Made by a program: the position numbers and the translations under genes
Notes under the pieces: generated by a model
Database searches by the model: none
Told to the model about the DNA's origin: nothing
The model's input: only the letters and a program-made list of their open reading frames with translations
Shown: in pieces, positions 1 to 64,000 of the stretch
How positions within the stretch are numbered: position 1 is the stretch's first letter
How the letters are laid out: each line of letters starts with the position of its first letter
Assembly: GCA_030248295.1 (NCBI GenBank)
Contig: JASANH010000916.1
Span: forward strand, 62,001-126,000
DNA from: Mesodorylaimus sp. YZB2_4
Lineage: Eukaryota; Nematoda; Enoplea; Dorylaimida; Dorylaimidae
Reading direction: 5' to 3'
Length of the DNA: 64,000 nucleotides

Positions 1-744
1 ATGTGGGAATGGCTGCGCACCAAAATGGCAAGCCTCAGCAACCATTTTATTATCAGCCATCGTCACAGCAGTGCTTCTCCGAGGCGCAACCCATGATTGC
101 ATAAAAGGACCAGCTTGCATGAAGTCGTTGAAAATGACACAAATTGACTATGATAGGGCTAGTCCGACCGAACGAGGATGATTGACAGGGTAAACAGTCT
201 TGTGTTCTACTGAATTGTCTCACCACATGCTAAGCATGTTATGCAAGTAAGTGCAGCCATGACTCTCGGCCTAGTGCTGTTGATTCTGGACCCAGTAAGT
301 TCTATATTTGGCAATCATTGAATTTGTAATTGCGAGTGTGAACTGGGGCCATGGATCCGGTTGCTCTGTTGTAAATCGTGATGCCGCAGAGAGGGGGCAA
401 AGCATACAGGGTCGTTTGTGTATTGTGCTTTTTGTGTGCTCGGTCGATAGTAAAGCTGCATTCAAATGGCGAACTCAACATAGACTATGCAACATGGGGT
501 AATTTTATCGGGGCAGATACTAACCGTATCTGATATCATCAGATCAGTGTCTTGCTGAAACTCATCAATCACAAGATGACATTAATGCCAGACCCTGTGT
601 ACTACGCGCGTGTATACACCTTACCCAACAAAATCTGTAGTCACCTACAGTGCAGCTTTAATATTTGTTCTGGCTTGCTTTCAAGCAGGCAGCTGTGCAA
701 GCAGATCCATTGTGTCCTCATGGGTGAGCGACAATATCGATGAG
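1..744. other. no gene seen
   Basis: Only short ORFs without family resemblance, codon structure or plausible splice partners occur here. I see no RNA gene. The stretch runs into the inverted-repeat element that begins near 745. Confidence 0.5.
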
Positions 745-1395
745 CGACACCATGAGTTAGTGACAGTGCATAATACTGACCCAGGTCAGCGTGGCTTGAG
801 TGAGCGACAAGACGGATGAGCGACAACGAGTATACTGTACGACCAATATGGTTATTATGCTTATAATACCCGTACATACACTTAAACTTATTTAAATTTC
901 GAAATTTTATTTGACCAGCCCAGATTGCAATCAGAATTGTTGTTGTGTACTTAAAAACAACCTCTAAAGTGTGGACACTTGTCATGGGACTTTCAGAAGC
1001 CTGTCAGGGTCAGATTCATCAAGCGGAAAATGCGACTAAACACTCTAAGGAGTTTTTCTTCGCTCAAAAGAGGTCTTCTTCAAGAAGTCAATGATAAACA
1101 ACTTAGTTATCGCCAAAAACATGAGAGAAAACGTTTACAATTAGCATTTCTCCTCGTGCTCGACCTAAATTATTCCTGATAAGTGCTGATCTTGCACTTT
1201 AACAATTCTTCAAATGTCCCCAGGACTATTGTCTTTTTCGCAACTCGATCAAAACTCTTACGTGTCTGCGCATCATACTCTAATTTCTGTATCCGACTGT
1301 AAGTTTTTCTCAGTGCATTGTCACTCATCCATGGTGTCGCTCACTCAAGCCACGCTGACCTGGGTCAATATTACGCACTGTCGCTCACGTATGGT
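745..1395. mobile_element. non-autonomous element with ~70-bp terminal inverted repeats
   Basis: The segment at about 750-825 is the reverse complement of about 1318-1392. A 33-base core is identical (777-809 against 1335-1367) and the flanks differ at only a few positions. The arms also carry repeats of the octamer gagcgaca, which recurs just outside at 725-750. The ~490-bp centre has no recognisable coding sequence. This arrangement is typical of a MITE or a deleted DNA transposon. I did not find a convincing target-site duplication, so family and exact ends are open. Confidence 0.6.
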
Positions 1396-3645
1396 TGAAC
1401 CAGATTAATTACCTAACGATAAGATGCAGTAAAAGGGTGCCCGCTGGGCTCGCTAGGGCACATAACGCAGACTCTTTGTTGGAACGGACATTTCAAAAGC
1501 AGGCACCACATCTGATAATTCCGCACACAACACTGATTATGATGGGATCAGGAAGATATAATACAGATTTTATTAGCTGGGGCCAGTTTCACAGTTTAGT
1601 TCGAAACATGTCTTTAATCTTGTAATTGGCGTGTACAGTGGGTCGACCGTCCGGATCTCAAAGTTTTACTCGAACTCTGCTGACACGCTCAACGACTTCG
1701 CAACATCAAGCGAATCATGTAGGCTGCTCAAACAAGGATCTTCTCGCGCCATCATAATCATTCTTAAACAGGGCGCAAGAATATAACCATTTATTCATAC
1801 ACTTCCTGCTCCAATCTTTGGGCATACCAAGTCCTGTCCTTCCTCAGAGTGCTATGACCATCCTGAATCACGGACGTGTCCTAGATGTGTGAAAGATGCT
1901 AGACTGCTAATTAAACATAAACAGGCGGCAGTATGGGTAACATCAAAATTCCTCGCGGCAAACGCACTGTTCGCCCTTATTCCCCTGGGAAGGCGATATC
2001 ACACAAAAACTTTGAGAGTGTGATAATGACGGTAGGTGCCTTATTTATCGCGCCTTCGCTGCTGAATTTATGTTTGACCTTTTTTATTTTAAGCCCTTTC
2101 GAGAAACACCGTATGCCAGATTGATAAAAAATAAATCCCGACTTACGATTAGAGATAAGCGCTTTCGATAAAGCGAGCCCAGGTAGTAAGTTGGTTCCGT
2201 TCTAATAGGGTTACGTGACTAACTCTGCCTCTTTGTGTTTTTTCCGATACCAGAAAGTCGAGCCTGATAACTCACAATTAGTGCACACTGCGGGGCAGGA
2301 TAAAGGAACTCCGAAAGTTTCACCAATTTGCTATTTATTCTAAAGCCAATCACTTACAATTAGAAGCACGCTTAGACGGCATGGCGCAAATCAAGATACT
2401 CCAGAACCACCATTAGTCACGGTTCGTCCAGAATGTTCCATTTTGTAATCCCGTGATGGCATATTAGTGTCTTATTACGTTTTGTCATATTCAGGCAGCT
2501 GTGCGACCACGCTTTACTAATACCTACTTGTTATCCGAGGCCACAGGATTTGAAAGGCTTCTGGCGACCTGCACAAAAGGACCTATTATTGCGCCCTGTC
2601 AGTAGTATAACCCCTAATGATGGAACTTTTTGCTCGTGATATGAGAGTGATAAGAGAGGACGGAATATAAAAAAAATCAAAAAGATCGATGACAGAACGA
2701 TTTTACTCCTGGGGAATATAAGTCAGGGGCCTGACTTTACCACTTTACCAGCCACTAAAGTCAGGCCCCTGACTTTACCGTGGGTGGGGATTTACAGCAT
2801 AAAGGCAGATTGATTTCGTCGTTTCTCCTGCGGATACTAGCATGTGATATTCTTTGTCATGCCCAAAAAGTGTTGGCATTTTTCCTGTTTTTTTAAAAAT
2901 CTGCCAGACAAGGTCGGCACGTGGCCTAGGGGAGGGCAGTATAAGCACCAGCTTCAGTTCAAGTCTCAACAGGGAACGCATATTGTGTGTGTAACATGTG
3001 CCTTTCGCTCCAAGTGAAAAATAATGTACCCGTAAAACATAAACATTAAAAAAACAGCAGAAAGCAATACATAGGTTTGACCTCGATAAAATACACGCAA
3101 GTATTTTCCAATTTTAGATTTTCAAATCCTTCTCGCGGGCACAATAAAAACTTTTTATCACTACTTCTCCACCACGATTACATCCAGATGTGTTTCCAAA
3201 GTAATTTTCTCCTCTTCCCTATCTTCGCTTTCGTTGGAGAGAGGAGAAAAACTTGTCACCTTTTTATCACGAAGATATAAATTCCGTATATGACCACCCG
3301 CCACCCGCTGGCTCTGTAGGGGCATAGCATTGTGCCTGTTTTCTCATTTTCTCGTTTCGCCTAGCATGCTTTGCACACAATATTATCTAGTTAATTAATG
3401 GAGTTCTATACTGCGACTTCATAAAATAGGCCCCGCTCGTCACGTGTATTTCCCACCTAATGCCCAATAGGAGAACTATTGACAGTTTCCTCTCTTTCTC
3501 GATGCGACTAGCTCTAATTTTCTGCACTAGCTAACTTGTCATATGTACAAAAGATAAGACTTTCCTAGGGCGAGTATGGCCGTTGATTCGAGCCATATGG
3601 CGAGTAAATAGAAGAAATCCCTTCTATTTTTCAACCGAAAGAACT
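1396..3645. other. intergenic, no gene recognised
   Basis: Every ORF is short and none resembles a protein I recognise. The one structured site is the hairpin at 2719-2777, listed separately. The 5' flank of the gene at 3646 is AT-rich without a clear TATA box. Confidence 0.5.
2719..2777. repeat. short inverted repeat / hairpin
   Basis: The 16-mer agtcaggggcctgact at 2721-2736 is followed 22 bases later by its exact reverse complement agtcaggcccctgact at 2759-2774. Flanking bases extend the pairing to about 21 per arm. Each 16-mer is also nearly palindromic by itself, so several alternative foldbacks are possible. There is no downstream T-tract or gene that would suggest a terminator. Confidence 0.7.
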
Positions 3646-4371
3646 ATGGTCGCTTATTTCCCCATTGTAACAGTTTTGTTTTACTTTCTCATACAATCGA
3701 CATTATCGTGTTTGAATCAGGAAGAAGCGGGAAAATGCTGCCACGACTTTTTTACTCGATATCGCCATTTATATTGGCCATCTTGTCAAACCTTTGACTA
3801 TTTGGACAAATGTTTTAGTTTAACTCATTGCGATATTGTACAGCTGGCTTTAATTTGTTCGAGTGAATATCGGAAAGTTCATAGTCGTTATATTCCAAAA
3901 GAAGCAATTTTAGCAGTTTATGAAAATCTACGGCGCGAATGTACAAAATTTTGTAACAGGCATCAAAAATTAGAAGCCGATTGTCTCGATCGATATAACC
4001 CGAGTCAACGAACTGAAAAAGAGCAAGATCGATATTTTTCGATGGAAATTCAATCGATGAGAAGACAGCTGCAAACGGGAACCAGCTGGTGGCCGATTGG
4101 TGACTTATGCAGAAATATGTTGACTAATTTACGAAAATTGCACTCGAATCGGCACGGTATTTGCGATACGTCAGCTTTATACTGTTTATGTAGAAGGCTA
4201 GAGTACGAACTGCCTAGAACGTGCTTGTTTAGGTGTGAGCAATTTAGGTATTATGAAAATGATAACTACACGCAGTCACAAAATTGTTGCACAAATCATA
4301 AGAGAGAGAAACAGTGGAGCAAAATTATTATTTTATTGCTGCTATTGCTTATGTTAATAAATTTGATGTAA
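3646..4371 (+). CDS. cysteine-rich secreted or membrane-anchored protein, unknown
   Basis: This is a single-exon frame. I chose the ATG at 3646 because it begins a good signal peptide (MVAYFPIVTVLFYFL...STLSC); an in-frame upstream start at 3583 would bury that signal. The mature part is about 220 residues with roughly 18 cysteines, including CC pairs near both ends and C-x-C spacing near the C-terminus. A final run of about 15 aliphatic residues (IIILLLLLLMLINLM) suggests a GPI-anchor signal or tail anchor. The cysteine pattern is loosely reminiscent of small helical cysteine-rich receptor domains, but I cannot assign a family. There is no linked partner gene. The frame is AT-rich like its surroundings. 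Confidence 0.7.
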   Translation: MVAYFPIVTVLFYFLIQSTLSCLNQEEAGKCCHDFFTRYRHLYWPSCQTFDYLDKCFSLTHCDIVQLALICSSEYRKVHSRYIPKEAILAVYENLRRECTKFCNRHQKLEADCLDRYNPSQRTEKEQDRYFSMEIQSMRRQLQTGTSWWPIGDLCRNMLTNLRKLHSNRHGICDTSALYCLCRRLEYELPRTCLFRCEQFRYYENDNYTQSQNCCTNHKREKQWSKIIILLLLLLMLINLM

Positions 4372-5599
4372 GCATGCAAAAAAATAATTAGGTCTCGCTT
4401 TCGTGAAAGTTTGTCAAACCTACATGTTTTTTTTTTATGTAGAATTTATTGTTTGTAAGGAAGGCTTATTCTACAAAATTTTGTTACCAGAGTTGATCAT
4501 AACTAAAATTATTTATGTGAGCAAAATAATGTCAAAACTTTCTTACACGGTAAAGAGCATCCGATAATACTGTACAAGTCTTACGAAGCGGTATGGTTAT
4601 CCTGTAATAATAAAATTTTCAGTAACTGGTTCGCAATTTCAGGACAGTATAGTATGTACAGCACAACACGAAAAGAAATTTTTTTATCGTTGGTCGAATT
4701 TTAGTTTTATGCTCAAAAGCTTTTCTCACGATTACCTGACAAACCACATTCTGAAAGCACAGTTCACCAACTTTCTTGAACACCTTGTGACCATAACGTC
4801 TGACTCTAAATTCTGAGAAAAACCGCATGCTCAATGCAGAAGCAGTGATCGATGTGAGATGTCTAAGCCGCTGCTAAAATTGCCATCAATCTGCGCAACA
4901 TGGAGCAATGGAAATATCCGAGATCATCATCAGCGGCAGCAGTTGCAGGTTATGCTTTCCACTGCGACACGAAACCGAGTAAACTGATCGAGTATCGTAT
5001 TACAGAACAAGCAATCAGACAAACTACTGAAATTACTGAGCACGTCAGCAGATGCAGTGCAGTTGCTGTTGCGAGAAAGTTTAGTTGGTATAAGATGCGT
5101 ACAGAAACCAAAAGGCGGCCGAACGGGACGATAGTATCAAACATGGCAAATACTGTATTCTAAAGCATACTGTGGAGCCAACAGTATAGCATATTGAGGC
5201 AGACAAGTATAGTGAAGCCGATATGAACTAGAGAATAATAAGACCTGAAATGCGGAAGTTTGAAGCATCAATGACCAAATTCAGGAAATCTGGCTGGTAT
5301 TTTGACTGGTGTCTATGATAGGGGATTACAATTTTTGCGATAGCATCATCAGCCGCTGCATGAAACTGCGAGCGAGAACAGTTATGGATTATAGAGTATA
5401 AAGCGGGTATTTAAGCTGAGACCGTGTCAACAATCCAGGATAGTAACGTTATAGCAATTTTGAGCAGTGTGCTGTAAATAATTCCCGCCGTGTGTAGTTA
5501 CTGTGAAACTGCTAGCCCCCCAGATTGAATTGCGCCGAGCCTCACACAGCAGTAATCCAAATCTAACCGCTGATTTCTTCAGAATGTAGCAGTGGCCAC
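4372..5599. other. intergenic, probably decayed repeat sequence
   Basis: No intact gene is seen. The right part leads into the retroelement relic starting near 5600, so some of this stretch may be further degraded pol sequence, but I could not align it to a recognisable motif. Confidence 0.35.
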
Positions 5600-7060
5600 T
5601 GAATATTCACCGCGATTTGCTGTGGCAAATCCAATTTCGAACACAGATGCGCAAAGTATAGGCAGATTCGCATTCGAGGACGTGATCTGCATTTTCGGTG
5701 TGCCAAGAATCCTCTAGCACGATCAGGGACGAGAATTTCGCAATGATTTCTATTATTACACGTGTGAGAAGCTCGGTATCAAAGAAGCTACATACATATT
5801 TCGGCAGCATATCATCCACAGACAGAACGCCATGGTCAAATAGTTTGCTTTAACCCTTCCGAATGGAGCGCGCAGTGTAAAGTGGAGACCTGTATATACG
5901 TACATGCGCGCTGTGTCTGCGCTAACCAAGACCAACAAAGGGCGACTGATCCTCTGTTCACGTAGTATTTCTCGCTTAGCTTCAATCAGACGCTTCTAAC
6001 CCACGCACTCGATGAAGGTCAGGAGTCCAAAGCGCGACGATTGGGACTTGCATTTCCAACCAATGTTGTTCGCCTGTCGAATTTCTCCTCAAGCATCTAC
6101 TTAGAAAAGCCCATTTGAAATAATGTTTGGCGCTGAACCATGCAAGCTAACAGATGTTCAGTTCGCGTCACACAATGACCACCGCGCGAAGGCACGCGTG
6201 ATTATTTGCGAGCAGATCAAGAAGGCAGGAAATCGATACCATTTGGGCGGAAGGTAGTGTTGATATCGTTAGCGAAAAAAGATATCGTTTATCGTTACAG
6301 TTAGCGATATCCTGCCAAAAATATATCGTTACCGTTAATCGTTAACGCGTTATAAAAAATATCGTTAATGCGTTAAAATATCGTTTTTTATCATCAACCC
6401 AGCATTGACATCAAGAAGAGCTGCCACACAAAGTGACTGGATCTGTAATATTAATACAGTCTTCGTCATCACTATTATTGCCCTCTCCCGAATTCGACTT
6501 TATTTTGGATATCAATATCGAAAATTTCTTAATGAAGAAATTTCTGTTACCAATCAGGGGACACAAATGACACACTGACGACGAATGACGAAACGCAAAA
6601 ATACATATAATCACTCACACTGTCTGTCTACGGATGCGGAAAAATCCCCCCCCCCCCCCCCGGTAGCAAGCATCTCATGCTATATTGCTGTAAGCGAAAA
6701 AAGGTGGGAACAAGGGTAGATTTTAAATTTGACGCTATAGTAGTGTATGCACAAATAACGCGCTATTGGACACAAAAAAGATAACGTTACCGTTATAACG
6801 CGTTCTCTGAAAATAGATATCGTTATCGTTACCGTTAATAACGTTAGCCAAAAACGATGTCGTTAACGCGGTAAATATCGTTAATAGCGTTAACGCTTAA
6901 CAACACTAGCGGAAGGTCGGCGGATGCGCATATCAGGTTCAGTCAAATGGATCGGGAGTACTCTTGGGGAACGGAAGTGGAGCTACAAGCTGCCGCCGAC
7001 GTTCTGGAAACGCAGACTTGGTGCTATGCTCCTCAAGGAGAACATCGCGTCTGGGCTCCG
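5600..7060 (+). pseudogene. Ty3/gypsy-type integrase relic, split by a hAT insertion
   Basis: Between 5650 and 6250 the plus strand encodes, with frameshifts and stops, a string of motifs of retroelement integrase cores. First comes FGVPR followed by DQGREF and a CEKLGIKE stretch (about 5690-5800). Degenerate remains of the HPQTN..VERFN-like block follow (about 5800-5860), then SPFEIMFGAEP (about 6100-6140) and a downstream basic segment (to 6246). The frame resumes at 6917 as if the intervening 654-bp element were absent. In the family this enzyme inserts retrotransposon DNA into the genome. Here it is clearly dead: several stops, no reverse transcriptase domain recognised nearby, no LTRs identified. 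Confidence 0.65.
6255..6908. mobile_element. hAT-like non-autonomous transposon with 8-bp TSD
   Basis: The ends are tagtgttg at 6255-6262 and caacacta at 6901-6908, perfect inverted complements. They are flanked by an identical octamer gcggaagg at 6247-6254 and 6909-6916. Eight-base target duplications are the hallmark of hAT elements. Both sub-terminal regions (6262-6390 and 6775-6900) are packed with degenerate copies of a short tatcgttaacg-like motif, probably transposase-binding repeats. The centre has no transposase, so it must have been moved in trans. A 16-base C tract lies at 6646-6661. It interrupts the integrase relic described for 5600-7060. Confidence 0.85.
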
Positions 7061-7336
7061 TTTCATAAATTAATAATAATGCATGCTCTCAGAGATATGG
7101 CTTAACTCCAGCACAAGTTTCACCATTAATTTTCTGGGTTATGGGACCATTATCCTGGCAAAGTTAGCGACAAAACAGCAGGGCGAATGCCGCTTATTTT
7201 CTTGCTTACGTTCAACATTGTTGGTAAAAATTTGCGGAGAAAAGCATGGACTTAAGCTTAGGCTTTTATCCTGCCTAGATATTTTTCCAATTGATGCAAC
7301 TCTTAACTTCGCGCTTTTCGAAATCATTTACTTTTC
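7061..7336. other. 3' flank of the fucosyltransferase gene
   Basis: Short AT-rich spacer between the retroelement relic and the stop codon of the minus-strand fucosyltransferase. No separate gene is supported. Confidence 0.4.
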
Positions 7337-8632
7337 CTAGACAGGGGGCTCGAAGCTAGGATTGCGGGTTAGTGTGCTATTCGCCAAGAGCCGTTCCACC
7401 AAAGAGTTGTCGCACTTGTACTTTCCAAACCACCAATAATTAATGTCGCTGTAGGACTTTGTTCTCTTTCCCACGTCTTCACTCATCCACATTAATCTTT
7501 GGCACAAACGACAGTAAGCGACCTCTCGGCTTAGAAGAAATCCATTGACTTCATAGTTTTGCTTCCAGTAAAAGTACTTTTTGTATTCTTCTGGATGGGC
7601 ATCCAAGAACAGCAAATAATCGGCCAAGTGTTTAGCAGATGTAAAATTTGTCACTAGAATAAAGCCGCCTTGAATAAAGCGTAGCTCTCCAGTGTCGAAA
7701 AAATCTTTTTCACCTCCCAGGACGATCGGTACAATATCTTGCGTCAGGCGTTTAAAAAATTTTTCTGTGATGTAATCTCTGCAGATGCTGTTCTCGAAAG
7801 ACAGGTAAAACTTGTACTGGTCTAAGACCTGTTGCTCATCACACCCGAGCTCGCATCGCTGCCCTCCGCAACTTCCATACACGTCAACGGGCACGTATTT
7901 CTTCAATTCAGCTACCAGCTTTTCGCGCTGGCTTTGCGTGTTGCAGTGACTCACAAACCAAGCCACTAATTTAGTCTTCTTTTGTAAAATCAGGTTCAAA
8001 TCTTGCTCGAACTCGCTCTGTTCTCTCTTCACCTTCCGCTCTCTCAGCAAGCCGTAGGGACCAATAATATCCGAGTCCAGTCGATAAGTCATGGTCAGGT
8101 TGAACCGATCGGCGTAGAGACGCAGGTCAGCCCAGTTTACCTCATTAAACCGAGATGGTGCCTCGAACAAACCCATCACGTACGACTGCAAGGGCGATCG
8201 CCACAGCGGCCAATCGAAATACTGCATGTCAGTTGGATAAAAAACCACTGCAGCGCTGTGCCGAAGTATCCTCCTGTCGCAGGTCACTCTGCAAGGGAGT
8301 TCCGGGCAGTAAAACCTGAAATCATCGACGACTTCGGGATAGGAATAATAAGGTGTCCAATCCAGAATATAAATCACCCCGTTTTCCAGCTTGGCCACTT
8401 TTCTGGACACGTAGGGGTCAAATGACAGCGAATCATATCTTTTCTTCGCGTGCTTCTCTGGTTCAGTTTTATTCAGGAAGCAAGCGTACACGCTCATTTT
8501 GTCTTTGATAGCTGGCAGTGTGATCACCCAATTATAATAGAAATAAGGAATACCCAGCAGCAAAGTTAAAAATGGGAGTCTCCGCAATCGCTGTAAACGT
8601 AGGGTCGTAAATCGAAACAGCGCGCGTGTCAT
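7337..8632 (-). CDS. alpha-1,3-fucosyltransferase (GT10)
   Basis: This intronless gene encodes 431 residues, a normal length for the family. It is a type II Golgi enzyme expected to transfer fucose from GDP-fucose in alpha-1,3 linkage to GlcNAc of glycans. A short basic N-terminus and one hydrophobic anchor (about residues 19-40) precede the stem. The GT10 hallmarks are present in order: AWFVSHC near 224-230, VDVYGSCG near 249-256, and the donor-binding block YKFYLSFENS followed by CRDYITEKFF near 273-293. A conserved cysteine pair lies in the C-terminal region (YCRLC). Start choice: the ATG at 8632 is the first and gives the anchor. It is divergent to the UDP-glycosyltransferase at 9170. No defect is seen. 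The exact acceptor (core versus antennary fucose) cannot be told. Confidence 0.93.
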   Translation of the reverse strand: MTRALFRFTTLRLQRLRRLPFLTLLLGIPYFYYNWVITLPAIKDKMSVYACFLNKTEPEKHAKKRYDSLSFDPYVSRKVAKLENGVIYILDWTPYYSYPEVVDDFRFYCPELPCRVTCDRRILRHSAAVVFYPTDMQYFDWPLWRSPLQSYVMGLFEAPSRFNEVNWADLRLYADRFNLTMTYRLDSDIIGPYGLLRERKVKREQSEFEQDLNLILQKKTKLVAWFVSHCNTQSQREKLVAELKKYVPVDVYGSCGGQRCELGCDEQQVLDQYKFYLSFENSICRDYITEKFFKRLTQDIVPIVLGGEKDFFDTGELRFIQGGFILVTNFTSAKHLADYLLFLDAHPEEYKKYFYWKQNYEVNGFLLSREVAYCRLCQRLMWMSEDVGKRTKSYSDINYWWFGKYKCDNSLVERLLANSTLTRNPSFEPPV

Positions 8633-9169
8633 TGAATTAATTTCCCTGTGATCACAATCGCCGCTAGGATAAGACTCTGCAATGACTGTATAATGACCGT
8701 AGTGACACCTTGCTCACAAATCGTCAAATGGACCAGCATTCAGTTAGTTGAACACAATTTTCTCTAAAATATTGCTACTCAGATTCAAGGTGCTGATCAG
8801 TTCGAAGCATGTCGCCAGAGGCGTGCTTGCTCTGACGCCATCCGCGCCTGCAATTATAGACTATAAAAACAGCACACCAACCAGCGCGAGCAATGCACCG
8901 ACACTACCTTTGGCTGGGACCATTTTCAATTGCACTTGTTCAGATGTAGAAGGCAACTTTGGCTCTTGTACGTCGTAGTCTCAAGTCAGTGCGCTGCCCA
9001 CCTCGCACGACGCGTATTGGCCAAGTACTGGATGACGTTCCATGGCGGACCTGTCTTTCTCCTCAGTAGTGACACGTCAACATATGGTCTGTCGATCGGA
9101 GGCAACAACGATTTGTTCTGCAGCGTCCTTCTTCGGCATGCTCCGAACAAACCCTAGAAAGTCACGGGA
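8633..9169. other. shared upstream region of divergent glycosyltransferase genes
   Basis: 537 bp between the starts of the minus-strand fucosyltransferase and the plus-strand UGT. A TATAAAA box sits at 8862-8868 on the plus strand. The part from about 8990 to 9160 is conserved again at 13745-13870 upstream of the UGT relic, so it was duplicated along with the gene. Confidence 0.5.
8862..8868 (+). promoter_or_regulatory. candidate TATA box for the UGT gene
   Basis: TATAAAA on the plus strand, about 300 bases upstream of the UGT start codon. That distance implies a long leader or a leader intron, so the link is tentative. Similar ctataaaa boxes occur in the duplicated blocks at about 12082 and 14300. 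Confidence 0.35.
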
Positions 9170-11414
9170 ATGAAAGTTGTTGCTGTCTTTGGCCTTGTAA
9201 ATTTCGTTGGAGCTGCCAGAGTTCTGTTCTTCCCACTAGTCGACGATCCGAGCCATGCAGTCAGCATCTATCCGATAGCCAAAGACTTAGCATCGCATGG
9301 TCACGATGTGAGTGTCTTGCACGTGAAGGCGAAGCGTTATATGGAATACGACATTGCGCCTGCTTCAGCAGGGGTGAAAGAAACGTATTTGACGATGCCA
9401 CAAAATGAGCACGAGTATGTTTCGCGATTAACACCGGCGCATTTGTGGGAAAAGTTAAAATTTGGTTCTCCCATAGTACTATATTGGACCTACTGCCTCA
9501 CTATCGCCTGCAAGACAATGATGGAGGATGAGAATTTTCGAAGGCAATTTCAGTCATATTTCTTTGAGAACAAATTCGATGTGCTTATTTTTGACAACCC
9601 AATGTCACAATGCGGGTATTACGCAATAACCGAGGCAAAAAAGTGAGTCATAATTTTCCCTGTATTCTCTTGTGCGCGAGTAATTTTGCCTTTTGAGAGA
9701 AGAATCGCTACGCCTTGAGCCATCATTACACCCTCAGTTGGTCCGCCAGTAGGATCCGTAGATACCGCTCCACTTCTTGATCTTAATATTCTGTGACGGA
9801 GGTCCCTAAGACCAGGAGTCAACTAATCTAATAATTTAAGTCATGCCAAGCGAAACTTTGGGGGCCTGGGGGCCTAATGAGCCTCTAGCCCTTGGGCTCA
9901 TGGTCGGACATACTGGGGAGCAGTTTCGAAAGTAGAGACGTTTACTTGAAACATATTACATACTGTATACTCATGACACCGCATATACAGTACATACTTT
10001 TGCAATTCGATGCTGCTTTGTTGGACGAACTAAGGATAAGAATAAAGGGCAACACTTTTACAATAAGCATTGTGTTTTATGAGTTGACTCACGATCAGAT
10101 AATTCTGTGGTACGTAGTCTTCTGATGCGAGTTAGTGACCTTGCTTTTTGTTTATGGTTCATCCAGCAATGTATTTTTCTATTCGGTAAATAGTAGTTCG
10201 TTTCAGAACTTCAAATAACGTTGTAGTTATAAGTCTCAGCATCTTCAATCTTCTTGATCGATCGTTCAGCGATCGGGGACTGCAGATCAATATGGCAATA
10301 CACCCGTCAGCACTGCATCGTTTTGACGAGACTTTCGATTCTAGAAAATTTAAGCAACGCTTTGATGCTTTTTATAATCATATTAACCAATATTTCGGCG
10401 AGATATGCGCTGATTTTCTCCTGCACGCAGTCCTTGGTGTGAGTCGGTTCGACATTGTTTCGCCCTCTCAAGTAATCAAACAGTGCGACTTATTTGTGCA
10501 GTTTTTGTCGCCCCTGCTGGAATTTCCGAAGCCAATGTCAAGGGACATCTTCGAGATGGACGTGCCTCGACTGCTTCACGCATTGCACTTGCCTGAAAAA
10601 CTACTCCAATTTGTCGAAGACGCAACATCGAACGGGACAATCGTTTTCGCGACTGGACACAGTATTTTTTGGGACGAAGCTCCGGTAGGAGCGGCGGAGT
10701 CTTTCGTAGAAGCCTTCTCTCATTTAACCAACTACCGAATAGTATGGCAAGTGAGAACACGCTCACAAATGCACCTAAATGTGACGGCTAATGTACTCAT
10801 AGAACAATGGCTGCCGCAATTCCCTTTGCTAATGCATTCCAAGACTAAACTATTCATTAGCCACGTCGGGTCAAAGGCTTTTCGGGAAACCTTGCATGCA
10901 GGCGTACCCATGCTAGCCCTGCCATTCTCAGGTGATCAAAACCGAAACGCCGCGGTTGCAGAAAGACTCAAATTTGCGGCCAGTTTGGGTAAGTTTTCTT
11001 TTGCCACTTTTTGATTGTGAGATCTTGTAACAAAATGCAAATTAGCAGTTGATGCGTAACCTATTCAGTAGATAATACAGCTATGAAACACGCAAATGTG
11101 ATTATACCATACTGTTTTTAGACAAGACAAAATTATCGCCAAAAATTATTCTTGAATCCATCTCTCGAATTCTCGACGATCCATCTTATCAAAATCGCGC
11201 CACGCAGATGAAGGAAATGATGGATGATCAAGTACTAAAATCGCTTGATCACAGTCGATTTTGGATTGAATTTTTGTACAGACATCGGACAAAAAATGTT
11301 CAAAGGTACTTGCGGCTTAGGAGCATTGAATTTGGATTGATACAGCACAACAATTTCGACTTATTATTCGTCTTTATTGGGGTCAGTTTAATCTGGTTCC
11401 GAAATATTTCATAG
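9170..11414 (+). CDS. UDP-glycosyltransferase (UGT, GT1 family), 3 exons
   Basis: Exons 9170-9642, 10270-10988 and 11122-11414 join in frame (phases 2+1 and 1+2) to 494 residues. UGTs conjugate lipophilic compounds with a sugar from a UDP-sugar in the ER lumen and serve in detoxification. A signal peptide (MKVVAVFGLVNFVGAA) precedes the acceptor-binding half, which holds a SHA motif with the expected catalytic histidine near residue 30. Exon 2 carries a diverged but clear UGT signature: FISHVG, then ETLHAGVPM, then PFSGDQNRNA. The C-terminus has the usual FWIEFLYRH amphipathic stretch and one membrane helix (LLFVFIGVSLIWF), with a very short cytosolic tail lacking the di-lysine seen in many UGTs. 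Splice sites are GT-AG (gtgagt/ttcag, gtaagt/tttag). The start at 9170 gives the signal peptide. A relic copy lies at 13745-14215. A small missing exon in intron 1 cannot be excluded. Confidence 0.88.
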
Positions 11415-11869
11415 CCAATTATCAATTCGTGTTAAGTGTGGTAGTGGTCTATTTTAGAAAGGTGTTGCAGCACGAACCACAAAGCTCAGGCGCACGAGGA
11501 GCTGCAGTTATGAACAGCGTCATTGCCATTGAGTTAGGACAGCTCTATTTTACCTCCGACGAAGCGTTTATTGAACCTTCATATCGCAAGGTGCCGCGTG
11601 TGCTTATACTGTATTCGAGAGTATCTTACGTATGGCGGTGCTGAGAATGTGGACTTTAAATACCGTACCCACCATCATTCTCACCCTAAAAAAGCTATGC
11701 TGTTTGTTTTCGAAGGAAGGCCAAAAACACGAGTAGACTCTACTTATCTGTAGCATATTGCAAATTGATACATTGTAGCCTCACAGCCAACAGTTTGCCA
11801 ATCAGCGGCTCGAAATTCTTTTTTCTCACAATCAGCATGTGTCATGTCATGCTTTATTTATAGCCAAGC
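11415..11869. other. UGT 3' flank
   Basis: No coding signal with family resemblance. Short ORFs here are not linked to splice sites. The right edge is the tail of a SINE. Confidence 0.4.
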
Positions 11870-12007
11870 ACTGTACAGCGCACTCGAGATCTAAGGAACA
11901 CATATTTGACAATTATTTTTACCCAGGCGGGAGTCGAACCCTGCCCTGAAAGTGCGCTCCTAGCATGAGAGGGCAGACCCCTTTAACCGCTCAGGCCACG
12001 ACCCAGG
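11870..12007 (-). mobile_element. tRNA-derived SINE, copy B
   Basis: On the minus strand a tRNA-like head contains box A (TGGCCTGAGCGG, near 11988-12001) and box B (GGGTTCGACTCC, near 11930-11942), with a long variable arm as in serine/leucine tRNAs. The acceptor and T stems do not pair, so it is not a working tRNA gene. The body that follows shares ctcgagtgcgc and surrounding words with the copy at 22614-22780. Confidence 0.6.
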
Positions 12008-12034
12008 TGACACAACAGATCTCCTAAAGCTTGA

Positions 12035-12770
12035 ATAAAAAGCCCCCAAACAGTCTTGTCGCACAAGCGTCACTTATGCTCTATAAAAATATGAAAGCAC
12101 AGCTTTAGTGTGGTACTGTGCAGCTCAATAACACTACTACAAACTATGCACGGAAAACAGAGAACGCCAACCACCAACAAGTGATGTCGTAACCGCACAC
12201 ATGCGAAGGCCTACTTTTCAGATGTGCCAATGAAAGAAATGCCAGCAGCTCCCATGATCTAGTATGACATTTCTTTATGCTGGTAGAATAGCATTCAATA
12301 TAACATTACACACCATATCCGTATGTGCACGGGTATGACTAGCCTTCGGAACGGATCTTGCCTGGGGCAGTTCATCTTCATCTCGTTTACAGACTCAACA
12401 TATCCCGTTGCACAAACACGGTTGAATGAACCCGAATTCATGGGGCGGGGAGAACGAGGCGATATTTCTTACTGACTACGTCACAAACGGTACATCGTTC
12501 TGAACTAAGGCCGCATTCTACCTCTTATACGGAACACTTTGCTCGTACCCGCATGAAGAAACTTGAGAGAAATATTTCGGGGGTGATCTCAACAAGAATG
12601 TTGGCGAGAATCCTGCTTTTGTACAATCATAATGCAGGCATTGCCATCACCTTGCGATTAGGCTCTTGATGAAGGAGGCATACTACTATTGTACAGACCC
12701 TCAGTGGGATATCGATAACTGCAAGCATTGTCAAATTTGAAACTGAGATTTAACTTTGCTGATTAATAAG
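12035..12770 (+). repeat. tandem duplication block, unit 1
   Basis: This block aligns by eye along most of its length with 14255-14960. It shares a ctataaaa box followed by a gaaagcacag-like word, the word tgcctggggcagttcat, a cccgaattcatg word, and gggggtgatctc near the end. It lies downstream of the intact UGT, while its partner lies downstream of the UGT relic, so both belong to one duplicated locus. I see no open reading frame preserved between the copies. Confidence 0.65.
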
Positions 12771-12825
12771 GTTTTGCCGTAGGCATTTGGGATTGACTAT
12801 AAGTTACTCTGTAGACCATGTTCAT

Positions 12826-12918
12826 GTTTCACATGCCTTTTTTATGGAATCTGGCCACATTACGAATCTGCGCACACGAGAATGAAGGGACACATTACAC
12901 ACGAAATGATTTACTGGA
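12826..12918 (-). mobile_element. SINE tail fragment, copy C
   Basis: The reverse complement contains the word string gtaaatcatttcgtgt, then aatgtgtcccttca, then ctcg..tgcgc, in the same order as the body of the SINE at 22614-22780. The tRNA-like head is absent. Confidence 0.6.
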
Positions 12919-13219
12919 TTATGATTATGTTACGTTCTCTAAACAGAAGTATAGCCTCAAATTCAAAATTTAAATTTAAATCAGAAAAAATGGGAGCTTC
13001 AGTGTTTTGAAGTTGACAATCAGAGATCTACAGTAGATAAACATGTTAAAATCCTATGTCATCAATAAATTAACTCCCTGATGTGTGTATGTGTCCAATA
13101 CCACAAAATATTTTTGATCTTTTGTAGCAGTTCGTTTTTAAATAGTCTTGCGGGATCACGTTTCGTTTGGAGAATATATTTTTCGGTCAATTATTTCTCA
13201 TACTCACGCTGTCAACCAA
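12919..13219. other. spacer, nothing recognised
   Basis: AT-rich sequence without a supported gene or repeat match elsewhere in the window. Confidence 0.35.
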
Positions 13220-13530
13220 GTCATTGTGGATGCCGCCTCGGTGGTGCAGGGGTGAAAGGTGTTTGTCACAGTTTTCCTAGCACAGCTGGAAGCTGGTCGG
13301 CCCCGAGTTCAACTCTGGCCGTCTGAGAGCTTGGTCAAGTTCTCTTTGCGCCTCGCACGCCGGCCGTCCCCCCTCCCCCCCCAATAAGAAAACTGGTAGC
13401 ACGCAAAAACTTCGCAGAACACGTGGGGTTGGTGACTCACCCTTCATCCCTCCAGGGTCCATAAACGAGGAGAGGCCTTATGGGGGTGGGAGGCTCTCGA
13501 ATCCGGGTTTCCTCACGGGGCATGGGCTGG
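13220..13530 (+). mobile_element. candidate tRNA-related SINE of a second type
   Basis: A head resembling RNA polymerase III promoters is visible: a box-A-like ggtggtgcaggggtga near 13239 and a box-B-like gagttcaactctgg near 13305-13318. A CT-rich and then GC-rich body follows. No second copy is present in the window, so the call rests on the promoter-like boxes alone. Confidence 0.35.
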
Positions 13531-13744
13531 GTATAGTTACCGAATGAGTCAACCATCGACATCGCGGGGTAGCGACTAACACGCGCTCTTGCCCAGCATG
13601 CATCCTGGGTTGACTCTAGTCGATGGCAAGCTAGGGTCGATAAACAATCACCCTAGCCAGCGGGTAAAAAAATCATTGTTGACACCTGATTGTGCCTGAC
13701 GCTTTATTACGGGTAGAATGTTTTATCGCCTATTGAGCATCCCT

Positions 13745-14215
13745 CCATCGTCTATTGGGCAAAAGTTGGGAGACGGACAAGCCCAGTCTTTTCTTAATAG
13801 TGACACGTCTATAACACATTGTCTATCCATGGTGGGCAACAAGGATTTGGCCTGCAGTGGTTTTGCGAGTTTGAATCGGCTGTAGGTAAATTCCGTCCCC
13901 CGTCAACTCGTCCCTGATATCCGCCTTTAAACATTCGTCCCTGTCAGCACAATTGTCCATATGTCGCAGCTGTGCTGCTTACGCTAGCCATGCAGTTATC
14001 ATCTACCCGGCAGTAACAAAGGTCTCGTTCTCAAGTTCCCAACTCGAGGTCTCGTCAAATTAGCGACATGAGCTGGCACAAACAGTATCTTAGCCAAAGA
14101 TGAAAATGCATGGATATCTGTAAAACCAAGGGCGGAACAACAGTAACCTTCCAGCACCTCAGAGTGAAGAAACCCGACCAGTCAATGGCTCAAAATTTGT
14201 TCCCTCAGCCTGAGG
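13745..14215 (+). pseudogene. UGT exon 1 relic with its upstream region
   Basis: The part at 13794-13860 matches the region 9062-9125 just upstream of the intact UGT (shared tagtgacacgtc, a ggcaacaa word and tgcagtg/tgcagcg). Further on, about 13985-14070 resembles the start of UGT exon 1 including the SHAV..IYP codons (gccatgcagt...atctac), but it soon meets stop codons. Exons 2 and 3 are missing. With the blocks at 12035 and 14255 this shows a tandem duplication whose second gene has decayed. Confidence 0.6.
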
Positions 14216-14254
14216 CCTGAGCGATACAGCACTATTTCTTAAAACCTACATGAA

Positions 14255-14960
14255 AACGCGAACAAACAGAGGACATGCCGCGCATTTATCACTTATGCGC
14301 TATAAAAGTATAGAAGCACAGTTTTAGTCCGAAGCAGCCTATTTAATAAGACTTCTTTAGAGTAAGCACAGTGTAACACGCAGCCCAACGTGACGAAGTA
14401 GCGCACATTCGAAGACCTATACAGTTTCAGATAGGACAATGAGAATACTGCCAGTAGCACCCATGATCCAGTAGGCTACTTGTCTATGCCGATAGCATAG
14501 TATTCAACAGAGCACTACAAACCATGTCCGTATATGTGTGAGTACTCTTTGGAACGGAATTTGCCTGGGGCAGTTCACCTCCATCTTGTTTAGAGCGAAC
14601 TTACTTGCGCGTGCATAAACGTTCGTGCTCAAACCCGAATTCATGCTCCGTGAAAAACAAGGCGGTACTTCTTACGAAACTGCGTACCAATCTTTCTGAG
14701 CTAAGGCCATACTCGTTCGACCTATTACATAACTGACATTGCTCGTATCCGTCTAATGCGTACAGTACATACATAAACTTTAAAGATATTTTGGGGGTGA
14801 TCTCTGCAAGGATGTAATTACAATAGTCACCCATTAGCTTAGTTTGTAAGGGCGCCCTCCACTTGTGTATTGATCCCATCTGCTGGGGGTATCGGAAACT
14901 GCAAGGGCTGGGAAACTCGAAACTGAGATTGAGCTTTGCTCTTAATTTAAAAGTTCTGAT
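14255..14960 (+). repeat. tandem duplication block, unit 2
   Basis: Partner of 12035-12770; see that entry for shared words. Divergence is substantial with many small indels, so the duplication is old. Confidence 0.65.
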
Positions 14961-16035
14961 AACGTAATTTCTTTGGCCACCTTTCCATTCGGGTATTCTA
15001 TCATGCCAGCAAATAGGGTCTTCCTGAGGTTGCCATTTGTGTTGCAGGGCGTAGCCAGTGAGATTACGGCGATTTGTGATTGATAAAACATATAATTAGT
15101 GAGGAATAGTTATCAGCAAATTCTCATGACTTTCAGGGTCATACCTCCTATATAACCTGCTTTCTTTGAGAATAGATGGAGAATTAGGGAGGTGAGGTGG
15201 GTGGGCGATATACCCATAAATAGTAGTCATAGCTGATCTTGAATTTTTCAAAGAGCACTAAAAGTTTAGTCGTCCAGGGTTCAGTTTTAGCTTCTATATT
15301 CAGTTTATATGAATGCTAATGATATAATCGACTGTATTTCTGGCCAGCACTTCCACCTTTCACAATTTTCGCCCTACTACCGTTCTTTTCTGTGAGACTA
15401 ACTGACGATGAGCCTAATCACGCACACTCCATGAATGGGGCCTGTCGGCTTCACAAAGTTGCTAAGATGTGTGTGAATAATTGATTAAGAGCATGTCTAT
15501 AAATAACAACCCTCTATTAAATCTCTTCTTGATCACCGCTCGGCATGTTTTCGCGTGCACACGCGTAGGACGTTGATTTGTCTCGCGACGAAGGGTGCCG
15601 GTAATTGAATGGATTGGCAGCACGTCACTCGGGGAACACACAAAGCATTTCGTGCTCACAAACTAGAATGTCCACAAAGCCCTACCCTCATTGAGTAGAA
15701 GATTAGTAGTTGACGTCTTGCTCGAAATTACATTTGGTGCAACCAGAGTGATCTATTCCCTCCCCATCCACCCAGTTGTGTACGCGCGCTTGTTTCCCTC
15801 CACCGATGTCCATGTCAAGTTAAGGGGTAGACAGGATCAGAGGCAACATCCCCAAACACCCACGGATAGCTGTCGGACTAGAATCGAACGACGTCATCCG
15901 GGAGATATACCCTGTGGCTTCACCACACTTGCCCCCGCTCACCATACCAACCTGCATATAAGCCGAGGACATTTGCAGCAGGGGGCAGCTTCGATCCGAC
16001 CGACTCCGATCCTGCTCCTTAGAGGTGATGCAGAC
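14961..16035. other. intergenic, 5' flank of a small secreted-protein gene
   Basis: No other gene is supported. A TATA-like box lies at 15957-15962. Confidence 0.4.
15957..15962 (+). promoter_or_regulatory. TATA-like box
   Basis: TATAAG in the context gcatataagc, about 75-80 bases upstream of the proposed ATG at 16036. That is a typical spacing for a short leader. Confidence 0.45.
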
Positions 16036-16678
16036 ATGGGCCAACGTCGAGTGAGGTAAGAGGCTTTTCTGACTGTGCTGAGGTTATTTCACCCACGAAG
16101 CGAGTCCCAGGCTGATCGTGATGGCATATACATAACAGCTCAAACTACTGCTGACTGTACTTGCGGCACTTGAAGCTTGATCATTTCATTCTAGATGCTC
16201 AGAGAAGAGTGGGAAAAGGGGCTGACAAACACTTAACTTTCAACCTCATCATTTCTCTCACTTTCTCGTCCCAGTTCTTTTCATCTGTGCTCATTTCAGA
16301 TGCCCGTTTATTGCCTTTTTCTTCGTCCTAAGCCTTTTCTTGGCAAGCGCATCAGCCGATATTTGGTCGCCATTTCTTATGGAGTCACTTCAACCAAAAA
16401 ATCGAGCTCAACAAACCCCGCATGGACCCGAAATATACAAATCGTACATGGAAAAGTTTCTCGAAGACTTAAGGCGGAAAACTGTCAAACCTGAAATCGT
16501 AGTCATCGAATCCGTGGACAGAACAGATACGGGGGATGAGGAAAGGTCACAGTCGACGATACCCGATGAGCATACTCGTCGACGTATGGCGAACATTTTC
16601 GGACGTACAATGTTTTTGTTGAATGGAAATCGAGGATCGATGAAATATCGATTACCTCAATCCTGGACAAAGTCTTGA
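16036..16678 (+). CDS. small secreted protein, possible peptide precursor
   Basis: Exon 1 (16036-16055, MGQRRVR...) joins exon 2 (16300-16678) through a gtaaga/tttcag intron with matching phase (2+1), giving 132 residues. Directly after the junction comes a strong signal sequence (FIAFFFVLSLFLASASA) with a clean cleavage site. The ORF beginning at 16340 is only its truncated downstream part. The mature chain has basic sites, RRK and TRRR, and after the latter the sequence MANIFGR, which could yield an amidated peptide if cleaved at the arginines. That processing is inference. There is no cysteine framework and no family I recognise. A TATA-like box stands at the right distance upstream. Confidence 0.55.
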
Positions 16679-18480
16679 TTCGATCAAGGGTTATGGAATG
16701 GGGCTGAAATGCCATTAGTTTCTATGATAATCAAGTTTATGGAAATGTGTAAGCGATAGACCAAGTTTAAAAACAAGCGTGAAAAATAAATATGAAATGT
16801 ATCTAATAGTTAAGGAAACGTCAAATCGCCGTGTCACCGGTTACAGACCTGTCCAGGCCTAAATATGCCAGAACTTCTCATTAAAAAGGCACATCATTGA
16901 AGATTGCGCCTTTATCTATTATTTCCGGGGACTTCTCCTAATTGAATGGCAGAGCCTAACTATAAGGCACGGCGTTGGCCTGGAAAAGGACAAGAGCGAA
17001 GCACTTACAGGAAGTGGGAGCAAAGAAAATAACAGCCTGAAGCTACCTTGATTATAAAGGAGGCGAAGCACAAATTAGCGTTATTTTGATGATTGACATG
17101 AGAAAAGGTAGAAAACCCAAAATGACTTTATTAGAAGCAAGGATCTTTTTATGCTTTTCGACCCAAACTCCAAGCTATTGTTCAATGTGCGAGTCACTTG
17201 AGCGATGCTGTTGCCTAAAAATCGCTTATTTCAATACCGGTACTGCTATAGGCCGCACTAATGCATGCGAACAGCCCAAAAATAGCGAAAAGCAAACGAT
17301 AAAAGCAATTGACGTACACTCGAGCCATTCAAAGGACCATTCTTGTCACTGCTTCGTCTCGCAGCGATATATTTATCACCGAAGCAGATATTTAGACATC
17401 ATGCTCACTCTAGCATCTGCGAGAAGAAAAGCAAGATGATGATTGACACGGCAGAACGACCTGTCAGATCGTTGGATGGTCGAGCCACCCAAGGGGCACA
17501 GAACGGTCATGTCATTTCGTCATTATCTACAAAGTTTATAAATAGCCCGGTGAACGTGTGCGGGTGACAACAGGAGATCAGTGCGATAACAACGTCCGTG
17601 ACCATTTACGAGTACATTCGTGCTGATGTCTCTCTGCGGTGTGCGTGCCAAGTGGCAGGTATTTCACATTATATGTACGCTACAGCCACGTGATAAGTCA
17701 TGTAGCAAGTTATCCAAATGTATAGGACGAAACAATAATTAGGGTGGATGAATTTTTCTGCACCTATCAGCGCGCTGGTTCAGGGAGCTCCTCTTCAGGT
17801 AACTTCAGGTTCTCTTTCTCCTAAGTCGGGTCAGCCACCAGACTGACAATAAGACCGAGGACGAGATCGACATTGAGTGGCTTGGTCTGCAGGCATCGGT
17901 TGTTGAGGACTGATTTAGGGTTCATGGTGTCTGTGAGCATTTAGGGCTTAGGTCCATTAGAACCCCATTTATGGCTGACACGTGCGGCCGCTCTCTGAAA
18001 TGCGAGTCAATACGACCCTTGTGATGCGCTGGCAATAACCTCAACACGAGGTGTCGTTTTTGGCTTGAGCCCTCTCTGACCAGCACTAGTTTGTTCAATG
18101 ATGAAATGCATGCGCAGAAACTAAGCTGTAAGCAGATGTAGTGTATCAGTCCATCCAGTATATTGTATGATGGAGATGTGTAGATCTCGTGCAGACCACC
18201 AGCAGTCGCTGTAACTCTATTGTACAGAAAACTAGCGCCAAGGAGGATTCCAGAGTGTGTCAGGCGATGTGCATGCCTCCCTTTCCCATGGGTCCTAGTG
18301 GTAGGCGTAACAGATACGACTTTCGGAGTTGGAGAATAAGATGAATCCAGCTGGCGATTTTTGACCAAACACCGATATTTGTCAAAGTCAGTGACAGTGC
18401 GCCCTTAGCAGATGAGCGATGAGAATAGCAACAACACACAAGTTTTTGACTTATAGTGCTTATTTAAGGATTCCATGTCA
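16679..18480. other. intergenic, no gene supported
   Basis: Several ORFs of 60-150 codons occur on both strands (the longest at 17922-18368, minus), but none shows domain motifs, compositional structure or convincing splice partners. Confidence 0.4.
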
Positions 18481-18569
18481 AAATATCGCAGTAAAAAGGT
18501 CGCACGACAAAAGGTCGCAACAAAAAGATCGCAAGGGCATAAAGATCGCACGACAAAAGATCCAACAAA
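18481..18569 (+). repeat. short tandem array, ~15-bp unit
   Basis: Six degenerate units of the form aaaaggtcgcacgac begin at about 18481, 18494, 18509, 18523, 18541 and 18555. Such arrays are common at the ends of large DNA transposons. The right side runs straight into the homopolymer tract, so the array may be truncated. Confidence 0.6.
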
Positions 18570-18596
18570 AAAACCCACGAGAAAAGGGGCCTTTAA

Positions 18597-19956
18597 AGCA
18601 AAAAAAACCAAAAAAAGTGCCTCTTTTTTTTCCCCCCTTATTTTCTTCTTTTTTTTCTTTTTCTTTTTTTTTTTTTTTTTTCTTTTCTTTTTTTTTTCTC
18701 CTTTTTTTTAAAGGGAGAGGGAAATTTTTTTTTGGGGCTTTTTTTGGAGGGGGAGGGAGGGGGAAAAATCATTGAGTTTTTTTAAAAACGGGGGGACCGC
18801 CCTCCCGAATCAAACAGACGGAGGGGGGGGGGGGGCGGCAATCCCCCCCCCCCCCGTTGTTAATGACAAAGCCCTGGCCCGAGCCCCCATTTTTTTTTCT
18901 GTCCGCCGGTTTTTCCTTCTGTCCCCCCCCCCCCTTTTATGTATCACTTAGAGAGCACCCGGAGGGCCCCGGGGGTTCCTTCCTCCCTCTCCTGATTTTT
19001 CCTCCCCTCTTAATTACCCAACGGGCCCCTTTTTTTTTTTTCGCGCGGGGGCTCCAATTTTTTTTTTTTTTTTTTACGATTTGCTTTCTATCCTCCCCCC
19101 CCCTTTCGTATGTCTTTTTACCCCACCCCTTTTCCTCTTTTATACCTTTCTTCTTCTTTCACAATGTCATTCCCTCTCTCTTCTCTCTCTTCCCCAACCA
19201 ACCCGTTTTACCCTTTTTTTCCCCGTTAGGGGGTACATTCAATCCCTTTCCCTTTTTTCTTTTTCGCTCGCGGGTTCTTCCTTTTCTTTTTTCTCTGGCG
19301 GGAGGGGGTTTTTTTTTTTTTTTTTTCCCCTTTTTTCGCCTCATCCCTTCCTCCCCTACCTTCTTTAGATTCCTTTTTTTATTAATATCTCCCCCCTTCT
19401 TTTTTCTTTCTCTCCTTCCTGGTTTTTTTTTTTTTTTTTCCTTTTTTTTCGCACGCCACCCCCTTTTTTTTTTTTTTCGTGCGCGCCACCCCACACGATA
19501 ATATGCCCTCCCTTCTTCCACTCCTTTCTTCTTTTTTTTTTTATTTAATTGAATACAAACTATATTATGGGGGGGGGTGTGTTTTTTTTTTTTTTCCCTT
19601 TTCCCCCCCCTCTCTTTTTTTTTTAATTTTTTCTTCTTTTAAAAAAAAAGAAAGAATAATAAAACCAAGATCAACAGTATTCGCCCCCACCCCCCCCCCA
19701 CGACGGACGAATATCGGGTTCGCGAAAAAAAAGAAAAAAATTATTATTAATTATAATAACAGAAATATTATTTTTTTTTTGCTCTTTTCTACTAATTACA
19801 ACTTATATTATATTTTTTTCTACACTTTTTTTTTTTTATGTTTTATGATTTTGATATATATGTAAAATTAATAATTTTTTTTTTTTTCTACTTTTATATT
19901 ATAAAAATAATTATAAATTTTTTTTTATCAATATTTAATTAATTTTTTAATTTATT

Positions 19957-19990
<34 letters not shown>

Positions 19991-19993
19991 CTT

Positions 19994-20029
<36 letters not shown>

Positions 20030-20046
20030 CTTTTTCTCTTTTTTTT
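18597..20046 (+). repeat. 1.4-kb homopolymer-rich polypyrimidine tract
   Basis: The plus strand is almost entirely runs of T and C with short G-rich interludes (18718-18850) and a few A-runs (19640-19760). It ends in about 100 bases of nearly pure T (19960-20050). Long open frames inside it (for example 18857-19501) encode only F, P, S and L strings and are not genes. It may be a true low-complexity tract or a stretch of poor consensus. Confidence 0.75.
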
Positions 20047-20522
20047 TTTATTTAAGTGTCGCAGGCACGTTCCTTCAATTTCTTCCACCCTATCGTCAAA
20101 ACTCTGACATTCTAGCATAAAAAGTTGAAGTTCATAACTGTTAGTGTCAAAGTTCACAACTGAAAACCAGATCAGGCTGGTGGCTGGTGGTGTTGAGCTT
20201 ATAATTAAGAGTTTATCTCGCATCAAAGATAGCAGAAAAGGTAAAATTTTACTGCAAATGTGCCCTAAATTAAGGAGCTACAGATGAAAAAAGCTGTTGA
20301 ATATGGAGCGGATCGATTTGAAACAGCAGAAGAAACTTTATTTATTCGTGTTTTGCTTAAGAGCAACATCGAATTTCCGAGGATGTTCTAAATATTAGGG
20401 AAATGGCAGGAAATAAAAATAAACATCTAAATCTCATGAAATCATCTTGGCTACTTTTATGGTTTAATTTTGTTTCCAATTTGCCTTGTTTGCGATGTTG
20501 AAATCCCAACGTTGACGTTGTT

Positions 20523-21994
20523 TTATGCTTTGGCCTTAGCCTTGGTCTTATTGTTAGCTGAACGTCTCGGACAAGGACAGTAGGCAGCGTCCTTGCCAGG
20601 AATGCCGGGTTCGCCCTTTGGTCCTGGGTTGCCCTTGGCACCGGCGTCTCCTGGAAAGGCAAGTAAGGGCCAACTTAGACAGCAATAAATAGCTTCAAGA
20701 AAGACTTACCATTCTTTCCAGGTGGGCCTGGTGGTCCACCTGGTCCAGGTCCGCCAGGCTTGCCTGCTGGACCGGCTTCTCCAGGTGATCCAGGTGGACC
20801 ACTAAAAGTATAGAGTATATAGTATGCAGAGTCATTAGGGTATCGAACACAAGTTCACTTACGGTTGTCCAGGTGGTCCCTGTGGGCCTGGCGGGCCAGG
20901 GGTGATGCCTTCCACGTCGCGACCATTGTCGCCTTTTGGTCCTGGCACACCTGGCTTGCCAGGTTCGCCAGCTGGACCGGCATCGCCGGCTGGGCCTGGT
21001 CGACCGTCGTTTCCTGGTCTGCCGGCTTGACCAGGCAAGCCTTTCGGGCCTCCTGGCCCCGGAGGACCAGGTGGCCCGGCTGGACCCCGAGGACCTGGTG
21101 GACAAACGCGGCAACCACTTGGCGGAGTGAACACAAGCCATGGCGGGCTGCAAAAGAAGATCAGATTAGGTTTCAGTTTCTGGCTTTGGCAATCATTAGC
21201 TTACGTAATTCCAGCTGGCCCGGGCGAGCCTTTCACGCCATCGTGACCGGGTTCGCTAGAAAAGCGGTTCGTCAAGCTGCGATTCCGCGGGCGCATTTGA
21301 CAAGCTTACCCGTCATCTCCAGGCAGACCAGGCAGGCCTGGTGGTCCTGGTGGACATACATTTTGTTCGTTGCAGTCTATACAAACAAGTAGCGTGAGGC
21401 CGCGCCTGGAGGATATATAAATCTGCCCTAGACTTACTGCATTGGCCAGTTTGACGTTTCTCCCTGCCAGCTCCCACTGGCAAGTCCGATCTCATTACCA
21501 AGATCTCTTTCCACGCGTCTTCTGACACCACCTGCACAAAGAAAGATTGCAAGGGCTTCTAAGGGCTTCTAATATTGAGATTTAGCAAACCTCACCTTGA
21601 AATTCTCCATGCCATGATGCAAATCCAATTTAACAACGTTCATCTTCTGCCACAAATATGGAATATAGACTAGTGTGGCCAGGAGGGAGAAAAGACTGAA
21701 TGAAATGGCCACAGAGGCCGCGATTTTGGTCGTTACCTGCAGATGTCAAACTTTTTGAACACCTTGCCACTATACTTCCTGTATCAGGTACAGCTAAGTA
21801 ACCTACAGAAGCCCCAGGAGGCTAAATCACTTTTCCTCCTGACTCGTAAGTCTTATGCCCTCATCTACCCTAGCTCCTAGTGTCTATCGCACAGTACAGT
21901 TATGGCGGCGATCCCGCTATGTCTCATCATTTGATCCTTCTGCTCGTAGCAAGGCCCTGAAACGCTGCAGTCAAACTGACATCTCACTTACCAT
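20523..21994 (-). CDS. nematode cuticle collagen
   Basis: Eight coding exons (5' to 3': 21992-21994, 21596-21736, 21438-21531, 21310-21376, 21205-21255, 20863-21147, 20710-20801, 20523-20650) have agreeing phases and give 286 residues. The N-terminal cuticle domain forms a signal-anchor helix ([23 protein letters not shown]) followed by LWQKMN. REKR near residue 75 is the expected subtilisin-type processing site. Then come [16 protein letters not shown], interrupted Gly-X-Y blocks, a second cysteine pair (GCRVCPPG), and the ending [10 protein letters not shown] plus a lysine-rich tail. The product is a secreted structural collagen that trimerises and is cross-linked in the cuticle. The start codon would be the last three bases of exon 1, directly before a gtaagt donor. 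A TATA box 81 bases upstream supports it. Proline codons are CCA-rich, as in other worm collagens. Confidence 0.92.
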
Positions 21995-22074
21995 TCCTGC
22001 AATCGATATCTTCACTTGACACTGCCCTATTGTAACTAAACCCACTTTGGTCGTTCTCCCAGCCTGACCCGCCC

Positions 22075-22082
22075 CTTTTATA
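22075..22082 (-). promoter_or_regulatory. TATA box of the collagen gene
   Basis: TATAAAAG on the minus strand, 81 bases upstream of the proposed ATG. Transcription would start near 22050 and leave a leader of about 55 bases. Confidence 0.7.
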
Positions 22083-22613
22083 GTCCGTCCTGTCCGCAAA
22101 ACATGTTCTCTGTTCTACTTGTGACAACACACATCACATTCTTTCGTCCGAACTGTGCCCGTGGGTAAAATCCGTGCATGGCCACGTCCATATTCGGCCA
22201 AGGCGGACACAGGAGTAAGACACAGCACATTAACTTTAGTCATTCGACTCCCACTGACAATGGCATCCTGTTATACTTCATGCACTTTTACACCCTCATT
22301 TAGACTATGGCATTGTTTTATACACGAATGGCGCCGCCACCTGCTTCCGTCATTATAAACGACAATTACGGCATTTGGAGCGCGTCATATTTGGCCATAT
22401 TTGATAAGACTGGAATCAGAAAATTGAATTCGGCAAGTAGACTGCACGAGCATCGAAGTGAATCACGTGACGGTGGTGGTCTCAATAGCGAATGTCTCGA
22501 GTCTACATAAAAGTCCTGCTGATTTAAAATATTGTTTATCCATCCCTAGGAAGTCACCGCTGCAGATTCTTATTGTAGATGGCATGCAGAGATCAACCCC
22601 TGTTCTCATTCTA
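22083..22613. other. collagen upstream region
   Basis: No gene is supported. It is presumably promoter sequence of the collagen. Confidence 0.4.
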
Positions 22614-22780
22614 CTGTAGCATAGTGGCCTAGTGGCCGGGTGGGCTGGGCGTCTTCCTCTCACGCCAAGTGCGCAGTTACGGGCGAGTGTTCGACTCGCG
22701 GGCTGGTAAATCATTTCGTGTAAAATGTGTCCCTTCACTCTCGAGTGCGCATAAGCGTTTGGTGATGTGGTAAAACATAA
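22614..22780 (+). mobile_element. tRNA-derived SINE, copy A
   Basis: Box A (TAGTGGCCTAGTGG, 22622-22635) and box B (GTGTTCGACTCG, 22687-22698) stand at tRNA-like distance. The body (aatgtgtcccttcactctcg, agtgcgcataagc, gtttggtgatgtgg) is shared with copies at 11870-12007, 12826-12918 and, more weakly, 50480-50705. The tRNA stems do not pair fully. Confidence 0.7.
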
Positions 22781-23040
22781 ACATGGATACTGTCACTCTT
22801 AGGCCAACATTAATTAGAAATGTGTTTCAAACCCGCCAGGTTTCTTCTTACACATACAGTATTGTACATCGCATCAAGCGAGCATTTTACACAGTACTGG
22901 ATAGAGAGAAAAGTAGTACGCGTGCGACAGTAACACAGATGATAACCCTATCAGTGCTAGGAAGCTATTATGTACATCGCAGGACTAACAAATAATTACA
23001 ACGCCTATCAAGCAAGAAACAAAGTCGCAAGAATTTGCTC

Positions 23041-23961
23041 CTAAAATTTGAAAATCGCCGTAGGACTTAACAAATTAGCGACAGCTTTGCGATAAGGACT
23101 GCCCTTTCTAAAGTAGATCAATAAATTAGTTGCGCTGTGAAGCGGTTGCAAAACCCACAAAAATGGTGCACACTCCGCCAGCCACCCATCACTGGCGTGT
23201 GCATCAATGATCAATATCAGGATTCCAGGGACTGCCCACATCATAAAAGCATTGACTGAGACCAATGCCAGAAGGCGAGCAGCTTTTTTATTCCTGTTGA
23301 TAGCAGTCCTGTGAGCATTGGTTTTGGTGCGGCTATTTTGCTGAATTGTTACAAGATTTCGACGTTTCAGAACAAGAAGTGTCATTATCATTATCACCAC
23401 ACTGACGCTGACAAAAAGAGGAGCGCTGTAGTAATCGAAAAGGTGCACTGGCTCCGTGTTGGCCTCCCAACAGAACTTTGTGGTCATTCTGTCAGGGGGC
23501 ATGACTGCCAGGGTGTCGTGCGTGAAATAGGACCAGACCCCAGTGACATACAACAGCATGAAGCCTATTATGGCGCCAGTGTACTTTGATCCCAGTCGAT
23601 AATAGAATTTTGTGGCAGTGACTGACAGAAATCGATCACAGGCGATCAGTAATATCATCATCGATCCGGAATGGTAGGCGATCGGGAATAGATTGGTTGA
23701 TGGAATGTAGAAGCATTGGCGGGCAGGGATCAGGGTCGTGGTGTCATTGGAGAGGATCAGGTCCAGTTGGTACGCGCCAGACACCAGAAATGCCAAGCCA
23801 TTCATGAAATCAGTTGCTGCCAGGGCGGCGGCCAGGATGTGCGCATTGTAATGCAACTCTTTACATTTGGCGACAACGTAAATAAGAATGCTGTTTGCCA
23901 CAATTGCACTGGCGCCAAAGATTATATAAAGAATTTGCTGAAGAATATCGGATGAAAACAT
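23041..23961 (-). CDS. rhodopsin-like GPCR, nematode chemoreceptor type (copy 1)
   Basis: This intronless 7TM protein has 306 residues from the ATG at 23961. I prefer that start to 24033 because the paralogue at 36225-37100 begins at the matching methionine. TM1 (GASAIVANSILIYVV) and TM2 with the conserved LAATD acid are clear. A TM3 cysteine (RQCFYIP) pairs with one in loop 2 (TKFCW). TM3 ends in CDRFLSV instead of DRY, as in worm Srsx-type receptors. TM6-TM7 and a basic C-tail (FRKGSPYRKAV) are intact. The likely role is sensing small molecules or peptides; the ligand is unknown. About 150 residues of its centre are nearly identical to the paralogue. Confidence 0.85.
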   Translation of the reverse strand: MFSSDILQQILYIIFGASAIVANSILIYVVAKCKELHYNAHILAAALAATDFMNGLAFLVSGAYQLDLILSNDTTTLIPARQCFYIPSTNLFPIAYHSGSMMILLIACDRFLSVTATKFYYRLGSKYTGAIIGFMLLYVTGVWSYFTHDTLAVMPPDRMTTKFCWEANTEPVHLFDYYSAPLFVSVSVVIMIMTLLVLKRRNLVTIQQNSRTKTNAHRTAINRNKKAARLLALVSVNAFMMWAVPGILILIIDAHASDGWLAECAPFLWVLQPLHSATNLLIYFRKGSPYRKAVANLLSPTAIFKF

Positions 23962-24033
23962 GGCTAGAATGCTGAAAAGGATTGCGTTCATTATTTTATA
24001 CCCGATACGAAAGATCAGTAATGGAGAGCTCAA

Positions 24034-25664
24034 CTGCTATGACACTATGACAAAGTGATGTGACGTTGACCCCAGCTGAAAAATTGACACGTGTAAGAAA
24101 ACAGACCCTGTCCTTTCGGATCGGCAAACAGGGACCATATTTGGGCATCTAAGGTTCCAAGAACCATCTTGGCTCTGGGGTCTTGGGTTCCTGGCATGCT
24201 AGGCTACCCGGGGTCACAATTTTGCTTTAATGCCTGACGGAATCCATCACTGGCGCGCGCGTTGGGTCTCTCCGATTCCAATCAGGAGTGGCTGGCTAAG
24301 AATGTTGAGTCAGCAAATTCGAAATACTGGTGCGCGCAGATCTACGATGGCTCTACGCCTAATAATTTATCGACAGGGGGTGTAAAAAAAAATTTTGTAC
24401 CGGGGTCAATTTTCCAGGTGCATTCTTCTGATGAGGTCCATAATGACCAACATAAATTTCTAGTTTGCACAGTTTGTATCTGAGACCTTGTCGCATTTTC
24501 AGGAAAAGATTCGAACAAAGAATTTTCTTGTCCTTATTCTTTTACGCAATCCTTCAGAATGGTACTGAAAACAGGGAATAAATTGAAAGTCGTCAAATAA
24601 GACCTCAGGAGACCTTCTCAATCGACACATAGAATGAGCTGATTGTCCCTTCACTGAGCCCTGTTCTGCGGATCTATTATACGGATTTTAAGCTCAATTT
24701 TTTCGCCGTTTTTATCCAATTTGCATGCCAAAGGTTCCCAAATATCCAAGGCATATGTTATGCCACTTGTCCCAGTACCAAATTCGAAATCTACCTTCGT
24801 GCCGTGCCTTGCTAGCGGGTGATTCATTCGAGGGGACAAACTATGGTGTGCATTAACAGCGATTTGTGTTCAAGCTGTTTGAAGGAGTCAATTCACAAGA
24901 TTGCTTCTAAAATATAAGCCTGGACCACAATCGCCTTCGAGTAAAAGCAGAATTCAAAATGAAAAATGCCAGAAATGATTTCTAAGAAATCGAATTCACA
25001 GGATACAGCTCTTGTTTAAAAAATTGCAACGGCCTTGCAGATTGGTCAGACGAGCCGATGGATGTCGAGCAGACACTTTTTCCGTTTTCATGCCAAAGCA
25101 CCCTAAAAACTTTTGTTCCTGCTAAAAGTTGTAAATGGCGGGAAACCTATACTTCTACACTAAGTCCCATATCGGTTCAGCCAGCAGTTTGGGCCAAAAT
25201 CCCCTTCCGGCCAGAGTTCCTTTCCGGCCAAAGTCCCTTTATGGCCAGTCTGCAAGGCCTGCCAGCCATCAAGTCGAACTTGACAAATTCAAAAATTGTA
25301 ATTTTCCCAGGTGCGAAGGAAAGTTTTGTGCAAAACCTCTGGCCAACTGGTCAGTTGTGGTCAGCGCCTATAGTCCCAGAACTTTGTTAAGTACTTCTGA
25401 ATTTTTTGATTTTTCGAGGGAAAACCCCCCAAACCTGAGTGTTAGTAACTAACTCAAAGCTTGAAACCCGAAAACTGAGTTTGTAAAGAGCTCTGTGTGC
25501 TTTTCTTAACGCTCAGGCTCCTAACCACATAAAAATTTAAAAAAAACCTGCCAGGACTTTCGGCGCTGACGACGGCTGATCAATTAGTCAGACGCCTCTG
25601 CTATTTTGTGCAGAGTTTTCTTTTGCACCTAGCAACAAACTGTAAGTTTTGATTTTGTCAAGCG
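24034..25664. other. intergenic, no gene supported
   Basis: Only short ORFs. The word cctttccggccagagt and variants repeat around 25200-25250, with no wider structure. Confidence 0.4.
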
Positions 25665-25865
25665 AGACTTAACCCCCTCTTGCTCAAATTTGCAGACTTG
25701 TATTCTTAAGTACAGGGTCCGCACTTTAGAAGGCGATTTTGATCGATATCTCCAGAATCGATCAAAATGTGGGGAAAAATAGTGTTCTCGGATACCAATT
25801 CCCGCGTGCTGGGGTCAAATTTCATCGGAAGGTGCTCAAATAGCGCCGAAAAACCCTCCCGGAAC
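25665..25865 (+). repeat. dispersed repeat, copy 1
   Basis: Aligns with about 31900-32110: shared gattttgatcga, ctggggtcaaatttcatcg and gcgccgaaaaa in the same order and spacing. It abuts the left end of the MULE element. Confidence 0.6.
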
Positions 25866-26118
25866 TATTATCTGTTTTCTTTGGGTTTGTGTGCGGCCGT
25901 TTGTTGCAAGTGGCTCGTCTCAGGCAAAAAGGCGCATCAAAAAGGGCGCATGGGTAAAAAGAGCGTAAGTGAATACCGAACAGTTATTCTTTTTAAATAC
26001 AAAACTATGTCGGACAAATACATGAGCGTAAAAGCGAAATCGAAATGAAACACATTAAATTCAATGTGGCATCAAAATCGAATACGCACTGTCCATTGAA
26101 CTACACAATTCACTCATC

Positions 26119-27483
26119 TCAAAAATTGTAGTTACGAGCAAGACCCCTCAAATAATCAATCTGATTTCTGTTATCATATTCGGCAACGATGCGATGAATT
26201 CGCTCCGCTAATTCTCGATAACGCTGGCGTCCTGGTGGAGGTTGATGACCAGCGACGTACTGCTCAATTTTTGTTTCGTTTAAATTATGCTCTTGTCTCA
26301 AGGAGCCGATAAATTTAAAATATCGTTGGATGATGTGCCCCGACCAATTCCAAAAATCCTCGGTTCCAACCTTCCACTGAGTTGTTTGTCTTCGCTTGAC
26401 CACTGTTTTTGCCTCGTGGCAGTTCCAGAGTTCAATTGGAAATATTGGATTACGCCTCACTTCTCGCCGATTGGGTCTACCAACCCACGTGTCCTCAAAG
26501 TAATCGACGACGGGCTGAGCCTCTACGGGCAAATGATCGGATAATTCCTCGAAGGCATCGACGACGTCAGGTGGCGGAACAAACGCTAGAGCTGGCAACA
26601 TTCTCATTTGGAGCGCAAAATCTTCATCACTTGCGTATCGTGTTTGCAATCCCGGTGATTGAATTCGGCGCCATACCCACTGTGAGAAATGGAAAAAGCA
26701 TCCGCGGCGTGCTGCATTGGGAAACTCAGAGGCGAAGCTATTGATTGATGCAAGCTCGAAATCGGAAATTATCGATTGCGGATTCAAATTCGGATTTAAA
26801 TTTCTTAACTCAGCCAGCAGACGCGTGTATGTCGCCTCAGTCTTATCTGGCAATAAAGCAAATACTGATGGAATGACTTTATGATAATGAACTCCGTTAA
26901 TCGTATTACAACTGCTCAAATAAAGGAGGTGCCGTTTTGAAAGTACCATCCGCGAACCAATTAGGACTTCTTGCCAGCAACTCCAAATTGCGTTGTGTAG
27001 AAAAAACAAGAATTCGATTTGGACCCTGACCGATATCTCGTAGCAGGAACGGCTCGCCAGCCAAAGTTTGTTGATATTCAGGGGGGAATAACCAGTTCCT
27101 CGAGTGAATGAGGGTTTGATGGAGCAGCAAGAATACTGTACCTCTGCGAACGCGTTGAATAGCTTTCGTGGTATCGAGGGCTATTGACCTTGAAAAGCGG
27201 CTGACAACCCCATTGTGGGGACAGCAATGACTTGATGAGTCGAATCTTGAGTGGCAGCAGCTCGATCTTTCATATTAGCGACCGTTCTTTTCACGAATGC
27301 TTGAGCTGGATCGGGCGCATGGTTGTGATCGCAAGGCTGCTTTGTGATGGCATTTCTGGCTTTTTGCATTCGGGCCAAACAGTGGCCTTCGCTTTGCTTG
27401 CACAAATTACATTTCCAGTCGACTTTTTCTCCGATAGAACATTCCCTTTCGATAGATATATCCGTTATGCAAAAGCTGATCAT
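26119..27483 (-). pseudogene. MULE transposase with FLYWCH-like zinc finger, frameshifted
   Basis: Three successive frames make up one protein. Frame 1 (27181-27483) has a WKCNLCK...CLAR...CDHNHAP pattern typical of FLYWCH fingers. Frame 2 (26906-27130) holds the start of the catalytic domain, ending FADGTFKTAPPLFEQL. Frame 3 (from about 26905 down to 26119) continues with INGVHYHKVIPSVFALLPDK, then SDFELASINS, CFFHFSQ and RMLPALAFVP. The D of FADGTF and the D of SDFE are expected catalytic acids. A single-base change near 26908 separates frames 2 and 3, and another disruption lies near 27130-27180. The family cuts and pastes the element between the inverted termini. This copy is inactive unless the shifts are sequencing errors. 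Confidence 0.8.
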
Positions 27484-27725
27484 GGCCTTTTTGACTTCGC
27501 ACGAATTCTAGAGGCATGATTCGAGAGTCGCCACTGACTAGTTGGAATGCAATATGCTGTGGTCACCAGTCCATAAATGGCGCACATGGAGCCGTGTATT
27601 ATCCTATGCGTCTTTGTTCCTTTATTACCCTCTTTTGCATTTCTTCGCCCTTTTGTCTATGAGCCCTAAACTGATGCGCCCTTTTTGGATGCGCCCTTTT
27701 CGCTGCGCCCTTTTTGCGTGGATTC

Positions 27726-28382
27726 CAAGTGGCTCTGACACATGGCTATACTATATGTGATAAATCACTGGCTCGCACTGCCGCTCGCGCCCCCTAGCGG
27801 TATGAATCAGTCACCGTGGGCACGAAACGGCGTGAAGGCTCGGAAAGGAGTGATAACAAATGAACAGTGCCAAGAGGCTTGAAATCAGCCATATATGGTT
27901 AATTGCCAAGGAAATTGGAATATGGTAATTTAGCGAATATTTTGAATTTGCCGCCGATCAGGTTTGGTGTCTTGGTGTCTGCTAGAAGCGCCAAAAAGTA
28001 ACCATCAGCCAGACTATGGTCGGCCAGGCTATTTGCTGTCGCGATTCACTAGACTTAATCACGAAGCAACGAAAGAACGAGGATCCGACCATAGTCTGGC
28101 TGATGGTTACTTTTTGGCGCTTCTAGCAGACACCAAGACACCAAACCTGATCGGCGGCAAATTCAAAATATTCGCTAAATTACCATATTCCAATTTCCTT
28201 GGCAGTTAACCGTATATGGCTGATTTCATGCCTCTTGGCACTGTTCATTTGTTATCACTCCTTTCCGAGCCTTCACGCCGTTTCGTGCCCACAGTGACTG
28301 ATTCATACCGCTAGGGGGCGCGAGCGGCGGTGCGAGCCAGTGTTTTATCACATATAGTATAGCCATGTGGCAGAGCCACTTG
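27726..28382. mobile_element. foldback element: 298-bp inverted arms, 61-bp loop
   Basis: The left arm 27726-28023 is the reverse complement of the right arm 28085-28382. The arms have equal length and about eight mismatches by eye, without a net indel. The loop 28024-28084 is unrelated. The outermost ten bases of the palindrome coincide with the inner edge of the MULE right terminus (gagccacttg). No ORF is conserved. See findings. Confidence 0.9.
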
Positions 28383-28423
28383 CACCAAACGGCCGCGCAC
28401 AAACCCAAAGAAAACAGATAATA

Positions 28424-29383
28424 CATACTGTACTGTATATATAGTCTTCGTCTGTAACGGCTGGCTGAAAGGGGACTCTAGTTGAACTAGGAATTTTTTG
28501 GCCGAAACGTGGCACAACAATCAGGTAGGTAGCCATTTATCTGCCGATAATTGTATTTGCATCACTAATTGCGAGTTCATTCATTCATTCATTCAGTCGC
28601 CTGATATTGGTACAAAACGAACTCTATCAGCCTGGCCCTGGACGCGTAGGCGAAGAGCACGCGTAAGACCAACACAACCAGAACTGCCTGTGTTTGAGCC
28701 CGCGCATTTAGTTTTTGGGCGAACCTGCGAAGACAGGACATTCTTAAATGGACGACGTTTCATACCAGCGATTGCCTGCTCGTGTTTTTGACCCACATGC
28801 AGTATCTGACTTCTAAAAGTTAATGTCCTGGGAATATTTCGTAAGACAGAGAACAGAGTCGTTAAGGTCGACTGGTTATACCGAATGCGCCAATACGGAT
28901 GTGCACTAGGCGAACCCATCGGCAGTTGAATTCCTTATCGTTAGGGTACTGTAGACTGGTTGAAGGGACATTCGTGACACAACACAAGGAGGCGACGGTT
29001 GTCGTTCCCGTAGGCTGCCGCTTACGTCCGCTACAACAAACCGATCGTGGGTGAATTTATGGCGACTTAAATCTGTGTGGGTGGGGCTGCTCCTACACTG
29101 ATGTAATTTCCCAAGTTTATCCCTATTTATTTGAAAAAATACTCACAGGTCACTCATAAATATGACACTAGCGATCTGTAAAACAGTGCACACATAAAAT
29201 ACTGTTTCCTGCCATAAATCTTACGGTAGATAGAAAAAATATCGCTGCGCATCAGATGTTAATCTAAGGCCCTACCTGAATGGTTCACCTGGACGACCCT
29301 GGAATTCTAGGCCAAGGCACAAAGGTTTGATCGAATACACAGTATCATTATCTTCATATTGTATGGCCAAATATGTATTTTTG
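28424..29383. other. intergenic
   Basis: Contains a (ATTC)n microsatellite near 28576-28596. No gene is supported. It is the 3' flank of the minus-strand glycosyltransferase. Confidence 0.4.
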
Positions 29384-30946
29384 CTACTTCTCTTTCTTTT
29401 CAGTCACTTCGTACCGTTTGCGTCGGTGGTAAAAATCATCTGCCAGTGTCAGTAGTGCCCATATGCGAGAACTCAAGTTGACTATCAGGGTGGCTAAAGT
29501 GCCCACCCACAAAGTCGACGCCAACGTGCAAATAGCAGCTTGTTTTGCAGACAGATTGGTGTACCACACTCCAAAAACTGAGGCATAAAAATAAGTACCA
29601 AGCGAAAAATTAACAATTAAGTCGAGTGGCCAAGAGCGGACGCCGCCAGGGGCGATCACTTCAAGGTTTCCCGACACCAGAAAGATGGTGAATATGACAG
29701 CCCACGCCATGCAAGGACAATGCACGAAATAAGCTAGTATCATTCGCACTGCAGCCTTGGATCGACGCCCAGCAGACATTTTCTGGTACAAAAACGAGTA
29801 AATTTTTCCTCGAAACCATCGACCTCTTTGCTTGATCAATCCAAGTAAATCTGGCGCCCCTCCTTCCCAATTCCACCCATTGATATAACCAATTTTATAA
29901 GGGCTGTCTGCGAAATAGTGGGCGAAAACGTGGTCCTCGGTGATGGACAGTTCTGGCGAATATGCATGCCCGATTTCTCTGTCTACATCTCTTCTGATCA
30001 CATAGGCGGCCCCGCGGAACCAAATAGGGGTTTCCTTGACGCAAGCTCCCTCGAACCAAGTCTCCATAGCATATAGAGTGACGAAAAAGCTTTCTTCAAA
30101 CACGCCGAGGATACTGGCTGTGGATGGCAGTTCAATCAGGCTCGGCGAAACGCTGCAATGAGCTCCAGATGGCAAGAAAGAATGCAGAAATTCTTTCATA
30201 AATGAGTCCGTGATGAATGAATCTTCGTCCAATGTTAGAATCCAGGTCTGGTCGTGAGGAGGGTATCCCGTCTCCTTCGACGAGACCTCGACCCAGTAGG
30301 CCATGTTCCGAGCTTTGGCCAAAGTGCCCTTCTCGGTCCTGTAATCGGAAGGGACCACGAACTCGCGAACTCGGCTAGCACGACCCAGAGTGTAGTCACC
30401 GTGCAAAGGCTTTTCAGTCACGATGTGCACCTCTAGTCGGTCGCAATGGCTATGCCGTTCGACCAGATCGATATGGAAAGCCACGTTGCGTTCGATCAGT
30501 CCTGGGTAGTCGCCTCGGGTGATGATCCTGATTATCAGGCAAATCAAATGGTTGCTTGTTGAATAGTGGTTTTTCTGTCCATTCCTATTGCCTAGAGCCA
30601 ATTTCCAAGAAGAATGACCATTACATTTGTTAGTTCCAACGATTTTTGGCAAGGGCGTGTTTTTCACTCCATTTATTTCAATAAATCGGCTGCCCGGACT
30701 TTCAACTTCTGGAAATCGGGAGAACAGGTAAGTAGCGGCAAATTTGAGAGCCGGAACCAGTAATAAGAAAGCGCTGATTCGGAATGTCCAAAGCCACATT
30801 TTGTGGTACCACTTGTACTGGGGTGCATGGGACAAATGGCTGACACCTTCAACCATGTAAAAATGATAGAAGCACGCATAGAGCACAATAAAAATTGGGT
30901 AGTACAGTTTCAATCCATACGAACGCATAAATGAAGAAAACTCCAT
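29384..30946 (-). CDS. egghead-like family 2 glycosyltransferase
   Basis: This intronless 520-residue membrane protein resembles the egghead/BRE-3 beta-1,4-mannosyltransferase group, which builds the mannosyl-glucosylceramide core of invertebrate glycosphingolipids at the Golgi. Two N-terminal hydrophobic segments (about 16-32 and 50-74) are followed by IIRIITRGDYP (140-148), a REFVVPSDY..KGTLAKAR stretch (194-213), the metal-binding DED (240-242), ITEDH (335-339) and KQRGRWFRG (372-380), then three C-terminal helices (about 412-493). The order fits the family, but DED replaces the usual DEE and the region before QRGRW is diverged, so it may be a paralogue with another acceptor. The first ATG of the frame is used. 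The neighbours are repeats; no operon partner is visible. Confidence 0.75.
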   Translation of the reverse strand: MEFSSFMRSYGLKLYYPIFIVLYACFYHFYMVEGVSHLSHAPQYKWYHKMWLWTFRISAFLLLVPALKFAATYLFSRFPEVESPGSRFIEINGVKNTPLPKIVGTNKCNGHSSWKLALGNRNGQKNHYSTSNHLICLIIRIITRGDYPGLIERNVAFHIDLVERHSHCDRLEVHIVTEKPLHGDYTLGRASRVREFVVPSDYRTEKGTLAKARNMAYWVEVSSKETGYPPHDQTWILTLDEDSFITDSFMKEFLHSFLPSGAHCSVSPSLIELPSTASILGVFEESFFVTLYAMETWFEGACVKETPIWFRGAAYVIRRDVDREIGHAYSPELSITEDHVFAHYFADSPYKIGYINGWNWEGGAPDLLGLIKQRGRWFRGKIYSFLYQKMSAGRRSKAAVRMILAYFVHCPCMAWAVIFTIFLVSGNLEVIAPGGVRSWPLDLIVNFSLGTYFYASVFGVWYTNLSAKQAAICTLASTLWVGTLATLIVNLSSRIWALLTLADDFYHRRKRYEVTEKKEK

Positions 30947-31899
30947 CCCCCTTAGACTGACTGGGTACAGCCACCAGGAGAGCGCGCAGAAACTACTCTT
31001 CTTGCGTATGCACCGAGTGATTAGAGTTTAATAAGAATGTCTCAAAGGTCGCGCTCACAAAACTGAAGGCGTGTCCAGACTGCTAGATGTGCATATTATG
31101 CATATTATAGACGAAAAACAAACTAGACAAACCGGATGATCGCTTTGTATTAGAAACGACTAGCCGTTGAACGAGGCAGACACTCTATTGTACCGGAAAA
31201 TACGAATTTTCAATTCCCTTTACCTACTGTACAGTGCCTTTCCGCCGACGGGGGCTGCACGGACCCCGCTGCAGGGACAGCACAAAGACCGAATCTCCAC
31301 TAGAAGCAGCTTACTTCCAGAATCTGTAATCTGTACTGTTCACATGACAAGTGCTGTCATCCCCTTCGGGTCAATGTGGTGTTCTAATCAGTCCGCAGAC
31401 AGACAGACCGAAATGCCTCATGCGGGTAAGTAAACTGGGGAAATGATCATGCGACTTGTCAAATTGAAAGTAAAAGCCCACTGGACTGGAATTCTGAAGG
31501 GGTAAACGGTAGATGAGTGGAAAGGGACTGCTGGTTTTTTATGTTGGGCCGAAGAAAATGAGGATATGTAAAAAATTGTTTCTTTTCCTAAAAAACAAAA
31601 CAGACTTTGGTGCCAAGCGTATTTGGCAGCAGAAAAAGTGACGCCTGTCGCATACCTGCTTTCAAATGTCAGGCATCCGACAGTATTTTAGTTGGAATAG
31701 CGGTCGGTCCCCAGCTCTTTTCCATAGGAGGGGAGCGGCTTGTGTTGCTTGCATGAAATTTTAGCTACTCGAATTTTCGGCACTTATTTCTCCTTTAGGC
31801 TTCAATGTAGCGATCAGTTACGCTGGACAAGTGGTGTCGTGGTCCATGCTGCCTTCTTATAGCGCTTGTCTTTATGCATCTTATTACAGTCGAGTCCGC
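30947..31899. other. intergenic, 5' flank of the glycosyltransferase
   Basis: No gene or strong repeat recognised. Confidence 0.4.
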
Positions 31900-32110
31900 T
31901 CACCCTTTCCAAGTCAAACTTGCGGACTCATATTCTACAGCAGGGGTCCACACTTTGGAAGTCGATTTTGATCGATTTTTTGATCGAACTGATCGAAATA
32001 TCGCGAAATTCCATGGTAGGTTCTCGGGTACCATGTCCCGCATGCTGGGGTCAAATTTCATCGAAATCCGTCAAACGATGCCCGAATGGCGCCGAAAAAA
32101 CCTTCTCAGA
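31900..32110 (+). repeat. dispersed repeat, copy 2
   Basis: Partner of 25665-25865. This copy is slightly longer in the middle because of extra gatcga words near 31975-31998. Confidence 0.6.
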
Positions 32111-33258
32111 ATTACATAGACCTCGTTTGTAGCGTAAAGAACTGTAGTTTTGTAGAACCGCGAGAACTATCCTTAGCACAGGTATCGTACAGTTGCTGGT
32201 TGATGTTACTAACAGGTTGACCCTGGACGGGAAGAAAATGTGTTACTATCCGGACTGTGACCAAAGTCCACTCTAAAGCGACCAAAACTTTACTTTTATG
32301 CGTTTTATCGCCATTTTGAACCATTCGGTGCATTCCTAACCTTTTAATTAAAAAGCGGAACTTTTAACCAAATAAATCAAAATTATGAGAATCAGTCAAA
32401 TCAAAGCTGATGCACAAATCCTATTTTTTGACGATTTTGTAGTTCCGGACTGCCAAGAGTATAAATATGACGCTTTTCTGATACTTATTCCGCTTGGCCA
32501 AGAAATTTATGTGACAGTAAGCGCACTGGGCCAAATTCAGTGTGATAATAATCGAAGTGTGACATTATCCGGAGTGACTACAAGTGGACTCGACTGCACG
32601 TGAAGTAACGCATAGTCAGAAAAAGGGTTTTCCGCTTCAACGTTACATGCTATGGAGACTCGGATCGAAGCGGCTTTTTCAAAGAAAGTGCCCATTCGGT
32701 TCTGCTGGACTGTCTGTCTGATTAGAAGAGGCACCCTAGTAGTGCCCGCTCGTGGCCACTGGCATACATTTTGTAAACCTGCCAACCTGCCAAGCAATCT
32801 AAGGACACTGGCTGATGGCTTTTAGCACCAACGGGAACGAGTAACGAAGATGGATCACGAATGATTTAAGCCTGGGGTCACATTTTGCAAGTAGGATATT
32901 ACTCTAAATTGCCTCAAATGGGTTCGATGATCTTCTTGAAGCAGTTCTGACGATAGAATGGAAACTATACATACTTCAAGATTTAGTCCACGGGGACGGT
33001 TCGCGTCATCTTGTTTTTGCCAGTTGAAAATTTGCTAAAGGGAATACTTGTGTACATGCAAGATCAGCTTTGAAGTATTGAAGTGCAAGATTGGTATTGC
33101 AAGAGGCATATTTCAAATATGTACCCTGGTAGGCAGACACGCGTCAAAGGCGGTGGCAGCGACTGTTTGCGACTGCAACGAAACCGTGTGCGTGGTTGGC
33201 GCAAATGTTGGCTATGCTCACGACCTACTGTACATGCGAATTAAATTTTTTGTGGATG
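32111..33258. other. intergenic, no gene supported
   Basis: A 72-codon plus frame at 32385-32603 has ordinary-looking composition but no partner exon or recognisable domain, so I do not call it. Confidence 0.4.
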
Positions 33259-34046
33259 GTGTCCGCCCCTCCGCACTTTTACCATATGGACTATGCGACG
33301 GGACTCGCGACCACGCCCTTCGCGTCTTGTTTTGCGACTGCAACGAAACGAGGTGCGCAGCCGCTTATGTCGACGACGGCGCGGCGCTTCGTAGTTAGGT
33401 TGTAATCAGCGTCGTTACTGATCTTGTCGAGTCATTTTTCGTTGAATTATTTTACGGAAGGTTCTTATTTTCACCTAAATGAGCGAATCAGTGATCTAAA
33501 TGCTTTCAAAATCGTTTAGAAACAAAGTACTCAAATTTACTTTAGGAAAAGGCCCGTAGAAGGCCTTTCCGACTGTTTTAGTCTTCGGCTTTGGAGGATT
33601 CTTGACGTCGAAAATGCGTAGGCTTAGGCCCAGGTAATTTTTTGGGGCGGCGGCAAGCACCGGGTGCTTTTGCCGCTGGCCAAAAAAATTAACACCAAGT
33701 CTAAGCCTGAGCACGCCATCAATTTCGAGCCACAAATTCACGTAAGCCCAAGCCTTAAAATCAGTCGCGAAGACTCTTCTCGTGTTGGCTGCAAGTTCGC
33801 AAGCATCTGCAACCAGCGCCTTTTTTGCATGAAGCTTTTCATGCGCAATGCCAAAGATCGACTAAGCCTAAAGCAGCCCTTAGGCCTAAGATAAGGACTG
33901 CGAGTACAACTTGAGATGAAAACAGCCGTGTATTAACTCGCCTAGACGCAAGCGGCTGCGCACCTCGCTTCGTTGCGGTCGCAAAGTAGCCGCGGAGTCG
34001 CGAGTCCCGGAGCATAGTCCATAACGTAAAAGTGCCGCCCCTTCAT
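33259..34046. mobile_element. element with ~100-bp terminal inverted repeats
   Basis: About 33264-33365 and the reverse complement of about 33945-34041 share cactttta, tggactatg, gggactcgcgac, gcaacgaa and gaggtgcgcagccgctt in order, with scattered mismatches. The ~580-bp interior shows no transposase. The word gcgactgcaacgaaac also occurs just outside the left arm (33167) as a direct repeat. Likely a non-autonomous DNA transposon. Confidence 0.55.
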
Positions 34047-34665
34047 TCTGTAAAGTCTTACAGCCCGATTATTATGCTGTACACTCAAGATTTATCAACA
34101 GCGCTCCACATCCTTGAAAAATACAAGGGAAAAGGCAGATGACAATGTGGAAATAGTAATACCGCCTGGACCGCATAACATGCCCCCAGTATTTCGAATG
34201 CTAGCGAAACAGCAAGCTTGCTTGCGAAGTCTGAGCTGGTTAGCCTTACTGGCCGTATCACTGATCCAGTCTTCGCCTAGTGTTTTCCAGTTGCAATGCC
34301 AGCGTTGTGCTCTCATGGAAATACTAGATCAAGTAGGTACAGTATATCTTTCTTTGTTATGGCTTAACGATCTCATTAAACACGAGGAACTAAGTGCGCG
34401 GGAAATGCCCAACCAAAACAGTCACTCTGCTTGTCTCCATCAGGAGCACCTCCACGGGAAGGCATTCTAGATGGGACATCGCTTTCCTCGGACGATGCTG
34501 GGTGGGCTCTGACGCAGCCGAGACTGTCTTCTCGTTTGGCTTCCGCTAGGAGCACCTCGACGGTACCAGGGAGCCACCCAAGGGCGTGCAAGGTCAGCGG
34601 GGAAGGTCCTCCGTCACGGGACTGAACCCAGTACGAGCCCAGACACTTGCTACCAAGACATATCA
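34047..34665. other. spacer before the mariner relic
   Basis: No gene recognised. The 3' terminus of the mariner element should lie here, but I could not identify its inverted repeat. Confidence 0.3.
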
Positions 34666-35277
34666 CTAACATTCTGTTTCAATTTTAAAAAAGTTGTTGC
34701 CGTGACCTCGCCCAATGACTGCTGAAAGCGAAATTTTTTGGCGGATATGCACCCTTTGGCAGCCACTGTATCGATTCGTGTTTTGACTCAGATCAAAGTG
34801 ATAAGTCCTGGCCTCATCATCCATAACCGTTCTTTCATAAAAATCATCTGGATCAGCCGCGATCCCTGTCAAAAGCTTCTTTGACGTTTAAACTCTTCGC
34901 ACGTTTGCCAGTTCTTTCGGCACACATCGCGCAGACCTTGGATAAATTCAATTTCTCTGTAAAATTGTTGCAACGCTACCCACTGAAATGCCCATTTGCT
35001 CCGCTATCCCCACATTGTCTGTTCGAAGGTCTTCTCTCCCAATCTTTGCCCCAACATCGCATTTGTTGGCCGGTGTCGCCTCAGTTGGTCGTCCAGATCT
35101 TGGGTCATCTTCAATCGATTCTCCCCCATGTTTGAGCAAAGCAGACCACGTTTTCACTGACGGCAATTTAGGTGCATTATTGCCGTGCACTAAGACAATT
35201 CGATCGCTAATTTCTGGGGGCTTCAAGCCTTCTTTTGTTAAAAACTTGATGACAGACTGATGCGCGAAATTTGTCAA
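34666..35277 (-). pseudogene. mariner-type transposase relic
   Basis: Read from 35277 downwards, the first 109 codons form the N-terminal DNA-binding half of a mariner transposase: IKFLTKEGLKPPEI, DDPRSGRPTEAT, and a second helix-turn-helix around IAEQMGISVGSVATIL. The same frame continues through two stop codons (about 34945 and 34885) into DPDDFYERTVMDDEAR, the block around the first catalytic acid (usually DET). It then degenerates and stops. The remaining catalytic acids are missing, so this copy cannot work. The 5' end of the element, to about 35455, shares a ~70-bp terminal segment with 38865-38935. Confidence 0.8.
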
Positions 35278-35460
35278 ATTTGTAATTTTTCTGACCCACT
35301 TCCAAATAGATGACCATATCTCAAGAACGCATGGATGAATCAGCGTGATTTTTTAGGGGGGTTTCTAGCGGGATGTGCGGCAGTGTAAAGTACAAATTTC
35401 ACTGCTGTAGCTCATGCGGAAGGTACTCAGGCTACGAACTTTTTAAACTCCCTCCGTATA
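35278..35460 (-). repeat. 5' terminal region of the mariner relic
   Basis: About 35385-35455 matches 38865-38935 (ggctac.aactttttaaactccc and gtaaagtacaaatttcactgc against variants). This fits a mariner end repeat plus leader. Confidence 0.5.
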
Positions 35461-36224
35461 AATGCTCAGAGTAATGGTCCGAAAATTTGTAAGGGTACAT
35501 CAGGGTCAGGCCAAACAGTAAGAACCCAGGTCATCGGAGCAGTAGTGTGCGCATGCAAATGGGCTGGTCCGTGGGGCCACCGGCTGGTCCGTGGGCAGAA
35601 GGAAGAGTTGAACACAGAGCAACACTTCTTGGATTTGCATCTATTGAACAATTCATACAAAAAAGATCAAAGAAACAGCAACGTTAACATTCCAGAGCCT
35701 GTCTGACCACATGAGTGGAGCCTAACTCGGATATTCATTCCTTTAATTGACATTGACTACAATGAAACACCAATAATAATCCAGCGTTTCTCGAAACTTG
35801 GGGTGCCTTGCAAAGTCATGTTTCCTATTAACTATCCTGTACTTCAGCAGGGCGAATTAGGCTTTACACATTTGAATCATCACTAAAAAAATAACTCCAA
35901 CTTGGAAAAGAAATTAGAGTTTATGCTTATTGACTATGGCATATGGTAGGCATAGCAGACACAACAACTTAACCCCCCCCCCCCCCCCCGCAGCTGGCCT
36001 TCTCTCTACGCACCCTTCGTTTTACAGTATTTAGTTGATTCCGGCATGAGGACTCCAATCATAGCAGATTAAATTGTACAGTAGGTATCTAACTTCAAAT
36101 GGCACATTGTTTCTTCCTTCTTTACCGTAAATGGTGTGCTCCCTGACGGTTCTTACATAAATACCACAAATCAGAAATTTTACTCGGCATAGCAATAGCA
36201 TCTGAGTGATCTGCTTCTCACTTA
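35461..36224. other. intergenic, 3' flank of GPCR copy 2
   Basis: Holds a 17-base C tract at 35973-35989. No gene supported. Confidence 0.4.
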
Positions 36225-37100
36225 TTACAGACCGCCGCACGAAAAGGACTCTCTTTTGCAAAAGATAAGCACATTATTTGTGCTGTGAAGTGGTTGCAGC
36301 AACCACAGAAATGGTGCATATTCGGCCAGCAAGCTGTCCGCAGAATATGTATCGATGATCAGTAAGATAATGGCTGGGATCACGGACATGGTGAAAAGGT
36401 TGAATGAGATCAAGGCCAATAAAGGAGCAGCTTTGGCATTCCTGGCCACGGCGATGGTGTGCACATTGGCACTGTTCTGCTGTGATGACACCCGGTTCCT
36501 GCACTTCAGCGCCAGCAGGGTCATTGTCATAATGAAGACACTGGCACTGACATAAGCACTCGTGCTGTAGTAATCGAAAGTGTGCACTGGCTCCGTGTTG
36601 GCCTCCCAACAGAACTTTGTGGTCATTCTGTCAGTGGGCATGACTGCCAGGGTGTCGTGCGTGAAATAGGACCAGACCCCAGTGACATACAACAGCATGA
36701 AGCCTATTATGGCGCCTGTGTACTTTGATCCCAGTCGATAATAGAATTTTGTTGCGGTGACTGACAGAAATCGATCACAGGCGATCAGTAATATCATCAT
36801 CGATCCGGAATGATAGGCGATCGGGAATAAATTGGTTGATGGAATGTAGAAGCATTGTCGGGCAGGGATCAGGGTCGTGGTGTCATTGGCCAAGATCAGG
36901 TCCAGTTGGTACGCGCCAGATACCACAAATGCCAAGCCATTCATGAAATCAGTTGCTGCCAGGGCGGCGGCCAGGATGTGCGCATTGTAATGCAACTCTT
37001 TACATTTGGCGACAACGTAAATTAGAATGCCATTTGTCACGAGTGCACTGACGCCGAAAATTATATGAAGAATTTGTTGAAGGATTTCAGGCGAAAACAT
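36225..37100 (-). CDS. rhodopsin-like GPCR, chemoreceptor type (copy 2), C-terminal frameshift
   Basis: This intronless frame of 291 residues is paralogous to the gene at 23041-23961. From KELHYNAH through EPVH (TM1 end to loop 2) only about three residues differ. From TM5 onward the two are clearly diverged. Conserved features are LAATD in TM2, CFYIP, CDRFLSV at the end of TM3 and the loop-2 cysteine. The frame ends in an atypical CKRESFSCGGL. One base out of frame the DNA reads AKESPFRAAVCNK and stops, which matches the helix-8 region FRKGSPYRKAV of copy 1. A single-base indel at about 36259-36262 therefore truncates or alters the tail. It could be a young pseudogene, a functional variant, or a consensus error. 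Confidence 0.8.
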   Translation of the reverse strand: MFSPEILQQILHIIFGVSALVTNGILIYVVAKCKELHYNAHILAAALAATDFMNGLAFVVSGAYQLDLILANDTTTLIPARQCFYIPSTNLFPIAYHSGSMMILLIACDRFLSVTATKFYYRLGSKYTGAIIGFMLLYVTGVWSYFTHDTLAVMPTDRMTTKFCWEANTEPVHTFDYYSTSAYVSASVFIMTMTLLALKCRNRVSSQQNSANVHTIAVARNAKAAPLLALISFNLFTMSVIPAIILLIIDTYSADSLLAEYAPFLWLLQPLHSTNNVLIFCKRESFSCGGL

Positions 37101-38690
37101 CGCTTTGACTAGTCACTAGAGTTCAGGGGAGAAAAAACGGCGCAATTTTTTAAGTGCAAGGAGCGGGCACACTTGTGCGTCTAGTCTCCAAACTGAGAAA
37201 CATCTTATTGGTTGCATCGACCCTCGGCCGTTTTCGTCGCGGTCGATGTCGGGGTCGATGGTGGCCAGCCCCGGCCGAACACTACCATAAACCTCGGTCA
37301 TGATGCTTTGGTGGGGTCGAGGATAAAGGAGGCGGGACACATCGCAACATCATGTGTTAGGTTGGCTCATACAAAATACATCGGTGCCACTACTGACACG
37401 AGGACAGGGAGACAGAGAAGTTTTAACCCTCTAAGTCGCAAGGTATCATCCAGATGTGTTTCAAAATTGCCCATAAAATCAGATCCACAGATCACTTACT
37501 AGATGGCAAAAAGTGAAATCGCGATTCGGATCGGCTTACCACTCATCGATTATAGATTATCGATATCCGAATTTTCCGTGAGCATTAGTGGGATACACAT
37601 GAATGTAGTCACAAAAATGACACTTTCACGCGATTCTACTCAGCAAAATACCCCATAAACGACAATTTCCCCGAGATAAATGGACCCGCATTCATCCTTT
37701 GATCAGGTACAAATATCTGAGGGAAAAAGATCAAAATTTTGGGCATCGATATCACCAATACGGCAGATAATAAAAATAAATGATCGAATGGGTGCCGCAA
37801 AGTAAGTGCTGCGTCACGTAAAATAAGCAAAAACGTTGCAAAAATAAGTCCACGGAGTCAGTGAATTGACCAGAAAAATTGCCGATATTTCAAACAATCG
37901 ACTATGATCCACTATAAATTTTTTTCTTCAAAATTCACCGTACGTATGATCAATCGAAAGCTCAGACCACGATCAGTGCGAAAACACCATTGAAAACACG
38001 CGAACGTTATTTGCGCCGCGAGCAGACAAGTCGAAAAAATGAGCTGCCTATTGCAAAGTGGGGCTCACAGCCCGCAGGCCGCCGCACAAAAGCCACGAGA
38101 CTGTAAGCCATAAAAATTGGTGTAAGTGGCCTACAAAAGGCGCGCTTTCGAATAGACATCTCGAAAATCGCGAGAAATGATTCGTTTCGCATTTACGTGT
38201 GTAAACAGACAGTCGTTTTTTCAGCCAAAAATTTGGCGTTTGCGACCCAAAGGGTTAATGAGGAATAAATTAGTATCAGTCTGGCATTGAGCGATTTTTT
38301 TCATGCCAGGTGGAATGAGTCTAAAAATTCAAATTTTCAATGGCATGAATTCCATTTTCCAGTGGTCTTTGAAACTTCAGGAAATGAAAAATGAAGAAGA
38401 TTTTTTAAATATTTATCGCATGTCTCGATAAATATCGACTCCCACGCGCTTTGCGCCAAATATTTTCAGCTCCGGGAGCTCCTTTAAAACTTTCAAGGGA
38501 ATAAAAAACCTACAATTCGTCAGCATACTTTGTATTTGACCCATCGCGGAACAGGAATTCAACGCAGAAACAACCCAGTTTTGCTTCCATGGCTTCAAAT
38601 TGAGGTCTCTTCTCGACTATTCTGCTATCCTTATGTTGACTAGCAGGTGGATAGACAGAGGCAACGTTTGAAACAAGACTGCTTACGTGC
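37101..38690. other. intergenic, 5' flank of GPCR copy 2
   Basis: No gene supported. The sequence becomes AT-rich and repetitive-looking without a match elsewhere in the window. Confidence 0.4.
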
Positions 38691-38696
38691 TCGTCT

Positions 38697-39243
38697 GGTG
38701 GGGGAATCGACTTACTGAGACATGCGACGATTCCCCCACCGTGTCGTTTCCCCCACCATAATTTTCTCCTGCGACGACTTGGGTCGCAAAAGGCAGCACG
38801 TGTGTGATAGGATGTGAGTGGCAGCATAATAGATTTGGCTTGTACTCGCAGGGTGGGGGGCAGTGCAAAGTACAAGTTTGGTGCTGCAGTTCAACGTGCA
38901 AGGTATTCAGGCTACAAACTTTTTGAACTCCCAACTTATTGCAGAAGAATACACGCTGCCAATACGAATGTATATTTCTGTGACCAGTTTTTCTGTGTTA
39001 ATGAACCAGGCGAGCGTGGTCCAAGGAGCACACGTGAAGCAAGCATTATAGGCCCTGTCACAACATGGCTTTTGGAGCATGGCAGTCGAACGATGATTCA
39101 ACGAAATCGTGGAGTATTTGAGGCATATTTCATGTCTTCTAGGATAAGCGATGAAGATTTGTGGATGAATACTTATTCCCATATGAAGGCTACGAAAATT
39201 TTAATAGCAGCAGTTTCTCAAAATTGATGGTGGGGGAATCGAC
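38697..39243. repeat. region bounded by a direct 15-mer and containing a mariner-end fragment
   Basis: The word ggtgggggaatcgac occurs at 38697-38711 and again at 39229-39243. The first also pairs with an inverted cgattcccccacc at 38728-38740, forming a hairpin. Between them, 38865-38935 copies the mariner terminus found at 35385-35455. A 137-codon plus frame (38814-39227) spans this, but its start lies inside the mariner fragment and I do not regard it as a gene. Confidence 0.45.
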
Positions 39244-40311
39244 CAAAAGGGGTAAACGTCTTACAATCGCCGGGGGCAGGGGGGGAGGGGGACAGGTGGA
39301 GGCCCTGCAGCCGTGGCTATGTGCCGAGTAGACGAGAGGCCTGTCTATTTTAATGTACAATGTTAATTTTTCTTATCGCTTGTCTACACACGCATGGAAT
39401 GTCTTTTTGAATGCATGCAATCAACTGCATTTTAATTCTCAACTAAGCGCATGAGCTCGAAGAGCTAACATTTTTACATGTCAAGTTCAGCTTTGCATTG
39501 GTCGACCCAGCTGTGAAATTGATTACTCTAATTACTTACACAATATTCTGCTTATCAGCTTCAGCGTTGTGTTGACACCTTATGACAAAAGGAATAGCTT
39601 TCGCTGCAGCAGGTGTACCAGGGTCAGGCATGGGTGTACCTGTTTAGACTGTACTGTGCCGTCATGGCAGTCCATGCAGCGTGCAGTACAGTATACTGCA
39701 TTGTATGCTAGCATGGCAGGAATCGATATTTTGTGTCGGATAATACGCGTCGAGGTATGGTATGGTTGTGTCGGATCATACATCCACAGTTGCCATGACT
39801 TACGCTACTTGGCAAACTGGTACCCGAGGTCAGCCCCACATCAGTCCATCTACGGAGTATCAGCTGCCGAAATCTCACTCTATCCAGTCAACTGCACTGA
39901 ACTCCAGTCGCTTTTATTCTCCTCTGGTCTCTTGCCAAATCTTGTAAGCATCTGTCACCAAAGTACGGCACGACCATGCACATCAATCGCTCAATGCCTC
40001 ATCAGCGTCAATTCCCAATTCCGAGTGTACTTCACAAATCAAGCGCACGAGTATTAGCCTACGCAACCGCAACCGTCAGAAAAGTCGCATCATATTTCTC
40101 ATTGCTACAAAATCTCACTGAACACAAAAGCATCTAAACCATGAGCAAAAAACGCTGAAAACATCGTCCATTCCTCTACTTTGTCACTATTAACCAAATT
40201 TTCTGCAAATTTAAACTTACGAAGTGGTGAAAACATTGAAAAATTTTGGATAATTCTCCACCCCCCCCCCCCCCCCGCCTCTAAAAAGTAGCAGCGCCGC
40301 TTGTCCATCGT
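39244..40311. other. 3' flank of TMEM131 homologue
   Basis: A 162-codon plus frame at 39569-40057 has no recognisable domain and no splice partners. A 16-base C tract lies at 40261-40276, 36 bases beyond the TMEM131 stop codon. Confidence 0.4.
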
Positions 40312-43300
40312 CTATTCCGATTTGTCCTCTTTCAACAATGTTTGAGGCCACGGTATGTCAAATCCGGTCATCACGGATCCGGCTGACCACGTGGTTGCTG
40401 GTGCACCACCCTATAATTCACAAAAAAACACGTTCCTTTTTTTAACCCATCTCACAAAATTCAAAGTTTTAAATTCTTTATTGATTATTTATAAACTTTT
40501 TCGAACACTTACCTCCAATCTCGCGCTTCCTTGTCTGTGTCCAGGCGCCAATGCTTGATTGTAATACTCGGCCATCATTTCTGGACCAACATTCAGACCG
40601 AATGGTGATCGCCTGGGGGCATTCTCCAAGCCCGGTGGAGGCATTCCAGCCATAGCCGGGCCCCAAGCGACGATACTCGAGTCATCGGTCGGCGGTGGTG
40701 TTGGGATGAGCTGCTGGGGCTGCTGCATTCGCCCATCGTCCGAAACATTCAACGGAGACGTGTTGCGACATTCGCCGCTCGAAAATGACCAATCAGCGCC
40801 TTGACCAGCCACGCGGAAATCGAAGAAACTGGGAAATGGATTCTCCGTACTCGAGGGCCGTTCCGCATTCGTCGTCGTCGGCAATGGACTCCAAGTAGAC
40901 GAGCCCCAAATATCCTTAAGAAGCAACAAAAGTCAGCATTTAAAATTTCCCGCCAAAATAAAACATACCATTGGCGATCGCCTTTCTTCTCCGATTCCAG
41001 CTCCTCTAGCCGTGCCCGCACTACGCCACGGATCGTGATCTTCGTCCCACAAACTTTCGCCCAAAGTCGTCGTTGGTGTATCGAATCCCGGCCACACTTC
41101 GCCCGACTGCAACTTACGCATGTAGTGCTCTTGCAAACGACGCACGCGTTCTTCTCTCAATTGCTGCATTATCGATTTCTGCTGTCCGGCACCCCTGGTC
41201 ACTTGTTCTTGCATCGTTCGTCTCCCTTCGCCAATAGCGCCACTGGCATACAGGCCACTGGCCACCGTCCCTTGCTCAGTTTGACGCTGTGGCATATTAG
41301 GCGGCTTCTTGGAAATGGCCGCGCTTTGCGTGTGAGCCGACATCGATTTCTGAACACGCGAATGTTGTCGGGGCGATGATCCGACACCACCCGCGGCGAC
41401 ACCTTTCTTCTTCTTCTGACTGCCGTCCACCATCGCCTGACCCTTATTCTTCTTATTCCTAATTTCGTCAGGGCTCGAACTTTCGGACGCCTCCAAGCTC
41501 GAAACACTGGCCGATCGCGATGTCGATGATAGAATACTTTCGTTGCCAGTCGGCGAGGGCAAATTCGTTGACGACGGCGCCTTCTCCAAATTCGACGATT
41601 CCGTAGCGATAACCAAACGTTGCTGCTGCCGTTTCGTCTCTTTGTCACGCTGCGCTGGTTTCTTGTTTTTCTTGAATTCGCCGTCGGTCACAGCAAATGT
41701 TTGAGTTTGTGATGCCAGTTGATCGAATGCATCATCTGTAATTTAGGAACATCGTCGAGCACAAATTCAGACATTAGACTTCACAATTTACAGTACTTGC
41801 CGACAGTTAACTTGAGCTTGCGTAGCAGAAACCTCACCACGCGAGCCCGCATCACAGACAATGGCTTCGCGCTAGCTCTATATTTTTCGCAGTGACAACC
41901 CACGATCAGGCTATTTAATTGATGCAATCGACAGAACTGCGAAAAGCATTCAGTTTTCCCAATTTAGACTTTCGATGGACTTACGCACTTTATCCTGCCC
42001 AACCAACACACGGTCTCGTCCCTATCACTCTAAGTGAACACACTATTCTCACTTGAAATCCAGCTTAACCAATTTTAAGAAAAATGACAGCTCATTTTCC
42101 AAAATCCTTACCCCACTGGGACTCGAACCCCAACCCCCTCCCTCAAGTAGGTGCACGCTCTTCCTTACCCGCATTCATCTGCTCTCCACCACTCGCCAAC
42201 GATGCCCGGTCCCATTCGGGTATGGCCGACTCTTCGCTTTCCGAATGGCCTCCATTCGCCGTCGTCGTCGCAGGTGGTCGAAGGAATTGCGTCGGCTCTG
42301 CCAAACTCGCCTCTTCCATACTCTCACTGTTACATTTTCGAACAGCCCGCTTTTGTTTCAAGGCGGCCGCCGTTTCTCGATTGTCGGGTTTGGTCACGTA
42401 ATTGATCGAGTCCTGATTTCTTTCTTCTTCTATTTGTCGACTGCGATTGGCCGCAGCCATCTTCGCCTGACGCGCACTCACCGATCGATCGTCGGGCTCG
42501 CTCTCGCTCACTTCGCGACTACTTCGACCATGCGATCGTTTCGACGACGACATTGTATCGTTCTCCTGACGACGGCGTTGATTTTCATTGTCCGATTTAC
42601 GATTCTCTTTTTCAACCAATGGCGTGCGACGACGCAAAGTGGTGCTCGGCGATGACGATTGCTCCTCAACTAAATTTTCGACCACCGATTGGGGCGGAGT
42701 AAACTGAGACGGTGCTCGAGACTGTTTCGATGACGCCTGATCGATTTTAGCTGCTTTCTAAAAAAAACACAACCGAATTTCAACAAACACGAGCCCAAAT
42801 CTGAAAAGAGGATTATTTTGCGTGTTTGGCGATTATTACGCGAGGCTACTCTTTTATTTCACCATCATTTAGGCAACTCCTTTCTCAAACTATACTTACG
42901 CACTGTAAATGTATGCGCTAGCCTGTGATCTCACAACGTTCCAGTGCAACTATAGCGAGCGGTTACAGCGTGCCAGCACTCACTTGTGCATCCATTAAGC
43001 CAGCTTACTGCAAAAACTGCTCCTTCACAACTTCCATTACTGCACCTTTCCGCCAAACTCTCATCGCTAGTATGCAGGCGCGCCCGGCAAGCATGTATGG
43101 ACAACTCACCGCGTCGTCCTTCCCTGCCACAACCGAATTCTCTTTCCCATTCTTCTGTTGCTGCTGCGACACTGGCGCAGGTGGTGGAGTCGTTGGGGGC
43201 GCGGCATGAGCCTTGGTCTTTTTGGTCGCCTTGCTGCCAGTCGACGTCTTCCGATCATTGGCGCCAGCCGCTTGCTGTTGACCAGGCGGCGTCTGGCTAG

Positions 43301-46300
43301 GTGTTGGTCGTCTAGTAACGCCAGTCGCGAGCTGATTCGCGCTATCTTCCGACGATTTTCGAGTCACGTGATTGTGGTGATTGGCTGTCGTATCATTCGA
43401 CTGTCCACTGCTAGATCGTCTCGATTTCGATTCGGACAGATGATGATGACCCGCGCCCGACGATATCGATTCGTGATTAGCCTTGGCCGATGGCACCGAT
43501 ACTATTGCACGCACCGATCGATCGCCGGTCACAAATCGAGCAGACGAGATCTGTTGACTGGCCGTACTTGAAGTGGTCACTCCATTACGAGATGCCCAAA
43601 GTCGTTTCGTGATCAAATAATAGAACAGCATGACCAATCGATACGGCAACGATCTCGGCTTTTCGCCCGTCGTCGCACCACTATCCGAATCGCGATCACT
43701 CTGATCATTAAACACGTGATCCGATTCTGGATCGATCGACGTTCCATTCGGGACGCCAGCGTCCGAATACGTGCCATTCTCGAATCCGCTCGGATGACGT
43801 AACGAGAACGGCCTGCTCGCCGATCCGTTCAGTTCGTACACGCGACGTCGATATGCGTTCACGTGCTGTTGCAGGGCGCACGTGATTATGCGATCGCCCT
43901 CCAAATACGCCGATGCGATCACGCAGATCAGCAGGAATCTGAAAGGACACGAAACATTTATTACTCGCTGGTCCCAACACGAGCTGCTCCGGCGTGCATA
44001 CGAGAGAAGACTAAACCGGGAGCCCTATCCCTCCAATGGCACTACCAGATCCCAAAGATATCCCAGCTAGACTGCACAGGACAATGGCAGAGAGTTCGTC
44101 AATTGATCCATTACCCGAGGGCCGTCACACAACTGTAATACATCAACGGTTCCCAATACGGTCTGGGCAAGGCCGCTTGACATTTGGCCAACCACTCGCG
44201 AGGCAACGACACGCCGATCGGGTAATTCAAGGGCGACACTGTCCCCGCAATGTACAGCTGTAAGTAAGCTTCGAACCAGCTCATCGTAAAGTCGGGTGTG
44301 AATCTGAAATGAGAGACTGTTAGTCGGACAATATTGCACACCCCCCCCCATCAGCCGTGTGAAACACGAATCGTATTGTACAGCCCGGCCCAGCACTAAC
44401 GTGGTCGACCCTCAACATTACTTATGTTTCTCATAAGCTACTTATGGCTCGTTAGCTATTCCAAATACTCAGCCACATACCCCTATTTGATCTGCATTCC
44501 GCCTCTTTTATTGGCCACGTATTTCTCACCCGTTAAATCACCCGCCCCAACTTGCACCTCAAACTCCGCAATCCAACTTACGCAATCTCCAACACATGAG
44601 TTTCGTTGGGTTGCAATCGAAACGGCTCGCAATTCAATATACGAAATCCACGGCCGTGACACGCGTGACCACTGACAGATATATTCGATATCAGTAATGG
44701 CAATTCGCCCGTATTTCGAGCCACGAACGAACGACGTACCGTCAAACTGGTGGCAAGCTTATGTTGAAGCCCTAAAATACGATTCGTTTAGAAACTCGCT
44801 ACTCTATCGATTGATTACAGTCGAATACTTACTTTTCAAATTCTCGCATTCTTTTAAATGCTTATCTTGAATTTCGAATAGCAGAGGCTGTTTGCTATTT
44901 GGCAATTTCGTGCCGATACGCAATTCCAATTTTCCGCCACGTCCATATAAGGTGACAGTTTCCAAAACGGTTAGATTATTTCTAAAATACAAAATTTCAG
45001 TCGACAGATCCAGATGGGTCAGACTTGCGGGTCTAAAAGGGTCCACCGTGACTCCCCCCCCCCCCCCCAGTAACACAGACCAGTGACTCCAAAAATCAGT
45101 GCGAAGATCCCTCCAACCCAATGTCCCATGGGTAACTACCCACCGACCCACATCCTTAGCCTAAGGCACCGAGTCCTCCCACCTCAGGCAGTTCACCAGT
45201 CCCCCCCCCCCCCGAGTCTCCAGATCACTCTCCCCATCCCTCACCTTATCAATAACAGAGTCGATCTTAGTTGATAATCTGGCGGTAAGAATCCGATTCG
45301 AACCCTCACTTTCATGCCCGGTTGTAAAAGCATAGATAACGTGAATCGTGGAATCTGAATTCCAACAATGCGTTCCAATTCTTGTCTCAAATGCGGAACT
45401 GGACTTTCTGGTCTCGCCTACAACACAATCAAATTTTTTGAAGCTTGACTAACTTACGATTAGGCAAAGCTAAACAGACTCACATTGTACAATTCCGAGT
45501 CCCGTAAACTGAAAATCAATACGTCGTCCACTTCCACGTAGCTCGTCAATGGTGAGGGTAGACTAAAAAAACCATAAAACTGTCACAGACTTCAACCAGT
45601 CCACGCGGGACCCACTGATTTTCTCGCTTGCCAGTGCCTTCGACGATTACAGCTCGCCTCCCCACCCCATACCCTTGCTTACTCGCTCTCCAACATCTTT
45701 ATCAAATCGTATGGTCCCGGGTATATGGTCAATGGTAGCAATTGCACGGCCACTGGCAGATTCGATGGATTCTGCAATGTCACATTGACGATCGTATAAT
45801 TGCCAACGGCCGTCAACGGGAAATGCACGGCGCTTTGTTTCATCAGACGAGGCCACACCAGCCGCCCTTCAGTCTTGACAGCCAAATTTTTCACATCCGT
45901 CGAATCCACCATGATCGTACTGTTGGCACTAGAAAAAGGCCTCTTCCTTTGATGTTTCTTACACATTTTATCATATCAGCTGTTGCACCTTAGCTGCTTG
46001 CGGCCTCCATACTATACTAAAATCATAAGTAGGTACCTACTGTACTTCAAATTCTCTTTATATGGATTGACTTCTGGCAATAAAACGACTGCCCCATCCA
46101 AACACAAAGGCCCGAGGATCGGCTAAGGAAGGCACATGAACCACTCAGGAACAGTGACCAATACAGTGCCGCCACTTCCCCTCACAGGGCTGATTAAATG
46201 ATCCGTTTTCAGAGGCTCGATGTGAAAATCTGGCTGATGCTACCGACCTCATTGTCGGATTAGAAAGTCAAACAGGGCCAAGCACTTCTGCGTTCAAAGA

Positions 46301-49300
46301 GCCCTGGGGTCACAGTAAAACCCAATCTTTTCAAGCAGGCGCAGTAGTGCCATGCGTTGTTTGCACTTCCAATTTGAGCAGTCAGCCCAAAAATTTTTGG
46401 AGGCTCTGACAAATGGTCTATCCACCCCACCTGCCCGTCAAGGCCCTACTCTTCCAAACAACGCTAAAGTGAGCCCACATCACACTCTGTACCCCACACA
46501 AGTCGAGCACCCATTCCACTTACACATGCTCCCCTCGTTCTACGATCATATCCCACTTGAATCGCAGCTTTCGATACAGGTACACATCGATCTCTGGCAG
46601 ATCGGGTGGCAACCGCATCCCACGAATGAAGTGGCGTCCGTCTGGAATGCCAACACATTTGTCTAACCTTGACCCGTCCTCCCTCACCATCCCACACTCA
46701 CCATCAGTATCCAAAGGCAAACCAACGTAGCAGTCGTCCAAACACGTGGCCAACGGCATGAAGAAAATACGTCCCAGCTAAAAATGGCCAGAAGAGTATG
46801 AACTCTATTCGGACAGGTTGTTGTCAAACTTCCAATCAAACACATGTCCAATATTCACATTCACAAAACTTGCAACAAATTTAGGTTTCCTTTCGCTATT
46901 CAAGTCACTACCGCATAACATAATGCACTGTCCAGATACTGTTTGACCAACAATATCCGTCAAAACCCTTCCATGTGCAGGCACTAGCTGCTGGCCTGTT
47001 GCAACCTCTCACCAATCGACAGCTATTGATGGTCAGCAGGAGGCAACAGAATAAGGAGTCCCCAGACTGTACCCACGCCTGGGGGTGTCCTGACGATAAA
47101 AGCCCAAAGCTTACCCGAGTTATTTCTCCCGGCTTTATAATCGGCGACTGTTCTTTTTCCAAAGATTCAAAGAAAAACCTGGGATCATTGGATAAAGTGG
47201 AAAGACGCAATAATGGCATCTCCCTCGGAAATGTACTGAATACTTGCAAGGCGTGCGATGAAATCTTCCCCTGAAAAATGGACCATATTTTACCTAGTTT
47301 GAACCATTTTAAAACCTTTAGTGCGTTCAGATTATTAACGTATTCAAAATTACTCACCGGAAACGCATCATCAATAATTACTTTTTCTGGTACCGAAACA
47401 ATATTTCCTTCTTCGACAGAAAAAGTGACTGGAAATTCGATTACCTGAAATTAATAAATAATCAATACGCAACCACCAATCAACAAGAAACTTTGACTCT
47501 AGTCCCACCTCCACAAACACTCTCACCACTGTGTCGTCTGGCCGCACACAAGCCCCCTATAAATTTTCAAATTACGAACCACCCATTCTACTCGTATTGA
47601 CCATTTTGGTGAGAAAAAACGGCATCACTGCCAGCCTATCGTGCCCTCATATCCATAACGTCATGATGTCAGCATAGCCACTGCCTGCGGCCTCCTAACC
47701 ACCCCGGATCAGCATCATTGGAGCACGGTCTTAATTGCGTCCAGACAAAATGGCTAACCATGCTAGCCAGCCCTAGCATCAATCCTAACCTCTGTCCGGA
47801 ATGGCCTCGTCCACTAACATTTTGTAAATTATTCATACTGACTGTTTTATCAACAACCTTTCAGCAAGTAGAAAACAGTGTGTTTCTAGTGCATATTCGA
47901 CTTCTCACTACACCAAGTCCTATCTAAGTATTACCTATCTACGAAAGCGACGGGGCGAGTCAAACAATTTGTAACTGAAATATATCCCACCCTGTAGTTG
48001 AGGCCACCCCTGCACAGAAACTTTTCTAGCCCTGGCAGTCTGATTGACTTGAGCCCAAACCTATATTTTAAATCAAACTTTCAAACAAGGCCTACACCTT
48101 AGAAATAGTACAGCAATTAACTTTACAGCAGCTAATCCAAAATCATAGCAAATCATGGGCGTTAGCACACATCTGCCCTAAAACTATACTACTGCGCACA
48201 CAAATCTAACCCAGTTTACCTTGATCAAGAAAAAGTCGAGAGAACTGGGGTGAAATTCAAGGCTGCTCAACGTGAACGTGGAGTTCAAAGAGCCATTTCC
48301 CCAAATACCCCCCCCCCCCCCCAAGGGAAATCACTTATCCACCATAGTACACCTGCATCGCAAGCCTAGAAGCACTCGAATAATGCCAAAACCTAATCGA
48401 TAGCCCAGAATAACCTTTGAAAACTGTGCTTACAATATCCCAGGCCTCCTTTTGAACACTCGCCATATTTCGTGTCGATATAGCCCAGATGCTACTACGA
48501 ATCACACTCACCCATCCATCAAGACTTACTTGAAACGCAGTCCTAAATACCATTCTAGCGTGATAGACCGCTCGTTGATAAGGCGCAATTACGGCGTAGC
48601 GAAAAACAGCAAAACTACGCCCTGGTACCGTAAAATCTTCACCCTGCAACAAACAATTTCTTCAATGCTTATTTGATCGAGCTACAAGTCACAGTTTATC
48701 CGACATTCCTACTTACGGGTTTCCATTTGTACTCCGACGGACTATGATCGAACGATAAAACCGAATGATTGCCTTCTTCCACACCCAACAGTTCCAAGCT
48801 CGTATGCGTCGGCATTGCATTGGTCATGTTCTTTATGGTGACCTGAAACAACCATCACAGTCAACAAATGAATATAGCTGACTGAATCAACTGGTCTGCG
48901 CTATACTGCATAGCCACCCACCTACCATCACAGTACACATGTGCATATACCGTGTTCAACAGCACTCCACCAAGGTCACTGGCAGTATTTGTGGCCAGCT
49001 GACGACAAATGGTGAATGGAGGGCCCTTATCAGCGGGACGCGTGTTACATGACCCATATTCACTAATGGCATACGGGTTGCGATCATTTCGGTTACAAAG
49101 TTTGGTACTCAATTTGTGTGCGACCTCATATGAGAGGCAGATAGAGCATGGCCGTGCGCCAACCCCGCGTAACATGACCTGCCTTAACCACACCCAAACA
49201 ACTGTAATCTACTCCTCACCCGTGCAATGCCTTCCAAGCCCCCTCCAAGCAAGGTGTAGAATGGTAGTCACGGTGATTGCTCTCGCACACTTCTATATGC

Positions 49301-52300
49301 AGCAACACCATCGCCACATTCCCAGGCCCCGGCTAAGGAGACTGTCAATGCACCTTCCCCTCACAAAACGTACACCCTAACTCTATGTATACTGCGCATC
49401 CACAATGCCCAAAAAGAAACCTCGACCGTACCGCAATCGGATTCTCGTTGGTTATCGCAAATAAGATGAATCTTTCTTGCCCTTCGTCCATTACTCCAAA
49501 ATCAAATTCCCTTTGGTCGATCGAATATAAAGTGAACTGAAAAAATTTAGATTAGTCTTTTCCCTGTTAGACTTAATTAATAAATCAACCAGTCACTTAA
49601 ATTTTCATACATTTTACACACACATTTTTGCTCCTGATTTCCACAAAACCTTTTTCTAAAGCTCAATACTTCAACCACAAAATTTCAAAATCTACTCTTT
49701 CACTCTAACAAGTATGCACTGATTTAGTCCACAAACGCAAAGCCAGCTTTCCCGGCACTATTGTATCGATCTGCACATGCCTCGGATTAGGCCTCCTCAC
49801 TTACTCTCAAATCTCCATCGAACAAATGCAAGGGTATATCGAAGCGACTGATATTCGTGTGCAATCGGAATCGACTCTCCAACACCACCGATGACGGCAA
49901 ATCTTTGCCAATCGCATTGATCGCAGTCGCGTTGAAGGCCAAGGTTAAAACTGGTATCGACGATCTCGCTGGTATCACAGTTGGCGAAATAAAATTCTGA
50001 ACCTACGCAAAACAAAACAGATCCACTTTCACTCATTATGTTCATAACCTGTTATTTAGTTCTAGAAGTTCCTAGATAATCGACCCGCATAAGCTTTTCG
50101 CTGAATGTTTTTGTGTTTCTACTTACAACGATAACGTATAGAGCAACACCCTCAAGTTTCTATCGATCCCAACAAATCCGAGGGACCAATCTCCTTCGTC
50201 CTGTCAAACCAAGCGGTTCTTCTAACCACTCCTAGCACCATTTTTCAGCACACCACGCACAAATGCCCGTTGGTTCAACCACTCGACTCACTTTGAACAA
50301 TTTCCTCATATTCTTCGGCAAGGACACATTGTAGACGGCCACTGGTGTATCGAACACATTCCACAAGGTGATATTCCGCTCGGAGGACTTCTGTTGTTGC
50401 CCGTTATAAAATGCCACCTCGCCCGGATCGTGAATAAGGCGCCTGAAATTGTTAGGCTAGTCATATCAATTCTTAAGTCCCGGAGACCGCCAGCAAAGAA
50501 TCTGATATGCAATGCATGCTCACAGGGAACACCTGATCCTAAGTTCGCCCCAACCCCCAGCCCGCGCCTGTTGGTCTCTCACAGCAGGTGTCAGAGAGTG
50601 TTCGACCAGCTGGCAGGTAAATCAGTTTGTGCATTTTGCGCATGAGTCACTACACCCCAGAGAGAGCATACCTGCTCTGGTGTTGTGGTGAAACAGGAAG
50701 ACAAACACGTGTCCCACCGACTTGTACGGCTCTAAACCATACACACACTCCTAACCCCTTCCATACTTACCCTTCAAGCACCTGCACGCTGTAAGGCACG
50801 CTCAATGCATAACGCCCGTCTCTCGACTTCAGCACAATCTTTCCAGATCGTAACCGATGCCCAGTCCCTTCGTTTCTTGATGCTATAAAATTAAAAAACT
50901 ATTCACTCGACAAAACTGATCAACAATCGATTGATTATGGTCTGATCACCAAAGTTCAGTGAAAGCTTCTAAGTGATCATTTCCTCAACCAAAAGCTATC
51001 ATTTATTTTGACTAATATGATGGCTTTATCCGATGACCACAGCCATGCAATTCATCAACACATAACAATCGATCGACTTACCATCGTATGCAAACTTTGC
51101 AACATAAGTGGGCGAACGTGAGCTCGACGTGAGGCTAACCACTGGTCTGAAATCTACGCGCAACGACTGGCAATCCGTATCGATCGACTGAAAAATGCCT
51201 ATTATCAGTCAAATAATCAAATATCAAAAAATACGCAAAGAATACAAGCAGAGGCAAGGGCCCCCTCTACCAGGACATCTCTCATGGGGTGACACCTCAG
51301 CGGCCACTGATACTCAGACACGAGCGTAACCGAGCCTGGCAGGAGTTGGAGGGAGGTTGCCGAGCGAAGTCAACGGGACAAAAATTCCAACTGAAGCAGG
51401 CAGGTCTTGCGACTATACCTGCGGCTGAAACACAGGAGGGGTTGACGTCTCCCAGCCAGGGGAGAGTATCGATTACTCTCCCACTCGCCATAGCCTACCA
51501 GGCATGAGGGTTCCATGAGCAACGTACTAACTCGGCCGATCTACCAGGGCACCAGGTTGGCTAGCAGAATATGGTAATCGGTCTCGTCCCCACCAATCAT
51601 CTCACCAGGCCCTTTTTCGGGCATCTGATTCAACATCAGACACGAAAGAAGAACGGTACAATACGCAGACCCAAGGATCACAGTCACTATCAGACCCAGC
51701 CCAGGGACCACAGTAAAACACGCGAATCAGCTCACCGCAATCTCCACCGTTCGATTATGCGTATTGTATATTTCCAAAATGACCCATCTGGACTGCTCGC
51801 CATCAACGATCGTTCCAAAATCCAATCGATCCACAGCGGCGTAGAGACCAGGTTTGGCCGTCACCTCGATTTCTACTGGCACAATCAACGCCTCCTGTCT
51901 CCTTTCCCCGCCACCCGTTCCACTTCCGTCAGCCCCGTCTTCCCCGTCCGCGTAGTCCCGATCAGTTTTGATCCTGATATAAGCAGTGGCGTTTCTGACC
52001 CTGGCCCCGATGTACCTGGCCTTGCCCACTGTCCTCGTTTGGAAGGGCGGTATTTCCCAAACGCTCCTGGCCGGCGCCCCGTCGCCTCGTCCGTGCACTG
52101 GCAGATCGACGTGGAGATCACCGCCCGACGTGTACATCTCGACCACGCGCAACGTAGTCGGGTGCGGATTATGCATTTCTAACGGCCCGATAAAAGTGCC
52201 GTTCAACGGCACCCGAGCGCCGACGAACGGTCGCAGACGGTACGGATTCGACGTGCCGACACCCGACACGATGTACTGGAAGGCCCCCAACGACGAATGT

Positions 52301-55300
52301 ATGGAAAGAGTATTCTTCAGTGCACCTTCTTGCCGCGGCAGAAAAACCACATCGAACGTCGTCGAATGACCGGGCTCGATTGTTTTTTCGTTAAAAAATG
52401 AACAATGAAAATGAACCGTCGATCCAGAAATGGCGTCGAAACGAACTTTCGATGCGGTCGGATTTGTTACTTTCACTTTCTTCTGCTCTGGTACACCGAT
52501 AGCTCTGCAAATGCAGATATCGATCAGTGTTCTCGCGGGTTCCGGGTCTACAGTTGCCATTTTAGACACTGCATCAGAAAAAATGCGCTTCGCTAAATGG
52601 GCATTTAGTAACATCATTTTTACGGGATATCGAACAGGTCGTATTTTATGAGGCGCTTTTTCTTACAACAGTTCGAATATCAGAGTAGAAGGCACTTCAA
52701 CTCTACACACATATAGTACTGTACGCATCAACAGTACCCAGCCAAATAGTTATTCCAGTAATCACACCCAATTTACGGATTTGGCAAAAAAACGATTTCA
52801 AATCCCGGAATGTGTAATTATTGTGAAACCAGTTCTTTTAAAACTTTGACAAAATTTTTTCCTCTGTGTGCTTCGAAATTTATGAAGACAGGCTGAACGT
52901 GTGACCAGTTTTATCAGTCAATTGTCCCAGATCACAGTCTGATATGTCACCATTCATCCCGCTATTGAAGAGTCTTCATTCTACTTGTATTTTCCTACCT
53001 TTCATGCATGTTGTACAGTTGTGACCAAGCCTGGCAAGGCGCGGGGGAGGGGGCGACCAAGGCTGGTTGGCGAAACAAAAAACTCTGCGACTATACTGTA
53101 CCTGCGGCTGAAATATCAACCCGACAGGTTGACGTTTCCCAGCTAGCTGAGATCCATGGCCTACCAGCACGAGGGTTACACAGTACCCTGGTGCACAGTT
53201 CCAGTCTCACCATTTGTAAACCATGCACGCGGGCTAGGGATAGGTCGGGATCGGGACCAGGACTAAGCATCAGGATTTTTTGCATTTCTTGTTTTTTTGC
53301 CCAAGGCCGATTTTCCTGACTGAAGCACTTTTTGGTCATCCGAGTTTTTTAAAGCTTTTTCTTAGGTCGATTTTCAATCATGACATATGAGCTGAAATTG
53401 ATGAGTACATTTGCGATTTCGTTACACGTCCAGCCTGGGCTTCAGCAAAATCAGCGTCGCTATCATTATCATCGATTTGAGCTGATGTTGCTGTTGCCTC
53501 TTAATCGCTTCTGCTGTTGCTTCATCGCAAATATGATGGATCAAATATGGTGCACCTAGCGTGCTTATGCCTATATATGCAGAGTCCCGATGCCTCAATG
53601 TCGGGATCGGGAGGGGTCAAATCCCGGCCTTTCCCTAACGCGGGCACCCCTTCAGTCCAGCCGCAGTACTTACTGACTTCTCCTTAGAAGTTACTTCGAG
53701 CCGAAAAGCTACACCTCAGTGCGCTGTGCGCCTACCCGCAGTGCGCTAATGTGTCGTCTGTATTTTACGCCAACTTAACCTGCTATGACGGGCCATGTCG
53801 CCAATATGCTGCATGCACGCGTAATCACAGAACAGAATCCGTACACAATCATAGCTGGTGTATACCCTACCTGCTCGAGTTTGCTAATCATAGGTACCAA
53901 AGATAGCAACCAAAAAAAGTTAAAAAACTTTCGTTTTACTGCTTAGAAGTTCGCATATCGCATCTATCTGATCGGATCATCTTTTGGAATTAGGGCATTT
54001 CAATCTGACCAGTCAACAGACTGCACCTTTTCAGCCGTTTCCAATCATCTACAGTACATAACACCGTTCCACATAGCCCTTCCATCTCCCGACACCACCC
54101 CTCCACGTTTTATTTTACTGCCACGCGTCCTAATTTGGAACTGGTCCCTTCTGCATCATAACTTCGTCAAACATTCTTCGTATAGCCACATATGTTGACC
54201 CTATTTTCATTTCCACGTCTCCCCCGACTTGGTCTGCTCGACTAAAACTACTCTACCATTGCTGCGTGAATGCACCTGGCCAGGGGAAGCGACATCTATG
54301 TACATAATACTCACGGTGACTCTACGCAATACGCACAGCACACCATAGCGTGCTCCCATTTCTCTCCCTCCACCAATCCTGTTTGCCCGCTTCGTTTCCT
54401 ATTATTCCAACATGGAGTGATTGATGACCATTTCCCTTCGCCCGCCATCATTCAGCTCATACAAGGTCTCCTATCCATGCAACCATAAAACAATGGCACG
54501 GCACTTTGGCAAACGACCAGACTCTAACACGAGCGCGGGGGGCATAGGTCTAATCCGCTTATATCAACCATGAATGTCGCCCGCTTTCTCACCAACTTTC
54601 GGTGCATATCGGCTAGTCATCCGCTTCGAAATTCCAGCCTGACTAAGCACGAGTGGACACTCGCACATGACACCAGTCTCATTTCCTGTTTTCATAATTG
54701 CCGTGTTTATAGGCCAGGTCAAGCAGAGCTGCCTCCCTCCCTACCTAGTATCCTCTCTGACAACACCCGCGATTGCAGACTATGCAGTGCCACTGTTACA
54801 CCTACAATGCATTCGGCTATCCATCTACGATGTCAAATGCCGGTTGACATGTCACACAAATTATCAGTCCTTCAGACTCCCTCATGTCCTCATTTGCCCA
54901 CCCCTCACCAATTTTCATTCCGATATCACCCCCGGCCATACACTCTTCTCATTTCTCACATCTTCTATCCATCCCAAATCGCCATCTGCCCACTCACCCT
55001 CTCTAAAACAAGACCAACCACGGACCAGCAGTTTTCGCGTGCTCGCCAAACAGGATGATCACAATGAACTCAACTAGACCGGAAACCATTTTCACACTCC
55101 CTCGATCCCGTTCTTTCATTCGACCCTATTCTGACATTATCAATCACCACCACGGTCATTGCATAATTGCCGACTGGTCACACGACAGTCCCGCACGCGT
55201 CACCAACACAGCATGCAAACCTACGCCGGCCAATCCCCGTCACCCACTTTATGAGTAAAATTTCGATACCTCAAAACCAGATCTTGCAAAACCATGACTC

Positions 55301-58300
55301 CCTCAAAAATTGATTCTTGCCACTAAATGACATTTCTGAAACCTGTATTTGCTCTTTCGCAATTCTTATAAAATGCAATTGGCAACCCTATCATCAACTG
55401 TGTGTGCATGCAGACACACCACTGTTTCTCACTTCTGCCTACCAGTCTCCTGATCACTTGGTCAGTCATGACCCTCTGACACAGTGAAAGGGGCATTTTC
55501 CCATTAGGCATCAATGTACAGCCTGCAGTTTTAACAGCCCACTCAAGCTGCAATCCTCCTATTCTGGTGCCCACACTTATCTTTTTCATGTAATCACGCC
55601 CAAACTTACTGAAATCCGAATTCCAATGATGGCGGCTCGAATTTCAATTGATTCAACGCCCCGCCATCGTCGCCGCTCGTATCGTCTTTGACGCTTTGAT
55701 TGCTGTTGTTCTCGTTCGATCGACCCGGCGTTTGTGATCGTCGTTCAATGCCCCCGCCACTGCCAACATTGCCACCGGGTCTTTTCTGATCGGCCAATGG
55801 TGGTCTGAAAGAGAACTATGCTTAGACCGAATTAGGCGAGACACAAAAAATAATTGTGCGGGGACCCGCAAGTAAGAAATGCTCCCATAACTATTCAGCT
55901 GCTGCTCCTTCAAAGATCGCACGATTGATCACCATCCGATAGCTGCGATTACAAACCATAGGCTGATCGATTCAAACAGGTATTCATTACTGATCACGGT
56001 CACGTGACCGACTGCACTCACAATAAACTCACGAATTCATGAACAGCTATATTGAAAATGCAATACGCCGGTATCGATTGAATCGATTTTTACAATCGAG
56101 GCAGATGAAAAACTAAGTTCATCTAGTTTACCTATGAATCAATAAACCACTAGGAAAATGATGACGATGATGACGATGATCTAGGAATCACCAAAATTAG
56201 CCCTATTCCTACCATCCTACTCGGCTAACTCGAACATTGCAGTGGTACTGGAGGTGGACCAATCACCTCCCATTACCAGCCTTCACAAATCGATCGATCG
56301 ATCGATCGATCGATAATCCCCTCAGTTTATCCCAAACCCAACAATTAAAGGCGACTTACTTGCCATCAGCCAACAACCGCGACGAAACGCTCTGAAATCA
56401 AAACGAATTAATCAAATAACAAACATCAATGCAAAAAATCGACAAAATTACCTCACTCCAATACTGCTGGGCATCAACGAAAAAGTGAAGTTCTTCGCCC
56501 GTTTGTACGAAGGCGCCTAAAAATATTGATACACCATTTAATTGGTAAATCTACGGCCAGCAGTGATACCAATTCATTTTTTAAACATTATATCAGATGT
56601 TTTGTCGGGCGTGTATCTAGTGATCAAGAAATGACCCCAGCACGTGAGCCATCATAGCATCTGATCGGTACAAAGTGCATAGATGTGATCATGATACAGC
56701 TTTCAACATATTCTCGATATATTACAAAACCAATAATCCAATACTAGCATGTCAATAAACCATGGGCTGACCCAGCATCGACCGATCCGCCGATCCGAGG
56801 GGGGGGGGGATCGGCGGATCATTGACAACTAAAGTTTTTGCTCTTTATCTGCTGTAAAATGATAAAGTGTGCCATACTATGATGAGAAAAACCCGTTTTA
56901 ATCTCAAATCAGCATTTAATCACACTTTTAGGCGCTGGTTAGCTCTCCTGTGTCCTTTCGAGTAGTCTGACAGAGAGTGACAGCAGAGCAGATTGGTGAG
57001 GACTCAGTAACAAACACACAATCTCCACAAATCTTTAAGTTTTTGAAGCGGATCAGCTCGGGATCTAGGCTTAAGGTCGGATCGGTCGATGCTGGGGCTG
57101 GGGAGGGTGTGAGGGGGTGTAGGCCAGTTGAGCCGTTCCTGATTGCGCTGTTTTGGTTTGCGCCATGTCCTAATTTCGCCGACCCCGAATTGCGCTTCTT
57201 TCTGTTGCGCCGCTCTTTAATTGAGCCGGGTCATACAGTAGAGTGGTATAGCAGTTTATGGTAGTTGCCTGTGTTTACTCGCACACCATCTAACCTTGTA
57301 ATAATCCTGATGAAAGTAAAGCTTTCGGCCGGTTATGATCAGGTCTCTACTAGACGCGATGCTAAAAAAGCTGCGTTTCTGCAATGAAATTTTTGATAGG
57401 TTCTTGAGCAAGCCATCAAAATTTAAGCTCATAATTCGTGATCAGTGCTCATACTGATCACGAATCTTTGCGGCCCAGAGCCAGCATTGACCGATCCGGC
57501 CGGAGCGATTCGAGGGGTTGATCGGTTCCCGATCCGATCCGACCGCTGGATCGGCAACTGAAATTTTACGCTCTGTATCTGCCGAAGAATGATAAGGTGT
57601 GGCATACTATGATGAGAAAATCCCGTTTTTTCTCTCAAAATAGCATTCAGTCCCACTTTAGGCTCTGCTGCTTTCTCCTCCCTGCGTCCTTTAGAGTGGA
57701 CTGACAGAGTGACAGCGAGGAAACAGAGCAGGTTGGTGAGGACGCAGTGCCAAGTACTGTACGTCATCCCCGTCAATCTAAAGTCTTTTGGAGCGGATTG
57801 GCCGAATCGGATCGGCATCCAGACCTAGGGTTGGATCGGTCGATGCCGGGCCCAGAGAGGTTTCAATCCAACCTGAGAAATCAGCGCAATTAGTGACAAG
57901 CGCCACTCAAAGCGGTGCAATTATGAATTGGCGCAACACAAAACGGCGCAATCAGGAAACGGCGCAAGTGAAACGGCGCAATCCGAACGGCGCAACTCGT
58001 AAGCGGCGCAACTGGGTATTTCCCGTGTGAGGGTAATTTGCAAATTTTCCCGCCATTTTGAAGTTCAATTTTTTAACAGCAGCTTTGAAGTCCTTTTTTA
58101 CAAAAAGCATTCTGCAGTGGCAGCTGTTACGTAACTATTAGCCGTTTTTTTAATGCATCGTCACTGGGGCATGCCTTTTTCATCAGACTTCAGGAGCGCA
58201 GGGATCTTCCCCTTGATACAGCATGGATGTAGAGGGAGCCCTTGGCAACTATTGGCCGTTCAAGCCCACCGGCTGATCCCCTGCCCCCAAGATTACAACG

Positions 58301-60749
58301 TGTACACTGTAGTGCATTCCACAAACAATCAACACCCTCGTTACTTTCGCCATCTAATCTTAGCCTGTAAACCACACCCAACGTTCTGTTCACCTAAACA
58401 ATATATCCTCGGGGCATCCTCTAACTGGCTCGCTCTGATATACCAAATAAAACACATTTCCAAAAATTCAAATAAAAGTGGTGGGAAAACATGCAAAATT
58501 CTGGGTGTGTTTAAGCGTCATAACAAATTTGGTTCATAGACCGATAGTGGATTTGTGTCGCGTGAAGGGAATGGAACAGTATTCAGTCCCCTCCCAAATA
58601 TAACCCATTACGACACAATAGAAACTAGAAACAATTTTCCCCTAAGTGGTCCTAGAAAGGCAGAGTCACGACTGACTGCTCACAGTGAATAATGTTGTCA
58701 ATGAAATTATGCCATGGCGAACCAGCTTGTTCTTTTTTTAGGCACACGATACTCGACTGCATAATGATAGGGCACTCTTGTTGAAATGATGAGCATTCAA
58801 TTTTCCGAGGATTTATTCAACAAACTAAAAAGTCAAAACGAGCCAACAACATGCATCATCTCAACAATTTTATGGCCGTCCAAAGTCCACCAACAGACAT
58901 AATTGGAGGCGCTATATCAACTCAACGCATCAACTTTTTGCCCCTTTCTCTTCACTAAATTACGTAAAAAGCTTCACGGCCTGCACGAGAGCGTTTTCCT
59001 TAAACCAGTTTATTCAATTAATATAAATCAAATGCAAAAATTATACGGTCTAGATAAACTAGTTTGCATGTAAGCTACATTCGAAATAGGCCTTCTCGGC
59101 TTCTTGCTTACTATTCTTAACTTTCACGTCAAAACTGTTTACTATCCGGCCATGTCTTCTAATAAAATATATGACTAGATTGAGAATCGGTCATTCTTTT
59201 TTTACTCAACTCCAAGAAGAGACGAAAGTAGGTTTGTCGCGTTTTTATCTGCATTCGTAAAACTGCCGTTTTCGTACTCTCTTCTCCTTCGTATCCCTCT
59301 CCCTCCATTCTCTCCTCCTCCCTTGCGCGAGTTTCAAGGCACTGCTTGGTTTCAACGTTCTGTTCTGGTCCTTCGAAAACTCTATCGCCACTGACTGCCA
59401 CCCGCTGCACAGCCTCTGGTAGCAAACAGTGCCATACTACTCTTCAGATCGTACTACAGAACTTTACGACGCCGTGTGTGCATTGATGAAAAGACAGAGT
59501 TGGTGAATTTCAAAAGTGCACATTTCCAAAATGTTCTTGGCCCCCGCCGATTTAGTGACTGCCTACTACGACTATACAAGAAAAATACAGTACACTCCTG
59601 AGTCCGCACACATTGCAATCTACAAGACTCGGCTCCCTTGCCTGCTCCCCGCCATTGCTTTTTCGTAAGCTCCCCGATAATCTCAAGTCCAGCCGAGTCC
59701 TACTCTGCAACCAGACGAAATTAGCGCGCGTGTTAAGCATACGAAATACATATCAGTAAAATTTTCGATTGGAAACCAATCAACAAGTGGATGAAGGCCG
59801 TAGATACAACCCGCTGCTGCCCTACTGGTCTATTATCGCCCGCCTAGCCAGCGACAGCGTTCGGCTGCATTAGCCTTGCCAGCCAACCTAAGCTTACGCC
59901 AATGCGCTCAAAAGGTACACATCCAGCTGGCATCAATGCTATATAAAGAAGCATCAGGACCGAGTTCTTCGACCCGTGCTCCCCTTCCCACTCTTCTCCA
60001 AACGGTCTCCAGTTCGATCATATTGCATAGCAACGTCGACTGGCTGCTACACGTAATCGTAGGTCAGCTAGAGAAGGGAACACGTAAATAGGATAAGGTG
60101 ACGGTGATGAGTCAAACACTCGCCTCCAATGGTTACCGCAAGAATCACCCATAGCGACCAAAGTAAGCATTCCTAATTACACGGTTACCCCTGAGCGATA
60201 CCGAACCAAATACGAGCTCAGCTCAATTCGTAGGCCCGGCATAGGAACAGTAACGATACGGTGTTGGCATCTATTGGAGAAAATTCTTCTACAAGTTCGC
60301 AAGAAATACACTAGAAAGGCCCCTTGACGGGAAATGAGAACAATAAAAAGATCGAACTGATAATGGTACACGTCGAAAACTAATCGGCTTCACGAATTTT
60401 AGTGAAATGGGTAAAAAAATTGTTAATCAAAGCGAGTTTGTGCTGAAGTATACCGAAAAAAATGATTGGCGTCGTTAGTTGAAGAAACCCCACACAATAA
60501 GAAATCCACATGATGCTTTGAAACTAGTATCGAAAAGACCTGACAAAACGTCTACCTAAAGCCGTTCCTAATGCTAAAAACCTTACTGCATAAGTCTAGC
60601 ATAGATTCCAAACCTGCACCTTTTCTGATACTGTACCGATCATAAACTGGCACGCTAAATTCCTTACCTCGTTGATCTTCCATCGCTTCGGACTGACATG
60701 GCAGTAATCCAAGTAGAACAAGAAACAAAATCCGCAATAAGAAATTCAT
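40312..60749 (-). CDS. TMEM131: TMEM131 homologue, ~28 exons, ~2,100 residues
   Basis: Exons 5' to 3': 60668-60749, 56452-56516, 56360-56391, 55610-55804, 51736-52504, 51082-51187, 50771-50882, 50292-50442, 49805-49996, 49432-49536, 48717-48842, 48530-48643, ~48220-48304, 47358-47444, 47115-47270, 46702-46777, 46524-46662, 45683-45928, 45484-45562, 45245-45417, 44833-44981, 44582-44771, 44115-44303, 43110-43938, 42169-42757, 40969-41735, 40513-40914, 40312-40410. All junctions are GT-AG with matching phase except the 5' edge of exon 13. The signal peptide is MNFLLRILFLVLLGLLPCQS (ATG at 60749). Then come AFVQTGEELHF, the PapD-like domain, a long luminal part (GELPLLISN...GFRILNCEPF, FTPDFTMSW, LPRPYWEP), one helix (ALGFLLICVIASAYLEG) and a cytosolic tail of about 885 residues rich in S, Q and K. 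The last exon reads TTWSAG...FDIPWPQ. TMEM131 proteins sit in the ER/Golgi membrane, bind procollagen and recruit trafficking factors. Length is near that of animal orthologues. Introns 1 and 4 (4.2 and 3.1 kb) are filled with repeats. Confidence 0.9.
42103..42175 (-). mobile_element. tRNA-like SINE fragment at a TMEM131 splice donor
   Basis: The minus strand reads gggtaaggaagagcg, then about 45 bases on a perfect box B (GGGGTTCGAGTCCC, near 42114-42127). The box-A-like gggtaagg coincides with the gtaagg donor of the exon ending at 42169. No full cloverleaf forms. Confidence 0.4.
43110..44303 (-). other. TMEM131 membrane-helix exons
   Basis: Exon 44115-44303 ends the luminal part with the conserved LPRPYWEP block and the first half of the helix. 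Exon 43110-43938 completes the helix (FLLICVIASAYLEG) and starts the cytosolic tail. The 176-bp intron thus splits the codon of a glycine in the middle of the membrane span (GG + A). Confidence 0.85.
50480..50705 (+). mobile_element. SINE, copy D (diverged), in a TMEM131 intron
   Basis: A box-B-like tgttcgaccagc at 50599-50610 is followed by ggtaaatcagtttgtg and, 30-100 bases on, gtcactacaccccagag and ggtgttgtggtgaaac. These are in the same order as the body of the SINE at 22614-22780. Confidence 0.5.
51315..51540 (+). repeat. intronic repeat family 2, copy 1
   Basis: Shares gcgactata, cctgcggctgaaa, ggttgacgt.tcccagc, gcctaccag and gagggtt in order with 53020-53225. The copies are diverged and neither encodes protein. 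Confidence 0.55.
51736..52504 (-). other. TMEM131 exon 5 with PapD-like domain
   Basis: The 769-bp exon continues PPSLEFGF from exon 4 into AIGVPEQKKVKVTNPTASKV, EPGHSTTFDVVFLP, LSIHSSLGAFQYIVSGVG and NPYRLRPFVGARVPLNGTF. This is the immunoglobulin-like fold that in TMEM131 contacts the procollagen C-propeptide. An insertion of acidic and glycine residues (DGEDGADGSGTGGGERR) near its 3' part is probably a lineage-specific loop. Confidence 0.85.
52505..55609. other. TMEM131 intron 4 (3.1 kb)
   Basis: Holds the family-2 repeat at 53020-53225. Short ORFs such as 54570-55058 lack any coding support. I see no nested gene. Confidence 0.6.
53020..53225 (+). repeat. intronic repeat family 2, copy 2
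   Basis: Partner of 51315-51540. Confidence 0.55.
56289..56314. repeat. (ATCG)n microsatellite
   Basis: Six and a half perfect tetramers in a TMEM131 intron. It is self-complementary. A separate (GATGAC)n-like stretch lies at 56158-56180. Confidence 0.85.
56772..57095. mobile_element. hAT-type MITE, copy 1
   Basis: Perfect 19-base inverted termini cccagcatcgaccgatccg at 56771-56789 and 57078-57096. It is internally homologous to 57481-57849: ctctttatctgc against ctctgtatctgc, catactatgatgagaaaa, cccgtttt, gagcagattggtgaggac. A G11 run at 56799-56809 splits a secondary palindrome (gatccgccgatcc/gatcggcggatc). Flanks gggctgac and gggctggg may be an eroded 8-bp duplication. Confidence 0.75.
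57150..57240 (-). repeat. ttgcgcc-word array
   Basis: Four to five degenerate copies of gattgcgct/tttgcgcca/attgcgctt/gttgcgccg, in opposite orientation to the array at 57890-58015. Confidence 0.45.
57481..57849. mobile_element. hAT-type MITE, copy 2, with perfect 8-bp TSD
   Basis: Terminal ccagcattgaccgatcc pairs with the reverse complement of ggatcggtcgatgccgg (two mismatches). The identical octamer gcccagag flanks both ends (57473-57480 and 57850-57857). Length is 369 bp with no coding capacity. Confidence 0.85.
57890..58015 (+). repeat. ggcgcaa-word array
   Basis: About nine degenerate units of 11-16 bases around gcgcaa: cagcgcaatta, ggtgcaatta, ttggcgcaaca, acggcgcaatc, acggcgcaagt, acggcgcaatc, acggcgcaact, gcggcgcaact. 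This resembles the subterminal words of the MULE at 25866-28423. Confidence 0.65.
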
Positions 60750-61710
60750 TTTGACTTCGTTGATTTTCTTTTTCGTCATGCTGATTTTTAGGATTACGCA
60801 TAACGAATTTATAATCAATCGCAAAAACTAAACCAAAAGGAACGTAAATTTTCCCCGACAAAAAGCGAAATTATTCAATCGAATAACGAACGATATTGTT
60901 TTATCAAAACGACCGACGAGTTGAAAATTATTACGTCGGTAATCTGTAACAGAGCCAAAGATTACTACGAGACTTATCTAGCAGACCCAGGCTAAGACAG
61001 TATTGAAAAATGATGATAACACTGAACGTCAGAAAACTTTTCATATCCAGAAAGGCTCAGCGCAGTCTTTCCGGGCAATCATAGGCATCTACAATGAAAG
61101 GAAACTAGGGCTCGTATAGTTTGTTGCGTGTACTTGATGCACTGTACAGTTCAGAACAAGAAGTACGGAAACCACGAAGTTTCTAAACGTGAGCATGGAA
61201 AGTTTTCAAACTCATAATCAGCCTAGACCCGCAAGTAAATACAAAATAAGAATAAGAAACCACGCCACGCGCTAAACTTGTATGTAGATACTGTAAAGAA
61301 ACCTATCGCGGACGAACTTTTCGCATGCCGAGACGCTGTCTTTCTTCTTCTTGCTCCACCGACCGACCAGCCGCTCAACAACTGCCATGTGCGCTACAGG
61401 CAAGGCGCCAGCCGCGCGCACATATCATCACTGCGTTGTTATAAGTAGTAATAGGTGCGGTGGCCCAATTTAAAGCGGGAGATTCAACTTTTTAAATTTG
61501 AAACAGCATATAGAACTTAAAGTACAATATTTTACAAGCACTATTGTGCATCCTTTTTACTTTGGCAGTCTTTTAGTTCCAGCACAATTTTCACTAAAAT
61601 CCATAAATTTTTGCAGGGACCATGCAGACACCTCAACGGAGCATAGCTATGTGTATTAGCTGACAAGCACGATCAGACCCGCATGTTAGTACAGCTCGGT
61701 GCTCCTTGCT
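60750..61710. other. between TMEM131 promoter and the next gene's 3' end
   Basis: No gene supported. Upstream in-frame ATGs (60779, and a non-ATG extension to 60824) could lengthen the TMEM131 N-terminus but would displace the signal peptide. Confidence 0.4.
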
Positions 61711-62892
61711 TTACATGGAAGTTGGTGCAATCACATGGATGTCGAAATTGGATACGTTGACCTTCTTCTCTGTGTCACTTCCCAAAAATCCAGAAAATGC
61801 GCCAGCGAATAATCTGGGTGAAAATCCATGCCGCGGTGATGGTTGCGCCGAGTTGGGCAGCGAAGAGGACTGACTGTCACACCTAAAATGGCTAATGCAT
61901 TAACAGCAACTAACAACGCAAAAGGTATCCCAAAGGTCCTTGTTTTAGGCTTGGCTAAGGATTTGTGACCGCAACGGAATCAGCTTAGTGATCGATTGTG
62001 CTGTTCAACTGCGACACGACATCAACCTCCGCTCGAACTCGCCTATTAGTGGCCTGGAAGTCAACTTGGCGTTTCGACAAGATTTTCCAATGAAGACCCT
62101 TGAGAGGGGGCACTATGATCTTTCCAGAAAGATCAGAGTGCAAGGAATGGTATCCAAAGCCATGAAAAGAAGAACTATCTGAAACCATATTTTACACTTC
62201 CAAGCACTTCCAGTGCTCTGGTCGATAATATAACAGTTACGCGTTTTCCTTCACAAACTGGCAATGCCATGTACTTGCATGGATGCGTGAAATGTAGTTT
62301 CAGAAAGGTGTTATGTTAGTTGCTGCAAACTGGAATTCAGAACGCAGTTCTGAGTCTGGAATCTGAAGCTTACGCAAAGCATTTGTTGGCCTGCTTACCC
62401 GGATATCTTCTCGAGTGGTGCCACAGTCAATCCACGTTTCGACACTGCATCGCTCAGGCTACCACCTCGTTTTACTTTGTCACCTTCCGATTTTACCGAA
62501 GCCAATGCTGACAGATCATGATTTCCAGTGGGACCAATGCCAGAAGCTGGTTGACTTTGACCACTTTTCTGTTTTGCTGATTGATGTGAGAGCCCTGGGC
62601 GTAGTGACGGGTAAAATTGGGGGTCGATGGGTGGCGATGCTGACGATGCTGCCATGCTGGATTCCACGTCGGCATTATGGAATTTGGGTGAGTCGAAATA
62701 TGAACTGCCTGAAACACAAGGTTTATCAACTGAGAGATCCAATTCGAGGGATGTGCTTGCGTTTTCAACAGGTGAGAATTACTTGAACTGACAATGCTGT
62801 GCATGGGAAGGAGGATTGGCATTGCGCCAGGAGGATGGGGCGGAGGAGGTTGTGCGGCATTCGATGACGTGGCTTGATGACACTGACTGAGG
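61711..62892 (-). CDS. unidentified Ser/Pro-rich protein, C-terminal three exons
   Basis: Exons 62783-62892, 62399-62708 and 61711-61882 join with agreeing phases (1+2, 2+1) and end in TAA at 61711-61713. The first reads NAAQPPPPHPPGAMPILLPMHS, the second is Ser/Pro/Lys-rich (SSYFDSPKFHN, PPIDPQFYPSLRP), the third ends FLGSDTEKKVNVSNFDIHV plus IAPTSM. Donors are gtaatt and gtaagc, acceptors tttcag and tttag. Low complexity suggests an intracellular, possibly regulatory protein. I recognise no domain. The 5' end is unclear: the first exon may be preceded by more exons to the right, or translation may start at MPILLPMHS inside it. Confidence 0.55.
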
Positions 62893-63056
62893 CTGACAGT
62901 CAGAGCGGTTTAACCATGCAAGGCCATCGGAGCTTGCCCAGAGAGCGTGAGCATGGAATGGCAAAAAGCTAACCAGGGTGTGTCTGACAAGACATGAGAT
63001 CTGTGTTTTGCTCTGATTGGATGAGACAGGCCGCGACTTGTCAGCCGATCAGCATG

Positions 63057-63484
63057 TCATTTGCGAAAGAAAGGTTCAGAGTTGTCTGCTAAAAATCCCC
63101 AAGGTTCATAGGTCACAAATACAGTAAGACACGATTTGCGATAAAAAAGTTGGACTTTGTAGCCTAGCGAACAAAATCAGAAAAGCATCAGACTTGCCGG
63201 TCGCAAAGCGTTTTTTCTCGCCACATTTCCATTGGCCAATATCGTCGGGTAAACTGAGATTATGCCTCATGGGCGTGGGTGCTTCGAAATCCGGTTCTGG
63301 CTCGTCTGAATCATACAAATGCTTCGTTGGCATTTTCAATTGAAGATGATCATTTTTCTTGACATTTTCTTTAGCCATATTATCCAATAGCTTCACTTTG
63401 GTAGTTCGAGTTGCCAGGCGACTCGAACTTTCCTTCTTTGTCGAGGAGCAGCACGACGAAGCCGCGTCCTTGTTAGCCAAGCAA
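63057..63484 (-). CDS. candidate exon(s) of an unidentified gene
   Basis: A frame from an acceptor at 63484 (gtcag) to about 63198 encodes a charged stretch: KEENSSR-like basic N-part, then KMPTKHLYDSDEPEPDFEAP and MRHNLSLPDDIGQWKCGEKKRFAT. It would end at a GC donor (gcaagt) and could join a 32-bp terminal exon 63057-63088 (DNSEPFFRK, stop). Alternatively it belongs to the gene at 61711-62892 through an unseen exon. The frame runs to the right toward the window edge, so it is partial. Confidence 0.35.
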
Positions 63485-64000
63485 CTGACGATGAGACACA
63501 GAACGCACTCTTCAAGTACACAATAGCACGTGGCGTGGGCCTTCGATTTTGCTGGAGGACACTAAGCTGGCCCGATCGTTTCCATCAGCCATGCTAAGCT
63601 AACCTAGCCACGCAGCCAACCTTCGATCAATATAGCCCTTGGTGCCAGACGTCTAAAATGCAAGCGGTCTAAACTAGATGAATCCAGAAACGGAGAGGGG
63701 CTCACAGAAAAGGAATCACGTCAGCCATTAGGCAAGCCAGGGGAAGCCGCTGGATCAATAAGCTTTTACCCTGGCTTATCCTGTCATCACGGCAAGAATG
63801 ATTCAGAATTCAGTCGGGCATTCTTCGTGCCGATTATTGCAGTGCTCGAATTCCAATGGGCTGCTTGATGCAAATGGGAGTAGGCACGACATGCACTCGC
63901 GGCTGCCTGATAGTCTGAGTGAGATTTGGTGCGGGAAAAGAATAAATTGCGCAAGAAGTATTGCACCTAGTGCCGTGAGAAGACTCACGGAGACTATGTC
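63485..64000. other. window edge, no gene supported
   Basis: Upstream exons of the preceding candidate may be here, but none is convincing. Confidence 0.35.

Follow-up and report, generated by a model that had tools for sequence, protein, structure and literature searches.

In this work we analyzed the hairpin located at positions 27726 to 28382 of a 64,000-nucleotide stretch of nematode DNA (the window), and conclude that its core is a copy of a dispersed foldback family of the P superfamily, referred to here as A. The locus as a whole is an ordinary transposon nest, and its unusual part is a one-sided target motif, TGTGCGC, in the flanks of family A. The nest probably has three layers: a transposon with terminal inverted repeats (element B) inserted in host DNA, element A placed by a hotspot present in both TIRs of B together with recombination, and a MULE that arrived last, A having been moved in trans. 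The features, in window positions, are the following.

25866 to 25916, plus strand: outer part of the left TIR of element B, which resumes at 27736 to 27740 past the MULE; delimited with the B TIR family genome-wide
25907 to 25916, plus strand: left copy of the MULE target duplication, CAAGTGGCTC
25917 to 27725, minus strand: MULE inserted in the left TIR of B, GTCTCAGG...TGGATTC; genome copies align inside these limits
26119 to 27180, minus strand: MULE transposase ORF, stop to stop, 353 aa; Pfam PF10551, 2.5e-11
27726 to 27735, plus strand: right copy of the MULE target duplication, CAAGTGGCTC, which is the first ten bases of the left arm as drawn in the initial annotation
27733 to 27740, plus strand: 8-mer CTCTGACA left of A, the hotspot in the left TIR of B; the same 8-mer is the duplication on contig C130
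27741 to 28367, no strand: element A, P-superfamily foldback MITE, 627 bp, ends CATGGCTATACT...AGTATAGCCATG; boundary common to genome copies
27741 to 28023, plus strand: left arm of A, 283 bp, 277/283 identical to the other arm
28024 to 28084, no strand: loop of A, 61 bp, partly present in the loop of locus L010
28085 to 28367, minus strand: right arm of A
28368 to 28375, plus strand: 8-mer TGGCAGAG on the right of A, where the right TIR of B has the hotspot in inverted form
28368 to 28423, minus strand: outer part of the right TIR of element B, ending exactly at the end of A; delimited with the B TIR family genome-wide

The hairpin and family A

The foldback is confirmed at the coordinates initially reported: the inverted arms (27726 to 28023 and 28085 to 28382) are 298 nt each, 98% complementary and separated by a 61-nt loop, with 7 mismatches in place of the approximately eight counted before. 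If the MULE is discounted, each arm of the inverted repeat grows to 339 nt, and the mismatches number 9. As RNA, 622 of the 657 nt of the hairpin fold into pairs at -602.9 kcal/mol, far below the mean of -190 obtained in 10 mononucleotide shuffles, which excludes chance. No stop-to-stop ORF of at least 150 aa was found over the hairpin copy, and an Rfam scan of the whole window gave 0 matches.

The initial annotation had also proposed that the foldback belongs to a family, and this is borne out, given that a genome search with one arm returned at least 76 matches, arms being counted, from dispersed loci. The hairpin core of A starts at CATGGCTATAC. Ends could be paired in 29 of the 35 loci fetched, and 8-bp target duplications agreeing in at least 7 of 8 positions were found in 24 of the 35 (exact in 19). 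The pair chosen was the one with the best-matching duplication among the candidate ends, and the null was handled alike; when ends from different loci were paired, possibly with near-duplicate loci included, this level was reached in 19 of 6070 pairs. Six loci (L013, L014, L024, L025, L039, L043) had no usable end pair, and L029, for which the pairing was spurious (1/8), was left out of the arm and motif counts, which comprise 28 loci; the near-duplicates L020/L021 and L038/L040 were retained in the duplication, arm and motif counts. Arms of about 222-302 bp are present in 22 of the 28 aligned loci (in one of them at just 75% identity) and most spacers measure 60-135 bp, while in the other 6 loci the arms are shorter or degraded. 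Long arms, a short loop, a dispersed distribution and, in this copy, the lack of an ORF of at least 150 aa are the features of a foldback or long-TIR MITE.

A much longer relative, L009, lies on contig C862. This element is 5658 bp long, its arms of 301 and 305 bp are 98.4% alike, and it is flanked by the exact duplication ATCTTGAT. The arms of A are 87-89% identical to those of L009. Because the loops of several short A copies look, by eye, like the sequence just inside the L009 arms, these copies appear to be internal-deletion derivatives; A would be a non-autonomous, internally deleted derivative of an L009-like element, mobilised in trans by a P-type transposase.

The minus strand of L009 contains, in separate open pieces, the motifs CDEVG, CDG, DPTHCIKKFRN and QDFLERDFG, in an order that matches D, D, D(2)H and E, the signature given for the P superfamily in the available part of PMC8230255. 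The Pfam matches of the L009 pieces are weak (PF21789, 0.0065), and the middle piece matched nothing in Pfam at E up to 0.1. The transposase pieces of L009 are homologous to C199, a piece of which matches PF21787 at 1e-7, over the cut-off; among the aligned pieces, at E up to 0.1, PF21787 was recognised in 4 of 5 (best 7.8e-8) and PF21789 in 5 of 6 (best 9.4e-5). C199 was the single place recovered by a genome-wide search with PF21787. We take PF21787 and PF21789 to be P-type transposase domains. In PDB, the top match of a profile of the C-terminal pieces was 6p5a, the Drosophila P transposase, at a non-significant E of 0.77; no P transposase was retrieved from PDB with single pieces or with the middle profile, A2, which gave ribosomal and other chance matches. 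The transposase pieces scanned showed no THAP or PF12017 match, and a genome-wide search for PF12017 was without matches, as was its control. A is filed in the P superfamily, with a P-type RNase H transposase in its putative full-length member, L009, recognised chiefly through relatives, and with 8-bp duplications (7-8 bp in the superfamily) in 24 of the 35 A loci.

Element B, the insertion hotspot and the TGTGCGC word

A genome search with 28355-28480 gave 41 matches, of which 40 lie over the TIR of B (two being its own copy) and the 41st, on C266, spans only sequence outside this TIR. Inverted pairs of the TIR were present in 9 of 20 fetched loci, the two TIRs lying about 0.6-2.7 kb from each other in eight of them and 5.8 kb in one. 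In most of the paired copies the TIR runs on past CTCTGCCA into GCCGCGCACACTTGG or close variants; at this locus A starts, on both sides, where the TIR would run past CTCTGCCA. As regards a Tc1/mariner-like assignment of B, the dinucleotide TA is found at both edges of this B copy, but within the TIR itself, and a Pfam scan of 5 B ORFs revealed no transposase. A diverged repeat (73%) occupies 25684-25857 and 31914-32103, and its left copy ends beside element B; when the right copy was used as an empty site for comparison, only the left side aligned, with a hint of a single TA. The pair of TIRs at 5.8 kb (L067, C425:12300-18900) is enclosed in a large palindrome in which the ORFs of the two halves are near-identical and the outside flanks are inverted copies of each other.

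The 8-mers that flank A are related as the two ends of an inverted repeat: CTCTGCCA, the reverse complement of the right one, agrees with 27733-27740 in 7 of 8 bases, and the direct comparison gives 0 of 8. Reuse of this hotspot was directly observed in other B copies, since C130 and C87 carry A-like palindromes of 44 and 42 bp at the identical position of B, flanked by the direct duplications CTCTGACA and CTCTGCCA, respectively. A third A-like palindrome, on C11 (L072), is placed 2 bp further into B and has a poorer duplication (6/8, by eye).

In 13 of the 28 A loci the word TGTGCGC, at up to one mismatch, stops exactly 11 bp short of the element on one side, the 11 bp corresponding to 3 bp plus the 8-bp duplication; it is missing at this spacing in 15. 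For the full range of 8-20 bp, control flanks predict about 0.05 occurrences per locus. The word was first spotted by eye in A flanks, and hence the 13/28 is not independent of its discovery. Genome-wide, exact TGTGCGC was found 5-20 bases before CATGGCTATAC in 41 matches, and control searches gave none; the spacing is 11 in 22 of the 41, or in 20 of 37 once near-duplicates are removed (P 4.6e-15 against uniform spacing). Among flanks that had not been read earlier the spacing is 11 in 9 of 26 (P 1.7e-5), or in 8 of 25 (P 9.6e-5) minus one possible duplicate, a count that is independent of the motif discovery, the loci already read having been excluded by a hand-picked list. Within the 64-kb window the word is mildly common (12 against 7.9 expected).

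The second commonest spacing is 9 (7 non-redundant matches). Three loci with CATGGCTATAC elements preceded by TGTGCGC at 9 rather than 11 bases (L109, L110 and L111) suggest that the spacing is family-specific: L109 and L111 start with CATGGCTATACTTAAGG and represent a sibling family, and L110 is a 48-bp element whose duplication, GAAATTGC, lies one base from TGTGCGC. Sibling elements seem to use another fixed offset, of 1 bp.

Untouched TIRs of B read GTGTGCGC-GGC-TGGCAGAG, and a 25-base version of this target occurs in 33 places at up to 3 mismatches, 10 of them exact. Since these TIRs carry TGTGCGC, the motif predates the insertion in B and is not part of A. It is likely that the hotspot in B is due to a preference of A for sites with TGTGCGC to one side of the duplication, at a distance of 3 bp. 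Whether family A, as a P-superfamily transposon, chooses its targets directionally is, in our judgement, evenly balanced; if so, the one-sided TGTGCGC would be read by the integration complex or by a tethered protein and the cut made at a fixed 3-bp offset, in place of the symmetric, cut-centred site reported for Drosophila TIR elements.

From these observations the following sequence of events can be proposed. Transposon B would have been resident in host DNA when foldbacks of family A landed at the same hotspot in each of its TIRs, as each TIR holds TGTGCGC and, 3 bp further on, the 8-bp site that is duplicated. The two A copies would then have recombined, with loss of the interior of B, leaving one A between the outer halves of the TIRs; finally, the MULE would have entered the left TIR, such that the right copy of its 10-bp duplication came to lie 5 bp from the edge of A. 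At this locus the outer halves of the two TIRs abut A exactly on either side, with no direct duplication. A single insertion would have left one, so that two insertions followed by recombination fit the CTCTGACA/TGGCAGAG flanks. This copy of A has no TGTGCGC at the 11-bp place on either side; loss of the two inner sides would account for the absence of both the duplication and the motif. The intermediate of this scheme, a B element with an A in each TIR, was not found in the 20 fetched loci of B or at the 9 places recovered by a search for the hotspot junction.

A different history, which we regard as possible and clearly the less probable, is that one A entered one TIR of B and the symmetry arose by an interior deletion that ended in the other TIR, or by gene conversion or foldback repair that copied the TIR together with A to the opposite side. 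The deletion route has the merit of requiring just one insertion, and a spread of foreign transposons from one TIR to the other is described for Galileo in the accessible portion of PMC4168063. However, a plain deletion must stop precisely at the homologous hotspot of the other TIR without A losing a base, and the flanking 8-mers differ (CTCTGACA/CTCTGCCA), as expected of two TIRs; a conversion confined to A is still a possible course. Two further candidates were rejected: one A inserted in a palindromic remnant of B, because there is no 8-bp direct duplication, and a mirror duplication extending into host DNA, because beyond B the left and right sequences are different.

RNA interference, the MULE and the integrity of the hairpin

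Transcripts that form hairpins silence transposons, as in the case of Tc1 in Caenorhabditis elegans and Mu killer in maize. A search for RdRP genes gave 14 matches in this genome, all on contig C25, and none in 14 control genomes; with such genes present, RNA interference fed by the hairpin, if transcribed, is conceivable and could occur. It is nonetheless improbable that the hairpin serves as a source of dsRNA, a role in which read-through transcripts would fold and be processed by Dicer into small RNAs that silence family A. The near-perfect 283-bp stem and the 87-89% identity of its arms to those of the 5.7-kb L009 would suit this role as much as the RdRP genes do, but similar hairpins occur as ordinary transposon copies (arms of at least 222 bp in 22 of 28), so that the shape calls for no such function, and no stop-to-stop ORF of at least 150 aa spans the hairpin. 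Transposon biology alone explains the hairpin shape. Along about 75 kb of the contig (C25:732679-805987) the RdRP matches form three clusters, which suggests three gene copies. SL1 RNA gave 0 matches in the genome, and its control was also without a match.

The initial annotation placed the foldback on the terminus of the MULE, taking a pair of 51-bp repeats as the MULE TIRs. The foldback does adjoin a MULE, as the PF10551 domain in the ORF at 26119-27180 attests. The limits of this MULE were established by searching its own genome (145 Mb, 1067 contigs) with 25860-27730, which gave at least 76 matches; among the matches listed, self aside, all begin at or after query base 57 (window 25916) and stop at or before 1866 (27725), several of them exactly at one of these limits, so that 25917-27725 is the mobile unit. 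It therefore includes neither the hairpin nor either of the 51-bp repeats. The repeats are the TIRs of B, which form inverted pairs at 9 of 20 other loci, all nine without a MULE (a 68% MULE match lies near the unpaired locus L076). The ten bases that the outer end of the hairpin was said to share with the MULE terminus are indeed repeated at 25907-25916, but since CAAGTGGCTC flanks both edges of the MULE (10/10) they are its target duplication. Attachment of the foldback to the MULE, for which adjacency and these ten bases speak, is thus extremely improbable, and an origin of the hairpin from the MULE end was likewise rejected, the listed genome matches to the MULE being confined to 25916-27725.

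MULE target duplications are 9-11 bp long, and both class features, the PF10551 domain and a 10-bp duplication, are present here. Eight further copies of the MULE were fetched, four of them with flanks that could be judged; the flanks of L097, L100 and L102 match by eye over the 6-8 visible bases, and the match at L099 is unconvincing by eye. The MULE appears to be the youngest insertion, having jumped into the left flank of the hairpin. The nest is ordinary in itself, and this order corrects the inverted nesting of the earlier reading.

Palindromes are prone to assembly and read-through errors, but such an origin can be practically dismissed, as the initial annotation had argued, given the 7 mismatches between the arms, the different sequences beyond the nest on its left and right, and the same architecture, with target duplications, at other loci.

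Other features of the window were noted. A second inverted repeat (749-826 and 1318-1395) is more diverged, 87% over 78 nt, with its arms 491 nt apart. At 18599-20063 lies a low-complexity, T-rich stretch of about 1.4 kb, interrupted here and there by C/G runs; the GC skew over 18-20 kb is -0.2. It may represent a degenerate repeat or poorly assembled sequence. Two Srsx-type chemoreceptor ORFs (23041-24036 and 36225-37112), 13 kb apart, flank the nest; they are related, with 87% identity over a stretch of 300 nt, and are probably a local gene duplication. Receptors of this type, together with the RdRP genes, point to a nematode host.

Relation to known transposons

The relative closest in kind to A is Galileo, a P-superfamily element of Drosophila. 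According to the part of PMC4168063 available, it shares with A a P-type transposase, long foldback-like TIRs, a majority of non-autonomous copies and target duplications of 7 or 8 bp, and with this nest the presence of other transposons inside the TIRs and recombination between copies. The target of Galileo, as given in the same text, is a 15-bp palindrome around the duplication, in contrast with the off-centre, one-sided TGTGCGC of A. The palindromic 7-bp site of the GTANTAC type is absent in A, in which 8-bp duplications of varied sequence accompany the one-sided word.

The Drosophila P element has short TIRs, unlike the long arms of A, and its end begins with CATG, as do the ends of A. Both also have 8-bp target duplications (PMC3276498, in the portion available) and an RNase H-like transposase with the D(2)H motif (PMC8230255, likewise in part); the target motif of the P element is palindromic, GTCCGGAC, in the same portion of PMC3276498, and that of A is one-sided. 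In root-knot nematodes, the Mutator/foldback element Tm1 resembles A and this nest in its foldback-like TIRs, MITE-like copies and nesting, and differs from A in its Mutator (Phantom-like) transposase, its mostly 9-bp duplications and the lack of a clear target consensus, as far as the accessible text of PMC3169594 goes.

A literature search for nematode P elements and P-type foldbacks showed, among the titles listed, no nematode foldback of the P superfamily, and A is, as far as this search went, a new foldback family of the superfamily. Judged by titles and abstract openings, none of the papers listed in a search for TGTGCGC with transposons seemed related to it. In the part of PMC3276498 available, all 22 Drosophila TIR and LTR families prefer palindromic target motifs that reach at most 3 bp beyond the duplication; a one-sided, off-centre word is unlike these centred motifs, and in this respect A is a new variant. 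The one-sided target word would explain how two insertions could be directed to mirror positions of another transposon, leaving a larger foldback. If true, a one-sided word at a fixed offset would imply that the target complex is asymmetric or that a tether is bound to the DNA, and this can be tested.
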